Below are positions 1 through 64,000 of a DNA stretch of 64,000 bases, piece by piece. Source of the DNA: Apilactobacillus kunkeei DSM 12361 = ATCC 700308 (GTDB lineage Bacteria > Bacillota > Bacilli > Lactobacillales > Lactobacillaceae). Both the position numbers and the translations under genes were made by a program. How positions within the stretch are numbered: position 1 is the stretch's first letter; each line of letters begins with the position of its first letter. Below the pieces are notes generated by a model. The model did not search any database. It saw nothing but the letters and a program-made list of their open reading frames with translations, and was not told the origin of the DNA. Location of the stretch: NCBI RefSeq assembly GCF_001281265.1, contig NZ_JXDB01000009.1, positions 1 to 64,000 of the forward strand, given 5' to 3'.

Positions 1-127
1 GACTTCGCAATGTTTAATTCTTACAACCAAGTTGTAAGTTCCTTACACATCATCGATTATCAATCTTGTTCAGTTTTCAAAGATCTACCTTTTAATATCA
101 ACCGTTGTCTCAATTGACAACTATTTA
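1..127 (-). other. rRNA operon leader (5' part of transcript, running out of the window)
   Basis: Read on the minus strand, this stretch follows three consensus promoters and carries a boxA-like antitermination sequence at 68-85 (GATCTTTGAAAACTGAAC), the motif usually seen in the leader or spacer of Lactobacillales rRNA operons. A hairpin with arms 104-109 and 116-121 (GTTGTC/GACAAC) lies at the expected start of the P3 transcript. No open reading frame is visible. The 16S gene is inferred to lie left of position 1 and is not seen. Confidence 0.75.
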
Positions 128-156
128 ATATTACCAAATTATCAACACGGTGTCAA
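128..156 (-). promoter_or_regulatory. rRNA operon promoter P3
   Basis: On the minus strand: -35 TTGACA (151-156), 17-bp spacer, -10 TAATAT (128-133). Only one base departs from consensus. It is the promoter closest to the rRNA leader; transcription should start near 121 at the foot of the GTTGTC/GACAAC hairpin. Confidence 0.85.
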
Positions 157-227
157 TAACTTTTTTTATTTATTTTGTTGATGAATGTTTTCACATCAAC
201 GTTTGTCGCTTATCGACAACAATAAAT

Positions 228-256
228 ATTATGCCATCTTGTTAACGTAAAGTCAA
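228..256 (-). promoter_or_regulatory. rRNA operon promoter P2
   Basis: On the minus strand: -35 TTGACT (251-256), exactly 17 bp, -10 CATAAT (228-233). A TTGTCG/CGACAA hairpin (203-208 and 214-219) starts about 8 bases after the -10, resembling the one after P3. Confidence 0.8.
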
Positions 257-321
257 CAGTTTTTTACTGATTTTTTAACGTTTTAACGAGGCTTTTGACC
301 GCCTCATCAACAGTAATATTT

Positions 322-350
322 ATATTATCAAAATATCGACACCGCGTCAA
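322..350 (-). promoter_or_regulatory. rRNA operon promoter P1 (distal)
   Basis: On the minus strand: -35 TTGACG (345-350), 17-bp spacer, -10 TAATAT (322-327). It begins only a few bases after the palindromic terminator of ltaS, so the rRNA unit is insulated from upstream transcription. Three 17-bp-spaced promoters in about 220 bp is the usual design of a stable-RNA operon. Confidence 0.8.
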
Positions 351-353
351 CAT

Positions 354-408
354 TAATTTCAAAATAAAAAGGACGACTTTTAAAGTCGTCCTTTTTATTT
401 TGAAATTA
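354..408 (-). terminator. perfect 55-bp palindromic terminator after ltaS
   Basis: The 27-bp arms 354-380 and 382-408 pair without a mismatch around a single central base (381). The core is GGACGACTTT/AAAGTCGTCC with A and T tracts on both sides, so it can terminate in either direction. The stop codon of ltaS (406-408) is inside the right arm. Confidence 0.9.
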
Positions 409-2466
409 TTTTAATTCAGGTGCGTCTGTCTTGTATAAGTTCAATGTATCTTTCTTCTTTAACTTATTCAATAGATCGGTCTTCTTCTTTTTATCCATTT
501 CCTTAAGAAGCTTCATTCCATCAGCATACTTGTAACTGTATGACTTCTTATCTACCTTCTTGAAGCCCTTAGGGTTGTAGAAACGTAGTAAGTCACCTAG
601 CACCACCTTATCCGACAGAGATAATTCAGTTGTCACGTGGTTTTGCATTTTCTTGATTTCAGCAGCTTGCTTCTTGTTTGGTGTAATTTGTTTACCTGTC
701 TTAGTTAGGTATACACTTCCACCTACTACTGTATATTCAGGAGATACAAAATCTCCATTTCTGAATGCAACAACTTGGTTTCTATTCTTAGATAGCAAGT
801 CATTACCAAATTGGATAGTATTATCGTCCTTTACACCCAATAGATGTAATAGTGTTGGTAATACGTCAATTTCTCCACCGTAAGTGTGGTCAATTCCACC
901 TTTTAGTCCGTCCATGTGAATCATGAATGGAACCTTTTGGAATTGTGCTAAGTCGAAGCTGTTAATAGACTTCTTGTGTAGTAATTGAGCAATAGCTGGT
1001 CTATGGTTGTTTGAAATACCATAGTGGTCACCGTATAGCACAATCATACTGTTCTTCATTAGACCTGTCTTAGTTAGATAATTCATGAATTCACCAAAGG
1101 CTTGGTCTAGGTAGTGAGCAGTTTGTACGTATGGATCAACAGTGTTGTCACCAGTCTTAGTTGCTGGGAATGATACATTTTGTTTATCCAATTCATATGG
1201 ATAATGGTTAGTTAATGTAATTAGTTTTGCATAGAATGGTTGTGGTAATTGTTGGATGTATTGTGCAGCATCCTTAAAGAAGATCTTATCCTTCAAACCG
1301 TAACCAACGCTGTATGATGGTTTTTCAGTGTAGTAGTTTGAATCAAAGAAGTATTGGTATCCCCATGACTTGTATGCATTATCTCTATTCCAGAAACTAG
1401 GCACATCCCCATGGAATGCAGCAGTACTGTAACCCTTTTGAGCTAAGATAGCTGGAGCAGCTTGGTATGTGTTTTGAGTACCATAAGTAACCATTGCTGA
1501 TCCTTCTGGTAAACCGAATAGTGAGTTTTCTAGCATCATTTCAGCATCAGAGGTCTTACCTTGAGCTACTTGGTGGTAGAAGTTATCAAATGATAATGTA
1601 TTTTGGTTATGGTAGAACTTGTTTAGGTTTGGAGTTACTTCCTTACCATCAACTTTGTAATCAATTAAGAATTGTTGGAAACTTTCCAAATGAATGATAA
1701 AGACATTCTTACCCTTAGCCTTACCGTAGTATTCGATATTAGACTTACTACGGTTGTGCTTTAGATATGTAAGGACACTATTTAAATCAGATGGTTTAGC
1801 TTCAGCTCTAGTTTGACTTTCCTTGTGAGTTTGATATGCATTAAATGCTGCATATTCATTTAAACCAAGGTACTTAACAATGTAGTTGTTATCAAAAGTT
1901 CTTGTTAATAGACCTGATCTGTCTGCATTAGATACACCAAATTCAGCAAACATCAATACTAAAGATAAGATGGTGATTGCAAAGGCGTTTCTCTTCTTAA
2001 ATGGAGCATGATCCACCTTAATTACTCTGAATAATAGTAATAAAATCAATACAATGATATCGATAAATACGAAGAAATCTAATGGATGTAAGATTTCAGC
2101 TAAACTCTTACCAAGGTTGTTTTGAACAGTACCTGAACCCTTGATGATTCCAAATGATAGGAAGTCAGAGAATTCACGGTAGTATAAAACATTGGCAAAA
2201 ATCCAAATTGATTCGATTAAATCAATAATAATCATTAGCCAGTAAGCAAGCTTACCTCTAAAGTACAAAGCAATCCCAAAGATTAGTAATGCAGCTGGAA
2301 GTGGGTTAACAGCCAATAGGAATTGTTGAATGCCCCCCTTTGCACCTAAGGTAAAATCAATACGGTATGAAATATATGTTTTCAACCAGAATAAGGCCAC
2401 AATTAATACAAAAAAGCCAAATTTTGTATCAAAGAACTTTCTGGTGTTCTTAATATGACTAGACAT
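406..2466 (-). CDS. ltaS: lipoteichoic acid synthase LtaS-type glycerolphosphotransferase
   Basis: Membrane enzyme that builds the polyglycerolphosphate chain of lipoteichoic acid outside the cell from phosphatidylglycerol. The 686 residues start with about five membrane helices (roughly 14-30, 51-70, 74-95, 128-147, 160-178) and continue with an extracellular sulfatase-like domain. Visible signature residues are HLESFQ (Glu261), GKTSDAE (Thr305, the expected phosphothreonine nucleophile), FHGDVPSFWNRD and YGDHYG. Length is close to the family norm of about 650. It is the last gene of a group with two glycolipid glycosyltransferases and a flippase-like protein (41-bp gap upstream), consistent with LTA assembly. 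Whether it is the primary LtaS or a primase-like paralogue cannot be told from one gene. Confidence 0.9.
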   Translation of the reverse strand: MSSHIKNTRKFFDTKFGFFVLIVALFWLKTYISYRIDFTLGAKGGIQQFLLAVNPLPAALLIFGIALYFRGKLAYWLMIIIDLIESIWIFANVLYYREFSDFLSFGIIKGSGTVQNNLGKSLAEILHPLDFFVFIDIIVLILLLLFRVIKVDHAPFKKRNAFAITILSLVLMFAEFGVSNADRSGLLTRTFDNNYIVKYLGLNEYAAFNAYQTHKESQTRAEAKPSDLNSVLTYLKHNRSKSNIEYYGKAKGKNVFIIHLESFQQFLIDYKVDGKEVTPNLNKFYHNQNTLSFDNFYHQVAQGKTSDAEMMLENSLFGLPEGSAMVTYGTQNTYQAAPAILAQKGYSTAAFHGDVPSFWNRDNAYKSWGYQYFFDSNYYTEKPSYSVGYGLKDKIFFKDAAQYIQQLPQPFYAKLITLTNHYPYELDKQNVSFPATKTGDNTVDPYVQTAHYLDQAFGEFMNYLTKTGLMKNSMIVLYGDHYGISNNHRPAIAQLLHKKSINSFDLAQFQKVPFMIHMDGLKGGIDHTYGGEIDVLPTLLHLLGVKDDNTIQFGNDLLSKNRNQVVAFRNGDFVSPEYTVVGGSVYLTKTGKQITPNKKQAAEIKKMQNHVTTELSLSDKVVLGDLLRFYNPKGFKKVDKKSYSYKYADGMKLLKEMDKKKKTDLLNKLKKKDTLNLYKTDAPELK

Positions 2467-2507
2467 TTCTATGCCTCCAAAATAAAAAATATAAAGTGTT
2501 AGTAAAT

Positions 2508-3521
2508 TTACTTATCAATCTTATTGGGACGAATAAAGAATGCTATCGCCCCTAAAATCATTCCTAAGTAATAAGTTATCAAGCGCCAAGCAATTAACGC
2601 GAGAATTAACTTTGTGTTATTGATGATAAAACTCTTGAACAAAGTTTCAAAACTGTACTCTGCTCCCCCAGCTCCTCCTGGAATTGGGAATAATGAGATT
2701 ATCATAAAGATTAATACGTGTAAGCTAACAATCATGATGATGTTAACTTGATCAAATCCTAATGCCAAAATGATGAAATATGGAATTAGGTAGTAGAAAG
2801 CTAGCTGGAAGAAAGTAATAACAATAATCTTTAACATTAGCTTCCATTGTTTAGCAATTCTGATGCTTTCCATATGGAATGTATCGATTTTGTTGTCTAA
2901 AATCTCTTTAAATGAAAGGTACTTTTCATCCTTCATAAAGATTTTAAATGGTTTTACCAAATTATCAACCAGTTTCTTAGTAAATGTATACCAATACATG
3001 ATTAATAACAAGGCGACAATTACAAATAGGTGAACGAAGAAGCCAAACAATACCAGCCAAGCTAGATAGTGTAGCTTTTCTTCCACGTATTGAAAACCGA
3101 CAATAAGACTCAAAATGAAATTAATTACTATCATGGTTTGAAAGACAACAAACTTCATCAACAGCGTTGAACTAGCCTTACCAGCATCCACACCCGTTTG
3201 AACCATTACATATAGTTGTCCTGGTTGTCCACCTGATGAGAATGGTGTGATTCCGTTGAATAGTTGTTCTACCAATGGGACTCTAATCGCATCCCACCAA
3301 GTAAAGTGATCAACTTGAGTATCAACGATTGTCTTAGTAACCACCGCTTCTAGTCCTAAGTATAGCAACATGCATAGGAAGGCAACGGCAATCCACCACC
3401 AATTAATAGTAAAAAAATCTGCAATCAATACATCCATATTGATATCTCTTATGAAATACCAAAAAATCAGTATCCCGATTAGAAACATCATAAAGAAAGT
3501 TATTACATTTCTCTTCGACAT
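2508..3521 (-). CDS. MprF-type flippase domain membrane protein (lysylphosphatidylglycerol synthase TM region family)
   Basis: A 337-residue protein made almost entirely of membrane helices, matching the UPF0104/YbhN-like flippase half of MprF. Motifs seen are the GITPFSSGGQPGQLY stretch near residues 89-104 and the FPIPGGAGGAEYSFE stretch near 273-288. The C-terminal aminoacyl-transferase domain of full MprF is absent, so it should not itself make lysyl-phosphatidylglycerol. It starts 2 bp after the preceding glycosyltransferase and is followed by ltaS; inference from context is that it moves a lipid, possibly the LTA glycolipid anchor, across the membrane. The substrate is not shown by sequence. 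Confidence 0.75.
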   Translation of the reverse strand: MSKRNVITFFMMFLIGILIFWYFIRDINMDVLIADFFTINWWWIAVAFLCMLLYLGLEAVVTKTIVDTQVDHFTWWDAIRVPLVEQLFNGITPFSSGGQPGQLYVMVQTGVDAGKASSTLLMKFVVFQTMIVINFILSLIVGFQYVEEKLHYLAWLVLFGFFVHLFVIVALLLIMYWYTFTKKLVDNLVKPFKIFMKDEKYLSFKEILDNKIDTFHMESIRIAKQWKLMLKIIVITFFQLAFYYLIPYFIILALGFDQVNIIMIVSLHVLIFMIISLFPIPGGAGGAEYSFETLFKSFIINNTKLILALIAWRLITYYLGMILGAIAFFIRPNKIDK

Positions 3522-3523
3522 TA

Positions 3524-4546
3524 CTATCCCTCTTTTATCTGACCTTTATAGAATTTATGCCAAATTGAAGCTAGATGATCTTCTGAATAGTAATCAGATG
3601 CAGCTAGTGCTTTATCAGACAATTCTTTTAGTTCATCTCTATTATCAATTAAGCGATGTAAACTATCATTCATTTCTTCAAAAGTAGTAAATGGTTCATA
3701 GTAACCACTGATGATTTCTTTATATAAATCTAAACTTCTAAGCATAACTGGAGTTCCGCAAGAGAATGCTTCCAGCACTGACATTGGGAACAATTCGTTA
3801 AATGATGGTAGTAAGAATAAATCAGCAACGTTGTAGTATTGAACTAATTTATCACGGTCCACAATTCCTGGGAATTTAAGGTTTGCGGGTGGATTGTCTA
3901 CCAAGAGTTTTAAGTTCTTGTATCCATCAGTAATTTTACCAAATGAAAAACCACCTGCCCAAATAAATTCGACATTTGGGTTTTCTTCAGCTAGTTTGGC
4001 AAAATCAAGGATTCCCTTTCTGGTTTGCACCTGACCAGTTCCCACAACGACGAACTTGTCTTTATCGATGCCAAGTTCATTGCGAGCGGCCAACTTTTCG
4101 TCTTCGGTGTAAGGATAGAATTCCTTCTTGCTAACGAAGTTTGGAATGTAAGTAATTTTATCACGATTAATCCCATACGCTTCCAACTTAGGTATAAAAG
4201 TTGGATTAACTACTACAATATGTTCCATTCGTTTGTAGAACGCAATTACATACTTATAAAAAATCCATTTGATTGGCTTGGGTAAACTCAAGCTTCCTTC
4301 TAATGTTTCTGGTAGAAAGTGCACATACCCAATTCTTCTTCCACGTTTCTTTTGGAAAGTAGAGAGGTAATATCTTAGATTAATTGTATGGTAGTGAGTA
4401 ATATCAGATTTATTTGGATCATTGATTTCAATGTCAAATTCATCTGAAAAACGCTTTTCCATTAATTTAATTAATTCTAGATAGGCACTGCCAACTCCTT
4501 GTCCCTTTACCTTGTCGGCAGTTGAAAACATATCTATTTTTATCAT
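3524..4546 (-). CDS. GT4-family glycosyltransferase, BgsA-like (second step of glycolipid anchor)
   Basis: 340-residue cytoplasmic or membrane-associated glycosyltransferase of the GT4/GT-B type. The C-terminal half has the donor-binding features of the family: VGTGQVQTRKG near 167-177, a PGIVDRDKLVQYYNVADLF stretch and the acidic motif FPMSVLEAFSCGTPV (the E-x7-E region) near 252-266. Size and opening (MIKIDMFSTADKVKGQG) resemble BgsA-type enzymes that add the second sugar to monoglucosyl-diacylglycerol in enterococci and lactobacilli. It lies 8 bp after a BgsB-like gene and 2 bp before the flippase, so all are probably co-transcribed. The exact sugar and acceptor are inferred from context. 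Confidence 0.75.
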   Translation of the reverse strand: MIKIDMFSTADKVKGQGVGSAYLELIKLMEKRFSDEFDIEINDPNKSDITHYHTINLRYYLSTFQKKRGRRIGYVHFLPETLEGSLSLPKPIKWIFYKYVIAFYKRMEHIVVVNPTFIPKLEAYGINRDKITYIPNFVSKKEFYPYTEDEKLAARNELGIDKDKFVVVGTGQVQTRKGILDFAKLAEENPNVEFIWAGGFSFGKITDGYKNLKLLVDNPPANLKFPGIVDRDKLVQYYNVADLFLLPSFNELFPMSVLEAFSCGTPVMLRSLDLYKEIISGYYEPFTTFEEMNDSLHRLIDNRDELKELSDKALAASDYYSEDHLASIWHKFYKGQIKEG

Positions 4547-4554
4547 AAATCCTC

Positions 4555-5742
4555 CTAGTCGCTTATCCCATTATCATCGCTAAATTCTTTGTTGAAATCT
4601 AATTGAGCACTCTTATAAAAGTCTACAATTCGATTGGCAAAGTTTTCAGATGATATTTCATGTAACTTAGTTTGTCTAAGTTCTTCCTTTGATTGATCTG
4701 GTTTAGCTTTAGTTTGATTCAAGTATTCCAATACGCTTGAAACATAGCCATCTTTATTTGAGAAGGTCATCCCTAATGCCTTATCACTTAATAGGTCCTC
4801 AGTATATGGACTTGATGCAACCACAACCTTAACTCCGGCAGCCATTGCTTCAATATAAGTTAAACCTTGTGATTCAGAATTAGATGTCGATACAAACAAG
4901 TCGGCATCTCGGTAATATTTATATACCTCATCGTTATTAATTTCACCAACAAATTTAACGTTTGCATTTAATTTCATGTCATCGACTTGTTTTCTCAAAT
5001 CTTCTCCGGCTGGTCCATCCCCCACAATCACTAATTGGGTTAATGGTTTGTCAGCCAAGATTGTTGGCATGCAATTAATTAATTCTTTGATGTTTTTTTC
5101 GTAAGCCAAACGACTCACTGATAATAACACAGGAGCGTCCTTATCTACCCCTAAATATTTACGTAAATCAAAATCAGATTGAGTCGCAAATTTATTGATA
5201 TTAATTCCGGTTGGGATAATCCTAATTGGGCTCTTTACCCCGTATCTAACTAACGTGTCTAATACTTTTTTACTTGGCGCCACTACCCCTGACATGTTGT
5301 GACAAAACGCTAAGGTTGCATCTTTAACATGTACCGGTCTTAATAGCTTTCCCTTAGCTACGTAGTGCAAGTAGTCTTCATACATTGTGTGATAAGTATG
5401 TACACATGGGATTCTTAAGAACTTCGCCACGAACTTACCAATGATTCCCATTGAGAACTCAGTCTGTGTATGAATAATGTCCAAGTTAAGTTTCTTAGCA
5501 ATTTGATAAGCTTGGATCATTCCCCTTACCGCGATTCTGCGGTCAGTAAAAGAAATAAAGGGGATACTGGAAAATCTAAAAATATTCTTTTCGTATGTGG
5601 CCTTATCAACGTGAGGATCAGTCGTGGTAAAGATATACACCTGATGACCATCTTTTTCCAATTGATCTTTTAATGTCTTAATGGATGTGGCAACCCCACT
5701 GACCTGTGGAAAATAAGTATCCGTAAAAATTCCAATATTCAT
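4555..5742 (-). CDS. GT4-family glycosyltransferase, BgsB-like 1,2-diacylglycerol 3-glucosyltransferase
   Basis: 395 residues, first gene of the LTA-anchor group. The N-terminus MNIGIFTDTYFPQVSGVATS is the typical start of diacylglycerol glucosyltransferases; HTYHTMYEDYLHYV near 116-129 and SNSESQGLTYIEAMAAG near 292-308 (acidic donor-binding motif) are also characteristic. The likely reaction is UDP-glucose plus diacylglycerol to monoglucosyl-diacylglycerol on the inner membrane face. A strong ribosome binding site (AAGGAGGTG) precedes the ATG. Followed after 8 bp by the BgsA-like gene. Family assignment is firm; the specific lipid product is inferred. Confidence 0.8.
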   Translation of the reverse strand: MNIGIFTDTYFPQVSGVATSIKTLKDQLEKDGHQVYIFTTTDPHVDKATYEKNIFRFSSIPFISFTDRRIAVRGMIQAYQIAKKLNLDIIHTQTEFSMGIIGKFVAKFLRIPCVHTYHTMYEDYLHYVAKGKLLRPVHVKDATLAFCHNMSGVVAPSKKVLDTLVRYGVKSPIRIIPTGININKFATQSDFDLRKYLGVDKDAPVLLSVSRLAYEKNIKELINCMPTILADKPLTQLVIVGDGPAGEDLRKQVDDMKLNANVKFVGEINNDEVYKYYRDADLFVSTSNSESQGLTYIEAMAAGVKVVVASSPYTEDLLSDKALGMTFSNKDGYVSSVLEYLNQTKAKPDQSKEELRQTKLHEISSENFANRIVDFYKSAQLDFNKEFSDDNGISD

Positions 5743-5841
5743 AGTAGCACCTCCTTTTCTTTTATTATTAATTATTTGTAATTATATTGTTTTGCTGTTT
5801 GCATTGCAAACTCATGTGAATGCCATAATTTCCTATTTTAA

Positions 5842-5947
5842 TAAAAAAAAACGAGCCAGAACAATTCTATCGAAGTAGTTGTTTCCATATTCGTTCAATA
5901 ATGACAATGAACTATTATGACAACCAAACATAAAATATTTCTGACTC
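5842..5947 (-). ncRNA. candidate structured RNA ending in a long-stem terminator
   Basis: Read on the minus strand, GAGTCAGAA (5939-5947) pairs with TTCTGGCTC (5853-5861) and is followed at once by a run of nine U residues. The roughly 75 bases between the arms contain further short helices (GGTTGT with ACAACT, GTTCA with TGAAC, CTA-CTTCG-ATAG). It lies between ptsH and the BgsB-like gene. It could be an independent small RNA, a leader acting on the glycosyltransferase gene, or simply the ptsH terminator with an unusually large loop. No known family is recognised. Confidence 0.45.
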
Positions 5948-5982
5948 ATTATTTTAATAGACGTACCATATATAACTTGTAA

Positions 5983-6249
5983 TTAATCAGTTAATCCTTC
6001 ATCTTTGAATGACTTTGCAATTGCTTCAATTGCGTCTTTTTCATCAGGACCATCAGCAATAACAGTTACTTCGGCGTTTTGACCAACACCTAATGACATA
6101 ACACCCATGATTGACTTTAAGTCAACAGTGTTACCAAGGTATTCTAGTTTTAATTCTGATTTGAATTTAGTAGCAGTTTGAACTAAAAGTGTTGCAGGAC
6201 GAGCATGGATTCCAGTTTCAGAAACAACTTTAAATTGACGTTTTTCCAT
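5983..6249 (-). CDS. ptsH: phosphocarrier protein HPr
   Basis: 88-residue HPr. His15 in GIHARPAT is the site phosphorylated by enzyme I; Ser46 in [11 protein letters not shown] is the site of HPr kinase, used for CcpA-dependent catabolite control. AAAGGAG precedes the ATG. In most Firmicutes ptsH is followed directly by ptsI; here the gene is followed by a hairpin with a U tract and then by unrelated glycosyltransferase genes, so ptsI is not linked. The protein may therefore serve mainly as a regulator with CcpA (cre sites occur in this window), but ptsI could lie elsewhere in the genome. Confidence 0.95.
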
Positions 6250-6317
6250 TTTGAAAATCTCCTTTTATTCTTATACTAATTTTAGAATATCAATTAATGT
6301 GATAAAACTCAACATTT

Positions 6318-6521
6318 TTAACTATTGGTACCACTATCAGATAGGTAAGTATACGTAATTACACCGTTCTGATCTGCCTTCCCTATCACGCGTTTTCTGG
6401 TATCAAAGTTCATGTATGCAACTTGAAACTCAGTGAACTCGTCGGGTTTGACTACCAATTCTTTGATTTTGTTGTCTTTTAGGTCATTTAATAATTCAGT
6501 ATAATTCTTATCTGCGATAAT
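6318..6521 (-). CDS. small protein, possible ATT start or start-less remnant
   Basis: An open frame of 68 codons including the stop translates to a coherent, charged 67-residue sequence (ending YTYLSDSGTNS) with no ATG, GTG or TTG at the beginning. AGAGGG lies 6 bases before an ATT codon at 6519-6521, which is the best-placed start; ATT is very rare. The frame includes ADKNYTELLNDLKDNK, EFTEFQVAYMNFDTRKRV and GKADQNGVITYTYL, reading like a real small folded protein rather than a shadow. It is 68 bp upstream of ptsH and divergent from clpE. It may be a living gene with a weak start or a recently inactivated one. Function unknown. Confidence 0.45.
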   Translation of the reverse strand: MIADKNYTELLNDLKDNKIKELVVKPDEFTEFQVAYMNFDTRKRVIGKADQNGVITYTYLSDSGTNS

Positions 6522-6628
6522 TATATTCCCTCTTTCAATATATATTATATACGATTGATACTAATTAAAACATATCATAATTAAAAAATATGAAAAAAAT
6601 AGACATTATTTTAATCTAATCAAATTAC

Positions 6629-6656
6629 TTGCACTAAATTTACGATGAGTTATAAT
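6629..6656 (+). promoter_or_regulatory. clpE promoter
   Basis: -35 TTGCAC (6629-6634), 16-bp spacer, -10 TATAAT (6651-6656). The CtsR operator lies just downstream, at about +6 to +22, so repressor binding would block the polymerase. Confidence 0.75.
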
Positions 6657-6668
6657 AATTCTACAAAT

Positions 6669-6685
6669 GGTCAGTAAAGGTCAAA
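6669..6685 (+). promoter_or_regulatory. CtsR operator of clpE
   Basis: Direct heptad repeat GGTCAGT-AAA-GGTCAAA matches the CtsR consensus (two RGTCAAA-like heptads separated by three bases). CtsR represses clp genes and is inactivated by heat. Position just after the TATAAT box and before the ClpE start makes the assignment strong. Confidence 0.9.
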
Positions 6686-6728
6686 ATAACCTTTAACCAT
6701 TTAGTTGTTTTCAGAAAGGAGCAGTCGT

Positions 6729-8900
6729 ATGAAATGTGAAAACTGCCATATAAATGAGGCAACCATTCATTTACTCGTCAATTTTAATGGCGAAAAGAGA
6801 CATATTGATATTTGTCAGGACTGTTACCACAAATTGAGTCAACAATCCGAACAATATCGTAATAACGGAGGTGTTGATATGATGAATGATCCATTTGGTT
6901 TCAGTAGCTTAGATGACCTATTTAACGCGATGAATCAAAGCAATCAAAATTCTATCCACCGTCCTGAGAACAATCAGCAAAAAAATAACAATAACAACAA
7001 TTCCAACTCTGTGTTAGCAAAGTATGGATATGATTTAACCGACTTAGCAAAAAAGAACAAGATTGATCCCGTTATTGGTCGTGATAAGGAAATTGATCGT
7101 GTGATTGAAATCCTAAACAGAAGAACCAAGAACAACCCTGTTCTAATCGGTGAAGCCGGTGTTGGTAAGACTGCTGTCGTCGAAGGACTAGCACTAAAGA
7201 TTGCTCATCACGAAGTTCCAGATAAATTAAAGAACAAACGTGTCATTAGATTAGATGTTGTATCCATTGTTCAAGGAACATCCATGCGTGGTCAATTCGA
7301 ACAAAGAATGCAAGAACTAATCAAGGAAGTTCAATCCAACAAGAACATCATTTTATTCATTGATGAAATTCATGAAATTATGGGTGCCGGTAATGCCGAT
7401 GGTGCCATGGATGCAGGAAACGTTTTAAAGCCTGCTTTAGCTCGTGGTAGCTTCCAACTAATTGGTGCTACTACCTTAAACGAATACCGTGGTATCGAAA
7501 AAGATTCAGCACTGGCTCGTCGTTTCCAAACCGTCCAAGTTGATGAACCTTCATTGAAACAAGCACTTCATATCTTAAACGGTATCAAGGGTCGTTATGA
7601 AAAGTATCACCACGTCAAATACAGTGGTGATGCCATCAAGGCTGCCGTTTACCTATCAAACCGTTACATCCAAGATCGTTTCTTGCCAGATAAGGCTATC
7701 GACTTAATCGATGAAGCTGGTTCTAAACTTAATATCAAATCAGACGTTAAGTCACCTGATGATTTAAAGGAAGAACTAAGCAAGTGCGAAAGTGAAAAGA
7801 AGGATGCCCTACAAAAGGAAGACTATGAAAAGGCCGCCTTCTATCGTGATAAGATTGAAGAACTTAACTACAAGCTAAATGACTTTGACGAATCCGATAA
7901 TACCTACCCTACTGTATCTACGAAGGATATCGAAGGAATTATCGAATCAATCACTAAGATTCCTGTTGGTCAATTGCGAGAACAAGAACAGGATAATCTA
8001 AAGGACTTAGACAAGAAGCTAGCTGGTAGCGTAATCGGACAAAACCAAGCAATCGAGAAGGTTGCACGTGCTATCAAACGTAATCGAATTGGTTTCAACG
8101 GAACTGGTCGTCCAATCGGATCATTCCTATTTGTAGGAACTACCGGAATTGGTAAGACTGAACTTGCAAAGCAATTAGCTAAGCAACTATTTGGTTCCAA
8201 AGAAGCAATGATTAGATTCGACATGTCTGAATACCGTGAACCACATTCCATTTCTAAACTAATCGGTTCACCTCCTGGCTACGTTGGTTACGATGAAGCC
8301 GGTCAATTAACCGAAAAGGTAAGAAGAAATCCTTATAGCTTAATTCTTTTCGATGAAATTGAAAAGGCTCACCCTGACGTTCTCCACGCCTTCCTACAAA
8401 TCCTAGATGATGGTCGTTTGACCGACTCTAAGGGAAGAACTGTATCATTCAAGGATACTGTCATCATCATGACAAGTAACGCAGGTACCGGTGCTTATAC
8501 AGCTAGTGTTGGTTTTGGTGCCGAAGCTAACAACAAGACTCATTCAGTATTGAATAAGTTAGGTGATTACTTCAAACCAGAATTCCTAAACAGATTCGAT
8601 GACATCGTCGAATTTAACCAACTAAGCAAGGATGACTTGAAGAAGATTGTCAGCTTAATGCTAGACAATGTTAACAAGATGCTTGAAAACCGTGGTATCA
8701 CCATCGATGTTTCTGATGCTGCCAAGGATAAACTAGTCGAAAAAGGCTACAACCCAGAAATGGGTGCGCGTCCACTTCGCCGTGTAATCCAAGAAGAAGT
8801 TGAGGATAAGGTCGCTGACTACTATCTAAACAACCCAAGCAGCAAGCATCTAAGCGTTGAGGTCAACGACGAAAACAAAGTATTCGTTAACGCTAAATAA
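6729..8900 (+). CDS. clpE: ATP-dependent Clp protease ATP-binding subunit ClpE
   Basis: HSP100 unfoldase that feeds ClpP and restores CtsR after stress. Domain order: N-terminal zinc finger (CENC at the start and CQDC about 24 residues later), AAA module 1 with Walker A GEAGVGKT and FIDEIHEI, a short UVR-type coiled coil ([17 protein letters not shown]), AAA module 2 with GTTGIGKTE and [11 protein letters not shown], and the Clp C-terminal small domain. The zinc finger and UVR linker separate ClpE from ClpC. The ATG at 6729 is chosen because AAAGGAG sits 7 bases upstream; an upstream TTG at 6705 would place the ribosome binding site inside the gene. Under the CtsR operator at 6669. Confidence 0.95.
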
Positions 8901-8912
8901 TTGAATAGATAT

Positions 8913-8948
8913 AAAAACAGCTAAGACTTATTCTTAGCTGTTTTTTTA
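8913..8948 (+). terminator. clpE terminator
   Basis: AAAACAGCTAAGA, short loop, TCTTAGCTGTTTTTTT: stem-loop with a T tract just after the clpE stop. Confidence 0.9.
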
Positions 8949-9001
8949 ACTTTTTTTGTACTATCATATGTTAATATGGTTATTAGAGAGGAGGAAAAGG
9001 T

Positions 9002-10039
9002 ATGTTTCATTTTATTCATGACATCATTCGTTTGTTTAGACCCAAACGTCAACCAGATGAATCACAAGAAAATGACTTCACAGATTTCACAACGCAAACC
9101 GTTGATGAACCTGTAGAAGCAACAGCCGATAATATTGAAGAAACCCCTTCTCCTTCTCCTAAACCAAGGGCAAAGATGACTATCTACTATGTAGATGAAG
9201 ACGGTCACTATCTTCACGAGTTCAACGTAATTCATGGATTCGTCGGTGATCCAGTCAGTTTCATCATCCCCGATTTTGATCACTACGTTTTATTCAAAAT
9301 AATGGGTGTTTCCACCTACATGCAAAAAGAAGATAATGAAGTCACACTTCAATATAATCGATTGAATGGAAAACCAGTTAATATTTTCTTCATTAACTAT
9401 GATACATATTCCATGATTCGTCTTCCTCAAATGGCAATCGGTAAATATAACAATGAATTTCAAATTAACATCCCAGAACTATCTGGTTTTAAACTAGTCA
9501 ACTATTCCGGTGATTCAAACGGTATCTTCGATGACTACATGAAGCATTTAATCATCTACTACCGTCGAAACGATTGGCACAGCGTCCAAAAGGACACGTT
9601 CTACATTCGTTTAAGAGAATACACCAGAGTCTACAACGACACTAACGGTGATGTGCTTCACGTCTTATTACCAAAGAAAAGTATTTGGAAGGTATTCTAT
9701 CAAGTCACTACTGACGACGCTCTGTGGTTAAATATCGGACCAAACCAATGGATTGTCGATAGAAACTTCTTTAGAATGCAATATCCATTCGCTAAAGAAC
9801 TAACCAATACGGATTCTTGGAAGATTGAACAAGTACACTACCCTGCAACCGTTGAAAACGATAATCATCAGAGTGTGGTCGTATACAACTTCCCTTACGG
9901 TAGCTGTATTGGATTCCTCCACAATGGTAACTCCTTCATCGTCACCCAGGAGATTGTTGATCAAAACAATGTCCAATGGGTCGAAATTAATAACCTGCAC
10001 TACATCGTTTCAGATGACGTAAAAAAAGAGCTTAGATAA
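9002..10039 (+). CDS. MucBP-like and SH3-like domain protein without visible secretion signal
   Basis: 345 residues. After a short amphipathic start (MFHFIHDIIRLFRPK) and a low-complexity acidic, Pro-rich linker (about 17-58) come two beta-rich MucBP-like repeats (about 59-118, opening TIYYVDEDGHYLHEF, and about 124-188) and two SH3/SLAP-like repeats with the GPNQWIV and NNVQWVEI signatures (about 198-260 and 275-342). These modules are normally extracellular in lactobacilli, binding mucin or cell wall, yet no hydrophobic signal peptide, LPXTG or membrane segment is seen. Strong ribosome site GAGGAGG before the ATG. The stop lies within a bidirectional terminator shared with prfC. Function is not known. 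Confidence 0.65.
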   Translation: MFHFIHDIIRLFRPKRQPDESQENDFTDFTTQTVDEPVEATADNIEETPSPSPKPRAKMTIYYVDEDGHYLHEFNVIHGFVGDPVSFIIPDFDHYVLFKIMGVSTYMQKEDNEVTLQYNRLNGKPVNIFFINYDTYSMIRLPQMAIGKYNNEFQINIPELSGFKLVNYSGDSNGIFDDYMKHLIIYYRRNDWHSVQKDTFYIRLREYTRVYNDTNGDVLHVLLPKKSIWKVFYQVTTDDALWLNIGPNQWIVDRNFFRMQYPFAKELTNTDSWKIEQVHYPATVENDNHQSVVVYNFPYGSCIGFLHNGNSFIVTQEIVDQNNVQWVEINNLHYIVSDDVKKELR

Positions 10040-10055
10040 CATCTAAGCTCTTTTT
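10021..10055. terminator. bidirectional terminator between the MucBP-like gene and prfC
   Basis: AAAAAGAGCTTAGAT, loop AAC, ATCTAAGCTCTTTTT. A and T tracts on both sides serve both convergent genes; the last codons of the plus-strand gene are inside the left arm. Confidence 0.9.
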
Positions 10056-10058
10056 ATT

Positions 10059-11636
10059 TTATAGTTTTGAAGTAAGTTCTACATCTGGATACTTTTCCTT
10101 GAACCAACGTTCAGCAAATGAGTTTTCGAATAAGAACAATGGATCGCCATGACCGTCTTTTACCAAGATGTTTCTAGATGAAGACATCTTTTCGTCTAAT
10201 TGGTCTGGGTTAATCCAACGAGCAGTCTTGCTACCCATTGGTTCCATTACAACTTCAGAGTTGTATTCGTTTTGCATTCTGAATTGGAAAACTTCGAATT
10301 GAAGTTGACCAACGGCACCTAGGATGTAGTCACCGGTAGTGTATGATGTGTAAAGTTGAACCGCACCTTCTTGAACTAGTTGTTGGATTCCCTTGTGGAA
10401 TGATTTTTGTTTCATAACATTCTTAGCGGAAACCTTCATGAATAGTTCAGGTGTAAATTGAGGTAGCTTGGTGAACTTAACATCACGTTTATCAGAGTAA
10501 ATGGTATCACCGATTTGGAAGTTACCAGTATCGTATAAACCAATGATGTCACCGGCTACGGCGTTTTCAACGTTTTCACGAGTGTTAGCCATGAACTCAG
10601 TCACGTTAGATAGACGTAGTTTCTTTTGGTTTCTTTGTAAAGTAACATCCATCCCACGTTCAAACATTCCAGAACATACACGCACGAATGCGATACGGTC
10701 TCTATGCTTAGGGTTCATGTTAGCTTGAATCTTAAAGATGAAACCAGTGAATTGTTCATCTTCAGGTTTGACTTCAACGTCGTTTTCAGTTTCGTGTTCA
10801 CCTGGTTTTGGTGCAAAGTTTAGATATGCATCTAAGAAAGTCTTTACCCCAAAGTTAACCAAGGCTGAACCAAAAAATACGGGAGTTTGTTCACCATTCT
10901 TAATCTTTTCTTCGTCAAATGGATTACCCGCTTCAGTGATTAGATCCATGCTTTCTTTAGCATCTTGGTAAACACTGTCGTCAGCTAACTTGTTGTCTTC
11001 TAACAAGTTACCGTCTTCATCCAATGGTAAGTATGGATTATTTTCATCTTCTGGACGGTAAAGTTCGACACGTTTGTTGTATCGATCGTATAGTCCTCTT
11101 AGAATTTTTCCTGAACCGATTGGCCAGTTCATTGGGTATCCTTCGATTCCCAAGACATCTTCTAGTTGACTGATTAATTCCATTGGGTCTCGACTATCAC
11201 GATCAAGTTTGTTCATGAAAGTAAAGATTGGAATTCCACGCATTTTACAAATTTGGAATAATTTTTTAGTTTGTGGTTCAATCCCCTTGGCAGCATCAAT
11301 AACCATGACTGCAGAGTCAACGGCCATCAAAGTACGGTAAGTATCTTCTGAGAAATCTTGGTGCCCAGGGGTATCCAAGATGTTGATACGCTTACCAGCG
11401 TAATCAAATTGCATTACTGAACTAGTAACAGAAATTCCACGTTTCTTTTCAATTTCCATCCAGTCAGACTTTGCAAAGTTACCTGACTTCTTAGCCTTAA
11501 CAGTACCGGCTTCACGAACAATTCCACCAAACAATAGTAATTGTTCAGTAATTGTAGTTTTACCAGCATCCGGGTGAGAGATGATGGCAAAAGTACGACG
11601 CTTATCAACGCTTTGCTCTATTTTTTTATTACCCAT
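10059..11636 (-). CDS. prfC: peptide chain release factor 3 (RF3)
   Basis: GTPase that recycles RF1/RF2 from the ribosome after termination. The 525 residues contain all translation-factor G motifs: G1 SHPDAGKTT near 20-28, the effector region [13 protein letters not shown]3 DTPGHQDF near 91-98, and G4 NKLD near 145-148, followed by domains II and III. RF3-specific features include the PMNWPIGSG stretch. Length agrees with the family. Stands alone, convergent with the preceding gene. Confidence 0.95.
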
Positions 11637-11708
11637 TATTCGAATCCTTCCGTTTTATAATATATAAATACAATTGTAACATATTAAAACAATCTTCCAT
11701 ATGTGAAT

Positions 11709-11746
11709 TAAAAAACATCCCCGATTAAATCGAGGATGTCTTTTTT
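11709..11746 (-). terminator. tagD terminator
   Basis: On the minus strand ACATCCTCGAT pairs with ATCGGGGATGT (one G-U) and is followed by six T. The stop codon of tagD lies at its edge. Confidence 0.9.
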
Positions 11747-12155
11747 ATTTCTTCCAATCGCCTTCGTCAGTAAGACCTAAGTCCTTCTTGATTTTAGAAG
11801 TTGAAATACCTTCAGTTCTTGGTAGGTAAACGACTTTACAGTAGTCCTTTAAGAAGTCGAACTTGCCTTCCCAGTCATCTCCCATAACAAATATGTCGAT
11901 GTTATTATCAACAACGTCTTTAATCTTTTGGTCCCAGTTGTTTTCTGGAATCACGTGATCAACGTAACGAATAGCTTCTAAAACATACTTTCTGTCTTCG
12001 TATGAAGTGTAAGCCTTCTTACCCTTTTCAGCGTTAAATTCGTCGGTAGAAACACAAACTGTTAAGTCGTCACCTAATTCCTTGGCACGTTTTAATAAAC
12101 GAACATGACCCTTGTGTAATAGGTCAAATGTTCCATAAGTAATTACTTTTGTCAT
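11745..12155 (-). CDS. tagD: glycerol-3-phosphate cytidylyltransferase
   Basis: Makes CDP-glycerol from CTP and sn-glycerol-3-phosphate for teichoic acid polymers. About 136 residues with the nucleotidyltransferase signatures YGTFDLLHKGHVRLL (HxGH) at the N-terminus and GISTSKIKKDL at the C-terminus. The ATG at 12155 is preferred because AGGAGATAAT lies directly upstream; a start at 12212 would overlap the preceding gene and add 19 unrelated residues. It directly follows an AI-2E-family gene. No other wall teichoic acid polymerase gene is adjacent. Confidence 0.93.
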   Translation of the reverse strand: MTKVITYGTFDLLHKGHVRLLKRAKELGDDLTVCVSTDEFNAEKGKKAYTSYEDRKYVLEAIRYVDHVIPENNWDQKIKDVVDNNIDIFVMGDDWEGKFDFLKDYCKVVYLPRTEGISTSKIKKDLGLTDEGDWKK

Positions 12156-12192
12156 ATTATCTCCTGCTTTGTCTCTCTTTGTTTTTGCTAAC

Positions 12193-13302
12193 TCACTTGT
12201 GTGATTGTTCAATCATCCAAATACTGTAGATGTATTGCACGACCACTTTCACAACGGCATATAGTGGAATTGCTAGAATCATTCCCATTAAACCAGCAAT
12301 ATTTCCGGCAGCCATTAAGATTATTATAATGGTTAGTGGATGAATATTCAAAGACTTTCCGATTACATTTGGATAAACCAAGTTACCGTCTAGTTGTTGA
12401 ACAATGACTACCACGATTACCACCCATACTAATTCGCTGACACTGGTAGAAAGTGCTACAAATACTGATGGCATGATTCCAATGTATGGACCAACGTATG
12501 GAATGATATTACAGATTCCGGCAAACACCCCTAGCAGTAGTGCATACTTTTGGCCGATTAGAACGTATCCGATGGATGTGAATACACCAACGAATAAACA
12601 TTCAATCATCTGACCACCGATGTAGTGAGAAATGGTATCACTCATCTTTCCCAATAGCTTGATAGTTCTACGACGACTTCTTGGTGGCAACATCTTAGCG
12701 ATATTTGGAATCATCTTGTGACCATCTTTTAGCATATAGAACAATACCACTGGGACGGTAATCATCACAATCACAGCTGAAGCAGCGGTTGAAATGATTG
12801 ATCCGACACTAGAAGTAATCCCACCTAAACTGTGTTGGAAGTAGTTGTAAACGTAACTTTGTAGTGAAGAAATGTATTCTGATGAATAGAATTTCTTAAA
12901 GATACCCTTTTGACTGTGCACTTCCACATAGTGATTAATATCATCGGCAATCTTTGGTAGGTTAGTAACCAAGTTGGTTACCTGAGTTACCAAACGTGGT
13001 AGAAATGATGAGAATAGATATACGATTATTCCAATTAGAAATATGTATACAATCAAGATTGCCCAGTTACGGGAAATTCTTTTGGTTTTACTAATCTTAA
13101 TTTTCATTATTAGGTTAACCACTGGGTTTAGCATGTAGAACAATACCCCAGCAATTAGGATTGGCATGAATACTGCTGAGATAAACATCCCAATTGGGCT
13201 GAAAATAAACTCAAGTTTTGTACATATCCAGATAATGCTTACGACCAGTAGCAATTCCACTGTCCATAGGATTATCGAGGAATTTTTAATTTTATTAAAC
13301 AT
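12193..13302 (-). CDS. AI-2E family transporter (TqsA/YdbI-like permease)
   Basis: About 369-residue integral membrane protein with seven to eight helices, starting MFNKIKNSSIILWTVELL. The family signature region is present: GICNIIPYVGPYIGIMPS and the C-terminal VVIVQQLDGNLVYPNVIGKSLNIHP stretch seen in its parts QQLDGNLVYP and GKSLNIHPL. Members of this family export small molecules or ions; the autoinducer-2 role is known for only a few and should not be assumed. ATG 13302 is chosen because GGAGG sits 8 bases before it; the TTG at 13317 overlaps that site. Followed by tagD. Confidence 0.88.
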   Translation of the reverse strand: MFNKIKNSSIILWTVELLLVVSIIWICTKLEFIFSPIGMFISAVFMPILIAGVLFYMLNPVVNLIMKIKISKTKRISRNWAILIVYIFLIGIIVYLFSSFLPRLVTQVTNLVTNLPKIADDINHYVEVHSQKGIFKKFYSSEYISSLQSYVYNYFQHSLGGITSSVGSIISTAASAVIVMITVPVVLFYMLKDGHKMIPNIAKMLPPRSRRRTIKLLGKMSDTISHYIGGQMIECLFVGVFTSIGYVLIGQKYALLLGVFAGICNIIPYVGPYIGIMPSVFVALSTSVSELVWVVIVVVIVQQLDGNLVYPNVIGKSLNIHPLTIIIILMAAGNIAGLMGMILAIPLYAVVKVVVQYIYSIWMIEQSHK

Positions 13303-13333
13303 ATTCGAAACCTCCAATAATCATTATACCATT

Positions 13334-14137
13334 TTATTCATCCATATTTTTATCATCTATGAATGAATTGATATCATCCATATCAAAACCTTTGCGGTAA
13401 AGTGCTTGCTTGGTCTTCATGACTCTTTGCATCCCATCATACTTACGATTACGATGCCAAATCTTGTCACCCTGTTGTCTCAATAAATCCATTTGGTCTT
13501 CTTCATCGACTTCAAAGTCCATGTCCTCCATGACGCTTAAAACTACGTCAGTTGGATACCCCTTCTTCATCAGCGCTAGTTTGGTCTTATCCAAACGGTT
13601 CTTGTACGCATCACGCTTATGTTTTTTAAAAATTTTATCGGCTTGAATTTGGCAGTTTTCAATCATTTCTTCGTGTGAGTAGAAGTTATTCAAGGCATTT
13701 TCAATCAAGTTTTCGTTGATTTGTTTTTCCTTTAGCTTATAAAAGACGTTTGATGGTCCCTTATCCTGCTTCTTTACTTCCGTTCGCACGTAACTGTCAG
13801 CGTAGCTTTGATCATTAACTAGTTTTAATTCAACCAACTTCTGCATGACTACAGCAATGTGTTGTTCGTTTTCACTATAGGTTTGAAGTTTCTTTACGAC
13901 TTCGTTTTCAGTTCTTAATTGGTGGGATAAGAAGTTAATCGCCTTACTGTAAAGTTTGGAAATGTCATCAGCATTGACGAGCTCTTCTTTTAGCTCGTCG
14001 TCGATTTCCATTCCCTTAAAGATACGATATTTAATCATTACATTTTCACTGATTGGAAACGCGTATACCCCGTCTACGTAAACATTAAAACGCTCTTTTC
14101 TCTTTTGGGCTTCAATCATGGTGATTTTAGATGCCAT
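13334..14137 (-). CDS. recX: regulatory protein RecX
   Basis: Modulator of RecA filaments. About 267 residues made of repeated three-helix units, with family motifs such as LSHQLRTENEVVKKL (about 87-101), the NDQSYADSYVRTEVKKQDKGP segment (ADSYVRTEVKKQDKGP) and two further repeats ending in KGYPTDVVLSVM and KGFDMDDINSFI. The start at 14137 (MASKITMIEAQ) follows AAAGGAG; the upstream ATG at 14161 would place that site inside the gene. Divergent from the flavodoxin gene. Confidence 0.9.
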   Translation of the reverse strand: MASKITMIEAQKRKERFNVYVDGVYAFPISENVMIKYRIFKGMEIDDELKEELVNADDISKLYSKAINFLSHQLRTENEVVKKLQTYSENEQHIAVVMQKLVELKLVNDQSYADSYVRTEVKKQDKGPSNVFYKLKEKQINENLIENALNNFYSHEEMIENCQIQADKIFKKHKRDAYKNRLDKTKLALMKKGYPTDVVLSVMEDMDFEVDEEDQMDLLRQQGDKIWHRNRKYDGMQRVMKTKQALYRKGFDMDDINSFIDDKNMDE

Positions 14138-14216
14138 TACTCTCACTCCTTTATTTAACATCCCATTTTACATTTGGTATAATTAGTTATCAGATTGCGA
14201 AAGGACGTATATTACT

Positions 14217-14672
14217 TTGAAAGCACATGTAGTTTTTGCAACCATCACAGGTAACAACGAAGACGTCGCTGATATCGTTACTGAAGGCCTAGAAGATTTA
14301 GGCGCTGAAGTTACCCAAACCGAAATTTCACAAACAGATGCTCAAGATTTTGAAGATGCAGATATCTGTGTCGTTTGTGCATACACCTACAACGAAGGTC
14401 ACCTTCCAGAAGAAGGTTTAGACTTCTTCGACGACCTAGGTGACTTAGATCTTTCAAACAAGGTCTTTGGTGTTGCCGGTTCTGGTGATATCTTCTATGA
14501 AGAATTCTTCAATACTTCAGTTGATGACTTCATCAACCAATTCAAGAAGACTAACGCTACTCAAGGTTTTGAAGGTGTTAAAATCAACTTGGAACCAGAT
14601 GAAGATGACATTGAAAAACTTGACGAATTTGCCTCAAGCTTAGTTGATACTTACAAAAAAATAAATGGTTAA
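14217..14672 (+). CDS. flavodoxin
   Basis: Short-chain electron carrier of 151 residues binding FMN. The phosphate-binding loop TITGNNED is near residues 9-16; the FMN-flanking segments are AYTYNEGHLPE near 60-70 and GSGDIFYEEF near 88-97. Very acidic, as usual for flavodoxins. It begins with TTG; no ATG lies near and the P-loop spacing fits this start. Single gene, convergent with yihY through a shared terminator. The electron partner is not evident here. Confidence 0.9.
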   Translation: MKAHVVFATITGNNEDVADIVTEGLEDLGAEVTQTEISQTDAQDFEDADICVVCAYTYNEGHLPEEGLDFFDDLGDLDLSNKVFGVAGSGDIFYEEFFNTSVDDFINQFKKTNATQGFEGVKINLEPDEDDIEKLDEFASSLVDTYKKING

Positions 14673-14675
14673 AAA

Positions 14676-14707
14676 GAAAATCGTTGATGTTTATCAACGA
14701 TTTTTTG
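14676..14707. terminator. bidirectional terminator flavodoxin / yihY
   Basis: AAAATCGTTGAT, loop GTTT, ATCAACGATTTTTT between two convergent genes. Confidence 0.88.
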
Positions 14708-14717
14708 TTTTGCAATC

Positions 14718-15608
14718 TTATCTCTTCTTGTTTGGAATAAATGATTTGATGCTAGGCTTTCTGCCTTTAATTTCGACGTTCTTAACGTCTTGCACGGAGG
14801 CATTAATGACCGCCCCTAAAATCAATATCATACCAATGATGTATAACCAAAGCATTAAAATAACAAAGGTTCCTAATGCTTTATAGGCATCAACACTACG
14901 TGCGAAATAATGAAGATAAATGGAGAATCCTTTGGATAGAACAATCATACCGATTGTAACGATTAATGATCCCATCCAAACATAACGCCACTTTGTGTTA
15001 ACATTTGGCACGAAGTAATACATCAATAGTACCAATAGGAATACCCCAATGACGGTCAAAGGATATCTCAACAGGATAAATAGTCCCACATTCATCTTGG
15101 ATAATCCCATTAGATAAGCTGAGTAACTAATGATGACCTTTCCAAAACCAAAGAATAATAGGAAAATTCCTAGCGAAATTACCAACAATAGCATCCAGAT
15201 AAACGAAACGATTCGATTCATCAGATTACTTTCGTTTTTAATTCCATATGACGAATTAACCGCCCGTTGAAACGCTGCTAAGGCCCGACTAGCTGACCAG
15301 ATGGCAACGATTAAACCAATCGATAACTTATCGGCATTGGCTCCCTTTAAAGCTGAAATAACGATAGGACTAACTGTCTTGAAAACCGTCGAAGGTAATA
15401 ATGGTTCTAGATAGTCTAAAATTTCGTATTGGTTAACGTGCAACAATTCTAGTAGGTTTCCAACGATGATTGTCGCTGGGAATAGTGATAGCAAAGAATA
15501 AAAGGCAATCACGACTGCTGAATCGGATACGTTGGATTCTTTATAATGCTTCTTTACGACTAGGAAGAAATGCTTCCATTTTCTAGCGGTGTCTTTATTA
15601 AGCTTCAT
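14718..15608 (-). CDS. YihY/virulence factor BrkB family membrane protein
   Basis: About 296 residues with six predicted membrane helices. Family signatures: VIAFYSLLSLFPATI near the N-terminus, IWSASRALAAFQRAVNSSYG in the middle and the C-terminal LMLWLYIIGMILILGAVIN. Formerly described as RNase BN, but the family is a membrane protein of unsettled function. ATG 15608 is chosen (GGTGA five bases upstream); it overlaps the end of the epimerase gene by 11 bases, indicating translational coupling. A GTG at 15620 is an alternative. Confidence 0.88.
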   Translation of the reverse strand: MKLNKDTARKWKHFFLVVKKHYKESNVSDSAVVIAFYSLLSLFPATIIVGNLLELLHVNQYEILDYLEPLLPSTVFKTVSPIVISALKGANADKLSIGLIVAIWSASRALAAFQRAVNSSYGIKNESNLMNRIVSFIWMLLLVISLGIFLLFFGFGKVIISYSAYLMGLSKMNVGLFILLRYPLTVIGVFLLVLLMYYFVPNVNTKWRYVWMGSLIVTIGMIVLSKGFSIYLHYFARSVDAYKALGTFVILMLWLYIIGMILILGAVINASVQDVKNVEIKGRKPSIKSFIPNKKR

Positions 15609-16746
15609 TATTATCACCACTTAGTTTATTAGAAGCAAACACTTCTTTAATTGCGTCTAAGATTTGCTTAGAAGCAGTTCCATCCCCGTAAGGATTCTTG
15701 GCAGTGGCCATATTCTTGTATTCTTCTGTATCGTCTAATAGTTGGTCAATGCTTGCACTAATCTTTTTCGGATCAGTTCCCACAAGTTTTAGTGTTCCTG
15801 CATCGACTCCTTCTGGACGCTCGGTAGCTTCTCTTAGTACCAATACTGGTTTACCTAATGAAGGAGCTTCTTCTTGGACTCCACCAGAGTCAGTCATGAT
15901 GAAATGACTGCGAGCTGCCATGTTATGGAAATCGACAACATCCAATGGTTCGATTAAGTGCACACGGTTCACCCCATCAAACACGCTGTGAGCAACAGAT
16001 TGAACTGATGGGCTCAAGTGGACTGGATATACGACTTCGATATCCTTTCTTTTTAATACTTCGTTTTTGATTGTTTCAAAGGTACGACGCATTGGTTCAC
16101 CTTGATTTTCACGACGGTGCATGGTTAATAGAATAATCTTGTGAGTCTTGTCAATATCATCTAACACGCTGTGGTGATAATTTCTATCAACGGTTTGTTT
16201 TAACGCATCAATTGCAGTATTCCCTGTAATATAGATACGGTCTTCTTTTAGGTTTTGTTTTAACAGATTTTCTTTGCTTAATTCAGTTGGTGCAAAGTAC
16301 ACATCTGAAAGGATGTCGGTCATTTGACGGTTCATTTCTTCAGGATATGGAGAGTACTTGTCCCAGGTTCTAAGCCCTGCTTCAACATGACCTAGTGGAA
16401 TTTGGTGATAAAATGCGCTGACTGCAGCAGCAAATGTGGTTGTGGTATCACCATGGACCAAAATCATATCTGGTTTGGCTTCGTTAATAATACTGTCTAG
16501 TTTGTTAATGACAGTGGTTGTGATTGAGCTTAAGGTTTGTTGTGCTTTCATTACGTGTAAATTGTAATCAGCTTCAATATGGAAAATATCCATAACTTGA
16601 TCTAGCATTTCTTTATGTTGGCCAGTCAAAACTGTGATGGGTTGAAACTCCTCTAAATTATTTTTCATTTCTAGAATGATTGGAGCCATCTTAATAGCTT
16701 CTGGACGAGTTCCAAAGATGGTCATCACTTTAATCGGTTTTTTCAA
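15598..16746 (-). CDS. wecB: UDP-N-acetylglucosamine 2-epimerase (non-hydrolysing)
   Basis: Interconverts UDP-GlcNAc and UDP-ManNAc for wall polymers. 382 residues with FGTRPEAIKMAP at 11-22, LVHGDTTTTFAAA near 95-107, GHVEAGLRTWD near 119-129, and the C-terminal MTDSGGVQEEAPSLGKPVL motif. Starts with TTG, GGAGG upstream. UDP-ManNAc normally feeds the linkage unit of wall teichoic acid; tagD nearby fits that use, though the TagA/TagO genes are not in this window. Also called mnaA in Gram-positives. Confidence 0.95.
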   Translation of the reverse strand: MKKPIKVMTIFGTRPEAIKMAPIILEMKNNLEEFQPITVLTGQHKEMLDQVMDIFHIEADYNLHVMKAQQTLSSITTTVINKLDSIINEAKPDMILVHGDTTTTFAAAVSAFYHQIPLGHVEAGLRTWDKYSPYPEEMNRQMTDILSDVYFAPTELSKENLLKQNLKEDRIYITGNTAIDALKQTVDRNYHHSVLDDIDKTHKIILLTMHRRENQGEPMRRTFETIKNEVLKRKDIEVVYPVHLSPSVQSVAHSVFDGVNRVHLIEPLDVVDFHNMAARSHFIMTDSGGVQEEAPSLGKPVLVLREATERPEGVDAGTLKLVGTDPKKISASIDQLLDDTEEYKNMATAKNPYGDGTASKQILDAIKEVFASNKLSGDNNEA

Positions 16747-16912
16747 GTTTATGCCTCCACAAAAAAGTATATTTATCTAATTATAACAAAATAATGTCGA
16801 GGTTGCCGACCATAAATACATCTTAAGAAAAATTTATGCTATCTATGAAAACCTTTTTGAAGTATTATGATAAAATATAAATAATTATGGATTAATGAAG
16901 GAGGTTACAATT

Positions 16913-17848
16913 ATGGAAAATATTGGTTTAATTGTACCCTGTTATAATGAAGAACCTTCCATTAAAATCTTTTATGATGAAGTCGAACGCGTCTTCAGCG
17001 AAATGCACGCTAACCACGTTGACTACAATCATGAATACTGGTTTATTAATGATGGTTCCTCTGACAACACTTTAGAAGAAATTAAGAAGCTACGCGAAAA
17101 TGATGAAAATGTTCATTACGTATCATTCTCACGTAACTTTGGTAAGGAATCTGCAATGTCAGCTGGATTAGAAAACGTTGGCGGTGACTATGTCGCCGTT
17201 ATGGACGTGGACTTACAAGATCCACCTGCATTACTTCCTCAAATGATTAAGTACATAAAAGAAGATGATTACGACGTCGTTGGCTGTGTGCAAAAGAGTA
17301 GAAAACAAAACTTTGTGAGAGCTTTCCTATCTTCAAGTTTTTACAAGGTTATCAACAAAATGTCTGACGTTGAAATTAAACAAAACGTCAGAGATTACCG
17401 TCTAATGACTCGTCAATACGTTGATAATGTTTTGAAATTAACTGAATACAACCGTTTCACTAAGGGTATCTTTAGTTGGGTCGGTTTTAAAACTAAATAC
17501 ATCGAATACGATGGTGTTGAAAGAGCTGCCGGTGAATCACACTGGTCACTATACCAACTACTTGAATATTCACTGGAAGGAATCGTCGACTTCTCAGATG
17601 TCCCACTTAAAGTGGCAACCTGGGTTGGTGGTGTTTCGTTCTTCCTATCATTGATTGGACTAATATTTGTTATTTTAAGAGCTATTTTATTTGGCGGATC
17701 CGTATCTGGATGGCCATCACTAGTATCAATCATTCTATTAATCAACGGTGTTCAACTATTCTGTCTAGGAATCGTTGGTAACTACATTGGAAAGATTTAC
17801 TTAGAAACAAAGCATCGTCCTAAATATATTGTGAAAGAGAAGAAATAA
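16913..17848 (+). CDS. GT2-family polyprenyl-phosphate glycosyltransferase (GtrB/DPM1-like)
   Basis: About 311 residues. N-terminal GT2 catalytic domain: LIVPCYNEEPSI at the start, FINDGSSDNT near 46-55, DVDLQDPP near 100-107 (DxD) and RAAGESHWSLYQL, then two C-terminal membrane helices (about 228-256 and 264-290). Such enzymes load a sugar onto undecaprenyl phosphate for transfer outside. ATG 16913 is chosen because AAGGAGG lies 8 bases upstream; the ATG at 16895 precedes that site. The next gene, a GtrA flippase, starts on the last A of this gene's stop (TAATG), a classic pair for glycosylating teichoic acids or other envelope polymers. Sugar unknown. Confidence 0.9.
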   Translation: MENIGLIVPCYNEEPSIKIFYDEVERVFSEMHANHVDYNHEYWFINDGSSDNTLEEIKKLRENDENVHYVSFSRNFGKESAMSAGLENVGGDYVAVMDVDLQDPPALLPQMIKYIKEDDYDVVGCVQKSRKQNFVRAFLSSSFYKVINKMSDVEIKQNVRDYRLMTRQYVDNVLKLTEYNRFTKGIFSWVGFKTKYIEYDGVERAAGESHWSLYQLLEYSLEGIVDFSDVPLKVATWVGGVSFFLSLIGLIFVILRAILFGGSVSGWPSLVSIILLINGVQLFCLGIVGNYIGKIYLETKHRPKYIVKEKK

Positions 17849-18267
17849 TGAAAAATTTGTGGAATAAATACAAACAAGTAATTGCTTACTTGTTTTGGGG
17901 TGTATTAACCACTGTTATCGACATTGCTGTTGCATTAGTGCTTTATCACCTACTACCAACCATGGACGTATTCTGGAACACACTAATCGCTTGGGTAGCC
18001 AGTGTATTATTTGCTTACTTTACTAATCGTAAATGGGTGTTCGAGTCTAAGGCGAACACTGTTAAAGAATACATTACAGAAATGATTTCTTTCTTCCTTG
18101 GCCGTGTGGCTTCATTAATCTTAGAAGAAATCATCCTAATGATTGGTGTTTCAATTATTAGCGAAAATAACTTTGATCTACTAAAAATATTCGCTCAATT
18201 AGTTGTAATTATTTTTAACTACTTCTGGTCAAAATTAGTGGTCTTTGTTAATCATAAAGAAAAATAA
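17848..18267 (+). CDS. GtrA family membrane protein (polyprenyl-phosphate-sugar flippase)
   Basis: 139 residues, four membrane helices, with the family landmarks YLFWGVLTTVIDIAV near 14-28, FAYFTNRKWVFES near 54-66 and the C-terminal FNYFWSKLVVF. GtrA proteins are thought to flip the lipid-linked sugar made by the partner GT2. Translationally coupled to that gene by a one-base overlap. Confidence 0.88.
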   Translation: MKNLWNKYKQVIAYLFWGVLTTVIDIAVALVLYHLLPTMDVFWNTLIAWVASVLFAYFTNRKWVFESKANTVKEYITEMISFFLGRVASLILEEIILMIGVSIISENNFDLLKIFAQLVVIIFNYFWSKLVVFVNHKEK

Positions 18268-18308
18268 AAAAAGCGATGAGATAAAAATTTATCTCATCGC
18301 TTTTTTCG
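18265..18308. terminator. bidirectional terminator gtrA-like gene / gluconate permease
   Basis: AAAAAAGCGATGAGATAAA, short loop, TTTATCTCATCGCTTTTTT between convergent genes. Confidence 0.9.
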
Positions 18309-18320
18309 TATCTATATTTG

Positions 18321-19676
18321 TTAGTGAATGAATAGACTTAATAGAAGTACCATCAACAATCCAGTAACGGAAATGATAGTTTCCAGTACAGTCCAAATCT
18401 TCAATGTTTGTTTTACGTTTAAGTCAAAGTATTCTTTGAACATCCAGAATCCAGCATCGTTAACGTGTGATGCGGCAAGTGAACCGGCACCAATTGCTAG
18501 TGCCATTAATACGGGACTTACGCTCATTGAGTGCATTAGTGGAGTTACTAATCCAGCAGCAGTCATACCTGCAACAGTAGCTGAACCTAATGAAACACGT
18601 AGAATAACAGCGATTAACCAAGCTAAAATGATTGGTGATAGATTAGCGTGTCCCATTACGTTTTGAACGGCTTTACCAACACCACCATCGATTAATACTT
18701 GCTTGAACGCTGATCCACCACCGATAACCATTAGTAGCATTGCAATTGACTTAATGGCTTCAGTGACAGTATTTGTGATATCGTCCATCTTTTTACCACG
18801 ATGGAAGCCCATTGCCCAGATAGCAAATAATAAAGTAACAATCATAGCAATTACTGGGTTCCCAAACATAGCAACAACGGCACCAATGCCATGTGGATTT
18901 TCAACAGCTTTACCACCATTGAATACCATGTCGTAAACAGTTGAGATAGCCATTAAAATAACTGGTAGCAATGAAGTAAATGCGGCAAGTCCAAAGCTTG
19001 GAGTGTCTTTTAAATCATACTTCTTCATTTCGCCAAAGGCTGGTAGAGAAGTTTTTACAACGAATGTTTCTGGAGCAACCTTCTTAGCAATCTTTGTGTA
19101 TAGCGGACCGGCTACAATCACACAAGGAATAGCAACGATAATACCTAATAGAAGTGTTTGACCAATGTTTGCACCTAATGCTGTTGCAACAGCTGTTGGA
19201 GCTGGTTGTGGTGGTAAGAAACCTTGAGTAGCTGATAATGCAGCTGCCATTGGAATACCTAGATAAACAAATGGAACTTCAGCTTCAAGTGCTACGGCAA
19301 ATACAATTGGTGTTAATAGAACCAATCCAACTTCAAAGAATAATGACATTCCAATAATAAATGAAGCAACAACGATTGCAAATTGAAGTTTCTTTTTACC
19401 GAATAGATCAATTAGTGTTCTGGCAATTCTGTAAGAACCACCTGCATCAGCAACTAGTCGACCAATCATGGCACCAAATCCAAAAACGATAACCAATTCA
19501 CCCAAAGAACTTCCGATACCGTTTTTAATGGAAACAGCAATATGTGCAGGGTTCATTCCTAAACCTAAAGCAACAATAACAGATGTAACAATTAATGAAA
19601 TAAATGTATTTAATTTACATTTAATGATTAGGAACAAAAGCAATAATATCCCTAATACTAAAACAACAAATGGCAT
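18321..19676 (-). CDS. gntP: gluconate:H+ symporter (GntP family)
   Basis: 451-residue secondary transporter with about 12 to 14 membrane helices. GntP family signatures include GFGAMIGRLVADAGG near 65-79, FFEVGLVLLTPIVFA, PAPTAVATALGANIGQTLLLG and the ASHVNDAGFWMFKEYF motif near the C-terminus. Imports gluconate or a related aldonate. A gluconokinase is 10 kb away rather than adjacent; both genes carry CcpA sites, so they form a split catabolite-repressed pathway. Ribosome site AAGGGG upstream of the ATG. The exact sugar acid is inferred from family. Confidence 0.88.
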   Translation of the reverse strand: MPFVVLVLGILLLLFLIIKCKLNTFISLIVTSVIVALGLGMNPAHIAVSIKNGIGSSLGELVIVFGFGAMIGRLVADAGGSYRIARTLIDLFGKKKLQFAIVVASFIIGMSLFFEVGLVLLTPIVFAVALEAEVPFVYLGIPMAAALSATQGFLPPQPAPTAVATALGANIGQTLLLGIIVAIPCVIVAGPLYTKIAKKVAPETFVVKTSLPAFGEMKKYDLKDTPSFGLAAFTSLLPVILMAISTVYDMVFNGGKAVENPHGIGAVVAMFGNPVIAMIVTLLFAIWAMGFHRGKKMDDITNTVTEAIKSIAMLLMVIGGGSAFKQVLIDGGVGKAVQNVMGHANLSPIILAWLIAVILRVSLGSATVAGMTAAGLVTPLMHSMSVSPVLMALAIGAGSLAASHVNDAGFWMFKEYFDLNVKQTLKIWTVLETIISVTGLLMVLLLSLFIH

Positions 19677-19724
19677 ATTTTAATACCCCTTCTTTTATTA
19701 AAAATATTTTTTATGTTTCTTGAA

Positions 19725-19738
19725 TGAAAGCGCTTTAC
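19725..19738 (-). promoter_or_regulatory. cre site 2 (CcpA), downstream of the gluconate permease promoter
   Basis: TGAAAGCGCTTTAC matches the cre consensus at 12 of 14 positions, with the central palindrome AAAGCGCTTT intact. Lies at about +8 to +21 of the transcript, a road-block position. Confidence 0.7.
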
Positions 19739-19752
19739 TTTTCTGTAGAAAT

Positions 19753-19781
19753 AATATAACATACTTTTTAGAAAATGAAAA
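19753..19781 (-). promoter_or_regulatory. gluconate permease promoter
   Basis: Minus strand: -35 TTTTCA (19776-19781), 17-bp spacer, -10 TATATT (19753-19758). The -35 lies inside cre site 1. Confidence 0.6.
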
Positions 19782-19789
19782 CGATTTCA
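19776..19789 (-). promoter_or_regulatory. cre site 1 (CcpA), overlapping the -35 of the gluconate permease
   Basis: TGAAAACGATTTCA fits the consensus TGWAANCGNTNWCA at every position. CcpA bound here would cover the -35 box. It could also influence the divergent glcU gene, about 170 bp away. Confidence 0.85.
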
Positions 19790-19962
19790 TTACACTTTTT
19801 AAAACATAGTCCCTAATAAATATGTTATATTACTTTAGGCATTTTAAAACTTAAGATTTATTTAAGTTTGGATGAAATCTACTCGTTTTCTAACTATGTT
19901 AACAACACTTGTGGTAAATTGTTAATTATAGAAATAATATATAATGATAAGGAGGACACGCT

Positions 19963-20847
19963 TTGAACGCTGTTGCTTTATTAATTGGACTAGGTCCAGT
20001 TTTAGGTTGGGGTCTATACCCTACTATTGCTTCATTATTTGGAGGCAAACCTACTAACCAAATTTATGGTTCCACTTTGGGAACACTTATTTTCGCCGCT
20101 ATTTTTCTTTTAATCTCTGGTAATTCAATTCCGACCGGTATGGATTTTGTATTAGCATTACTTTCCGGTGCTGGTTGGGCCTTTGGTCAAATTATGTCAT
20201 TTAAGGCATTTGAATTAGTTGGATCTTCAAGAGTAATGCCTATCACCACTGCGTTACAATTAATTGTAACTGCCCTATGGGGTGTATTCGCATTAGGTAA
20301 CTGGCACTCAGAAACACACCGTATCATTGGTTTCATTGCTTTATTAGTAATTATTATTGGTGCTACTATGACTGCTTGGCAAGAAAACAAAGATACTAAA
20401 AGTTCAGCTGACTTAAAGAAAGCAATTGGTCTTTTGGTTATCGGTGTTATTGGTTACTGGGGTTACTCAGCAGCACCACAAGCATCAAGTCACTTAGATG
20501 GTATGCATGCGTTCTTCCCTCAAGCTCTTGGAATGTTCTTAGTTGCTGTTGTATACTGCTTGTTCCACGTTAAGAACAACAATGTATTTGCTAGTAAGAC
20601 TTCCTACCTACAAATCATTTCAGGTTTCTTCTTCGGATTTGCAGCTTTAACTTACCTAATCTCTGCAGAACCTAAAATGAATGGTTTAGCTACTGGTTTC
20701 GTGTTATCACAAACATCTGTTGTGTTAGCCACTTTAACTAGTATCTACTTCCTACACCAACACAAGACTAAAAAAGAAATGGTTGTTACAATAATCGGTT
20801 TAGTAATCATTATTCTAGCAGCTGCAGTTACTGCATTCTTAAACTAA
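19963..20847 (+). CDS. glcU: glucose uptake protein GlcU (GRP/RhaT-like family)
   Basis: 294 residues with ten predicted membrane helices; typical opening ALLIGLGPVLGWGLYPTIAS and repeated EamA-like halves (second half from about 147, KAIGLLVIGVIGYWGYSAAPQ). Imports glucose without phosphorylation, using the proton gradient. In a lineage where the PTS seems minor (solitary ptsH) this would be a main glucose entry. Starts with TTG after AAGGAGGACACGC; no better start lies nearby. Convergent with the response regulator gene. Confidence 0.9.
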   Translation: MNAVALLIGLGPVLGWGLYPTIASLFGGKPTNQIYGSTLGTLIFAAIFLLISGNSIPTGMDFVLALLSGAGWAFGQIMSFKAFELVGSSRVMPITTALQLIVTALWGVFALGNWHSETHRIIGFIALLVIIIGATMTAWQENKDTKSSADLKKAIGLLVIGVIGYWGYSAAPQASSHLDGMHAFFPQALGMFLVAVVYCLFHVKNNNVFASKTSYLQIISGFFFGFAALTYLISAEPKMNGLATGFVLSQTSVVLATLTSIYFLHQHKTKKEMVVTIIGLVIIILAAAVTAFLN

Positions 20848-20858
20848 TAAAACCTAAA

Positions 20859-20897
20859 TAAAAATCCCGCTTGGAAATTCCAAGCGGGATTTTTTTA
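20859..20897. terminator. bidirectional terminator glcU / response regulator
   Basis: AAAAATCCCGCTTGGAA, short loop, TTCCAAGCGGGATTTTTTT. The stop of the response regulator overlaps its right edge. Confidence 0.92.
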
Positions 20898-21602
20898 TTG
20901 TAGTACATATCCGAATCCACGGACCGTTTTAATTTCAACGTCATTTTCGGGTAAGTCTTTAAGCTTATCTCTAACATGACTAACGTGCATATCAACGATA
21001 CGAGAAGATATAAATGAATCTCCATCGTCTCGATCTTCACGCCAGACACCATTAAAGATTTGTTCACGACTTAATACCTGGTCATGGTGTCTGATTAGAT
21101 AATAAAAGATGTTAAATTCCTTCGGTGTGAAGTTTAAAACCTCTCCCTTATACTTTACTTGAAAATGCTTCAAACTAATCTCAAAGTCCTTAAAATGCTC
21201 TTTACGCTTAGCTTTATCGGTATTCTCTAACATCTCATCATAAATTTTGACACGCTTTAGTGTTCTTAACATGATTCTTTGGGCGTCAACGTAATCACTG
21301 AAGTAATCGTTGACCCCTAATTCAAAACAATCTCTTTCTTTTTGATCATCGTATTGGTCATCAAAAGTAACAATAGGGCCTGAGAATGTCTTAGTAACTT
21401 GTTCAATCAGCCTTTTGACGTTATTAAAGTCATCAAAGATTGATAAATCGATAATAACCGCAAAGACGTTATCCTTTTTAGCCATGATTTCGATATCTTC
21501 ATCATCACTAACGCTGTTAACAAAATATTCATCTTGCAACGCCAATTGACTTAAGTCAGCGGCTAATCTTAATTGTTTTGTTACTAGCAACAGACTTTGC
21601 AT
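20895..21602 (-). CDS. OmpR/PhoP-family response regulator with degenerate receiver, last gene of pst cluster
   Basis: 235 residues. The C-terminal winged helix (about 135-235) is standard OmpR type, with LNFTPKEFNIFYYLIRH, VLSREQIFNGVW, VDMHVSHVRDKL and VKTVRGFGY-like IKTVRGFGYVLQ. The receiver half is atypical: a possible phosphoacceptor Asp52 and Thr79 remain, but the acidic pair near residues 8-9 is replaced by Val-Thr and the conserved Lys before the last helix is missing (NDYFSDYV). No histidine kinase gene is beside it. Placed 15 bp after phoU in the same direction, it is the likely regulator of the PhoP boxes upstream of both pstS genes, perhaps with non-standard signalling. Confidence 0.85.
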   Translation of the reverse strand: MQSLLLVTKQLRLAADLSQLALQDEYFVNSVSDDEDIEIMAKKDNVFAVIIDLSIFDDFNNVKRLIEQVTKTFSGPIVTFDDQYDDQKERDCFELGVNDYFSDYVDAQRIMLRTLKRVKIYDEMLENTDKAKRKEHFKDFEISLKHFQVKYKGEVLNFTPKEFNIFYYLIRHHDQVLSREQIFNGVWREDRDDGDSFISSRIVDMHVSHVRDKLKDLPENDVEIKTVRGFGYVLQ

Positions 21603-21617
21603 CCCATTTAAACCTCC

Positions 21618-22325
21618 CTACTTTGGATTGTTTTTTAGTTCTTTGGCAATCAATTCTGGTTCAATCTTACCAGGGTTCAATTCAACAATCTTACCAGTAG
21701 CATTATATACAATCCATTCTGATAAATTAACGATATGATCCCCAATTCGTTCTAGGTAACGAACTACCATTAAATAGATAGTTGCTAGTTCAATTTTATC
21801 ATTATTCTTTTCCATTTCAGAAACGATTAGATTTTTAGCTAAAACAAACTTCTTATCGATTAAGATATCTTCTTGAGCGACAAGTTTAGCAGCTTCTTGA
21901 TCAGAATGAACATAAGCATCTAATGATGATTCTAGCATTCCCCTAATCTTTAATGCCATTTGGTTAATAGCTTCGTTGACTTCTGGAATACGACTTTCTG
22001 TGTTGATACGAAGAGTTTCTCTGGCGATTGATGATGCGTGATCCCCAATTCGTTCCAAGTCAGAACTAGCCTTTAATAACGTGATGATTGAACGGAAGTT
22101 AGACGCAACTGGTTGTCTTAATGCAATTAAGTTTAGTGCTTCTTTTTCTAGGTCCACTTCTTCGTCATTAACCTTGCTATCACGATTGACAATTTCGGTA
22201 GCTAGTTTTTGGTCGTTTTCAGTGAAGGCCTTGATTGATTGGTAAATTTGATCAGAAACATTAATTCCCATCTTCATGTAGGTCTTTTGTAGTACTTTTA
22301 GTTTGTCGTTAAATGTTTGACTCAT
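21618..22325 (-). CDS. phoU: phosphate signalling complex protein PhoU
   Basis: 235 residues with two tandem three-helix PhoU repeats, each carrying the metal-binding pattern around SSDLERIGDHASSIA (about 89-103) and RYLERIGDHIVNLSEW (about 188-203). PhoU restrains phosphate uptake and links the Pst transporter to the two-component response. Sits between pstB2 (11-bp gap) and the response regulator. Confidence 0.95.
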   Translation of the reverse strand: MSQTFNDKLKVLQKTYMKMGINVSDQIYQSIKAFTENDQKLATEIVNRDSKVNDEEVDLEKEALNLIALRQPVASNFRSIITLLKASSDLERIGDHASSIARETLRINTESRIPEVNEAINQMALKIRGMLESSLDAYVHSDQEAAKLVAQEDILIDKKFVLAKNLIVSEMEKNNDKIELATIYLMVVRYLERIGDHIVNLSEWIVYNATGKIVELNPGKIEPELIAKELKNNPK

Positions 22326-22336
22326 AATCAGCTCTC

Positions 22337-23092
22337 CTATCCGAATTCTCCATTTAAGTAGTCACTAGTTTGTTGCTTGTCAGGATTTAAGAACATCTTA
22401 GAAGTCTTGTTGTATTCAATTAAATCCCCATTTAGCATGAATGCTGTCTTGTCAGCAATTCTTGATGCTTGTTGCATGTTGTGTGTAACGATGATAATTG
22501 TAAAATCTTTCTTTAATTCTAACAGAGTATCTTCAATCTTGGCACTTGAGATTGGGTCTAGCGCACTGGTAGGTTCGTCCATCAAAATAATCTTAGGTTT
22601 TACCGCCAACACTCTGGCGATACAAATTCTTTGTTGTTGACCACCTGAAAATGATAATGCGTTCTTGTTTAAATCATCCTTTACTTCATCCCAAACAGCA
22701 GCTTGCTTTAGACTCTTTTCAACTACTTCATCTAATACTTTTTTATCTTTAACACCGGCAATTCTTAATCCATATGCCACGTTGTCATACACAGAGAATG
22801 GAAATGGGTTTGGTTGTTGGAACACCATTCCGATTTCTTTTCTTAATTCGGTCATGTCGGTAGTTGGTGCATAAATGTCTCGATCACCAATTTTGAAACT
22901 ACCAGTAACGGTTGTATTATTTCTTAAATCATTCATACGGTTTAAACATCTTAGAAATGTTGATTTACCACAACCAGATGGTCCAATTAAAGCAGTAATT
23001 TCGTTTTGTTCAAACTCGATGTCAAAGCCATGTAGTGCTTCTTTTTCACCGTAATACAAATGAACGTTTTCTGTTTTTAAAATAGAAGTCAT
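22337..23092 (-). CDS. pstB: phosphate ABC transporter ATP-binding protein PstB (copy 2)
   Basis: 251 residues. Walker [11 protein letters not shown]-loop FQQPNPFP, signature [10 protein letters not shown] and Walker [13 protein letters not shown] are all intact, so it is an active ATPase. The start at 23092 (ATGACTTCT) follows GGTAGGTG by six bases; a GTG at 23101 lies in that site. It is one of two adjacent pstB genes; two PstB proteins could form a heterodimer or respond to different conditions, as reported for other Gram-positives with tandem pstB. Confidence 0.95.
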
Positions 23093-23101
23093 GTAATTCA
23101 C

Positions 23102-23896
23102 CTACCCGAAGTTTCCTGAAATGTAGTCTTCTGTTGCTTGCATCTTTGGTCTAGTAAAGATGTGAGAAGTCTTGTTGAACTCAATTAAGTGGCCTTGGTG
23201 GAAGAATGCAGTGTAATCACTCATTCTAGAAGCCTGTTGCATGTTATGAGTAACGATGATGATTGTGTACTTTTCCTTCAAACGATTTAGTGTATCTTCA
23301 ATCTTTGAAGTTGAGATTGGATCTAGTGCTGATGCTGGTTCATCAAGTAGTAACACGTCTGGTTTCATGGCAATCGCACGTGCGATACATAAACGTTGAG
23401 CTTGCCCACCTGATAGTGATAGCGCGCTTTCGTCTAGTTTGTCCTTTACTTCATCCCATAATGCGGCTTCTTTTAGACTGGTTTCAACACGTTGGTCTAA
23501 TTCCTTTTTGTCCTTAATACCGTGCTTCTTAAGTGCAAATGTGATGTTTTCACGAATTGACTTAGCAAATGGGTTTGGACGTTGGAACACCATTCCGATG
23601 TGTTTTCTTAATTCGTAAACGTTAATCTTATCGTCGTTGATGTTAACGTCTCGATACATAATATCGCCGTCGACAGTCGCAACGTTGTCGTTCATTCTGT
23701 TGATTGAACGTAAGAAAGTTGACTTACCTGATCCAGAAGCACCAATCATGGCAGTTACTTTAAAACGAGGAAATGATAGTGATACGTCAAAAATTGATTG
23801 GTGTTCACCATAAGAAACGTTTACATGGTGAGCTTCAATTGCGTTTTCGACTGCGAAGTCACGTACATATTGTTGATTTAAATTGTAGTTTTTCAT
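23102..23896 (-). CDS. pstB: phosphate ABC transporter ATP-binding protein PstB (copy 1)
   Basis: 264 residues, with a longer N-terminus than copy 2. Walker A GASGSGKST, FQRPNPFAKS, signature LSLSGGQAQR and Walker B LLLDEPASALDP are present. Follows pstA by 12 bp and abuts the second pstB. Confidence 0.95.
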   Translation of the reverse strand: MKNYNLNQQYVRDFAVENAIEAHHVNVSYGEHQSIFDVSLSFPRFKVTAMIGASGSGKSTFLRSINRMNDNVATVDGDIMYRDVNINDDKINVYELRKHIGMVFQRPNPFAKSIRENITFALKKHGIKDKKELDQRVETSLKEAALWDEVKDKLDESALSLSGGQAQRLCIARAIAMKPDVLLLDEPASALDPISTSKIEDTLNRLKEKYTIIIVTHNMQQASRMSDYTAFFHQGHLIEFNKTSHIFTRPKMQATEDYISGNFG

Positions 23897-23908
23897 GTTA
23901 AACCTTCC

Positions 23909-24796
23909 TTACTTACTAGAAGTCATTTTCTTGTACAAACGGTTTCCAATCCAGTGCGCGAAAATGTTAAATAGTAGAATTACGATAATTAATACGGCTG
24001 ATGATCCACTAGAGATGGCGTTAGCATCAGGAGTGATTCCTTCTGAGTTAACCTTCCATATGTGAACGGCTAGTGTTTCTGCAGGACGTAGTGGGTTTAA
24101 GAAACTAGTGTCTGAGAATATATTCCAGTTAGTGTAATCCACGAATGGAGCACTTTGACCAGCTGTGTAAATCAATGCGGCAGCTTCACCGAATACTCTA
24201 CCGGCACTTAGGATAATCCCTGTGATGATTCCAGGAACTGCAGCTGGTAGGATGATACCAGTGATTGTCTTCCATTGTGATAAACCAAGTGATAGTCCAG
24301 CTTCTCTTTGTAGTGATGAAACTGATTCTAATGATGTTTCAATGTTTCTTGTTAATAGAGGTAAGTTGAAGAATGTAAGTGCAATCGCACCTGATAGAAT
24401 TGAGAATCCCATTCTCATTTGAACAACGAATAATAGGTAACAGAATAGTCCCACAACAACTGATGGAAGTGAACTTAATACTTCGATAGTGGTCTTAATA
24501 ATTTCAGTAAACCAGTTCTTAGGAGCGTATTCAGCTAGATAAATTCCGGCACCTAAGGCAATTGGAAATGAAATGATTAATGTAAGAACTAATAGGTAGA
24601 TTGAGTTAAATAGTTGATCTCTGATTCCCCCACCAGCTAAGAATGATTGTGCTGGGCTGGTTAAGAAGTGCCATGAGATGTGAGGCACACCGGTTACCAA
24701 GATGTAACCAATTAAGGCTGCTAGAATTGCAACGACTAGAATTACTAATCCGTAAATCACGCCGGTCGCAATTTTATTAACTACTTTTGGATTCAT
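23909..24796 (-). CDS. pstA: phosphate ABC transporter permease PstA
   Basis: 295 residues with six membrane helices. The cytoplasmic EAA-like loop is seen as LQREAGLSLGLSQWKTITG, the coupling helix to PstB; LSSLPSVVVGLF is a PstA landmark. Begins 2 bp after pstC, implying translational coupling. Confidence 0.95.
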   Translation of the reverse strand: MNPKVVNKIATGVIYGLVILVVAILAALIGYILVTGVPHISWHFLTSPAQSFLAGGGIRDQLFNSIYLLVLTLIISFPIALGAGIYLAEYAPKNWFTEIIKTTIEVLSSLPSVVVGLFCYLLFVVQMRMGFSILSGAIALTFFNLPLLTRNIETSLESVSSLQREAGLSLGLSQWKTITGIILPAAVPGIITGIILSAGRVFGEAAALIYTAGQSAPFVDYTNWNIFSDTSFLNPLRPAETLAVHIWKVNSEGITPDANAISSGSSAVLIIVILLFNIFAHWIGNRLYKKMTSSK

Positions 24797-24798
24797 AA

Positions 24799-25713
24799 TT
24801 AGAACTTACCTCTCTTTCCAATTAACTTAACCAAGATGTTAAAGAATAGTGACATTAGAAGTAGAACTAAGGCTAATGACCATAGGGCATTGTTGCCTAG
24901 AGTTCCCATGACAGTGTTACCAATTCCGGTAGTTAATTGACTGGTTAATGTTGATGATGGTGTAATCAAGTTCTTAGGCATTAGGATGGCATTACCAATT
25001 ACCATTTGTACGGCTAATGCTTCACCGAATGCTCTGGCCATTCCGAAGATGATGGCTGTTAAGATACCTGGTGTTGCTGATCTTAGAATAACCTTGTAGA
25101 TTGTTTGCCAACGAGTGGCACCTAAAGCAAGTGATGCTTCAGATAAGTGCTTTGGTACGGCGTTTAGACTATCAACAGTTAGTGATGTGATGGTTGGAAG
25201 AACCATGACGAACAATACTAATGTTGCTGATAGAATCCCGAAACCAGTTCCACCAAATAAAGTTCTAACGATTGGAACAATGATGGTTAATCCAATAAAA
25301 CCATAAACCACCGAAGGAATCCCAACTAACAATTCAATAACAGTTTGTAGGAACCCACGACTCTTCTTAGGACCAATTACTGTCATGTAAATACCAGCAG
25401 CAATTGCAAATGGTGTTGCAAGCAATGCAGATAAGAAAGTAACACTAAATGATGTCACAATCATTGGTAGTGCCCCTACTTCAGGTTTACCGTCTTTTCC
25501 GATTGTTGAAGGTGACCAATCTTGTCTACTGATAAAATCCCACAAGTTAACGTGATTATCAGTAAAGGTAGAAATTCCTTTTGAGATGATGAAGTATAAA
25601 ATTAAAGCCACCAAGACGACGATTGCTGAAATACTAATGAAACTTAAAGTACGACCAAATCTTTCCTGGCGTGTTTCCTTGGATGGCATTAATATTTTCT
25701 TATTAATTTCCAT
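24799..25713 (-). CDS. pstC: phosphate ABC transporter permease PstC
   Basis: 304 residues, six membrane helices after a short cytoplasmic tail. The coupling loop is LSEASLALGATRWQTIYKV; LLVGIPSVVYGFIGL is typical of PstC. GGAGGAAG lies before the ATG. 14 bp after pstS2. Confidence 0.95.
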   Translation of the reverse strand: MEINKKILMPSKETRQERFGRTLSFISISAIVVLVALILYFIISKGISTFTDNHVNLWDFISRQDWSPSTIGKDGKPEVGALPMIVTSFSVTFLSALLATPFAIAAGIYMTVIGPKKSRGFLQTVIELLVGIPSVVYGFIGLTIIVPIVRTLFGGTGFGILSATLVLFVMVLPTITSLTVDSLNAVPKHLSEASLALGATRWQTIYKVILRSATPGILTAIIFGMARAFGEALAVQMVIGNAILMPKNLITPSSTLTSQLTTGIGNTVMGTLGNNALWSLALVLLLMSLFFNILVKLIGKRGKF

Positions 25714-25727
25714 GAGTCTTCCTCCAA

Positions 25728-26594
25728 TTAATTGATTACTTTATTGTTAGCATCTTTTTTCACTTTCATATCACTGATACTAATGTAACCTAATTTCTTT
25801 ACTAAACCTTTTTGTACTTCTGCTGAATTCATGTATGCCAAGAACTTCTTAGTGTCGTCGCTAACCTTCTTAGCTGTGTACATGTGTTCATAGGACCAGA
25901 TCTTCCAAGCGTTGGTTTCAACATTCTTGTCTGTTGGTTTCACGTTATCAATTGATAGTGATTGAATGGTCTTGTCGACAAACGAGAATGATAGGTAACT
26001 GATTGCTCCAGGAGTAGTAGCAATGATTCTTCTAACGGTTCCATTTGAATCTTGTTCTTGTGCCTTTATGGTACTGTGTCCATCCATCACATTCGCTTCA
26101 AATGTATTTCTGGTACCACTACCCTTAACACGGTTAATGACTTCGATTGGAATATTTTTACCACCAACTTGTTTCCAGTTAGTAATCTTACCTTCAAAAA
26201 TCTTTTGCAAATTCTTCATGCTGATGTTTTTAATTCCAACGCCCTTGTTAACAACGGGTGTGATGCCGACTACAGCCACTTGGTGATCGACGATGTCTTT
26301 GGATTTAATTCCCTTTTGGTTCTCAGCAAACACATCAGAATTACCGATTGTCACTGCTCGAGATTGCAATTGACTCAAACCTGTTCCGGAACCACCACCT
26401 TGAACCGTAATTGATAGATTCTTGTGTTCCTTTTGATAATCGTTTGCTGCCTCTTCTACTAAAGGTTGTAAAGCTGTTGATCCAACCGCTGTAATTTTAT
26501 CGTTTGACGCCGAGCTAACTCCGCACGCTGTTAATACTGTCCCTGCGAATAAGACTGCCGATGTCATAATCGCTAACTTTTTAATTTTTATCAT
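25728..26594 (-). CDS. pstS: phosphate-binding lipoprotein PstS (copy 2)
   Basis: 288 residues, exported lipoprotein that captures phosphate for PstCA. Signal peptide with lipobox LTACG near residues 21-25. Phosphate-binding segments: AVGSTALQPL near 36-45, QGGGSGTG, and RVKGSGTRNTFE. About two-thirds identical by eye to the upstream pstS copy. It has its own PhoP box at 26643-26681 and leads the pstC-A-B-B-phoU genes. Confidence 0.95.
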   Translation of the reverse strand: MIKIKKLAIMTSAVLFAGTVLTACGVSSASNDKITAVGSTALQPLVEEAANDYQKEHKNLSITVQGGGSGTGLSQLQSRAVTIGNSDVFAENQKGIKSKDIVDHQVAVVGITPVVNKGVGIKNISMKNLQKIFEGKITNWKQVGGKNIPIEVINRVKGSGTRNTFEANVMDGHSTIKAQEQDSNGTVRRIIATTPGAISYLSFSFVDKTIQSLSIDNVKPTDKNVETNAWKIWSYEHMYTAKKVSDDTKKFLAYMNSAEVQKGLVKKLGYISISDMKVKKDANNKVIN

Positions 26595-26642
26595 AATAAA
26601 ATCATCCTTTTTTAATTTACAAAACTAAGTATAACGATTTAA

Positions 26643-26681
26643 TGTAAATCTAATTTAGATTTTTTGTAAATTTTATGTAAA
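26643..26681 (-). promoter_or_regulatory. PhoP box upstream of pstS copy 2
   Basis: On the minus strand TTTACA occurs at 26676-26681, 26665-26670 and 26643-26648, with a degenerate TCTAAA at 26654-26659: four units exactly 11 bp apart. This is the PhoP direct-repeat arrangement known from Gram-positive Pho regulons. Confidence 0.85.
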
Positions 26682-26697
26682 TTTTAGAAATGAGTAC

Positions 26698-26732
26698 AAA
26701 AAAAGACCAGTTTCATTAAACTGATCTCTTTC
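26698..26732 (-). terminator. terminator after pstS copy 1
   Basis: On the minus strand AAAGAGATCAGTTT, loop AATG, AAACTGGTCTTTTTTT. Separates the first pstS from the second pstS operon, so they are largely independent units. Confidence 0.85.
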
Positions 26733-26739
26733 AATTGGT

Positions 26740-27612
26740 TTATTTTACAATTTTATTATTACTATCTTTGGTTACTTTCATGTCTGAGATACTGATGTAA
26801 CCTAGCTTATTAACTAAAGCCTTTTGAACCTTACCAGATTCAACGTACTTGATGAACTTAGTAGCGTTCTTGTCAGCCTTCTTTGGTGTGTACATGTGTT
26901 CATATGACCAAATCTTCCAAGCGTTAGTTTCAACATTCTTGTCTGTTGGGGCAACATTATCGATTGATAGTGGTTGAAGACTACTGTCAATGAATGAAAA
27001 TGCTAGGTAACTAATTGCTCCAGGAGTTGATGAAACAATTTTCTTAACTGCACCGTTAGAATCTTGTTCTTGGGTTTGGATAGCTGAAGCTCCATTCAAA
27101 ACGTTACTTTCAAAAGTAGCTCTGGTTCCACTTCCCTTTACACGATTGATAACATCAATCTTTTGGTTTTTACCCCCGAGTTCTTTCCAGTTGGTAATCT
27201 TACCAGTAAAAATCTTTTTTAGATTTTCTAGTGAAATATTCTTAACTCCAACACCCTTGTTAACAACCGGTGCCATACCAACTACAGCAACCTTGTTATC
27301 TTTTAACTTGCTAGCGTCAATCCCACTTTGTTTTTCAGCAAAAACGTCAGAATTACCGATAGAAACACTCTTGGATTGAACTTGGCTTAATCCTGTTCCA
27401 GATCCACCACCTTGAACAGAAATGTTAACACCTGAATTATCTTTTTGATAATCCTTTGCTGCCTGTTCCACTAATGGTTGTAAAGCAGTTGAACCGACAA
27501 CTGATACATCCCCGCTAGCCTGTGAAACACTTGTACTACCACAGGCAGCTAATAGTGAACCTGAAACTAAAACAACTGAAGCAATTGATAGAACCTTATT
27601 CATTTTAATCAT
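26740..27612 (-). CDS. pstS: phosphate-binding lipoprotein PstS (copy 1)
   Basis: 290 residues, lipobox LLAACG near 20-25, binding segments VVGSTALQPL, QGGGSGTG and RVKGSGTRATFE. Transcribed as a single gene: PhoP box upstream, terminator downstream, then the second pstS operon. Two PstS proteins could differ in affinity, or the extra monocistronic copy may raise the amount of binding protein. Confidence 0.95.
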   Translation of the reverse strand: MIKMNKVLSIASVVLVSGSLLAACGSTSVSQASGDVSVVGSTALQPLVEQAAKDYQKDNSGVNISVQGGGSGTGLSQVQSKSVSIGNSDVFAEKQSGIDASKLKDNKVAVVGMAPVVNKGVGVKNISLENLKKIFTGKITNWKELGGKNQKIDVINRVKGSGTRATFESNVLNGASAIQTQEQDSNGAVKKIVSSTPGAISYLAFSFIDSSLQPLSIDNVAPTDKNVETNAWKIWSYEHMYTPKKADKNATKFIKYVESGKVQKALVNKLGYISISDMKVTKDSNNKIVK

Positions 27613-27665
27613 ATCAATATCTCCTAACCAATATTTTATGTTACAAGCTTAGTATATCGACGGTT

Positions 27666-27704
27666 TGTAAATTTAAAGTTATTTTCATGTAAAAGTTATG
27701 TAAA
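27666..27704 (-). promoter_or_regulatory. PhoP box upstream of pstS copy 1
   Basis: Minus strand TTTACA at 27699-27704, 27688-27693 and 27666-27671; the third slot of the 11-bp ladder (27677-27682) is degenerate. Same layout as the box before copy 2, with three good units and one poor one. Confidence 0.85.
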
Positions 27705-27707
27705 TAT

Positions 27708-27743
27708 AAAAAAGCACTAACATTTAAAATGTTAGTGCTTTTT
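27708..27743 (-). terminator. terminator after tRNA-Arg
   Basis: GCACTAACATT, loop TTAA, AATGTTAGTGC flanked by an A6 run and a T5 run. It ends the tRNA transcript and lies just before the PhoP box of pstS. Confidence 0.88.
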
Positions 27744-27744
27744 A

Positions 27745-27818
27745 TGACCCCACTCGGAATCGAACCGAGATCAGCCGCTTAGGAGGCGGTCGCCCTATCC
27801 AGTTGTGCTATGGAGTCA
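27745..27818 (-). tRNA. tRNA-Arg (anticodon CCT)
   Basis: 74 bases fold as a cloverleaf. Acceptor arms TGACTCC and GGGGTCA pair over seven bases (one T-G). Anticodon loop CTCCTAA carries CCT, reading AGG. T arm has GGTTCGATTCC. CCA is not encoded. Confidence 0.93.
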
Positions 27819-27842
27819 TTAAAACGACAATTAATATTGTCG
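27819..27842 (-). terminator. probable weak terminator of the DEAD-box helicase gene
   Basis: CGACAAT, loop ATTA, ATTGTCG followed on the minus strand by only four T and then the tRNA gene. Read-through into tRNA-Arg is plausible. Confidence 0.5.
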
Positions 27843-27869
27843 CATTTTAGTAAATTAATGTAAAGCTCT

Positions 27870-29189
27870 TTAATTATGCTTATTATTGTTTTTACGCCAT
27901 TTGTTACGCATACCTTTATTCTTGGTGTGTTTATTTTTCTTGACACGTTTTTTTGGTGCTGGGTTGGAAACCACTTGTTTTTTTACCTTCTTAACATGAG
28001 GTTTGGTTGATTCATCCTTAGATGGCTTGTCGTTATTGGTTGTTTTTTCAACAACTTCGACAACTTTTTCAGCAGTCTTTGGAACAGACTTTACAATCTT
28101 ATTCTTGTAGAAGTAACTTGGCTGAAAGTCAAAATCATAATCGGATAACAAATTCTTCAAGTCTCTTAAATCATGGTCATCACCGAAATTAATTACCATG
28201 CCGTCTTCACCCATACGACCGGTTCTACCAACACGGTGAACGTAGTCGATGGCTTCATCAGGTAAATCATAATTAACAACCGCTGGTAGCTTAGCAATAT
28301 CCAATCCACGCGCCGCAACATCAGTAGTTAGTAGTAACTTGATACGCCCTAATCTGAAATCATCCATCGCCTTTTGACGCTTGGTTTGATTCTGATCAGA
28401 TGTTAGTTTGGCCACACCCTGATAGTGGTTATGAACAAAGAAACTATAGGTCTTATTCAAATCAACGGTTTGATTGAAGAATACCAATGCTTTAAAACCG
28501 GCAACGTGTTGTAGACGAGCTAACATCTTATTTCTGTTTTTACGTAAGACATTCATCAGACCGTGTTCAACGTGGCCTTGTGTCTTGTCTTCTGCACGAA
28601 CATCGACCTTTTGGATGTCACGGTTACCAAACCAACCTGATAGTTGGTCTAAAATTGGTGTTGCTGTGGCTGAGAAGAATTCCAATTGAACATCTGACAT
28701 CATGGAAGAAACAATGTCTCTAACTGTGGTCAAAGTTTCACCTTGTAATAGGTCGTCAGCTTCATCAATTATAATAGTAGAAAAAAGATGAGTTTTCAGT
28801 TTTTTGTCATCGATTAAGTTCTTGATTCTACCTGCTGTACCAACGATTACTTCAGGATGTTTCTTCAAACGTTCCATTTGACGTTTGATATTTGCACCAC
28901 CGGTTAAAGCCAACACTTTCATTCCACGCAAATTAGCCCAGTTTCTGGCTACCTTTGCGGTTTGAATTGCTAGTTCTTGAGATGGTTCGATAATTAGTAA
29001 TTGTGAACCACCTTCAGGTTCTAGAATTTCGATACTTGGAATTAAAAATGCAACTGTTTTTCCAGATCCGGTTGGTGATAGTCCTAAGACACTATCGTGG
29101 TTCTTGATAATTGGATAGACACGCTCTTGAATCAGCGTCTGTTTATCATATCCAAGCTTGTTAAAATACTTTTGAAATTGTTCTAACAT
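27870..29189 (-). CDS. DEAD-box RNA helicase (CshB-like)
   Basis: 439 residues. Helicase motifs: Q-region QTLIQERVYP, motif I SPTGSGKT near 39-46, motif Ib TAGRI, motif II as DEAD in IIDEADDLL near 138-146, motif III SATAT, and motif VI HRVGRTGRMG near 314-323. The tail after about residue 375 is Lys/Asn-rich (NKHTKNKGMRNKWRKNNN), typical of RNA-binding extensions of CshB-type helicases in cold adaptation and ribosome assembly. Its exact RNA substrate cannot be read from sequence. Confidence 0.9.
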   Translation of the reverse strand: MLEQFQKYFNKLGYDKQTLIQERVYPIIKNHDSVLGLSPTGSGKTVAFLIPSIEILEPEGGSQLLIIEPSQELAIQTAKVARNWANLRGMKVLALTGGANIKRQMERLKKHPEVIVGTAGRIKNLIDDKKLKTHLFSTIIIDEADDLLQGETLTTVRDIVSSMMSDVQLEFFSATATPILDQLSGWFGNRDIQKVDVRAEDKTQGHVEHGLMNVLRKNRNKMLARLQHVAGFKALVFFNQTVDLNKTYSFFVHNHYQGVAKLTSDQNQTKRQKAMDDFRLGRIKLLLTTDVAARGLDIAKLPAVVNYDLPDEAIDYVHRVGRTGRMGEDGMVINFGDDHDLRDLKNLLSDYDFDFQPSYFYKNKIVKSVPKTAEKVVEVVEKTTNNDKPSKDESTKPHVKKVKKQVVSNPAPKKRVKKNKHTKNKGMRNKWRKNNNKHN

Positions 29190-29264
29190 TCTGGGTTCCC
29201 CTACTTAATTTCGAATTAATATATGTTCTATTTTAGCAAATATCTTCATTAATATCGATGTTTA

Positions 29265-30014
29265 TTAACGGTCTTGATTCTTCAATAGGTACTGTTGCCA
29301 ACCTTTCTTGTTACCATTAAAGGCAATTTGATTAACATAGACGTTTGAACCATCGATATTAATTTTCCTATTATTCTTCACTTCGATAAAATTGGCCCGT
29401 TTATTATTAGCGTTTCCGCTAAAGAACTGCACATCATGTTCTACCTTCTCGTCTAATCGATTGAAGACACTCGTGCTACTTCTTACAACTACATTGGTGT
29501 CATAGTATTTATGAACCATGTAAATGAATTCAGAAAGTCGATGAACTTGATCATCAGATAAAGGTGAAGTCACCTCCACTAATGGAGGTAATGTTCCGTA
29601 ATCATCACCAACTTCTCGTGTAAAGTTCTTCAATTGATCCTTAATCGCCGTTTGTGTACTAAAAACGTGGTAAGAACCAACCTGCAAACCCGATCCCTGG
29701 CTGCGTTGAAAATTATCACTAAAATCATCATCTGTATATGTAGCACCTTGACTGGCACGAATGTAGACAAACTTTTGGCCAGTATTTGCTAGGGTTACGA
29801 AATCGATGTAACCATTTGATTGGCTAATCATGATTCCCTTAACTTGATACTTATTAATCATATTATTTTCATAACTTTGGTATGCAACATATCCGAAGAT
29901 TGAACTCAATACTACAATTAAAATTGCAATCAACCATGCATATTTTTTAAAAAACTGTCCGTATTTTTTTGTAGGCTTTGGTTTTTGATGATACAAAGAC
30001 ATTCTGGTATCCAT
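29265..30014 (-). CDS. GH25 (lysozyme-like) family protein with lost catalytic residues
   Basis: 249 residues: cytoplasmic start, one membrane helix (about 27-45), then a GH25-type barrel outside the cell. The fold is recognisable from VKGIMISQSNGYIDF, YIRASQGATYTDDDF and GSYHVFS. In active enzymes the first strand has the catalytic Asp of GIDVS; here Met62 replaces it. The usual D-x-E pair reads E-V-T (Glu147, Thr149). The protein is therefore probably not an active muramidase and may bind peptidoglycan only. Starts after AGAGGTGAG. Family assignment is fairly sure; inactivity is inferred. Confidence 0.75.
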   Translation of the reverse strand: MDTRMSLYHQKPKPTKKYGQFFKKYAWLIAILIVVLSSIFGYVAYQSYENNMINKYQVKGIMISQSNGYIDFVTLANTGQKFVYIRASQGATYTDDDFSDNFQRSQGSGLQVGSYHVFSTQTAIKDQLKNFTREVGDDYGTLPPLVEVTSPLSDDQVHRLSEFIYMVHKYYDTNVVVRSSTSVFNRLDEKVEHDVQFFSGNANNKRANFIEVKNNRKINIDGSNVYVNQIAFNGNKKGWQQYLLKNQDR

Positions 30015-30090
30015 TCACTCACCTCTTTTATACAATTAACCTTATTATAATCATAATGACTGCAAATTACTATAAAACACGTTAAAACAC

Positions 30091-30119
30091 TTGAATCGGC
30101 CTTTTGTTTTCAATATAAT
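30091..30119 (+). promoter_or_regulatory. gluconokinase promoter
   Basis: -35 TTGAAT (30091-30096), 17 bp, -10 TATAAT (30114-30119). The last base of the -10 is the first base of a cre site. Confidence 0.75.
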
Positions 30120-30132
30120 GAAAGCGGTAACT
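30119..30132 (+). promoter_or_regulatory. cre site (CcpA) at the gluconokinase transcription start
   Basis: TGAAAGCGGTAACT agrees with TGWAANCGNTNWCA at 13 of 14 positions and covers the region between the -10 and +1, so CcpA-HPr(Ser-P) would block initiation when better sugars are present. Confidence 0.75.
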
Positions 30133-30234
30133 AAATAAATTAGTGATGACTTTTTATGCGGATTTTATTATAATAGTTAACATTATTAAAAAAATAATTA
30201 AGTCTCTCTTTTTAGATCGAAAGGAAGTTATGTT

Positions 30235-31785
30235 ATGAACTACATCATTGGTGTTGATATTGGAACAACCAGTGTAAAAACTGTTTTGTACGATACCGAT
30301 GGAGAAGTTAAGGGATACTCAAACGATGGTTATCCTTTATACCAAGATACTCCAGATATGGCTGAAGAAGATCCAGAAGAAATCTTCTCTGCCATGCTTG
30401 CAGGTCTAACTGAAGTTTTACGTAAGGCTGACCTTAAACATGGTACATTGAAGGGTATCTCATTCTCATGTGCTATGCACAGTTTGATTTTACTTGATGA
30501 AAACCACAAACCATTAACTCGTGCTATTACATGGGCTGATAACCGTGCCGTTAACTACGCTGACCAACTAAAGGAAAGCGGTAAGGCTAAGGAATTATAT
30601 GAAAAGACTGGTACTCCAGTTCACCCTATGACTCCTCTAACCAAGTTAATGTGGTTGAAGAATGAAAGAAAAGATGTATATGACAAGGCTGCCTACTTCG
30701 TAGGTATCAAGGAATACATCCTATACAAACTATTTGGTGAATTAAAAGAAGATTACTCAATTGCCAATGCTACTGGTATGTTCAACATCTTTAAGATGGA
30801 TTGGGACGAAGAAGCACTTGAATTAACTGGTGTATCACGTGACCAACTTCCTGAATTAGTTGACACTACATACCAATTCAAAGGACTAAACAAAGCTTAC
30901 GCTAACGTAATTGGTATCGATGAAGATACTCCATTCGTTATCGGTTCTTCTGATGGTCCATTAGCTAACCTTGGTGTTAATGCTATTAAACCAGGTGTTC
31001 TAGCCGTTACAATTGGTACTTCTGGTGCCGTTCGTGTCGTTACTGACAAACCTGTTATTGATCCTAAGGGTCGTGTTTTCTGTTACTACTTATCAAAAGA
31101 CAAATGGGTTGTCGGGGGACCTGTTAACAACGGTGGTATCGTCTTCCGTTGGGTAAGAGATCAACTATGTGCTCCTGAAAAGGTTACTGCTGAACAAATG
31201 CACATGGATTCATACGACCTATTAACTGAAATTGCTTCACAGATTCCAGCCGGTTCTGATGGATTACTATTCCACCCATTCTTAGGTGGTGAACGTGCTC
31301 CTATCTGGGACGCTAACGCTCGTGGTTCATTCTTTGGTTTAACTCGTATCCACACTCGTGCTCATATGATTAGATCAGCTCTAGAAGGAATCGTATTTAA
31401 CCTATACACTGTTAGTCTTGCCTTAGAAGAAGTTATTGGTAAGCCAACAAGTATCCAAGCTACTGGTGGTTTTGCTCGTTCAGAACTATGGCGTCAAATG
31501 TTAGCTGACATCTTCGAACAAGATGTTACTATTCCAGAAAGTTTTGAAGGTACTGCTTTAGGTGCTGCCACATTAGGTATGTACTCATTAGGTATCATTG
31601 ATGACCTAGAAAAGGTTAAAGACTTCGTTGGAGTAACTAACGCCCACAAGCCAAATCCTGACAACTACAAAGTTTACCGTGAATTAGCTCCTATCTACAT
31701 TCGTTTGAGTCGTCAACTTCAAACTGAATACAAGAACATTGCTGAATTCCAACGTAAACACGATGTTGAAAGCGAAGACAAATAA
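30235..31785 (+). CDS. gntK: gluconokinase (FGGY family)
   Basis: 516-residue sugar kinase making 6-phosphogluconate. FGGY features: phosphate-1 motif IGVDIGTTSVK at 4-14, ITWADNRA near 100-107, and the ATP-site segments VTIGTSGAVR near 261-270 and QATGGFARSELWRQMLADIF near 405-424. Length is typical for lactobacillus and Bacillus GntK. No GntR repressor or 6-phosphogluconate dehydrogenase is adjacent; the matching permease is at 18.3-19.7 kb. Xylulose or another ketose as substrate is possible within FGGY, but the wording of the motifs and the permease favour gluconate. Confidence 0.83.
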   Translation: MNYIIGVDIGTTSVKTVLYDTDGEVKGYSNDGYPLYQDTPDMAEEDPEEIFSAMLAGLTEVLRKADLKHGTLKGISFSCAMHSLILLDENHKPLTRAITWADNRAVNYADQLKESGKAKELYEKTGTPVHPMTPLTKLMWLKNERKDVYDKAAYFVGIKEYILYKLFGELKEDYSIANATGMFNIFKMDWDEEALELTGVSRDQLPELVDTTYQFKGLNKAYANVIGIDEDTPFVIGSSDGPLANLGVNAIKPGVLAVTIGTSGAVRVVTDKPVIDPKGRVFCYYLSKDKWVVGGPVNNGGIVFRWVRDQLCAPEKVTAEQMHMDSYDLLTEIASQIPAGSDGLLFHPFLGGERAPIWDANARGSFFGLTRIHTRAHMIRSALEGIVFNLYTVSLALEEVIGKPTSIQATGGFARSELWRQMLADIFEQDVTIPESFEGTALGAATLGMYSLGIIDDLEKVKDFVGVTNAHKPNPDNYKVYRELAPIYIRLSRQLQTEYKNIAEFQRKHDVESEDK

Positions 31786-31803
31786 TAACTAATATTATTT
31801 ATT

Positions 31804-31841
31804 AAAAAGGTTGGGTGTCTATTTAGACCCCTTCCTTTTTT
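31804..31841 (+). terminator. gluconokinase terminator
   Basis: AAAAAGG-TT-GGGTGTCT, loop ATTT, AGACCCC-TT-CCTTTTTT: an 8- to 13-bp stem with a small internal loop and a T tract. Confidence 0.85.
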
Positions 31842-31872
31842 ATATTAAAAATTATCTAGGAGGATATTCGTC

Positions 31873-33201
31873 ATGCAAGAAAACGAATTAAAACGTGGAA
31901 TTGGCATGATGGCGGCTCTTTCAACAGTGATGGGAACTGTTATTGGTGCTGGTGTGTTCTTTAAAACTGCCAGTGTTGTTAATAGCACCCACTCATTTAC
32001 ATTAACTGTTTTAGCATGGATTGTTGGTGGTTTATTGACCATCTGTGCTGGTTTAACTGTATCTGAATTAGCTGCTGCCATTCCTAAGACCGGAGGAGCC
32101 ATTAAGTATCTAGATTATACCTATGGTCCGCTAACCGGTTTCTCAATGGGTTGGGCTCAAATCTTGGTCTACTACCCTGCCAACATTGCCGCTGAAGCAA
32201 TTATTTTCTCAACACAATTAATTAACCTATTCCATTTAAACCCAAACATCTTAAACCCAATGGCAATTATTGTGGCATTGAGTGTGTTATTCATTAACTT
32301 ATTGGGATCAAAAATTAGCGGAAACGTTCAAACAGTTGCACTTATTTGTAAGTTAATTCCAATTATTCTAATTGCTATTTTTGGTTTATTTATTCCTGGT
32401 GCTGTTCACGTTTCCTTCTTACCAATTAGTCCAAGTAATCACGCCAACGTTTGGACTGCCTTTGGTTCAGGTTTATTAGCAACTATGTTTGCTTACGATG
32501 GTTGGATTGGTGTTTGTGACGTTGCCGGTGAAATTAAGAACCCTAAGAAGAACTTACCAAAGGCCATCATTATCGGTCTAAGTTTGATTATGGTTATCTA
32601 CACATTGGTAAACGTTGCCTTCCTAAAGACATTACCAATTGATCACATCGCTGGTAACCAAAACACCGCTTCAGAAACTGCTATTAAGCTATTCGGTGAA
32701 TTCGGTGGTAAGTTAGTTACTATCGGTATTCTAGTTTCAGTTTATGGTTCCTTAAATGGTTACACCCTATCAGGAATGAGAATTCCTTATGCAATGGGTC
32801 AAAGTAAATCACTTCCATTTAGCGATTGGTTTGCTAAACTTTCTAAGAAAACTCGCGTGCCATACACTTCTGGAATCTTCCAATTCGTAATCGCAATTTT
32901 AATGATTTTTGCGGGAAGTTTCGACTTATTAACTGACATGTTAGTGTTTGTTATGTGGATATTTAACTGTCTACTATTCATTGCCGTATTTAAACTTCGC
33001 CGTAAAGAACCTGAAATGATTCGTCCATATAAGGTTCCTTGGTACCCAATCGTGCCAATTATAGCGTTGGTTGGTGGTGTGTTCATCCTAGCCGAAACAC
33101 TAATTACACAAACTGGTTTAGCTCTAGTTGGATTACTTTTAACACTAATTGGAATTCCAGTTTACTATCTACAACAAAGACATTTGAAGAACAGTAAATA
33201 A
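31873..33201 (+). CDS. APC-family amino acid permease
   Basis: 442 residues, twelve predicted helices. Opens with GMMAALSTVMGTVIGAGVFFK, the substrate-binding turn of the LAT/SteT-like branch; KTGGAIKYLDYTYGPL near 73-88 and AYDGWIGVCDVAGEIKNPKKNLPKAI (AYDGWIGVCDV near 206-216) are further landmarks. Likely exchanges or imports neutral amino acids; serine/threonine exchange is a guess based on family. Its natural terminator has been split by an IS3 element just after the stop. Confidence 0.88.
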   Translation: MQENELKRGIGMMAALSTVMGTVIGAGVFFKTASVVNSTHSFTLTVLAWIVGGLLTICAGLTVSELAAAIPKTGGAIKYLDYTYGPLTGFSMGWAQILVYYPANIAAEAIIFSTQLINLFHLNPNILNPMAIIVALSVLFINLLGSKISGNVQTVALICKLIPIILIAIFGLFIPGAVHVSFLPISPSNHANVWTAFGSGLLATMFAYDGWIGVCDVAGEIKNPKKNLPKAIIIGLSLIMVIYTLVNVAFLKTLPIDHIAGNQNTASETAIKLFGEFGGKLVTIGILVSVYGSLNGYTLSGMRIPYAMGQSKSLPFSDWFAKLSKKTRVPYTSGIFQFVIAILMIFAGSFDLLTDMLVFVMWIFNCLLFIAVFKLRRKEPEMIRPYKVPWYPIVPIIALVGGVFILAETLITQTGLALVGLLLTLIGIPVYYLQQRHLKNSK

Positions 33202-33202
33202 T

Positions 33203-33216
33203 AAAAAAGCATTCGA
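33203..33216 (+). terminator. left arm of the APC permease terminator, cut off by IS insertion
   Basis: AAAAAAGCATTCGA pairs perfectly with TCGAATGCTTTTTT at 34520-34533. Removing the IS and one copy of the TAA duplication restores a hairpin with a 14-bp stem, a six-base loop and a T tract. Confidence 0.88.
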
Positions 33217-33220
33217 TTAA

Positions 33221-33259
33221 GGAACTGAAGTTATAATATTGAACAGATAAATAAAAGCA
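33221..33259 (+). repeat. left terminal inverted repeat of the IS3 element
   Basis: Starts GGAACTGAAG and ends ATAAAAGCA; matches the reverse complement of 34476-34514 at 33 of 39 positions. Confidence 0.88.
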
Positions 33260-33319
33260 CTTTCGATAAAATGATTATTTTAATTTGATAAAATAACATA
33301 ATTCGGAGGTGTTTTTTGT

Positions 33320-33625
33320 ATGGCTAATAATAGATATTCATATGAAACTAAACTAGAAGCCGTCCGGCTTCTTAATGAAGGTGTTCCAGGTAGAAAGATT
33401 TGTAAAATATTGGGATTAAAGAGTGATGGTTTAATTTATACGTGGCGTAAATATGTAAGAAACGGTGATTATTATCGTTTGAATCAAAAACCTGGAAAGC
33501 AATATAAATATAATAAAGGTAATTTGGAGCTACCCAGTGATGTCATAAAAGACATGGAAATTAAACAAATGAAAGAAGAACTTGAAGTTATAAAAAAATA
33601 TTTAATCATGGAAGGGCTGTGGTAA
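33320..33625 (+). CDS. IS3-family transposase OrfA (helix-turn-helix)
   Basis: 101 residues. N-terminal HTH (about 8-50) with YSYETKLEAVRLLNEG and a second helix pair IYTWRKYVRNGD, then a leucine-zipper-like tail (MKEELEVIKKYLIMEG). Binds the IS ends. Near its end it holds an A7 run at 33592-33598 in the phase A-AAA-AAA, a canonical -1 slippery site; the -1 frame is open from there into orfB, so an OrfAB fusion transposase can be made. Confidence 0.92.
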   Translation: MANNRYSYETKLEAVRLLNEGVPGRKICKILGLKSDGLIYTWRKYVRNGDYYRLNQKPGKQYKYNKGNLELPSDVIKDMEIKQMKEELEVIKKYLIMEGLW

Positions 33626-34470
33626 ACCAAGATACTATTAGATTAATCGATACTTTTACATCCAAAATACCTTTAGTTAGAATTTGTCAGTATCTTAATA
33701 TATCTAGAAGCACCTATTACTACCATAAAAAACATGCAGATCATTTTAATTTAAATCGGATTGAACAGGAGATTCAACAGCTATGTATAAAAACGAAGTT
33801 TTTATATGGTTATCGTAAAATTCATGCACTAATTAATAAGTACTTAAAATGCAGTGTTAGTAAAGTTCAAAGAATTATGGCTAAATATGGTTGGGGGTGT
33901 CGTATAAAACGTAAAAGATCCCATCGACCTGGTAATCCATTCAAACAATTTGATAATATAATCAATCGTGATTGGAGCGTTAGTGTACCCAAACGTAAAT
34001 TAACTACTGATATCACTTATATTCCTTGCGGAAATAAGATGTTATACCTTTCTACAATAATGGATAGTTTTAATTCGGAAATCATTGCTCATAAAATTTC
34101 TAATCATCCAAATACACAATTGGCCTTAGATACATTAAATCAATTAGGCTATTTAAATGGAGCTATTATTCATAGTGATCAAGGTTCCACTTATACTTCA
34201 CGTGAATTTTATGAATTAGCACGTAAAAAAGGCGCCATCAGAAGCATGTCCCGAAAAGGCACGCCAGCTGATAACGCCATCATCGAATCATTTCACGCCA
34301 ACCTAAAGACTGAAATGATATACACACAAGCTAAACCTAAAGGTTTAGCTGATACAATCAAGTGTGTAAATAATTATATCAAATTTTGGAATAATAAACG
34401 AATACTAACAAAATTAGGCAACCAATCCCCTGTAGAATACAGAAAATCAGTTGCCCAATTAAATAGTTAG
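33619..34470 (+). CDS. IS3-family transposase OrfB (DDE integrase core)
   Basis: 283 residues. HTH_21-like start (about 25-80, ending in QRIMAKYGWGCRIKRK), then the rve core: first Asp in LTTDITYIPCG, second Asp in IHSDQGSTYTS, and Glu in ADNAIIESFHANLKTE. All three catalytic residues are present. Nominal GTG start at 33619 overlaps orfA by 7 bases in the -1 frame; in practice it is expected to be expressed as an OrfAB fusion by frameshifting. Confidence 0.92.
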   Translation: MVNQDTIRLIDTFTSKIPLVRICQYLNISRSTYYYHKKHADHFNLNRIEQEIQQLCIKTKFLYGYRKIHALINKYLKCSVSKVQRIMAKYGWGCRIKRKRSHRPGNPFKQFDNIINRDWSVSVPKRKLTTDITYIPCGNKMLYLSTIMDSFNSEIIAHKISNHPNTQLALDTLNQLGYLNGAIIHSDQGSTYTSREFYELARKKGAIRSMSRKGTPADNAIIESFHANLKTEMIYTQAKPKGLADTIKCVNNYIKFWNNKRILTKLGNQSPVEYRKSVAQLNS

Positions 34471-34475
34471 AAAGC

Positions 34476-34514
34476 TGCTTTTATTTATTTGTTCAAAATA
34501 ATAGTTGCAGTTCC
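34476..34514 (+). repeat. right terminal inverted repeat of the IS3 element
   Basis: Ends CAGTTCC against the TAA duplication; see the left repeat. Confidence 0.88.
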
Positions 34515-34517
34515 TAA

Positions 34518-34534
34518 CTTCGAATGCTTTTTTT
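34518..34534 (+). terminator. right arm and T tract of the split APC permease terminator
   Basis: TCGAATGC followed by seven T, the partner of 33203-33216. Now 1.3 kb from its left arm, so the original hairpin cannot fold efficiently. The 80 bases after it up to the amidotransferase gene hold nothing else recognisable. Confidence 0.85.
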
Positions 34535-34617
34535 AGTGCTATATTTTCTTTTAAATCGATTTTATTAAACGTTTCGTCTATTTATATTAATGATTAATAA
34601 AGTGTCTAAAATGGCGT

Positions 34618-35289
34618 TTATTTGCCTTTAGCGATGTAATCTAAGATTGCATACATCACTTGTTTATTTTCTTTTGGTACTGGTCTAGCTAAGATATCTT
34701 CATTAGATTGATTCAAAGCAGATCCAGTAACGTACTTGTTATCGTTGGTGACAATCTCTCTGACTTCGTCAGTACCTAGTTCAAAGTGGAATTGTAAACC
34801 AACAATTCTGTCACCAATGATGAATCCTTGGTTTTCCACCAAATCACTGGAGAATAATAATTCACCGTTTTTGGGAATTTCAAATGTTTCCCCGTGCCAA
34901 TGCATTGCAGTAAGCTTGTTGTAAATTCCAGGAATGCGTTCGGATCTTAAGTATACAGGTGCCCATCCTACTTCCTTAGCCGTTGAAGTAGTAATCTTGG
35001 CACCGAATGTTTTGGCAATTTGTTGTGCACCAAAACAAGCACCGTAGATTGGAACATCTTTTTTTGCAAGTTCTTTAATAATATCACGTTCGAACCCAAT
35101 CCAATCAATAGCATCGTTAACGCTCATTGGACCACCCATGATAACTAACATATCTGTTTCATTGACCTTTGGTAGGATACCAAATTGGTATGGATGGTAA
35201 ATGTAAACATCATGTCCCCTGTCATGTGCCCAATCCAAAATCGAACCGGGGCGTTCGTTTGGAGTATGTTGAATAATATTAATACGCAT
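34618..35289 (-). CDS. class I glutamine amidotransferase-like protein
   Basis: 223 residues of the GATase1 fold related to the glutaminase part of GMP synthase. Nucleophile elbow YGACFGAQQIAK (Cys near 85), and His-Glu in LQFHFELG (near 169-174) complete the triad; GGPMSVND near 53-60 forms the oxyanion strand. It lacks a synthase domain. Such stand-alone proteins hydrolyse glutamine or gamma-glutamyl compounds; the substrate is unknown. It marks the core-genome edge left of the defence island. Confidence 0.85.
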   Translation of the reverse strand: MRINIIQHTPNERPGSILDWAHDRGHDVYIYHPYQFGILPKVNETDMLVIMGGPMSVNDAIDWIGFERDIIKELAKKDVPIYGACFGAQQIAKTFGAKITTSTAKEVGWAPVYLRSERIPGIYNKLTAMHWHGETFEIPKNGELLFSSDLVENQGFIIGDRIVGLQFHFELGTDEVREIVTNDNKYVTGSALNQSNEDILARPVPKENKQVMYAILDYIAKGK

Positions 35290-35355
35290 TATCTTCGCCT
35301 ACTTTTACATTCATTTTTTATAGAAAGTAATATATAACAAAAAACATGAGAGTGC

Positions 35356-35385
35356 AAAAAAGACACCTGAGTGGAGGTGTCTTTT
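35356..35385 (-). terminator. terminator after the DUF2075 gene (GACACC-type)
   Basis: AAAAGACACCT, loop CCACTC, AGGTGTCTTTTTT on the minus strand. The stem shares its GACACC sequence with the terminators at 37511 and 44431. Confidence 0.9.
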
Positions 35386-35389
35386 AAAT

Positions 35390-37171
35390 TTACTTACTCT
35401 GTCGCAGTAGTTCTTTTCTTAGTTCGTCATCAACTGCATAAATGAATAGTCCATGAACACCACGTTTTAATAATACGTTAAGCTGGTTTCGAATTAATTC
35501 TGATGATATATCCTTCTGTTCACCATTTTTCATTGTTCTTTTTTCTTTAACCTGTCTATCAAAGCTTTTTGACCCATCATAAACTAATTTACCGTTTCTA
35601 AATTTAATGGATGGGCCAAGAATAACCCCACAATAATTCAAGTCAAATCCTTGAATTGTGAATGTTGAACCAACTTCATTAATTGTTTGAGGCTGTTCAG
35701 CCCATGATAGTCCTCTATATTTCTTCTCAGCAGGTAATTGATAATTCCAAGGAAGATTAAATTTATCACCAATTGATACTCTCCATAAATCATCAATTGT
35801 AGTTCCATCGTCTTTAACAACTTTATGATATTTACTTGATTTAAATTTCCAATCATAAGTTGCAACCATTCTAGATAGTCCCTTTGTTAATGACTCGATA
35901 CTATCATTATGCTTCTTAATTGCATCGTACATATCATTGATATCGTCAAAAATTCTTAAATCATATTTGTCATCATATGGAATCTTTTTAATTTTATCCT
36001 TAGTAACAATATCTTCAATCCAATCAATTGTTTCTTTTGAAGCATCCATTCTATTTTGTTCAGATAATTCAATAAGTTGATGGTTTGATTTTGCTCTGTT
36101 TATTAAGTCGTCATAAAATGATTTTTCAACATAACCGTTTCGCTTTAAAACTTGCATCGGATCTAACACTGCTACAACCACATCAGATACGCTTCTTATA
36201 TCTTTTAAATGACCTGATCCTTGATATACCATGTAACCTTCAGTAAGCAACAAATGAGCTTCGTCTATTAAAGCAATATCTATTTTTGAATTTTCATCTC
36301 CAACTTGATGCTTATTTAAAAACTTTGTTGGTTTATTAACTATGGAATCTCCTAGTCTTGTTTTAATACCTATTTTCTGTGCAATGTTTTCATATACTTT
36401 CACTTGTTGATCATGATTTACAATCATATATGCTTCTTGATTTTCAGGTTTATTAAGTTCAGCAAATAAAGAACTTAAAAGAACCGTCTTACCTGTTCCA
36501 GCAGAACCCTTAATAATAATCAAATTATCTGTACTACGTCTTTCACGAATATCTTCGATTTTATCAATTATTTCATCTCTAGCATCTAGTTGTTCGTCAG
36601 TTAACTTATGAAAAGGAGATGCTTTAAAAATTGCAGAATTGGTAATATCATCGACACTCGGAAATATATCCTTATTTTTCTTGGATAATTCTTCCCAAAT
36701 GTTTTGAAAAATATCTCTAAAATGATCTCTCGTAAAGTATAAATCTTGATCATTCGATCTACGATTATTTAGTTCACCAATGGCATCGTCACTAAGAAGA
36801 TATTTCATTAATTGATTTTCAATATCTAAAGTTAAAGACTTGTTAAATTCTTTATGAGCAATAACAATAATCTTAGCATCCTTAGAATTATTTAATTCTG
36901 TCCAATCAGTTCTATCTTCTGATTCGCTGTTCAGATGTTCTTCAGTTCTTCTAACAATATTGTTAGTTTCTCCTACATATGCTTTAAATTGACCGAACTT
37001 CTTTTTATTACCACTAATTTTATCTATAACTATGTATACAGTTGGGAATCTAGTTATTAATTCATGCTCTTCACTAGTATTATTTTGTTTTAAAATTTCT
37101 TGTTTTATGTCACTATTAGTATTGTAATCATATTTTCTAATAATTGGTTTAGCTATGTTGTTATCTGACAT
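35390..37171 (-). CDS. GIY-YIG nuclease fused to DUF2075 helicase-like ATPase
   Basis: 593 residues, cytoplasmic. Residues about 43-145 form a GIY-YIG nuclease with all expected residues: Tyr in VYIVID, YVGET near 65-69, Arg in NNIVRR, Glu118 in DIENQLMKYL and Asn in LNNRRS. From about 215 follows a superfamily-1-like DUF2075 ATPase: Walker A KGSAGTGKT (221-229), Walker B with DEAH at 303-306 (ALIDEAHLLL), sensor VVAVLDPMQ, and a late motif STFTIQGFDLN. The gene diverges from a MazG-like gene with only 32 bp between the starts. Found in a defence island next to an R-M enzyme and an Abi reverse transcriptase, so anti-phage function is likely but inferred. Confidence 0.85.
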   Translation of the reverse strand: MSDNNIAKPIIRKYDYNTNSDIKQEILKQNNTSEEHELITRFPTVYIVIDKISGNKKKFGQFKAYVGETNNIVRRTEEHLNSESEDRTDWTELNNSKDAKIIVIAHKEFNKSLTLDIENQLMKYLLSDDAIGELNNRRSNDQDLYFTRDHFRDIFQNIWEELSKKNKDIFPSVDDITNSAIFKASPFHKLTDEQLDARDEIIDKIEDIRERRSTDNLIIIKGSAGTGKTVLLSSLFAELNKPENQEAYMIVNHDQQVKVYENIAQKIGIKTRLGDSIVNKPTKFLNKHQVGDENSKIDIALIDEAHLLLTEGYMVYQGSGHLKDIRSVSDVVVAVLDPMQVLKRNGYVEKSFYDDLINRAKSNHQLIELSEQNRMDASKETIDWIEDIVTKDKIKKIPYDDKYDLRIFDDINDMYDAIKKHNDSIESLTKGLSRMVATYDWKFKSSKYHKVVKDDGTTIDDLWRVSIGDKFNLPWNYQLPAEKKYRGLSWAEQPQTINEVGSTFTIQGFDLNYCGVILGPSIKFRNGKLVYDGSKSFDRQVKEKRTMKNGEQKDISSELIRNQLNVLLKRGVHGLFIYAVDDELRKELLRQSK

Positions 37172-37203
37172 TTAGAAAGTACCTACCTTAAAGGAGATTT
37201 TTT

Positions 37204-37512
37204 ATGGAATATAAAAATATAATTCAAGAATTAATTGAATTTAGAAACGACAGATGCTGGAATGAATACCATACTCTTATATCATTATCTAGAGCTTTAG
37301 GTATTGAAGCTTCTGAGGTAGAAAAAATATTTCTTTGGAAAAAAGATGATAGCTCTCTATCATCCGCGGATAAAGAAAAATTGAAGTTAGAATTAGCTGA
37401 TGTATTAATATATTGCTACTACATGTGCGATAAACTACAAGTTAATCCTAATGATATTATACAAGAAAAAATAAACATTAATAAAGGTCGAAGTTGGAAA
37501 TTCGACAAATAA
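37204..37512 (+). CDS. MazG-like nucleotide pyrophosphohydrolase (RS21-C6/dCTPase-type)
   Basis: 102 residues, all-alpha. Shows the metal-binding pattern of the all-alpha NTP pyrophosphatases: EASE at 35-38 and ELAD at 63-66, plus FRNDRCWNEYHT near 13-23 and a C-terminal NINKGRSWKFD typical of the small dimeric MazG/DCTPP1 type. These enzymes split (d)NTPs to monophosphate and pyrophosphate. AAGGAG is upstream of the ATG. It is the only plus-strand gene of the island, head to head with the GIY-YIG/DUF2075 gene, so the two are probably one functional unit. Confidence 0.85.
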   Translation: MEYKNIIQELIEFRNDRCWNEYHTLISLSRALGIEASEVEKIFLWKKDDSSLSSADKEKLKLELADVLIYCYYMCDKLQVNPNDIIQEKININKGRSWKFDK

Positions 37513-37540
37513 AAAAGACACCCTGAGGGTGTCTTTTTTT
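37511..37540. terminator. bidirectional terminator MazG-like gene / Type ISP gene (GACACC-type)
   Basis: AAAAAAGACACCCT, one-base loop G, AGGGTGTCTTTTTTT. The 14-base arm is identical to that of the terminator at 44431-44460. Confidence 0.93.
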
Positions 37541-37541
37541 A

Positions 37542-40500
37542 TTATTCATCAATTTCGAAAGGTGGTAATTCGTCTATCAAATCAAGAGTCTTAATACTTA
37601 CTGTAATAACAGAAAGTATTAAGTTAAGGATATACTTAGGATCATCACTAAACTCATTAGGATCATCTGTAATACCAGACTTTTTATCAGTTTTAACCCT
37701 GTATTGATCGATTATCCACTCTATAGCTGGCTTCCCATTAACAACATAGTCATAAGCTCTTTCAGGAATATTAGTTATCTTAATGTCATTGTTATAAACA
37801 ATTGTATCTAACTCACCTTTCTTTGGATGTTTCATCTTTTCAACTAGATAACTTGGGTTATCATTTGAATATTCAATTTTAACTTCATCAATTTTATTTT
37901 GATTTTCGTAGTTAAGATGTAAATCAGCTAGTTCCTTACCAACTTCAATGTATTTATTTCTATTTTTTAATTTAGGAATTCTTGGTAAATCTTTCTTTAA
38001 ATCATTTTGATATTTATTTCTATATTCAGTTGAATGAAGAACACCATATACATAATAAAATTCATCATCGCTAGAAACATTATCTATTTTACTATCTAAT
38101 AAATCACTATCATCATATACATAACGTGGTAAATTTTTAGAATTTGTTAACAACATAAGATCTGAAACTAAATTCGACATAATTAAAGAAAAATCAGATT
38201 TATTTGAAGTTCCAGAAAAATTAATTTGTAGATTTTTATTCTTTGCATTAGGAAAAGATAAATATGATTTTCTAACATTTTCGTTTAAGAACCTACTCCT
38301 ATATAACCATTTTTTGGTAAATGGTCTGTACATGTATGGGATTATGTTATCGCTATTGAATTTTACATTTTTTAATTTAGCAGCTTTTTGCTTTAAACTT
38401 CTTGACCAAGATATTTGTCTTGAATCGTTATTAACGTAATCAGAAATAGTTTTATAATCAAACTTTTTTTTAATCTTACTTAATTTAGAAACATCATTGT
38501 TATAGTTATCTATCATACTAGAAACATTTTTACTTAAATCATTATAAGAAAAATTAACAACCCATGAATCTCTATTTGTCACTATACCCATATCTCTTAC
38601 GTTAAAGATAGAATCATCTTCATCGGCTACGGATGGATAATTTACATAGTTCATATCTCTTTGATTTATCCAATCATTATTCTTGTCCGGAACAATATTT
38701 TTCCAATCAATTAAACTAATTGAATCATTATATTGTAATATTTTTAATTTGTTTTCACGACTCAAATAATCTCCTATATCATGATAATGAATTTCATGAT
38801 TATTACTACCATCTTTAACTAAAATAGAAATTGAAATAGGGGTTCTACTTCCGGAACCAAATATCTTCCCTCCTTCTTTACGTGATATTTCACCTTGGGT
38901 TCTCTGATCTCCACGTAAGTTATATATATATAGGTGATTAAACTCTTCGAATAATGATTTTCGTAATCCATCAGCCGATTGACTATCTACGTATGATCCA
39001 TTGGAAACAAATCCTATTACTCCATTCTCCTTAATTCTATTTGAAGCCCATCTAATAGCCAATACGTAACTATCATACATACCTAAAACACTATTTGATT
39101 TTGACTTTTTTACATAGGTTTTTGATATAGATTTAAATAATTCAGGATAAGATACATTTTGATTATTATCATTTTCACTAGATTGTCCTTTAGAATATGG
39201 TGGATTTCCAACGATAACAGTTATCGGTGTTTCTTGCTCTTTCTTTAATCTTTCATCATTTTCACCAAATATCTTGTCATCCAAAGTATCTTTATTTTCT
39301 GTACTTGCAAATGTATCAGTTAAAACTATTCCTTCGAATTGTTTATAATCTTCCTTCTCATTACCGTATTCATTGTTTATTTCTTCAAATGTTGATTCGA
39401 TATTAATTGCAGCAATGTAATAACTTAATAACACAATTTCATTAGCATGCATATCATGCATGTACTTTGATAAAATCTCATCAAATGTAATTTCGCCTTT
39501 ATCAAGTTTTTCTTTGAAATGATATAGCAATCTAGTCATGAAAGTTCCAGTCCCTGTAAAAGGATCCAAAATATGAACATTTTTATCAATTAAAGATTTA
39601 TTGAAATATTTTCTTAATGAATCATCAACTGAATTAACAATAAAATCAACAACTTCCACAGGAGTAAATACAATACCTAATTGTTCGGTAGTTTTCTTAA
39701 ATCCAGTTCTAAAAAATTTATCATAAAGTGTTAAGATAAGTTTTTGCTTACCGGCGGCATTATCAATTCCAGTTGCTCTTAACTTAATAGAATCATAAAA
39801 CGGCTTTAATTCCGCTTGTTCTTTATCAAATCCAAACATGCTAAATGCACCAACCACATCATTCATGGCTTTTGATACGGCATTATTTCTTACGAAAGAG
39901 TATTCACCAAATAGTGCTTCAAAAATTGGTTCAGTAATTAAATGTTGAGCAAGCATTTCAATAGCCTGTTCTTTTCCAATACTGTTATTAATATTGTAAT
40001 GCAAACTATTTAAGAAATTATCAAACGCCATTTTTGCCCCATCGTTAGAATCGATAATGTCACTGATTCTAGTGATATGTCTTTTAGCAATATCAGCAAC
40101 ATCTTTAGACCAATCTTCAAGATATCTTCTGTCACCAACTTTTTGTACTACCTTACCATAGAATGCATTACGCATATCTTGCCAATCCAGTGGTAATTCA
40201 AGTTGTTCAGTAACGTTTTCTTGTTCAGCTTTTAATCCATCTTCTTCAGTAACATTTGAATCAGGACTACTATTAACCCCAATAAGTTCAAGGTTCTCTG
40301 GTTTCTTCTTATTTAAATCAATTTTATTTACTTCAGCATCAAAACGATCATCAGTTGAACGTAAGGCATTTAATACTTGCCATACTTCTTTATATTTGCT
40401 GTCATTATCCAATGCAGAGCTTGGATCTACACCCTCAGAAACAACAATTGGTAGAATAATATATCCATATTCCTTATTTTGTGCTTTTCTCATGATACGT

Positions 40501-42254
40501 CCGACTGCTTGAACAATATCAACTTGTGACTTCTTAGGACTAAAGAAAATAATCGCATCAAGATTTGGAACGTCAATACCTTCAGTCAAGAATCGAACAT
40601 TAGAAAGAATTCTAGCACGATTATCCTCAATATGTTCATCACCAAGCCAATCAATTTGTTCAGTCTTTTGGAGTGCATTAAGACCACCATCAACGTGGTG
40701 AACATCCACCATAAAGCTTTCACTTGATTGTGTATCTAGGTATTCATTAACAACAGAAGAGAATTCTTTAGAAATCGCTTTTGAATGCTTAATAGTATCT
40801 GAGAATGCAATTGCTCGCTTCATTGGAGCACCAGTAACTTCACCTGTTATTCCATTACGTTTTACCATAGCGTTCCAAACACCAATAATTTTACCGATAT
40901 CATCAACTTTTAGTTGATTATCAGCAGCCATTATTTGTTGCATATCTTTATTGATATAAGACTCACTTACGGCTAAAACAGAAACTTTATAGTCTGTTAA
41001 GTATCCTTGAGCAACTGCGTCACCGAATCCTAAACGAAAGATTTCGTGTCCGTATTTTTCAGGATCATCCATTGAAGAAACAACTATACTATTTTCTTCT
41101 GCCTTTTTCTTAGCGTTTTGATCATAAATTTTTGGTGTAGCAGTTTGATAAAGTCTAAGCTTACCTTTAACATTCGAATTAGAATGTACTTCTGTGAACA
41201 TACTATCTTCATTTAATTTATTTGCACCAGTCGTTCTATGTGCTTCATCAGCAATAATTAAATCAAATTCTGGGTAACCCATTTCTTGAGCTTGCTTAAT
41301 AACATCGATAGATTGGTAAGTTGAGAATATTACAGTCATTTCTCGTCCAGTGTCTAACTCTTTTACATACTCGTAGTTTTTAATTAGTTCATTAACATCA
41401 GTCGTTGCCGGGAAGCCAATATCTTTAGAACTTAAATCATCGTCACTTTCTTTACCCTTTTTTGTGGCCTTACGGTCAGAGACAACAGAAAAAGAGGTCA
41501 TATGAATATCTTCACTGACGTCATCGTTCCAATTAAATAATGTTTGCGATAATAATTGAATACTTGGAACTAAATATAAAACATTAAACTTACTCTTTAC
41601 TTGATCCTTCATAAGAGCTTCAGTAATTTTTAAACTTGTAAACGTCTTTCCAGTTCCTGGAGCCATAATTAATTTTCCACGGTCATGGTAATCTTCATTG
41701 CTCTTAAAATATTCAACAGCATTTTTGATTGCTTCTTCTTGATATCCTCTAAGCTTTTTTGGCTTTTTAATTGATAAATCATTATCTTCAGAAAATGAGA
41801 ATTTACCCCAATCAACACTTGAGTTCTTCAATTGTGTTAAACCAATAATTGAGAATGGTTTTGAAGTGTTTTTTAGTGTTGATTCAGCATTTTTATTCCA
41901 TTCATCAGTTGTTGAAACAATAATCCCAGCAGAATAACAGTCTTTACCTGTCTCAGCAACAAAAGAATTAATTGCATCTTTGCCGACTTTGCCTTTATAA
42001 AATTTTGCTTGAACAGCTGTTAATTGACCATTAAAATCTTTAGCAACAATATCAACACCTGTATCAATACGTGATATTCCAAGATTTGTTGGAACGTCAG
42101 ATAGCATCCAGACATCTGAATACTTCTTTTTATAAATTGGTTCATTTTTTAAATACGCAACTACCATCTTTTCAAAAGCAGTTCCACGATCTCTATCATT
42201 TGTTAAATGTTCATTTATTTCATCAATTAATTCATTAAATGTTTTTGAACTCAA
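37542..42254 (-). CDS. Type ISP single-polypeptide restriction-modification enzyme (LlaGI-like)
   Basis: About 1570 residues combining nuclease, translocase, methyltransferase and target recognition, the same plan and size as LlaGI/LlaBIII of lactococci. Residue numbers count from the longest frame. Mrr-like nuclease 1-140 with Asp71 and QAK (85-87). SF2 translocase with Walker A APGTGKT (201-207), DEAH (339-342), TATP and QAVGRIMRKA (585-594). N6-adenine methylase with DPFTGTGT (900-907) and NPPY (1020-1023). The rest, about 1100-1573, should read the DNA target. TTG at 42254 is preferred as start because GAGGGG lies nine bases upstream; the ATG at 42263 directly abuts that site. No separate specificity gene exists, as expected for this class. 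The gene appears intact. Confidence 0.92.
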   Translation of the reverse strand: MSSKTFNELIDEINEHLTNDRDRGTAFEKMVVAYLKNEPIYKKKYSDVWMLSDVPTNLGISRIDTGVDIVAKDFNGQLTAVQAKFYKGKVGKDAINSFVAETGKDCYSAGIIVSTTDEWNKNAESTLKNTSKPFSIIGLTQLKNSSVDWGKFSFSEDNDLSIKKPKKLRGYQEEAIKNAVEYFKSNEDYHDRGKLIMAPGTGKTFTSLKITEALMKDQVKSKFNVLYLVPSIQLLSQTLFNWNDDVSEDIHMTSFSVVSDRKATKKGKESDDDLSSKDIGFPATTDVNELIKNYEYVKELDTGREMTVIFSTYQSIDVIKQAQEMGYPEFDLIIADEAHRTTGANKLNEDSMFTEVHSNSNVKGKLRLYQTATPKIYDQNAKKKAEENSIVVSSMDDPEKYGHEIFRLGFGDAVAQGYLTDYKVSVLAVSESYINKDMQQIMAADNQLKVDDIGKIIGVWNAMVKRNGITGEVTGAPMKRAIAFSDTIKHSKAISKEFSSVVNEYLDTQSSESFMVDVHHVDGGLNALQKTEQIDWLGDEHIEDNRARILSNVRFLTEGIDVPNLDAIIFFSPKKSQVDIVQAVGRIMRKAQNKEYGYIILPIVVSEGVDPSSALDNDSKYKEVWQVLNALRSTDDRFDAEVNKIDLNKKKPENLELIGVNSSPDSNVTEEDGLKAEQENVTEQLELPLDWQDMRNAFYGKVVQKVGDRRYLEDWSKDVADIAKRHITRISDIIDSNDGAKMAFDNFLNSLHYNINNSIGKEQAIEMLAQHLITEPIFEALFGEYSFVRNNAVSKAMNDVVGAFSMFGFDKEQAELKPFYDSIKLRATGIDNAAGKQKLILTLYDKFFRTGFKKTTEQLGIVFTPVEVVDFIVNSVDDSLRKYFNKSLIDKNVHILDPFTGTGTFMTRLLYHFKEKLDKGEITFDEILSKYMHDMHANEIVLLSYYIAAINIESTFEEINNEYGNEKEDYKQFEGIVLTDTFASTENKDTLDDKIFGENDERLKKEQETPITVIVGNPPYSKGQSSENDNNQNVSYPELFKSISKTYVKKSKSNSVLGMYDSYVLAIRWASNRIKENGVIGFVSNGSYVDSQSADGLRKSLFEEFNHLYIYNLRGDQRTQGEISRKEGGKIFGSGSRTPISISILVKDGSNNHEIHYHDIGDYLSRENKLKILQYNDSISLIDWKNIVPDKNNDWINQRDMNYVNYPSVADEDDSIFNVRDMGIVTNRDSWVVNFSYNDLSKNVSSMIDNYNNDVSKLSKIKKKFDYKTISDYVNNDSRQISWSRSLKQKAAKLKNVKFNSDNIIPYMYRPFTKKWLYRSRFLNENVRKSYLSFPNAKNKNLQINFSGTSNKSDFSLIMSNLVSDLMLLTNSKNLPRYVYDDSDLLDSKIDNVSSDDEFYYVYGVLHSTEYRNKYQNDLKKDLPRIPKLKNRNKYIEVGKELADLHLNYENQNKIDEVKIEYSNDNPSYLVEKMKHPKKGELDTIVYNNDIKITNIPERAYDYVVNGKPAIEWIIDQYRVKTDKKSGITDDPNEFSDDPKYILNLILSVITVSIKTLDLIDELPPFEIDE

Positions 42255-42272
42255 AATCGTCATCCCCTCAAA

Positions 42273-42293
42273 AGATGTAATTTATTTACATCT
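42273..42293. promoter_or_regulatory. 21-bp inverted repeat ahead of the Type ISP gene
   Basis: AGATGTAA, five bases, TTACATCT: perfect 8-bp arms directly upstream of the ribosome binding site. May be an operator or a 5' hairpin limiting expression of the R-M enzyme. No regulator gene is adjacent. Confidence 0.5.
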
Positions 42294-42369
42294 ATATGTA
42301 TATAAGCATTTTACCATTTAAATCGATACTGTTTCCAATTAGATTATAATTAAAATAAGCACTCATTAT

Positions 42370-42401
42370 AAAAAAGCACATCTAAAAGATGTACTTTTTT
42401 G
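42370..42401 (-). terminator. terminator after the reverse transcriptase gene
   Basis: AAAAAAG-T-ACATCT, loop TTT, AGATGT-G-CTTTTTT on the minus strand, 37 bp after the RT stop. Confidence 0.85.
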
Positions 42402-42437
42402 TTTCTTTTCGTAATTAAATTTTGTGAAAAAGTACCG

Positions 42438-44324
42438 TTACTTAGTATTTATTTCATTCTCCATTTCCCGTTGAAAATCATCTAATAATTTGATTGTATT
42501 ATATATTTCTTCTTTTTTTAAATCGTTATGATCTAATAGTTCTGATCCAGAATGAACTAACGGATTCCCATTTCTAATCCGATAGGTATCTTTAATTTTT
42601 TGCGCTATTTCATTCATATGATTATTATGAACTTTATTAACTATTTCATTAATTTCATTTGCCCTATAACTCTTATTAAATGATATTTTCCCATTTTTCT
42701 TTTGAGTCCCAGCTATTCCAATTGCAGCCATTAAATACGCTAAACGTCTATCAAAATAGTTCTTATAATAAGCAAATGTTTCAAATAAATTATTCTGATT
42801 ATCATTTAATAAATACATGAAGTATAAATAATGAATGATTCTATCTTTATTCATCTTTTTTACGATCTCATTACTATCTTCTGTTAAAGTATATTCTACA
42901 TCATGTTCACAATAATCGTTTATATAACAAAATAGTTCGTTATTTTTGTCTTTCAAAATATTTTTTAAATCATTATGTTTGAAATTTCTCCCCAGCAAAT
43001 ATTGATATATCATAATTTCATAATATCTAGAGTACTCATCACTTCTAGATTTTTCAAATACTCTACGTAAAAAGTTCTTTATTAGGTATCCATCATTACT
43101 GTCAAGCAACATTTGTATAAATTGTTTTGGATAATGCCTGAATATGCTTAATTTATTTGATAATTCTGTAAGATATAGTACCACCTCATTTTCATGAAAT
43201 AACCCTTTATTCTTATAGAGTAACCAATTAAAAATCTCAGTATAATGAAATGAATATTTATTATTTCCCATGTTTTTTTTCAATACATCTTCGACTTCCT
43301 TATGATCTGGAAAATCAGGAAGATCATACAATTCCTTAAGCATTTTTACAAAATCGTCTTTTGAAAATAGCTCTTTATAGTCAACATCTTCTACATTAAC
43401 TATATAATCATAAATATTTTTATAAAGTTCTTCATCTATGTTCTCAGATACTCCAAAACCTTGTTTATTGATATTTATATTAACTCCAATATCTATTGAT
43501 GCATTCTGTATTGATTGAGTTATCTGTTCTTTTACCATTCTGATATCTTTATCATCACAATTAAAAACTATATATAAATCATCAACATACCTCAACAATT
43601 CAAAGTCTTTAGAATCTAGAAAATTTCCTATTCTTTTAGTAATATTCCTATCATATTCTGTTAAGTAGAACATGGTCGCTATAAAAGAAATTCCAGTATT
43701 ATCCATTATTATTGGCATTCTATTTTTACCAAAAAACTCTAATAAATTTTTATAAAAGTAAAGTGATCTGATATCTTCACCATTACACATTTTCTCGATA
43801 TTCTTAAATAAATATTCTAGACGTATATTTGGATAAAAATTACTTATATCCATCTTGATATAATAATCATATTGACTTTTATATTGTTTTAATGCTACTG
43901 TAAATCGTTCATAACTTTTTGAGTAATTTAAATCCTCTGTATCATAATCACCAGCATATAACTTACTATGTATATCATCTTTATATTCTGATTTTAAATT
44001 ATTATGAAAATGTCCTCCAAGGACGATAAAAAATAAAAAAATTATCGGAGTAACCAAATTTATTTCTCTCAAAGTTCCATCATTTTTTGTAACAACAGTC
44101 TTATAGGATTTTAGCTCTTGATCATTTAAGAAAGCACACGTTCTTATATAATCATCGAAAAATCTTCTAGATAGAATCATTTTTCTGGTTTTTTCATCCA
44201 TTTTAGTGAATGGATATGATTGTATATATTTACATAAAACATTATTATCAGTTTCAAAATACATACTGATATACTTATTCCATTCTTCATAAGAAATACT
44301 TATAAAATCATTTTCGTTCAACAA
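42438..44324 (-). CDS. AbiA-like abortive-infection reverse transcriptase with C-terminal HEPN motif
   Basis: 628 residues from the preferred start, about the length of lactococcal AbiA. The RT core shows motif A YYIKMDISNFYPNI (about 154-167), motif B NTGISFIATMFY and motif C LRYVDDLYIVF with YVDD at 246-249, so it should be catalytic. The C-terminal helical half ends in an RNGNPLVH segment (Arg584 to His591), an R-x6-H HEPN-type RNase motif as described for AbiA. Start: a promoter at 44362-44390 would begin RNA near 44355, inside the frame that opens at ATG 44396, so that ATG cannot be used; TTG 44324 lies six bases after AAAGGTAGG. Codon use is strongly A+T-rich compared with rlmD. No partner gene or retron RNA is evident. 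Confidence 0.85.
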   Translation of the reverse strand: MLNENDFISISYEEWNKYISMYFETDNNVLCKYIQSYPFTKMDEKTRKMILSRRFFDDYIRTCAFLNDQELKSYKTVVTKNDGTLREINLVTPIIFLFFIVLGGHFHNNLKSEYKDDIHSKLYAGDYDTEDLNYSKSYERFTVALKQYKSQYDYYIKMDISNFYPNIRLEYLFKNIEKMCNGEDIRSLYFYKNLLEFFGKNRMPIIMDNTGISFIATMFYLTEYDRNITKRIGNFLDSKDFELLRYVDDLYIVFNCDDKDIRMVKEQITQSIQNASIDIGVNININKQGFGVSENIDEELYKNIYDYIVNVEDVDYKELFSKDDFVKMLKELYDLPDFPDHKEVEDVLKKNMGNNKYSFHYTEIFNWLLYKNKGLFHENEVVLYLTELSNKLSIFRHYPKQFIQMLLDSNDGYLIKNFLRRVFEKSRSDEYSRYYEIMIYQYLLGRNFKHNDLKNILKDKNNELFCYINDYCEHDVEYTLTEDSNEIVKKMNKDRIIHYLYFMYLLNDNQNNLFETFAYYKNYFDRRLAYLMAAIGIAGTQKKNGKISFNKSYRANEINEIVNKVHNNHMNEIAQKIKDTYRIRNGNPLVHSGSELLDHNDLKKEEIYNTIKLLDDFQREMENEINTK

Positions 44325-44361
44325 TATAAACCTACCTTTTTGCCTTTTTTTATATGTATTT

Positions 44362-44390
44362 AGTATAAATATTTGTGAACACTTAAACAA
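44362..44390 (-). promoter_or_regulatory. reverse transcriptase promoter
   Basis: Minus strand: -35 TTGTTT (44385-44390), 17-bp spacer, -10 TATACT (44362-44367). Decides that the gene starts at TTG 44324 rather than ATG 44396. Confidence 0.7.
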
Positions 44391-44430
44391 CAGCATTTAA
44401 TAAATAGTTATATAATTTTAATCTTAAACA

Positions 44431-44460
44431 AAAAAAGACACCCTCTTCAGGGTGTCTTTT
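44431..44460 (-). terminator. rlmD terminator (GACACC-type)
   Basis: AAAAGACACCCT, loop GAAG, AGGGTGTCTTTTTT on the minus strand. Its stem is the same as that of the terminator at 37511-37540. Confidence 0.92.
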
Positions 44461-44467
44461 CCTTTAT

Positions 44468-45835
44468 CTATTTCTTTTCAAATACAGTCACTGATTCAAC
44501 GTGAACAGTTTGTGGGAATTGATCAACCGGTTGAACTGGTTGAGTGATTTCATAACCGTATTCAGCTAAACGACGTGCATCACGTACTAATGTTGATGGG
44601 TTACATGATACATAAACAATCTTCTTAGGCGCTACTTGAGCAGCACTGTCGATGAATGATGATGCAAGTCCCTTACGTGGAGGATCAACCATGATAACAT
44701 CTGGTTTCAATCCTTGTGCTTGCCATTTTTCCATTTGTTCCTCTGCACTACCGGCTACAAATGTAGTGTTGTTGATGTGGTTCTTTTGAGCGTTAATCTT
44801 AGCATCTTCGATAGCTTCCTTAACGATTTCGACACCATAGACTTTCTTAGCATGTTCAGCAACCGCTAATGAAATAGTACCGATACCACAGTAAGCATCG
44901 ATTACTGTCTGAGTACCATCTAGTTGAGCCTTTTCAATTGCAAGAGAATAAAGTTTTTCAGTTTGTTCTGGGTTAACTTGGTAGAATGAGTTCAATGAAA
45001 TAGCGAACTTCAAGCCAAGTAACTTATCTTCGATGTACTTCTTACCATCTAGACAAACGGTACTCTTACCTAATAATCCGTTACCATCTGACAAATTGAT
45101 GTTTTGCATGATACTTGTCACTTCTGGTAAGGCTTCCTTGATTTCACGAACAATTATATCAACCATTGGAATCTTCTTGGTACGAGTAATTAAACCAATC
45201 ATCATTTCGTTAGTGTAGTGTCCTCTTCTAACCATGATGTTTCTAATCACACCATTGTGCTTAGTTTCATTGTATGGTTCAATGTGGTACTTACGTAAGA
45301 TGTCTCTAACGACAACAATAGCTTTATCGATTTCTGGATCTTGAATGTAAAAATCTTCAATGGTTACTAAATCGTGTGAGTGCTTACGGAAGAAACCAGT
45401 TTGTAGTTTTCCATTAATTGAACGAACTGGAATTTGCGCCTTGTTTCTGTAATGAGTTGGATTATCCATCCCAATAGTTGGTAATACTTCAACATCCATC
45501 TTAGACTTATCGAAAAGTTCTTGGATTTGATGTTGTTTGAATTCCAATTGAGCATCATATTTTAGATGTTGTAATGGAGCGATTCCTGTACGAGTGTAGT
45601 TCTTATCAATGTTTTCTACACGATCTGGTGATTTAGTTAGTAATTTTTCTAACTTTGCGAAACCAAAGTTTTGGTTAACTTTGATTACTTTAATCAAAGC
45701 TTTTTCGCCTGGAAGAGTGTCTTCAATAAACAAAGGATAATCCTCTATCTTAGCGACTCCTAAGCCTTGATAAGTTAAGTCGATAATATCGACTTCATAT
45801 TCTTCGTTCTTTGTAACTGGTGCTTTAAATTTCAT
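44468..45835 (-). CDS. rlmD: 23S rRNA (uracil-5-)-methyltransferase, RlmD/RlmCD type
   Basis: 455 residues. N-terminal TRAM domain (about 8-60), then the RumA-type SAM methyltransferase: IDAYCGIGTISLA near 315-327, MVDPPRKGL near 381-389, and catalytic Cys in YVSCNPSTLVRD. The four cysteines that hold the [4Fe-4S] cluster in E. coli RlmD are absent (segment RTGIAPLQHL where CxxC would be), as in many Gram-positive homologues. In Gram-positives one such enzyme (RlmCD) can methylate both U747 and U1939, so either target is possible. Last gene of the pcrA-ligA-camS-gatCAB-dgkB cluster. Confidence 0.92.
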   Translation of the reverse strand: MKFKAPVTKNEEYEVDIIDLTYQGLGVAKIEDYPLFIEDTLPGEKALIKVIKVNQNFGFAKLEKLLTKSPDRVENIDKNYTRTGIAPLQHLKYDAQLEFKQHQIQELFDKSKMDVEVLPTIGMDNPTHYRNKAQIPVRSINGKLQTGFFRKHSHDLVTIEDFYIQDPEIDKAIVVVRDILRKYHIEPYNETKHNGVIRNIMVRRGHYTNEMMIGLITRTKKIPMVDIIVREIKEALPEVTSIMQNINLSDGNGLLGKSTVCLDGKKYIEDKLLGLKFAISLNSFYQVNPEQTEKLYSLAIEKAQLDGTQTVIDAYCGIGTISLAVAEHAKKVYGVEIVKEAIEDAKINAQKNHINNTTFVAGSAEEQMEKWQAQGLKPDVIMVDPPRKGLASSFIDSAAQVAPKKIVYVSCNPSTLVRDARRLAEYGYEITQPVQPVDQFPQTVHVESVTVFEKK

Positions 45836-45852
45836 ATTTACCCCTTTTTCTA

Positions 45853-45904
45853 AACAAAAAAGTTTTGTTGTAATCTTCTAAAATAATCATACAACAAAAC
45901 TTTT
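45853..45904 (-). terminator. terminator between dgkB and rlmD
   Basis: Minus strand AAAAGTTTTGTTGT and ACAACAAAACTTTT (14-bp perfect arms, 19-base loop), then TTGTTTAG. Large loop and a short U tract suggest partial termination. Confidence 0.7.
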
Positions 45905-45919
45905 CGTTTTTAAATTCCA

Positions 45920-46900
45920 CTATGATAATTTATCAACTTTATCGACGAATTCTTTTTCCACCTTTTCAGCATCAAAACTGATAGACTTCTTTGGCATTTC
46001 ATCGACATTCGCAAACATTTCAATATGTTGTTTTAAGTCAATAAAAGTCATTGGTGCGTCGCCACCATATTCACCATCCAAGTTAATCTGCATCTTGTCT
46101 TGAACAGGATTAGCAACTAACTTGCTGGTCTTTTTGTAAATGATTCGAGGGTCATTGATATGGCGACCACCACTTAAGACTTTCGCAAGTAATTGAACGA
46201 TTTCAACGATGTTACTAGTCTTAACAATAATCATTGTAAACTTACCATCATCTAACTTGGCGTCTGGAACAATTTGTTCTAAACCACCGATTGAGTTTGT
46301 CATGGCAAGTAGAAACATTGAAGCTTTACCTTTGAATTCTCCACCATCATATTCAAGATCCATTTGAATTGGTTTAATTCTTGGAAGTAATTCTGCTCCA
46401 CGAACTAGATAAGCTAAATAACCAAAAATGGTCTTTAAATCTGAAGGAACATCGTAGGTTAATTCGGTTAATAAACCACCACCTGCGATATTCATGAAGT
46501 ATTTCTCTCCAGCTTTACCAATGTCCATGTTGAAAGTTTGACCTTTCAAAACAACTTTGGCCGCTTCAATTGGATTTTCTCTTGGAATATGCAATGCACG
46601 GGCAAAGTCATTGGTAGTCCCAGCTGGAATAATTGCTAGCTTAGGACGTTTTTCTAGTGGTGCAATCCCATTAACAACTTCGTTAATAGTTCCATCCCCA
46701 CCAGCAGCAACGATTAAGTCAAAACCATCTAATGATGCCCTCTTGGCTTCATCGCGTGCTGAATTAGGTTTAGGAGTAGTTGCGTATGCACTAGTTTCAT
46801 AACCAGCTTCTTCGAAAACAGCGAGAATATCAATCAGGTTGCGTTTCAATGCCTCACGGCCAGATGTTGGATTGTATATTACACGTGCCCTTTTTTGCAT
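45920..46900 (-). CDS. dgkB: diacylglycerol kinase DgkB-type lipid kinase
   Basis: About 326 residues of the DAGK catalytic fold. Nucleotide-binding motifs: YNPTSGREAL near 9-18, AAGGDGTINEVVNG near 68-81 and PAGTTNDFARAL near 96-107; the C-terminal regulatory Asp region LDGEYGGDAP is present. Returns diacylglycerol left after LTA synthesis to phosphatidic acid, linking this gene to ltaS at the other end of the window. ATG 46900 is chosen (GGAG nine bases upstream); TTG 46906 is possible. Confidence 0.92.
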   Translation of the reverse strand: MQKRARVIYNPTSGREALKRNLIDILAVFEEAGYETSAYATTPKPNSARDEAKRASLDGFDLIVAAGGDGTINEVVNGIAPLEKRPKLAIIPAGTTNDFARALHIPRENPIEAAKVVLKGQTFNMDIGKAGEKYFMNIAGGGLLTELTYDVPSDLKTIFGYLAYLVRGAELLPRIKPIQMDLEYDGGEFKGKASMFLLAMTNSIGGLEQIVPDAKLDDGKFTMIIVKTSNIVEIVQLLAKVLSGGRHINDPRIIYKKTSKLVANPVQDKMQINLDGEYGGDAPMTFIDLKQHIEMFANVDEMPKKSISFDAEKVEKEFVDKVDKLS

Positions 46901-46919
46901 TTCCAAATTCTCCTAAACT

Positions 46920-48341
46920 TTATTTATTAATGGATGCCATTAATAATTTGTTAACAACTTGTGGGTTAGCTTTACCACGAGTTTGCTTCATAATTTGACC
47001 GACTAGGAAACCGATAGCACGGTCCTTACCATTATGGAAGTCTTCCACAGATTGTGGGTTGTTTGATAGTACTTCATCAATAATTGGTTGTAATTGGGCT
47101 GGGTCTGATAATTGGACCATTCCGTTGTCTTCAACGAACTTCTTAGGTTCCTTACCTTCAGTAATACCCTTGAAGACTTTCTTAGCCATCTTAGATGAAA
47201 TAGTACCGTCTTCAATTAGCTTAATCATTGTAGCTAAGTTTTCTGGTGTAATTTCAGTTTCAGATAGATCTTTTTGTTCATCATTCAAGTAAGCGTTAAC
47301 GTTAACTTGTAGGTAGTTAGATGCCATCTTAGGATCTGCACCTAATTTAATCACGGCATCGAAGAAGTCAGCCATTTCCTTAGTTTGAGTAAGAACCATT
47401 GCATCGTAGTCCTTCAAACCAAAATCGTTAACGTAACGTTGACGACGACTAGCTGGCATTTCAGGCATTGAATCGTTGATTTCATTAATCCATGCGTCTG
47501 TAATGTCTAGTGCTGGTAGGTCAGGTTCTGGGAAGTATCTGTAATCATCCGCACCTTCCTTAACACGCATTAAGACAGTTTTACCAGTTGTTTCATCGAA
47601 ACGTCTAGTTTCTTGTTGAATTTCGCCACCAGCCATGATTACACGTTGTTGACGTTTTTCTTCGTATGCAAGACCTTTTCTTACGTAGTTAAATGAGTTC
47701 AAGTTCTTTAATTCGACCTTAGTACCGAATTCTTTTTGACCGTATGGGCGGATTGAAACGTTAACGTCCACACGCATTGAACCTTCTTCCATCTTAACGT
47801 CAGAAATTCCTGTAAATAGGATTCTTTCACGTAAAGCTTCAAGGTAAGCGTATGCTTCATCAGGTGAAGCAATATCTGGTTTTGAAACAATTTCGATAAG
47901 TGGAGTACCTTGACGGTTCAAGTCAACATAAGAGAACTTGTTTCCGTGGGTATTCTTACCGGCATCTTCTTCAATATGCATTTCTTCGATACCGATTTTC
48001 TTTTTCTTACCATCTACTTCAATTTCAATCCAACCATCATGAGCATCAGGAGTATCCTTTTGCGTAATTTGATAAGCCTTTGGATTATCTGGGTAGAAGT
48101 AGTTCTTACGATCAAAATGAGGGTGTTTTTCAACTTCAGCATGTAATGCTAAAGCAGCCATAATACCTGATTTAACGACACCTTTGTTGGTTGATGGTAA
48201 TACCCCTGGGTATCCCCAATCAATTACGTTGGTGTTTAAGTTAGGGTCAACCCCGTATTGTACGGGAGATGGACTGAAAATCTTAGAGTTAGTCTTTAAT
48301 TCAACGTGGACTTCTAGTCCAATTGTAGTTTCAAAGTTCAT
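46920..48341 (-). CDS. gatB: Asp-tRNA(Asn)/Glu-tRNA(Gln) amidotransferase subunit B
   Basis: 473 residues. Signature [18 protein letters not shown] at 7-24 and [12 protein letters not shown] near 86-97 form the tRNA-glutamyl kinase site; the C-terminal YqeY-like tail ends in [19 protein letters not shown]. Acts with GatA and GatC to make Gln-tRNA(Gln) and Asn-tRNA(Asn). Its start touches the stop of gatA, showing coupling. Confidence 0.97.
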
Positions 48342-49801
48342 TATTGTGCTCCCCCCATCTTTGGATCTTGCTTATGGAAATCAGTATTTTGTTCGAAAGC
48401 GTAAGCAGCTTGGTATAGAGTTGATTCATCAAATGGCTTACCGATTAATTGCATACCAATTGGTAGTCCGTCTGAGAAACCTGCAGGAACTGACATTCCT
48501 GGAAGACCTGCCATGTTGACAGGAATGGTTAGAATATCATTCATGTACATAGTGATTGGGTCTTTTTCATCCTTCAAGCTGTAAGCTGGAGTGGGAGCTG
48601 TTGGAGTTAAGATCACATCGTAATCTTGGAAAACCTTCTTGAAGTCGTCAATGATTAAAGTACGAACTTCAGCGGCTTTCTTGAAGTAAGCATCAAAGAA
48701 ACCAGCTGATAGTGAGTAAGTACCAACCATGATACGACGCTTAACTTCATCACCAAAACCTTGTGAACGACTCTTAACGTATAGTTCTTCTAGGTTCTTA
48801 GCATCTTGAGATCTGTAACCATAACGAATACCATCGAAACGTTGTAAGTTTGACGATGCTTCTGAAGGAGCAATGATGTAGTAAGCTGCTACACCGTACT
48901 TACTGTTTGGAAGAGACACTTCTTCAACAGTTGCACCTAATTCACGGTACTTGTCAGCAGCGGCTAGAATAGCGTCTTGAACATCCTTATCAACACCTTC
49001 ACCTAAGTATTCCTTAGGTAAAGCAATCTTCATACCTTTAACACCCTTATCGATGTTTGCAGTAAAGTCAGGAACTTCTTTGTTTGAACTTGTCATATCA
49101 TGTTCATCTTTACCAGCAATGGCATTTAGAACTACGGCGTTGTCCTTAACAGTTCTAGTCAATGGACCAATTTGGTCTAAACTTGATGCGAATGCAATCA
49201 ATCCCCATCTAGATACACGACCGTATGTTGGTTTCATACCAACGATACCGTTAAATGATGCTGGTTGTCTGATTGAACCACCAGTATCTGAACCTAGTGA
49301 TACTAAGACATCCCCTGCAGCAACAGCTGCAGCAGCACCACCTGATGATCCACCAGGTACCTTGTCTAAGTTCCATGGGTTCTTAGTCTTACCATGGAAT
49401 GAAGTTTCGGTTGAACCACCCATGGCGAATTCGTCCATGTTGGTCTTACCAATGTTGATAGTGCCAGCTTCTTTCATCTTAGCAACAGCTGTTCCATCAA
49501 TGATTGGTTTGAAGTTTGATAGCATCTTTGAACCTGCAGATGTTAATACACCCTTGGTTAGCATGTTATCTTTCATTGCAACTGGAATACCTGATAATAC
49601 GTTATCTGGGTCAATTCCGGATTTATCAATTTCTTGGGCTTGCTTAATTGCATTTTCTTCATCGAAAACGACGAAAGCGTTAATATCTTCATCGTTCTTT
49701 TTAGCATTTTCAATTGTTTGTCTTGTCAATTCTTCGGCGGTAATATCACCATTAACCAGGCTTTCGTGAATGCTAAAAATATCTTTTCCTAAATAGTCCA
49801 T
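48341..49801 (-). CDS. gatA: Asp-tRNA(Asn)/Glu-tRNA(Gln) amidotransferase subunit A
   Basis: About 486 residues. Amidase signature: Lys in [10 protein letters not shown] near 72-81, [14 protein letters not shown] near 151-164 and [15 protein letters not shown] near 171-185 (Ser-cisSer-Lys triad). Releases ammonia from glutamine. The ATG at 49801 has GGGGA nine bases upstream; the GTG at 49807 overlaps the gatC stop and is too close to that site. Confidence 0.97.
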
Positions 49802-49806
49802 CTTCA

Positions 49807-50112
49807 CTAGTCCCCGCTTTCATCAATGATTGTAGGTGTTCTAATTAATCCGTCGGAAACGTCTGGTGCATTATTCAATAGTGCATCCCTTTGTCCCCAA
49901 TTATCAGCAACATCTTCTCTCATAACGTTAATTTGATCAGTAACACTAAATGTTGGTTCGACATTGCTAGTATCTACATCATTTAAGGAATCAAAAATTC
50001 CCATGATACTACCTAATTGGTCAGTAAAGTATGGTAGTTGTTCATCGGTTAATTCCAACTTAGCCAATGATGCAACGTGACTTACTGTCTCTTTACTAAT
50101 TTTTTCAGACAT
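49807..50112 (-). CDS. gatC: Asp-tRNA(Asn)/Glu-tRNA(Gln) amidotransferase subunit C
   Basis: 101 residues, small scaffold stabilising GatA-Gat[21 protein letters not shown] at the start and LRTPTII-like [11 protein letters not shown] at the end are typical. First of the three gat genes. Confidence 0.96.
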
Positions 50113-50173
50113 CGTTGTTCCCTCTTTCTTATATATATTGATAATACGCTACCAGTATTTTAACACATTCACA

Positions 50174-51274
50174 TTAATAACTGGTAAAAACGTGAGTATA
50201 GAAATTCTTTGATCCGGTTTTTCTTGATAGGAAGCTTTGAATTCCTTCTGAAGAAGAAACCTGGATATCAATTGGAATATTGTTTGGTAAGTACTTCTTG
50301 GCCGTAGAAGCGACGTATTGGGTGAAACTAATGATTTCACTTTGTCCATAGAATTGTGTGGTGATGTTAACGTGTAGGCCACGTAGAGTTCCGTCAACGT
50401 AATGTGCTTGAGCGGTAACACCACTTAAGTTAGGGAAGAACTTTTGCACTTGGTTCTTGAAGTTTTCAAAAGCATCTTCGTCATTACTATTAACTTCACT
50501 AGTTGAACTATCTGGTAAGACATAGTTCTTAATATCTAATGACTTCCAGTTATCAACACTAGTTGAACCAGCCTTGTTAACTGAATATGAGTAGAAGTTA
50601 CCACCTACTAGACTATCGTTAGATGCTTGTTTGTATAACGCAATCACAATTGGAATGTTCTTTAAGTCTTTCTTTTGTCTTAAACGTTGTAATACCTTAT
50701 CAGCAATTTCCTTACCTTGTTTTTCAATATCACTATCGCTTAATTTCTTTTGGTAGACAGCACCATAAGCTTCCTTACGGTAGTAGTAAACAGAATTAAT
50801 TCCAAGACCAACTGTCATCCCCTTAATCTTTAATGAGCCATGACTTTGTTCCATAAAATCTTGTTCATCCATTTGTTGTAAATAAAGTGGTTCCTTAGTA
50901 TCACTACCCGATGGGTTTAAACCATCAGGGTTATTCTTACTCTTACGACCCAACCAATCTTCGGCAGTACTAGTGTCGATGTATTGGCCTTCTTGTAAGA
51001 TGTATGTATCTGTTGGGAATTGATCCTTTGAGATACTTAGTAATCCATTTTCAAAACCTTTTAGATTTAATTGGTTATCATTTTGTTGAACGGACACCCC
51101 TCTGGACTTACTTGTTAAGTAGTGACCATTCTTAATTACACCTTGATAATAATTGCTATTAGTTTGGGAAATAACTTGAGTACCAGATGAGCTGCTACTA
51201 TCATCGTTGCTTCCACAAGCTGCTAACACTAATGCACTTAGTAGTGCTACGAATAAAACATTTAATTTTTTCAA
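50174..51274 (-). CDS. camS: CamS family sex pheromone precursor lipoprotein
   Basis: About 366 residues. Lipoprotein signal with lipobox LVLAACG; enterococcal cAM373-type pheromones are cut from such signal peptides. The body has the CamS pattern with GLGINSVYYYRKEAYGAVYQ-like repeats (GLGINSVYYY near 156) and GITAQAHYVDG-like SGVTAQAHYVDGTLRG. TTG 51274 is chosen: GGAGG is eight bases upstream and the signal peptide then begins MKKLNVLFVALL. Located between ligA and gatC, the conserved place in Lactobacillales. Cell-surface role not established here. Confidence 0.9.
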   Translation of the reverse strand: MKKLNVLFVALLSALVLAACGSNDDSSSSSGTQVISQTNSNYYQGVIKNGHYLTSKSRGVSVQQNDNQLNLKGFENGLLSISKDQFPTDTYILQEGQYIDTSTAEDWLGRKSKNNPDGLNPSGSDTKEPLYLQQMDEQDFMEQSHGSLKIKGMTVGLGINSVYYYRKEAYGAVYQKKLSDSDIEKQGKEIADKVLQRLRQKKDLKNIPIVIALYKQASNDSLVGGNFYSYSVNKAGSTSVDNWKSLDIKNYVLPDSSTSEVNSNDEDAFENFKNQVQKFFPNLSGVTAQAHYVDGTLRGLHVNITTQFYGQSEIISFTQYVASTAKKYLPNNIPIDIQVSSSEGIQSFLSRKTGSKNFYTHVFTSY

Positions 51275-51292
51275 TTTGCTTTCCTCCACAAA

Positions 51293-53311
<2,019 letters not shown>

Positions 53312-53322
53312 TTAGCTCACCT

Positions 53323-55593
53323 CTATTGAACTTTTTGAATTGGTGCGAATGCAGCTAATAGTCTCTTTAATCCCTTGTCTGGAAAGGCAATATCTAGTTC
53401 CATATCTTCACCAGTACCGTTAACCTTGACAACAGTACCAGTTCCCCAGGCCTTGTGTTCGACCTTGTCACCAACAGTCCATGCCTTCTTGTCAGCACCA
53501 GTTCCTTCAGGCTTTTGAACCTTCTTAGCTGGTTGCTTGTATGCACGTTGTTGTGCAAAACGCGCATTACGTTGGTTTCTATTTGAATCAAATGGTGTCT
53601 TTACAGTACTGCTTTGTGCAAAGTTGTTTTCTGATTCAATTAATTCAGGTGAAATTTCGTTTACAAAACGAGATTCAGGATTAGTTTGACGACGACCATA
53701 TAACATTCTTGAGAACGCGTTGGTTAAGAATAGTTTTTCTTGCGCACGGGTAATTCCCACGTATGCTAAACGACGTTCTTCTTCTAGTTCCTTTTCATTT
53801 TCCATTGAACGACCTAGTGGGAAGATTCCTTCTTCCATTCCCATTAAGAATACGACTGGGAATTCTAGTCCCTTGGCAGCGTGAAGTGTCATTAGGGTTA
53901 CTTGTGGAGAATTTTCTTCAACGTCGTCTTGTGCGGAAACTAAGGCTAGATCTGCTAAGAAGTCGGTTAATGGTTCGTTACCATCTTCGTTGTCTTCTTC
54001 GCTTCTGTTGGTATCGAATTGTTGAGTTACTGAAATAAATTCTTCAATATTTTCAATTCGTGCCTTGTTTTCAAGTGAGTTAGTCTTCTTTAGTTCAGCT
54101 AGGTACCCAGTGTCATCCAATACGTGTTGGGCAACATCAGTTACGCTACCTTCTTTGGCAACCTTTTGAATCTTAGTCATCACGTTGGCAAAGTCGGCAA
54201 TTGAGTTTCTAGCACGACTTGAAAGTGTGTTATTTAAATCAACGTTCTTGGCAGCTTCTAGCATTGACCAACCATTTTCACCGGCGAAAACTCTTAGTTT
54301 ATCAACACTTGATGCACCAATTCCACGTTTAGGTTCATTGATGATACGTTCTAAACTCATTGAATCACTTGGGTTAGCGACTAGTGTTAGGTAAGCCAAG
54401 ATGTCTTGGATTTCCTTTCTGTCGTAGAACTTGTGTCCACCAACAATGTTGTATGGAATGTTTGATTTTAGAAGTGTTTCTTCAATGATACGTGATTGAG
54501 CGTTGGTACGGTATAGGATAGCAAAATCGTTGTAAGAATAATGCTTTTCATCCATAATCTTTTGAATTTGGGTAACTGCGAAACGCGCTTCATCAATTTC
54601 ACTTTGGCCACGATAGTATGAAACCTTGTCCCCTTCTTTGTTTTCGGTCCAAAGGTTCTTGGCCTTTCTAGCAACGTTGTTTTGAATAACGTCGTTAGCA
54701 GCACTTAAGATGTTCTTAGTTGAACGGTAGTTTTGTTCAAGTAATGTTGTGTGAGCATCGTTGTAATCATCTTGGAAGTTCAAGATGTTGTTCATGTTGG
54801 CACCACGCCAACCATAAATACTTTGATCAGAATCACCAACAACACAGATATTTCTGTACTTCTTAGCAAGCATAGTAACAAGTTTGTATTGCGCTTCATT
54901 GGTATCTTGGTATTCATCAACGTGAATGTATTGGAATTTGTTTTGGTAGTATTCTAATGTTTCTTTGTCAGATTCAAACAATTGGATGGTTAACATGATT
55001 AAATCATCAAAGTCCAATGCTTGGTTTCCGTGAAGACGTTTTTGGTATTCGTCATAAACCTTTGATACAGTTTCTTCAAATGGACTGTTGTGGTCGATTG
55101 ATTCACTGTATTGAATTGGGTCTAATAAATCATTTTTAGCGTTTGAAATAGCTGAAAGAATTGCTCTTGGATCATTCTTCTTAGGATCAATATCAAAATC
55201 CTTTAGAATTCTCTTTACCAAAGTTCTTTGTTCACTACTACCGGCAATAGTAAATGCACGGTTAAAACCAACCTTATCAATATGTCTTCTTAAAATTCTG
55301 ACACATAGAGCATGGAAAGTAGAAATCCAAACGTCGTTCCCACCATAATCCAATAGGTTAGAAACACGTTCTTTCATTTCACGAGCTGCTTTATTGGTAA
55401 AAGTAATTGCTAGGATGTTCCATGGCAATACATTTTTTTCTTCGATTAAGTAAGCAATGCGATGGGTTAAGACACGGGTCTTACCACTACCTGCACCGGC
55501 CATTATCAATAGAGGACCTTCGGTACATAATACTGCTTCTTTTTGTTTATCATTCATTCCTGAAATTAAATCGTTTACTGGCACAAAAAACAC
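53323..55593 (-). CDS. pcrA: ATP-dependent DNA helicase PcrA
   Basis: 756 residues, SF1A helicase. Motif I AGAGSGKTR near 32-40, motif Ia TFTNKAAREMKER, motif II VDEYQDTN, motif III VGDSDQSIYGWRGA, motif IV LEQNYRS, motif V TLMTLHAAKGLEF and motif VI EERRLAYVGITRA; C-terminal Tudor-like segment WTVGDKVEHKAWGTG binds RNA polymerase. Start uncertain: GTG 55593 and GTG 55584 (giving MPVNDLISGMNDKQ) both lie at sub-optimal distances from AGAGG. Confidence 0.97.
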   Translation of the reverse strand: MFFVPVNDLISGMNDKQKEAVLCTEGPLLIMAGAGSGKTRVLTHRIAYLIEEKNVLPWNILAITFTNKAAREMKERVSNLLDYGGNDVWISTFHALCVRILRRHIDKVGFNRAFTIAGSSEQRTLVKRILKDFDIDPKKNDPRAILSAISNAKNDLLDPIQYSESIDHNSPFEETVSKVYDEYQKRLHGNQALDFDDLIMLTIQLFESDKETLEYYQNKFQYIHVDEYQDTNEAQYKLVTMLAKKYRNICVVGDSDQSIYGWRGANMNNILNFQDDYNDAHTTLLEQNYRSTKNILSAANDVIQNNVARKAKNLWTENKEGDKVSYYRGQSEIDEARFAVTQIQKIMDEKHYSYNDFAILYRTNAQSRIIEETLLKSNIPYNIVGGHKFYDRKEIQDILAYLTLVANPSDSMSLERIINEPKRGIGASSVDKLRVFAGENGWSMLEAAKNVDLNNTLSSRARNSIADFANVMTKIQKVAKEGSVTDVAQHVLDDTGYLAELKKTNSLENKARIENIEEFISVTQQFDTNRSEEDNEDGNEPLTDFLADLALVSAQDDVEENSPQVTLMTLHAAKGLEFPVVFLMGMEEGIFPLGRSMENEKELEEERRLAYVGITRAQEKLFLTNAFSRMLYGRRQTNPESRFVNEISPELIESENNFAQSSTVKTPFDSNRNQRNARFAQQRAYKQPAKKVQKPEGTGADKKAWTVGDKVEHKAWGTGTVVKVNGTGEDMELDIAFPDKGLKRLLAAFAPIQKVQ

Positions 55594-55620
55594 AATCCTC
55601 TCAAATTTATATATAGTTTA

Positions 55621-55629
55621 ATTATATCA
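55621..55629 (-). promoter_or_regulatory. extended -10 promoter of the pcrA-ligA-camS-gat operon
   Basis: Minus strand TGATATAAT, an extended -10 without a good -35, about 30 bp before pcrA. Confidence 0.5.
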
Positions 55630-55660
55630 TAGCTGGGCATATTTTCATTTAGCACCAAAT

Positions 55661-55690
55661 AAAAAAGTCGGCAAATTATGCCGACTCTTT

Positions 55691-55692
<2 letters not shown>
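55661..55692 (-). terminator. xpt terminator
   Basis: Minus strand AAAAAGAGTCGGCA, loop TAATT, TGCCGACTTTTTT. Confidence 0.9.
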
Positions 55693-56915
<1,223 letters not shown>

Positions 56916-56997
56916 AGAATCTCTCCTTATATTATTTAATATTCTAAACTATTCACTAAAAAAAAGAAAATCAAATTTTAACTTAAATATTGTTTAA

Positions 56998-57026
56998 TTG
57001 ACAAATGACTCATTTTTCTGTAATTT
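56998..57026 (+). promoter_or_regulatory. promoter of the DUF2187-like gene
   Basis: -35 TTGACA (56998-57003), 17 bp, -10 TAATTT (57021-57026); start expected near 57033. Confidence 0.7.
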
Positions 57027-57048
57027 TAAGGTATAAGTTAGGAGATGT

Positions 57049-57324
57049 ATGCTTTTGGTAAAAGATAAATTAACAAGCAATGACAAATCACCATTTGATG
57101 TTGGTGACCAAGTTTCATTCATGCTAGAAAAAAAGAAATTCCAAGGAATTATTGAAAAAGGATACAACAACTCATACATGATTGGTTTTCAAACTACCGA
57201 TCCTGCATTAGAGGACAAATACCACGGAAAGATTGTTATTAACAACAAGAACATCACTATGGTAAAAGAAGGACCTCACAACTCAAAGAGTAAAAACAAA
57301 GATAGTGAAGCCGACGAAAAGTAA
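57049..57324 (+). CDS. DUF2187-like small protein
   Basis: 91 residues. A small SH3/KOW-like beta fold is suggested by FDVGDQVSFMLEKKKFQGIIEK and the later GKIVINNKNITMV, as in DUF2187 (YkvS-like) proteins; ends in a Lys/Ser-rich tail. Function of the family is unknown. Single gene with its own promoter and a shared terminator. Confidence 0.75.
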   Translation: MLLVKDKLTSNDKSPFDVGDQVSFMLEKKKFQGIIEKGYNNSYMIGFQTTDPALEDKYHGKIVINNKNITMVKEGPHNSKSKNKDSEADEK

Positions 57325-57325
57325 T

Positions 57326-57364
57326 AAAAAAAGCACTGATGACATTAGTCATCGGTGCTTTTTC
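57326..57364. terminator. bidirectional terminator DUF2187-like gene / ECF S component
   Basis: AAAAAAGCACTGATGAC, loop ATTA, GTCATCGGTGCTTTTT. The last codons of the ECF S gene lie within the stem. Confidence 0.88.
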
Positions 57365-57944
57365 TTATCTTTAATAATGGTGAACCTATCACCGGTACTA
57401 ATACGGCTGATAGAAATGCTTCAACTAAACCATTAGTTAAGGCTACAAATAATAAGTAAGGTAATAATTGATCAACATTAATGTGATAAATATTAAATGC
57501 ATCACCGCGATAGAATATATAAACTAATCCTAATAATACAACAGTATTCACAATTGAACTGACAAAACCAGTAATGGACATGTACATCCGATATGGTTTA
57601 TTAGGTTTGTATAAACGTGTAAAAATAAGTCCAGCAACTAACCCAACAAGAATTCTAGGTAAAATAGATACTAATGGATTTGTAAATACATAAATTGCCA
57701 ATGGACTAGTTGGCCACCAGAATGCACGGACAAAAGTAATTAATCCCCAAACACCACCAACGATTGCCCCATCTTTAGTTCCTAATACAATTGCTGCTAA
57801 TACAACGGTGATTGGAATAATAGTAACGCTAAGTGGTCCAATTGGAATATTTCCCAATCCAGGGATACTTGTTTGTACGATAATTATGGCGATAAACACG
57901 GATAAGATGTTCATCTTATAAGTCTTATTTCTAATGATCATCAT
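57345..57944 (-). CDS. ECF transporter S component, possibly for pantothenate
   Basis: 199 residues with six membrane helices and the S-component opening NILSVFIAIIIVQTSIPGLGN; the segment LGNIPIGPLSVTIIPITVVLAAIVLGTKDG resembles PanT-type proteins in its parts GNIPIGPLSVTIIPIT and VLGTKDGAIVGGVWG. It binds one vitamin and shares the EcfA1-EcfA2-EcfT energising module, whose genes lie 2 kb away on the same strand. Substrate is a tentative guess. Confidence 0.75.
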   Translation of the reverse strand: MMIIRNKTYKMNILSVFIAIIIVQTSIPGLGNIPIGPLSVTIIPITVVLAAIVLGTKDGAIVGGVWGLITFVRAFWWPTSPLAIYVFTNPLVSILPRILVGLVAGLIFTRLYKPNKPYRMYMSITGFVSSIVNTVVLLGLVYIFYRGDAFNIYHINVDQLLPYLLFVALTNGLVEAFLSAVLVPVIGSPLLKIRKSTDD

Positions 57945-58023
57945 CTCCTCTTTGAGATTTTACTTTCATATAAAACAACATTGAATATTAAACACTATTT
58001 TAATTAATAAGTCCACTTATGTA

Positions 58024-58057
58024 TAAAAAAAGAACTTCCACACGGGAAGTTCTTTTT
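58024..58057 (-). terminator. rpsI terminator
   Basis: Minus strand AAAAAGAACTTCCC, loop GTGT, GGAAGTTCTTTTTTT. Confidence 0.9.
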
Positions 58058-58080
58058 GAAAACAGAAAGATAAGTGTATC

Positions 58081-58473
58081 TTAACGTTTTGAGAATTGAC
58101 CAGCTTTACGAGCTTTCTTAAGACCTGGTTTCTTACGTTCTTTCATACGAGCGTCACGAGTTAATAAACCGGCACTCTTTAATGAAGCACGGAAGTCAGG
58201 ATCAACTTCTAGCAATGCACGAGCGATTCCGTGACGAGCTGCACCAGCTTGTCCTGAGAAACCACCACCGTTAACATTGATTAAAGCATCGTAGTTACCT
58301 GATGTTTCAGTAACATTGAATGGTTGCATTACCACTGCTCTTAAGTTAGGGAATGGAATGTAATCTTCAATATCCTTTTTGTTCATAACAACTTTACCAG
58401 TACCGGGTACTAAAATTACTCGGGCTACTGAGTCTTTACGACGGCCTGTGCCGCGATATTGTACTTGAGCCAA
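58081..58473 (-). CDS. rpsI: 30S ribosomal protein S9
   Basis: 130 residues, complete. [12 protein letters not shown] at 9-20, the [16 protein letters not shown] core near 73-88, and the conserved tail ending [12 protein letters not shown] whose basic C-terminus reaches the tRNA in the P site. 13 bp after rplM; last gene of the unit. Confidence 0.97.
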
Positions 58474-58486
58474 TTAAGTTTCCTCC

Positions 58487-58930
58487 TTAAATTAGGTTAT
58501 TAATGTCTAATACTTCAGGGTTTTGTGCTTGGTGAGCATGGTTAGCATCAGCGTATACGTGTAAGTGTAGTAATTGCTTGTGAGCTAATGTACCACTTGG
58601 TAGCATACCTTTAACTGATGTTTCAACTAACTTGTCTGGAGTATCATTTAACATTTGACCAGCAGTTTTTTGTTTTAGACCACCTAAATAACCTGTGTGG
58701 TGGGAGTATAGCTTATCGCTAGCTTTACGACCTGTTAATGCAACTTTTGAAGCATTAATAACAATAACGTTATCGCCAGTATCTACATGAGGTGTAAATG
58801 TTGGCTTGTTTTTTCCTCGTAAAATAGAAGCAACGACAGTTGATAGACGACCTAAACTGATATCAGTTGCGTCAATGATGTACCATTTGCGTTCTACTTC
58901 ACCTGGTTTTGCCATATATGTTGTACGCAC
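58487..58930 (-). CDS. rplM: 50S ribosomal protein L13
   Basis: 147 residues: [18 protein letters not shown] near 15-32, [25 protein letters not shown] near 76-87 and [12 protein letters not shown] near 110-121. Leads rplM-rpsI with its own promoter and leader. Confidence 0.97.
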
Positions 58931-59010
58931 TTTAATCTTCCTCCATGTTTCTGTGTTTGTTCGACACCAATATAAGTTTCCGGGGCTTATTGTGGGGCAA
59001 ACAATACCAT
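58931..59010 (-). promoter_or_regulatory. candidate L13 leader (autoregulatory 5' UTR)
   Basis: An 80-base untranslated stretch between the promoter and rplM includes GGGCAAACAA-type and TTGGTGTCGAACAAACAC segments able to form short helices (GTGT with ACAC). Position and length fit the L13 leader described in Firmicutes. No alignment was possible. Confidence 0.5.
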
Positions 59011-59015
59011 GCTTT

Positions 59016-59044
59016 ATACTACAATTTTTTAATTATAAAGTCAA
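59016..59044 (-). promoter_or_regulatory. rplM-rpsI promoter
   Basis: Minus strand: -35 TTGACT (59039-59044), 17-bp spacer, -10 TAGTAT (59016-59021), just after the end of truA. Confidence 0.8.
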
Positions 59045-59051
59045 CCTAAAA

Positions 59052-59852
59052 TCATCTTTGATGGTGAGGTAGTTTTGTAGGATGAGCAGGATCATCTCCC
59101 TCATAGTATACATGTTTTAAGTATAGTCCGCTAGCTGGAACCGTTCTTCTTGCTTCGGTACGATCCTTAACTTCGTATAGTCTTAAAATATCATGTACAT
59201 CCCTTGAACCTGAACCAATTTCAACTAAGACCCCTACCATGATTCTGACCATGTTATATAGGAAACCATTACCGTAAAATTCGAATATCAATTCGTTTTC
59301 TTTTTCATCGATTCGACATTTTGCTTCGTAGATGGTTCTGACATTGGTTCTAGCTGATGAACCTGAGGCCACAAAACTAGTAAAGTCGTGTTCACCAATC
59401 AAGTCCTTTAGCGCAACGTTTATCTTGTCAATATCAACCGGGAATCTCCATTGCGCTGTATATCTGCGTTTAAACGGATTACGGAATTCACCCATATCCA
59501 TTCGATACATGTATCTCTTCCCTGATACGTCGTATCTAGCATGAAAGTCACTTGGTACCTTTTCTACCTTTTTAATTTGAACATCCAAAGGTAAAATGCT
59601 ATTCAATGCCTTTAGCATGTTTTCTTCAGGAAGGTCGTATGGAAAGTCAAAATGAGCAACCTGTCCTAATGCATGAACCCCTGCGTCTGTTCTACCTGAT
59701 CCATACACAGTAATTGCTGGGTCCGGATTTTTGGCCATCTTATTAACAATCTTGGTTAAGATTCCTTCGATGGTTCTTTTCTTTGGCTGACGTTGAAAAC
59801 CGTAAAAGTCGGTTCCATCATAAGCCATCGTGATTTTATAACGATATGACAT
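59052..59852 (-). CDS. truA: tRNA pseudouridine synthase A
   Basis: 266 residues. Catalytic Asp in [14 protein letters not shown] near 50-63, [12 protein letters not shown] at 11-22 and [16 protein letters not shown] near 197-212. Makes pseudouridine at positions 38-40 of tRNA anticodon arms. Follows ecfT in the same direction, as usual in Firmicutes. Confidence 0.97.
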
Positions 59853-59861
59853 TTCTATTAT

Positions 59862-60668
59862 CTAACTCCTATATATAAATATAACAATCGCCATGACTAA
59901 AATTAATAGCATGCATACAAAATCATTTGGTTTCCATTTAAATGTATGGAAATGAGAACGTTCCCTGTTAGTCTGGTATCCCCTTGCTTCCATTGCGATA
60001 CTTAAATCATCGGCATGCTTAAAGGCACTGACAAACAAAGGTATCAATAATGGGACAAACGCCTTAACACGTTTGATTAGTCCACCATCACCGAAGTCGA
60101 CACCACGAGAACGTTGTGCATCCATGATTAATTTAGTTTCATCTGTTAAGGTCGGCACGAATCTTAATGAGATTGAGATCATCAAAGAGAAAGTTTCAAC
60201 CGGGAAATTAAATCGCTTTAGCGGCTTTAATAGCGCACTAATGCCTTGTGATATCTCAAGTGGTGATGTCGTTAGTGTTAACACCGTCGACATCGCAATA
60301 ATTAACATAAAACGAATCGTTAATACAATCGCGTTTAAAATTCCATAGCTTGTTAGTTTAACAATTCCCCATGAAAAGTAAACGTGACCACCTGATCCAA
60401 AGAATACCTGAATCATGACTGTGAAAATAATCACCCACAGCATTGGCATTAATCCCTCGATGAAGTACCCAAAAGAACACTTTGATAACAAAACGAATAA
60501 CAACACAGTGGCTGCCATCACGATGTATGTAATTAAATTGTTGGCAAAGAAAACCATGATGATATAGGCAAATGCGATTAACATCTTGGCGGCTGGATTC
60601 ATTTTATGAATTAGTGAGTTACCAGGAAGGTATCTTCCAAATATAAAGTTATTCATCCTTATCTTCAT
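59862..60668 (-). CDS. ecfT: energy-coupling factor transporter transmembrane protein EcfT
   Basis: 268 residues, about five membrane helices, opening FGRYLPGNSLIHKMNPAAK. The two coupling motifs that contact the ATPases are seen as AQRSRG near 182-187 and MEARGYQ near 227-233. Shared by all S components of the cell. Overlaps ecfA2 by 20 bases. Confidence 0.95.
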   Translation of the reverse strand: MKIRMNNFIFGRYLPGNSLIHKMNPAAKMLIAFAYIIMVFFANNLITYIVMAATVLLFVLLSKCSFGYFIEGLMPMLWVIIFTVMIQVFFGSGGHVYFSWGIVKLTSYGILNAIVLTIRFMLIIAMSTVLTLTTSPLEISQGISALLKPLKRFNFPVETFSLMISISLRFVPTLTDETKLIMDAQRSRGVDFGDGGLIKRVKAFVPLLIPLFVSAFKHADDLSIAMEARGYQTNRERSHFHTFKWKPNDFVCMLLILVMAIVIFIYRS

Positions 60669-61524
60669 TCCTTAATTTATTAATGATGCCGTTAATTAAT
60701 TCGTCCGCGTCTAAAGATAACTTATCTAGTGTTACACCTTTATCAGCCAAATCCTTGGTAATCTTAACAGTCTCAGGCACTTGTAAATCATACTTGTTCA
60801 AGAAATTCACGTCAGTGAATAGCTCGTCAGGATAACATTTTTTAACAACCTTACCGCCACTCATCACGACTACTCGATCAGAATATTTGGCGACGTCATC
60901 CATTTGGTGACTGACTAAAACGATTGTCATGTTTTCTTCTCGATTAAGTCTTCTAATCAAGTCGAGGATATATTGTTGTCCCTCTAAATCTAAACCAGCA
61001 GTTGGTTCATCCAACACCAGGATTTCTGGGTTCATTGCTAAAACTCCAGCAATCGCTACCCTTCTCTTTTGACCACCCGATAAATCAAACGGTGACTTCT
61101 TCAATAGGTCGTGGTCTAAATGCACCAGGTTGGCTGCATGCATCACAGTATCGTTTAGTTCGTCTCCGGTTACGCCGAAGTTACTTGGACCAAAGGCAAT
61201 GTCTTCCTCCACTGTTTCCGCAAACAATTGTTGCTCTGGAAACTGAAATACCATGCCAATCTTTTGACGGAGTGGCTTTAGGTGCTTGTTATTGGTATGA
61301 CTTGTGATTTTCTTATCACCGATTGTGACACTACCACTAGTTGGTTTTAATAAGGCATTAATGTGTTTAATCAATGTCGATTTTCCACTACCAGTCTTCC
61401 CGATAATTGAAACAAAAGAACCACTCTTTATCTTCAATGAGACATCTTCTAGAGCATGAAATTCTAATGGCGTGTTTTCTTGATATACGTGGCTTACATT
61501 TTTGAATAATATTGCGTTATCCAT
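60649..61524 (-). CDS. ecfA2: energy-coupling factor transporter ATPase EcfA2
   Basis: 291 residues. Walker A GKTGSGKST near 42-50, Q-loop FQFPEQQLF, signature LSGGQKRRVAIAG near 147-160, Walker B LVLDEPTAGLD. Pairs with EcfA1. Its start overlaps the end of ecfA1 by 31 bases. Confidence 0.96.
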   Translation of the reverse strand: MDNAILFKNVSHVYQENTPLEFHALEDVSLKIKSGSFVSIIGKTGSGKSTLIKHINALLKPTSGSVTIGDKKITSHTNNKHLKPLRQKIGMVFQFPEQQLFAETVEEDIAFGPSNFGVTGDELNDTVMHAANLVHLDHDLLKKSPFDLSGGQKRRVAIAGVLAMNPEILVLDEPTAGLDLEGQQYILDLIRRLNREENMTIVLVSHQMDDVAKYSDRVVVMSGGKVVKKCYPDELFTDVNFLNKYDLQVPETVKITKDLADKGVTLDKLSLDADELINGIINKLRNEDKDE

Positions 61525-62333
61525 TCTACAATCTCCTCGTCGTTCAAATAGTCATCAGAAATATCAAAGCCCTCTTCCTTCAATCCCAAACGTAATTGTT
61601 CTGAGAAAGGTAGCTTTAAACCATATTCCTCGACATTATCTAATTCAGTGAATAGTTTTTGTGGAGTGGTATCTAGTACCATCTTACCATCACGAATTAG
61701 AATAGTACGATCTGATTTTTCGATTTCGTTAATATCATGTGAAATCGATAATACAGTTAGATTATACTTTGCCCTAACCTCATTAATCAAATTTGTTATT
61801 AGGTATTTTGCTTTCGGATCTAACATGCTAGTGGCTTCATCCAAGATAATAATCTTTGGATTCATGGCTAGGATTCCTGCTATGGCAACACGTTGCTTTT
61901 GTCCACCTGATAATCTAGTGGGGTCCTTTTCAGCATATTCCAGCATATCAACGTCAGTTAATGCCTTTTCAACGGCAGCCTTCATCTTATCCTGTGACAT
62001 GTTTCTGTTTTCTAAACCAAATGCGATATCGTCTTGAACCGTTGATGCAACGAACTGGTTGTTAGGATCTTGGAAAACAATCCCGATTCTATCTCTTATG
62101 TCATTAACAGTATCTTCGTTTAGTGCAATCCCATCAACCTTGATACTGCCGCTTTGTGCCTTTAATAATCCATCTAGTAAGCTAATTAGTGTCGATTTTC
62201 CACTACCGTTTTTTCCGATAATGGATACCCATTCACCCTCATTAATATCAAAAGATAAATCATTTACAGCAAAGTTGGTTGAATCAGTATATTTAAATTT
62301 TAGGTTTGATACATTGATAATCTTACTAGACAC
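61494..62333 (-). CDS. ecfA1: energy-coupling factor transporter ATPase EcfA1
   Basis: About 279 residues. Walker A GKNGSGKST, Q-loop FQDPNNQF, signature LSGGQKQRVAIAG, Walker B ILDEATSMLD. GTG at 62333 is preferred as the start: GGGGTG lies six bases upstream and the protein then begins MSSKIINVSNLKFKY as in relatives; the frame extends 25 codons further through a hydrophobic stretch that belongs to the intergenic region. Preceded by a large structured terminator-like element. Confidence 0.94.
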   Translation of the reverse strand: MSSKIINVSNLKFKYTDSTNFAVNDLSFDINEGEWVSIIGKNGSGKSTLISLLDGLLKAQSGSIKVDGIALNEDTVNDIRDRIGIVFQDPNNQFVASTVQDDIAFGLENRNMSQDKMKAAVEKALTDVDMLEYAEKDPTRLSGGQKQRVAIAGILAMNPKIIILDEATSMLDPKAKYLITNLINEVRAKYNLTVLSISHDINEIEKSDRTILIRDGKMVLDTTPQKLFTELDNVEEYGLKLPFSEQLRLGLKEEGFDISDDYLNDEEIVEWITQYYSKM

Positions 62334-62361
62334 TTCATTCACCCCGTTTAAAATTATGTAT

Positions 62362-62466
62362 AAAAAAATCACTAATAGGCTATTGATGCGAAGCAAAGCT
62401 CCATTCAAGCTAGACTTGGGGCTTGCCCATCATCATAACGCTTTATATCAATAGCCCTAGTGATTT
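62362..62466 (-). ncRNA. long-stem structured element between rplQ and ecfA1
   Basis: Minus strand: AATCACTA-G-GGCTATTGAT (62447-62465) pairs with ATCAATAGCC-TAT-TAGTGATT (62367-62387), 18 base pairs around a small internal loop, followed by a run of seven T. The 59 bases enclosed hold further hairpins (GGGC-AA-GCCC, CAAG-TCTAG-CTTG, AAGC with GCTT), giving a branched, almost cloverleaf shape. It ends transcripts from the ribosomal protein operon but may also be a conditional terminator or leader for the ecf genes. No known riboswitch class is recognised; the anticodon-type T-box signals are not seen. Confidence 0.55.
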
Positions 62467-62497
62467 GTTGTTACTATTTAATTAAGTTTACGATTAA

Positions 62498-62881
62498 TTA
62501 ATCAACTAATTGTAAAATAACCATTGATGCACCGTCACCACGACGAGGCATAGTCTTTAGAATACGAGTGTAACCACCGTTACGTTCTGCATACTTAGGA
62601 GCAATTTCATCAAATAGCTTTTGTAATGCAGTAGTAACAGTTACGTCATCACCATCTTCTTTAGCGTCAGCAACTACGTTTTGTAGGAATGCTGCAGCTT
62701 GACGACGAGCATGAAGATCTCCACGCTTACCAAGAGTAATCATCTTTTCAGCAGTTGAGCGTACTTCTTTAGCACGAGCTTCAGTGGTCTTAATTTCACC
62801 GTTTACTAACAAGTCAGTAGTTAGGTTACGTAGTAATGAACGACGGTGTGCACTAGTACGTTGTAATTTACGGTAACTCAT
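62498..62881 (-). CDS. rplQ: 50S ribosomal protein L17
   Basis: 127 residues, complete: [20 protein letters not shown] at the start, [20 protein letters not shown] near 38-57, and the C-terminal [17 protein letters not shown]. 21 bp after rpoA. Confidence 0.97.
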
Positions 62882-62902
62882 AAATGGATATCCTCCTTTA
62901 TA

Positions 62903-63853
62903 CTAATCTTCTTTACGCAATGACAATCCAAGGGCTTCTAACTTATTCTTTACTTCAACAAGTGACTTACGTCCTAAGTTACGAACCTTCATCATGTCTG
63001 CTTCGCTTTTGTTGGTTAATTCTTGAACAGTGTTGATTCCTGCACGCTTCAAACAGTTGTATGAACGAACTGATAAGTCCAATTCTTCAATTGTCATTTC
63101 AAGCATCTTTTCTTTGTGTGTTTCTTCCTTTTCAACCATAACTTCAGTGTTCTTGGCTTCATCGGTAAGATCAACAAACATAGCAAGATGGTCGTTTAGA
63201 ATCTTGGCTGCTAAACTAATTGCTTCACTAGGAGTGATGGAACCATCAGTCCAAACATCAAGAGTTAGCTTATCAAAGTCAGATCTTTGACCAACACGTG
63301 CGTTTTCAACTTGATAATTAACACGTTCGATTGGGGTATAAATGGAATCAACTGGTAAGACACCGATTGGCATTCCATCATTACGAGCCTTATTCTCATC
63401 AGCAGAAACATATCCGCGACCCTTGTTTGCAGTCATTCTCATGTGGAATGTAGAACCTTCAGCAACTGTAGCGATGTGTAAGTCTGGATTTAAGACAGTT
63501 ACATCACCATCAGCCTGAATGTCTCCAGCAGTTACTTGAGCTGGACCTGTAACATTGATTTCCATTTCTTTGTCTTCGCCATCTTCGGCATCCAACTTCA
63601 ATGAAATCTTCTTAACATTTAAAATAATTTGAGTTACGTCTTCTACAACACCAGGTACTGTAGAAAATTCATGTAAAACATCATCAATTTGAATGCTAGT
63701 TACGGCTGCACCAGGTAAAGATGAAAGTAAAATTCTACGCAACGAGTTTCCAAGAGTTGTTCCGTATCCACGTTCTAGTGGTTCAACAACAACTTCTCCA
63801 TAATTATCAGTTTCATCAATCTTATGAATATTAGGTTTTTCAAATTCAATCAT
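62903..63853 (-). CDS. rpoA: DNA-directed RNA polymerase subunit alpha
   Basis: 316 residues. N-terminal dimerisation domain with [23 protein letters not shown] near 27-49 ([15 protein letters not shown]), linker near 232, and C-terminal DNA/activator-binding domain with [16 protein letters not shown] and [15 protein letters not shown]. Between rpsK and rplQ as usual. Confidence 0.98.
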
Positions 63854-63926
63854 TCTTATCTTCTACCCCTTTCAAAACGCTCTGAGTTAAATATTAATTA
63901 GTCCATCATACAGAGATGAGAATAAA

Positions 63927-64000
63927 TTAAACTCTACGACGCTTTGGAGGACGAGATCCATTATGTGGAACTGGAGTAACATCACGAATAGCAGCAACTT
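63927..64000 (-). CDS. rpsK: 30S ribosomal protein S11 (C-terminal part; gene continues beyond the window)
   Basis: The last 23 residues are readable: VAAIRDVTPVPHNG followed by SRPPKRRRV and a stop, the standard S11 C-terminus. The 5' part lies right of position 64000. Confidence 0.95.
   Translation of the reverse strand, partial: VAAIRDVTPVPHNGSRPPKRRRV

What the first reader, a model, noticed from the sequence alone, without database searches (positions are those of the whole stretch)
35390..37512. GIY-YIG/DUF2075 nuclease-helicase paired head-to-head with a MazG-like pyrophosphohydrolase: candidate anti-phage system
Seen: an intact GIY-YIG nuclease (Tyr, YVGET, Arg, Glu118, Asn) fused to an intact DUF2075 ATPase, and a small MazG-type enzyme with both metal motifs (EASE, ELAD). 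Their start codons are 32 bp apart and the two ribosome sites nearly overlap, so the promoters must lie inside each other's coding region and the 5' ends of the mRNAs are antisense. Known: MazG-type enzymes remove (d)NTPs, GIY-YIG cuts DNA, and both occur in defence loci. Inference: the pair is one module in which nuclease-helicase action on invading DNA is coupled to nucleotide depletion or removal of modified nucleotides. I cannot match it to a named defence system with confidence.
Basis: partly seen in the sequence, partly recalled or inferred. Interest (0 to 1): 0.72.

Follow-up and report, generated by a model that had tools for sequence, protein, structure and literature searches.

The report
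Nuclease-helicase and nucleotide-hydrolase defence pair
Two neighbouring genes, one for a DNA-cutting helicase and one for an enzyme that breaks down DNA building blocks, form a repeatedly rearranged but often kept pair that sits among known anti-virus genes and is probably an undescribed bacterial defence system.

Summary
In detail: 35390-37171(-) encodes a GIY-YIG nuclease fused to a PF09848 (formerly DUF2075) helicase; 37204-37512(+) encodes a MazG-like protein (PF12643) whose active-site positions match dCTP pyrophosphatase 1. The linkage is real: in 150 relatives, 32 of 45 such nuclease genes have PF12643 beside them, against 2 of 80 other PF09848 hits, both GIY-YIG genes matched in pieces. 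Gene order among linked rows changed at least 10 times on a tree while spacing stayed tight. In Apilactobacillus the pair shares a hot spot with restriction genes; neighbours are rich in defence genes. MazG also accompanies PD-(D/E)XK-like versions of the helicase. MazG is not obligatory: 13 of 45 loci lack it, and only 2 of 9 examined plasmid copies have it. No PADLOC model covers the pair; ten paper searches found no description. Best reading: an Nhi-like nuclease-helicase with an accessory dNTP pyrophosphohydrolase. No phage test was possible.

The parts
35390..37171 (-). GIY-YIG nuclease fused to PF09848 (SLFN-g3/DUF2075) SF1-like helicase, 593 aa
   Evidence: ORF; PF01541 and PF09848; catalytic and Walker residues invariant in 30 aligned sequences
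36803..37042 (-). GIY-YIG domain, residues 44-123
   Evidence: one search match span converted to window coordinates
35429..36523 (-). PF09848 helicase domain, residues 217-581
   Evidence: the same span (G000:C9:35429-36523)
37172..37203 (.). 32-bp divergent intergenic gap holding both ribosome sites (by eye)
   Evidence: sequence; relatives
37204..37512 (+). MazG-like (PF12643) NTP pyrophosphohydrolase of dCTPP1 type, 102 aa
   Evidence: dCTPP1/RS21-C6 and 4qgp matches; residue mapping
35358..35385 (.). Terminator hairpin AAAAGACACC..GGTGTCTTTT at the GIY/GATase border
37511..37539 (.). Terminator hairpin of the same type at the MazG/ISP border
44433..44460 (.). Third hairpin of the same type at the AbiA/rlmD border of the island
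37542..42263 (-). Context: type ISP restriction-modification enzyme, 1573 aa
   Evidence: PF18135, PF22240, PF13156; PADLOC REase_MTase_I
42438..44396 (-). Context: AbiA abortive-infection reverse transcriptase, 652 aa
   Evidence: TIGR04499 E 3.6e-122; PADLOC AbiA

Best explanation
A two-gene accessory immune module. The large protein works like Nhi: an SF1-like helicase motor loads on, or recognises, invading DNA or its replication intermediates and directs the attached nuclease (GIY-YIG here, PD-(D/E)XK-like in cousins) to cut it. The small protein, a dCTPP1-type pyrophosphohydrolase, hydrolyses dNTPs (most likely dCTP or a modified dCTP) to monophosphate and PPi, which starves repair and replication of the cut DNA or strips protective modified nucleotides. 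Shown here by sequence: both domains with intact catalytic residues; adjacency kept in many Bacillota lineages, and for the PD-(D/E)XK-like form in one archaeal plasmid; repeated reshuffling of order; hot-spot, plasmid, prophage and defence-gene context. Inferred: defence function, target, substrate and the cooperation of the two enzymes. MazG acts as a booster, not an obligate subunit or antitoxin, because solo loci are common.
For: Linkage: 32 of 45 GIY-YIG/PF09848 loci against 2 of 80 other hits, those 2 being GIY-YIG genes matched in pieces. 11 of 21 strong PF09848 places in 398 phylum genomes have the MazG profile within about 2 kb, one across an HNH gene. Coordinate differences of -34 to +36 bp in 36 of 39 linked rows (one gene counted twice); order among linked rows at least 10 changes, linked/solo at least 12. 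Genus: 9 of 16 genomes have both genes, 1 the nuclease alone, 6 neither, 0 PF12643 alone. Island with type ISP RM and AbiA, low GC. Same chromosomal interval holds the pair alone, Mrr, or type III RM in relatives (some names by eye). PADLOC families at E<=1e-40: 41 and 48 in 114+114 neighbours against 11 in 113 control neighbours. Prophage L161: overlapping pair between endolysin- and integrase-like genes. Plasmids: pair in L. plantarum beside an NTP pyrophosphohydrolase-helicase pair, and in L. salivarius beside type I S and M genes. The helicase of GIY-YIG relative L041 matches PADLOC Nhi at E 1.7e-14. MazG W19, E35, E38, W45, E63, D66, Y70, K89, N93 align with RS21-C6 W47, E63, E66, W73, E95, D98, Y102, K121, N125.
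Against: No phage data. The window protein itself does not match PADLOC Nhi at E<=0.1. 13 of 45 loci have no adjacent above-cut-off PF12643; 11 of these 13 were looked at again with the MazG profile and stay solo, and 6 such genomes (G014, G019, G028, G043, G076, G080) have no PF12643 match at all. Of 10 plasmid records with at least 80% coverage I examined 9: 2 have MazG beside the nuclease, 7 do not. Of 46 IMG/VR MazG loci only 3 have a match to the nuclease-helicase profile, and 33 of 67 above-cut-off PF12643 places in the relatives are unlinked. The two trees agree only weakly (rho 0.30) and linked MazGs interleave with unlinked ones, so a tight complex is unlikely. Substrate not tested. 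Structure model unusable (pLDDT 53).
Confidence: 0.58

Rival explanations
1. MazG is a regulator or guard: by hydrolysing a nucleotide that activates or inhibits the nuclease-helicase it keeps the enzyme quiet, and infection (dNTP pool change or a phage inhibitor) releases it, as nucleotide depletion releases Ppl.
For: Tight, often overlapping gene pairs. Ppl precedent: passages of PMC12904381 say NTPs inhibit Ppl until phage depletes the pool.
Against: 13 of 45 loci lack an adjacent PF12643, 6 of those genomes have no PF12643 match at all, and 7 of 9 examined plasmid copies are solo, so the nuclease is tolerated without it; weak tree agreement.
Confidence: 0.15
2. Housekeeping DNA repair and nucleotide sanitation: the nuclease-helicase repairs DNA and MazG removes damaged dNTPs; the pair is not immune.
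For: GIY-YIG and SF1 helicases occur in repair; dCTPP1 sanitises dNTP pools (both recalled). Many unlinked MazGs lie in housekeeping-looking surroundings, such as near a NrdI-like gene (L095, L096; identity by eye).
Against: 6 of 16 genomes of the genus have neither gene and PF12643 never occurs there without the nuclease; found on plasmids and a prophage, in a hot spot shared with restriction genes, and beside more defence families than the control.
Confidence: 0.12
3. The nuclease-helicase is an Nhi-like single-gene system and the MazG gene is a passenger: a separate nucleotide-depletion gene, or mobile cargo that shares island space.
For: Solo loci 13 of 45 and 7 of 9 on plasmids; MazG also sits beside other nucleases and inside an RM-like cluster (L062, L077, L089).
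Against: In the relatives, apart from 2 GIY-YIG genes matched in pieces, none of the other 78 PF09848 hits is linked; spacing is that of coupled genes, and adjacency is kept through at least 10 order changes.
Confidence: 0.15

Closest known systems
Nhi (nuclease-helicase immunity, Staphylococcus epidermidis) and AbiO
   Same: One polypeptide with a nuclease and a helicase. Helicase part of relatives L041, L042, L046, L048, L049 matches the PADLOC Nhi model at E 7e-13 to 1.7e-14 and AbiO at E 5.8e-12 to 8e-16; L040 matches AbiO only (4.2e-12)
   Different: Nhi is a single gene (passage of PMC12904381); here a MazG gene is often added. The nuclease is GIY-YIG. The window protein itself does not match the Nhi model at E<=0.1
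dCTP pyrophosphatase 1 / RS21-C6 (all-alpha NTP-PPase, MazG superfamily)
   Same: Sequence relatives (E 1.4e-17 with profile A2); recalled metal and substrate positions conserved
   Different: Small bacterial form beside a nuclease-helicase; substrate unknown; RS21-C6 H38 is Leu10 here
PADLOC PDC-S14 and PDC-S41 (candidate systems)
   Same: PDC-S14 matches the GIY-YIG part (window E 1.7e-4; L040 E 7.5e-9); PDC-S41 matches the PD-(D/E)XK-like cousins (best E 3.7e-18)
   Different: Partial matches only for the GIY-YIG fusion; the 3 MazG proteins scanned match no model
DefensePredictor predicted systems with a MazG domain (PMC13092281)
   Same: MazG is listed among domains predicted, not tested, to act in defence (passages and figure legends seen)
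   Different: GIY-YIG, DUF2075 and Schlafen do not occur in its main text; the drawing of the MazG system was not available, so identity cannot be excluded

Membership tests
GIY-YIG nuclease superfamily | Pfam match over cut-off and catalytic Tyr, Tyr/Gly, Arg, Glu, Asn (set recalled) | tested here: met
   24.3 bits against 22.6; Y46, Y65, G67, R75, E118, N136/N140 invariant in 30 aligned sequences
PF09848 SLFN-g3 / DUF2075 helicase | Full-length profile match with Walker A and B | tested here: met
   E 6.8e-84 over profile 3-354 of 354; G222, A224, G225, G227, K228, T229 and D303, E304 invariant
MazG-like PF12643 / dCTPP1-type pyrophosphohydrolase | ExxE ... ExxD metal site and substrate residues | tested here: met
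MazG-like PF12643 / dCTPP1-type pyrophosphohydrolase | Hydrolysis of dCTP or modified dCTP | not testable with these tools
   needs purified enzyme
Nhi | Match to the Nhi profile by the window protein | tested here: not met
   no Nhi match at E<=0.1; more distant relatives match
Nhi | Single-gene system | tested here: inconclusive
   MazG adjacent in 32 of 45 loci, absent in 13; whether the nuclease works alone is unknown
Nhi | Anti-phage activity governed by phage SSB | not testable with these tools
   experiment needed; Nhi and SSB as in passages of PMC12904381
Named PADLOC systems (2023) | Both proteins match models of one system | tested here: not met
   MazG no match; nuclease-helicase best E 6.9e-5, partial
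Toxin-antitoxin pair | Nuclease never found without its partner | tested here: not met
   13 of 45 loci without adjacent above-cut-off PF12643; 6 of those genomes without any PF12643 match

The most novel reading that the evidence does not exclude
A family of immune modules that couples DNA destruction to editing of the nucleotide pool: a helicase-driven nuclease (GIY-YIG or PD-(D/E)XK-like) with a dCTPP1-type enzyme that removes modified or ordinary dCTP, so that phage DNA is made unprotected, cannot be repaired, or both. This would join nuclease attack and dNTP depletion in one small cassette, spread from lactobacilli to at least one archaeal plasmid.
Probability: 0.3. Interest if true: 0.8.

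Novelty: new variant of a known kind. Interest (0 to 1): 0.58.

Why it matters
MazG-type pyrophosphohydrolases are predicted but, by the text of PMC13092281, not experimentally validated as defence parts. A small, mobile gene pair with a preferred nuclease-helicase partner and clear catalytic residues makes that prediction directly testable and links Nhi/AbiO-style immunity to the nucleotide pool. It also shows that the 2023 PADLOC models miss a pair found in about 34 of the 150 relatives searched.

Tried and rejected
Promoters: consensus scan no better than shuffles. A mechanistic role of the antisense 5' ends was rejected because 22 of 32 linked loci are co-directional. Antitoxin role was rejected on solo loci. 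A purely housekeeping reading was rejected on distribution and context. Literature (ten searches): DUF2075 with GIY-YIG 0 papers, DUF2075 with MazG 0, GIY-YIG with MazG and defense 3, DUF2075 alone 5 (none on defence by title), Schlafen with GIY-YIG 0, MazG with anti-phage, pyrophosphohydrolase and defense system 4, GIY-YIG with helicase, anti-phage and defense island 5, MazG with Schlafen 1 unrelated by title, Nhi with nuclease-helicase and immunity 8, at least four of MazG, nuclease, helicase, defense island, nucleotide pyrophosphohydrolase 5. Papers: PMC13092281 passages and figure legends; PMC12904381, PMC10732053 and PMC10853773 passages; all others as search listings only. Newer DefenseFinder models could not be tested.

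Rows dropped or chosen: one search left out 6 rows (second pieces and weak fragments: G029, G022, G117, G083, G051, G076:C1) and the PF12643 rows under the curated cut-off. The 2 linked rows among the 80 are G029 (one open frame of 629 aa matched in two pieces) and G117 (at a contig end); counting them, and G022 (a GIY-YIG gene with stops, unlinked), as nuclease loci gives 34 of 48 against 0 of 77. One search took 50 loci of my choice and gave 52 rows; one search dropped one duplicate (L004, same gene as L139). Two solo rows are a tandem second copy (L110_7040) and a distant protein (L135_8745) that may not belong. One search inspected 7 of the 13 unlinked loci within 1.5 kb, one search examined 11 of 13; G095 and G069 were not looked at again. 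The PADLOC tables count by family, show 25 of 41 and 25 of 48 families, and do not say which proteins match; 7 of 113 control proteins match mad3. Searches read 12 of the 37 records found. On revision I lowered the best explanation from 0.60 to 0.58 and raised the passenger rival from 0.13 to 0.15 because the plasmid and IMG/VR counts had been left out; the Nhi single-gene row became inconclusive.

Full report
What is there. The window lies in an Apilactobacillus-like genome: the closest named records are A. nanyangensis (97% protein identity) and A. zhangqiuensis (90%). Reading 35390-37171 on the minus strand gives 593 aa with GIY-YIG (PF01541) at residues 44-123 and PF09848, now named SLFN-g3 helicase and formerly DUF2075 (renaming recalled), at 217-581. 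Reading 37204-37512 on the plus strand gives 102 aa with PF12643. The start codons are 32 bp apart. In 30 aligned sequences the GIY-YIG residues, Walker A, Walker B and SF1-like motifs such as GSTxTxQG and LNVLxxRG are invariant (motif names recalled). In 24 MazG sequences W19, H23, E35, E38, W45, E63, D66, Y70, K89 and N93 are invariant.

What the small protein resembles. Its profile matches pyrophosphatase 4qgp (E 7e-29) and dCTP pyrophosphatase 1 / RS21-C6 (E 1e-17). Nine active-site positions that I recall for dCTPP1 (W47, E63, E66, W73, E95, D98, Y102, K121, N125) align with the same letters; H38, also recalled, is Leu10 here. A dNTP pyrophosphohydrolase with a leaning to dCTP types is therefore likely; this is inference. 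The genome also carries a separate canonical MazG match (PF03819).

Linkage. In 150 relatives, 45 hits include the GIY-YIG part; 32 have an above-cut-off PF12643 match within 300 bp (13 nuclease-then-MazG, 9 MazG-then-nuclease, 10 divergent). Of 80 other hits, 2 do, and both are GIY-YIG genes matched in pieces. 33 of 67 above-cut-off PF12643 places are unlinked, many in non-defence-looking surroundings. In the genus (16 genomes with the window's own) 9 have both genes, 1 the nuclease alone, 6 neither, and none PF12643 alone. In 398 genomes drawn from the phylum, 11 of 21 strong PF09848 places (over 90 bits) lie at the same loci as 11 of 29 strong MazG-profile places (E under 1e-15), one with an HNH gene between them. 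Some of these large proteins have a roughly 250-aa N-terminus with an RRIDF...VELKQW pattern that I read as PD-(D/E)XK (by eye; no Pfam match there). A haloarchaeal plasmid carries such a pair too.

Linkage is not universal. Of 10 plasmid records with at least 80% coverage I examined 9: L. plantarum and L. salivarius have the pair, the other 7 (L. fermentum, L. amylolyticus, F. sanfranciscensis, E. raffinosus, two Paenibacillus, Lysinibacillus) have no MazG-profile ORF within about 3 kb or more. In the 12 further plasmid or phage places scanned in all, 3 have MazG. Of 46 IMG/VR MazG loci, 3 have a nuclease-helicase match.

Evolution. Among 52 rows from 50 loci that I picked, 17 are nuclease-then-MazG, 11 MazG-then-nuclease, 11 divergent and 13 solo; 36 of the 39 linked rows (one gene counted twice) have coordinate differences between -34 and +36 bp, the others being +118, -64 and -213 (the last a start-codon artefact, by my reading). 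On a quick maximum-likelihood tree of 51 rows, linked/solo status needs at least 12 changes and order among linked rows at least 10; the divergent form needs 3 and is clustered in Apilactobacillus (long branches and no bootstrap, so counts are approximate). Adjacency kept while order flips is strong evidence for a functional pair. MazG itself has moved in and out of this context (11 changes, at least 3 forced by starred branches; short alignment), and the two trees agree only weakly (rho 0.30, 0 of 999 permutations as high; relatedness alone can give this). That fits an exchangeable enzyme better than a rigid complex.

Defence context. Next to the pair in the window stand a type ISP restriction-modification enzyme (37542-42263) and AbiA (42438-44396), in a GC dip. 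In relatives the stretch between the GATase gene and rlmD holds: the pair alone (G002, G005), the pair plus ISP and AbiA (window; G003 as far as its contig reaches), a PLD-like helicase with type III mod and res and an Mrr gene (G012), or an Mrr gene alone (G004). DNA identities to the window are 91-99% for flanking genes (85-88% in G008) and 81-93% for the nuclease gene (gene names of the G012 and G004 inserts by eye). Around 40 nuclease loci, 228 neighbour proteins give 41 and 48 PADLOC families at E<=1e-40 (Cas9, Cas1, Csn2, Cas8c, GajB, RTasHel, Avs2, five type IV restriction matches and type II RM among those listed), against 11 families in 113 neighbours of 20 stand-alone PF09848 genes, from one Cas1, one Csn2 and seven mad3-like proteins. 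The control is partly syntenic and so not fully independent. On plasmids the pair lies beside an NTP pyrophosphohydrolase-helicase pair (L. plantarum) or type I S and M genes (L. salivarius), and a solo copy near cas6 and cas10 (L. fermentum). In a prophage, nuclease and MazG overlap by 14 bp between endolysin-like and integrase-like genes (names by eye). GenBank phage records hold few matches: 4 of 50,697.

Known or not. No PADLOC 2023 model covers either window protein well. The more distant GIY-YIG member L041 and the PD-(D/E)XK-like cousins match the Nhi and AbiO models through the helicase, L040 only AbiO, so the large protein is best called Nhi-like in build; the window protein itself does not reach the Nhi model. 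DefensePredictor names MazG among predicted but untested defence domains; whether its drawn system is this pair could not be seen. My ten paper searches found no description of the pair.

Mechanism. Most likely the helicase senses or loads on foreign or replicating DNA and the nuclease cuts it, while the MazG enzyme lowers or edits the dNTP pool so that repair, replication or protective modification fails. Shown: domains, residues, linkage, context. Inferred: defence, target, substrate, cooperation. Solo loci mean MazG is an accessory.

Noticed in passing
window 35358, 37513, 44433; relatives L101, L102, L139, L208-L210: Terminator hairpins AAAAGACACC..GGTGTCTTTT stand at three cassette borders of the GATase-rlmD interval in the window and at one or two borders in each relative looked at; the exact pattern occurs 5 times in the whole genome, 3 of them here, 0 expected in the window. 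They may serve as recombination borders.
   Followed up: partly
window 34618-45835; L101, L102, L208, L209, L210: The GATase-rlmD interval is a defence hot spot in Apilactobacillus with at least four different contents.
   Followed up: yes
L077 3087-6466; L062 4029-5400: MazG followed by an HNH protein, once also followed by a PD-(D/E)XK-like/PF09848 gene, once beside phage terminase genes.
   Followed up: partly
L089 2763-8184: A MazG gene inside a restriction-like cluster with MrcB_N/NOV_C, a HindI-like type I R protein, a weak RAMA match and PC4.
   Followed up: no
G000:C9:237670-238917: A stand-alone PF09848 gene in the same genome; the extended match runs over an in-frame stop, but the PF09848 part lies in one open frame of 415 aa.
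   Followed up: no
L110 (G080), L013: Two PF09848 proteins of the nuclease-helicase kind in tandem without MazG.
   Followed up: no
window 33320-34470: IS3-family transposase pair (HTH and rve ORFs) directly left of the hot spot, without a match in the same place in G002, G005 and G004.
   Followed up: partly
L168, L206 (IMG/VR): Two further layouts of MazG and a nuclease-helicase profile match: tail to tail (L168) and head to head with overlapping ORFs (L206).
   Followed up: no
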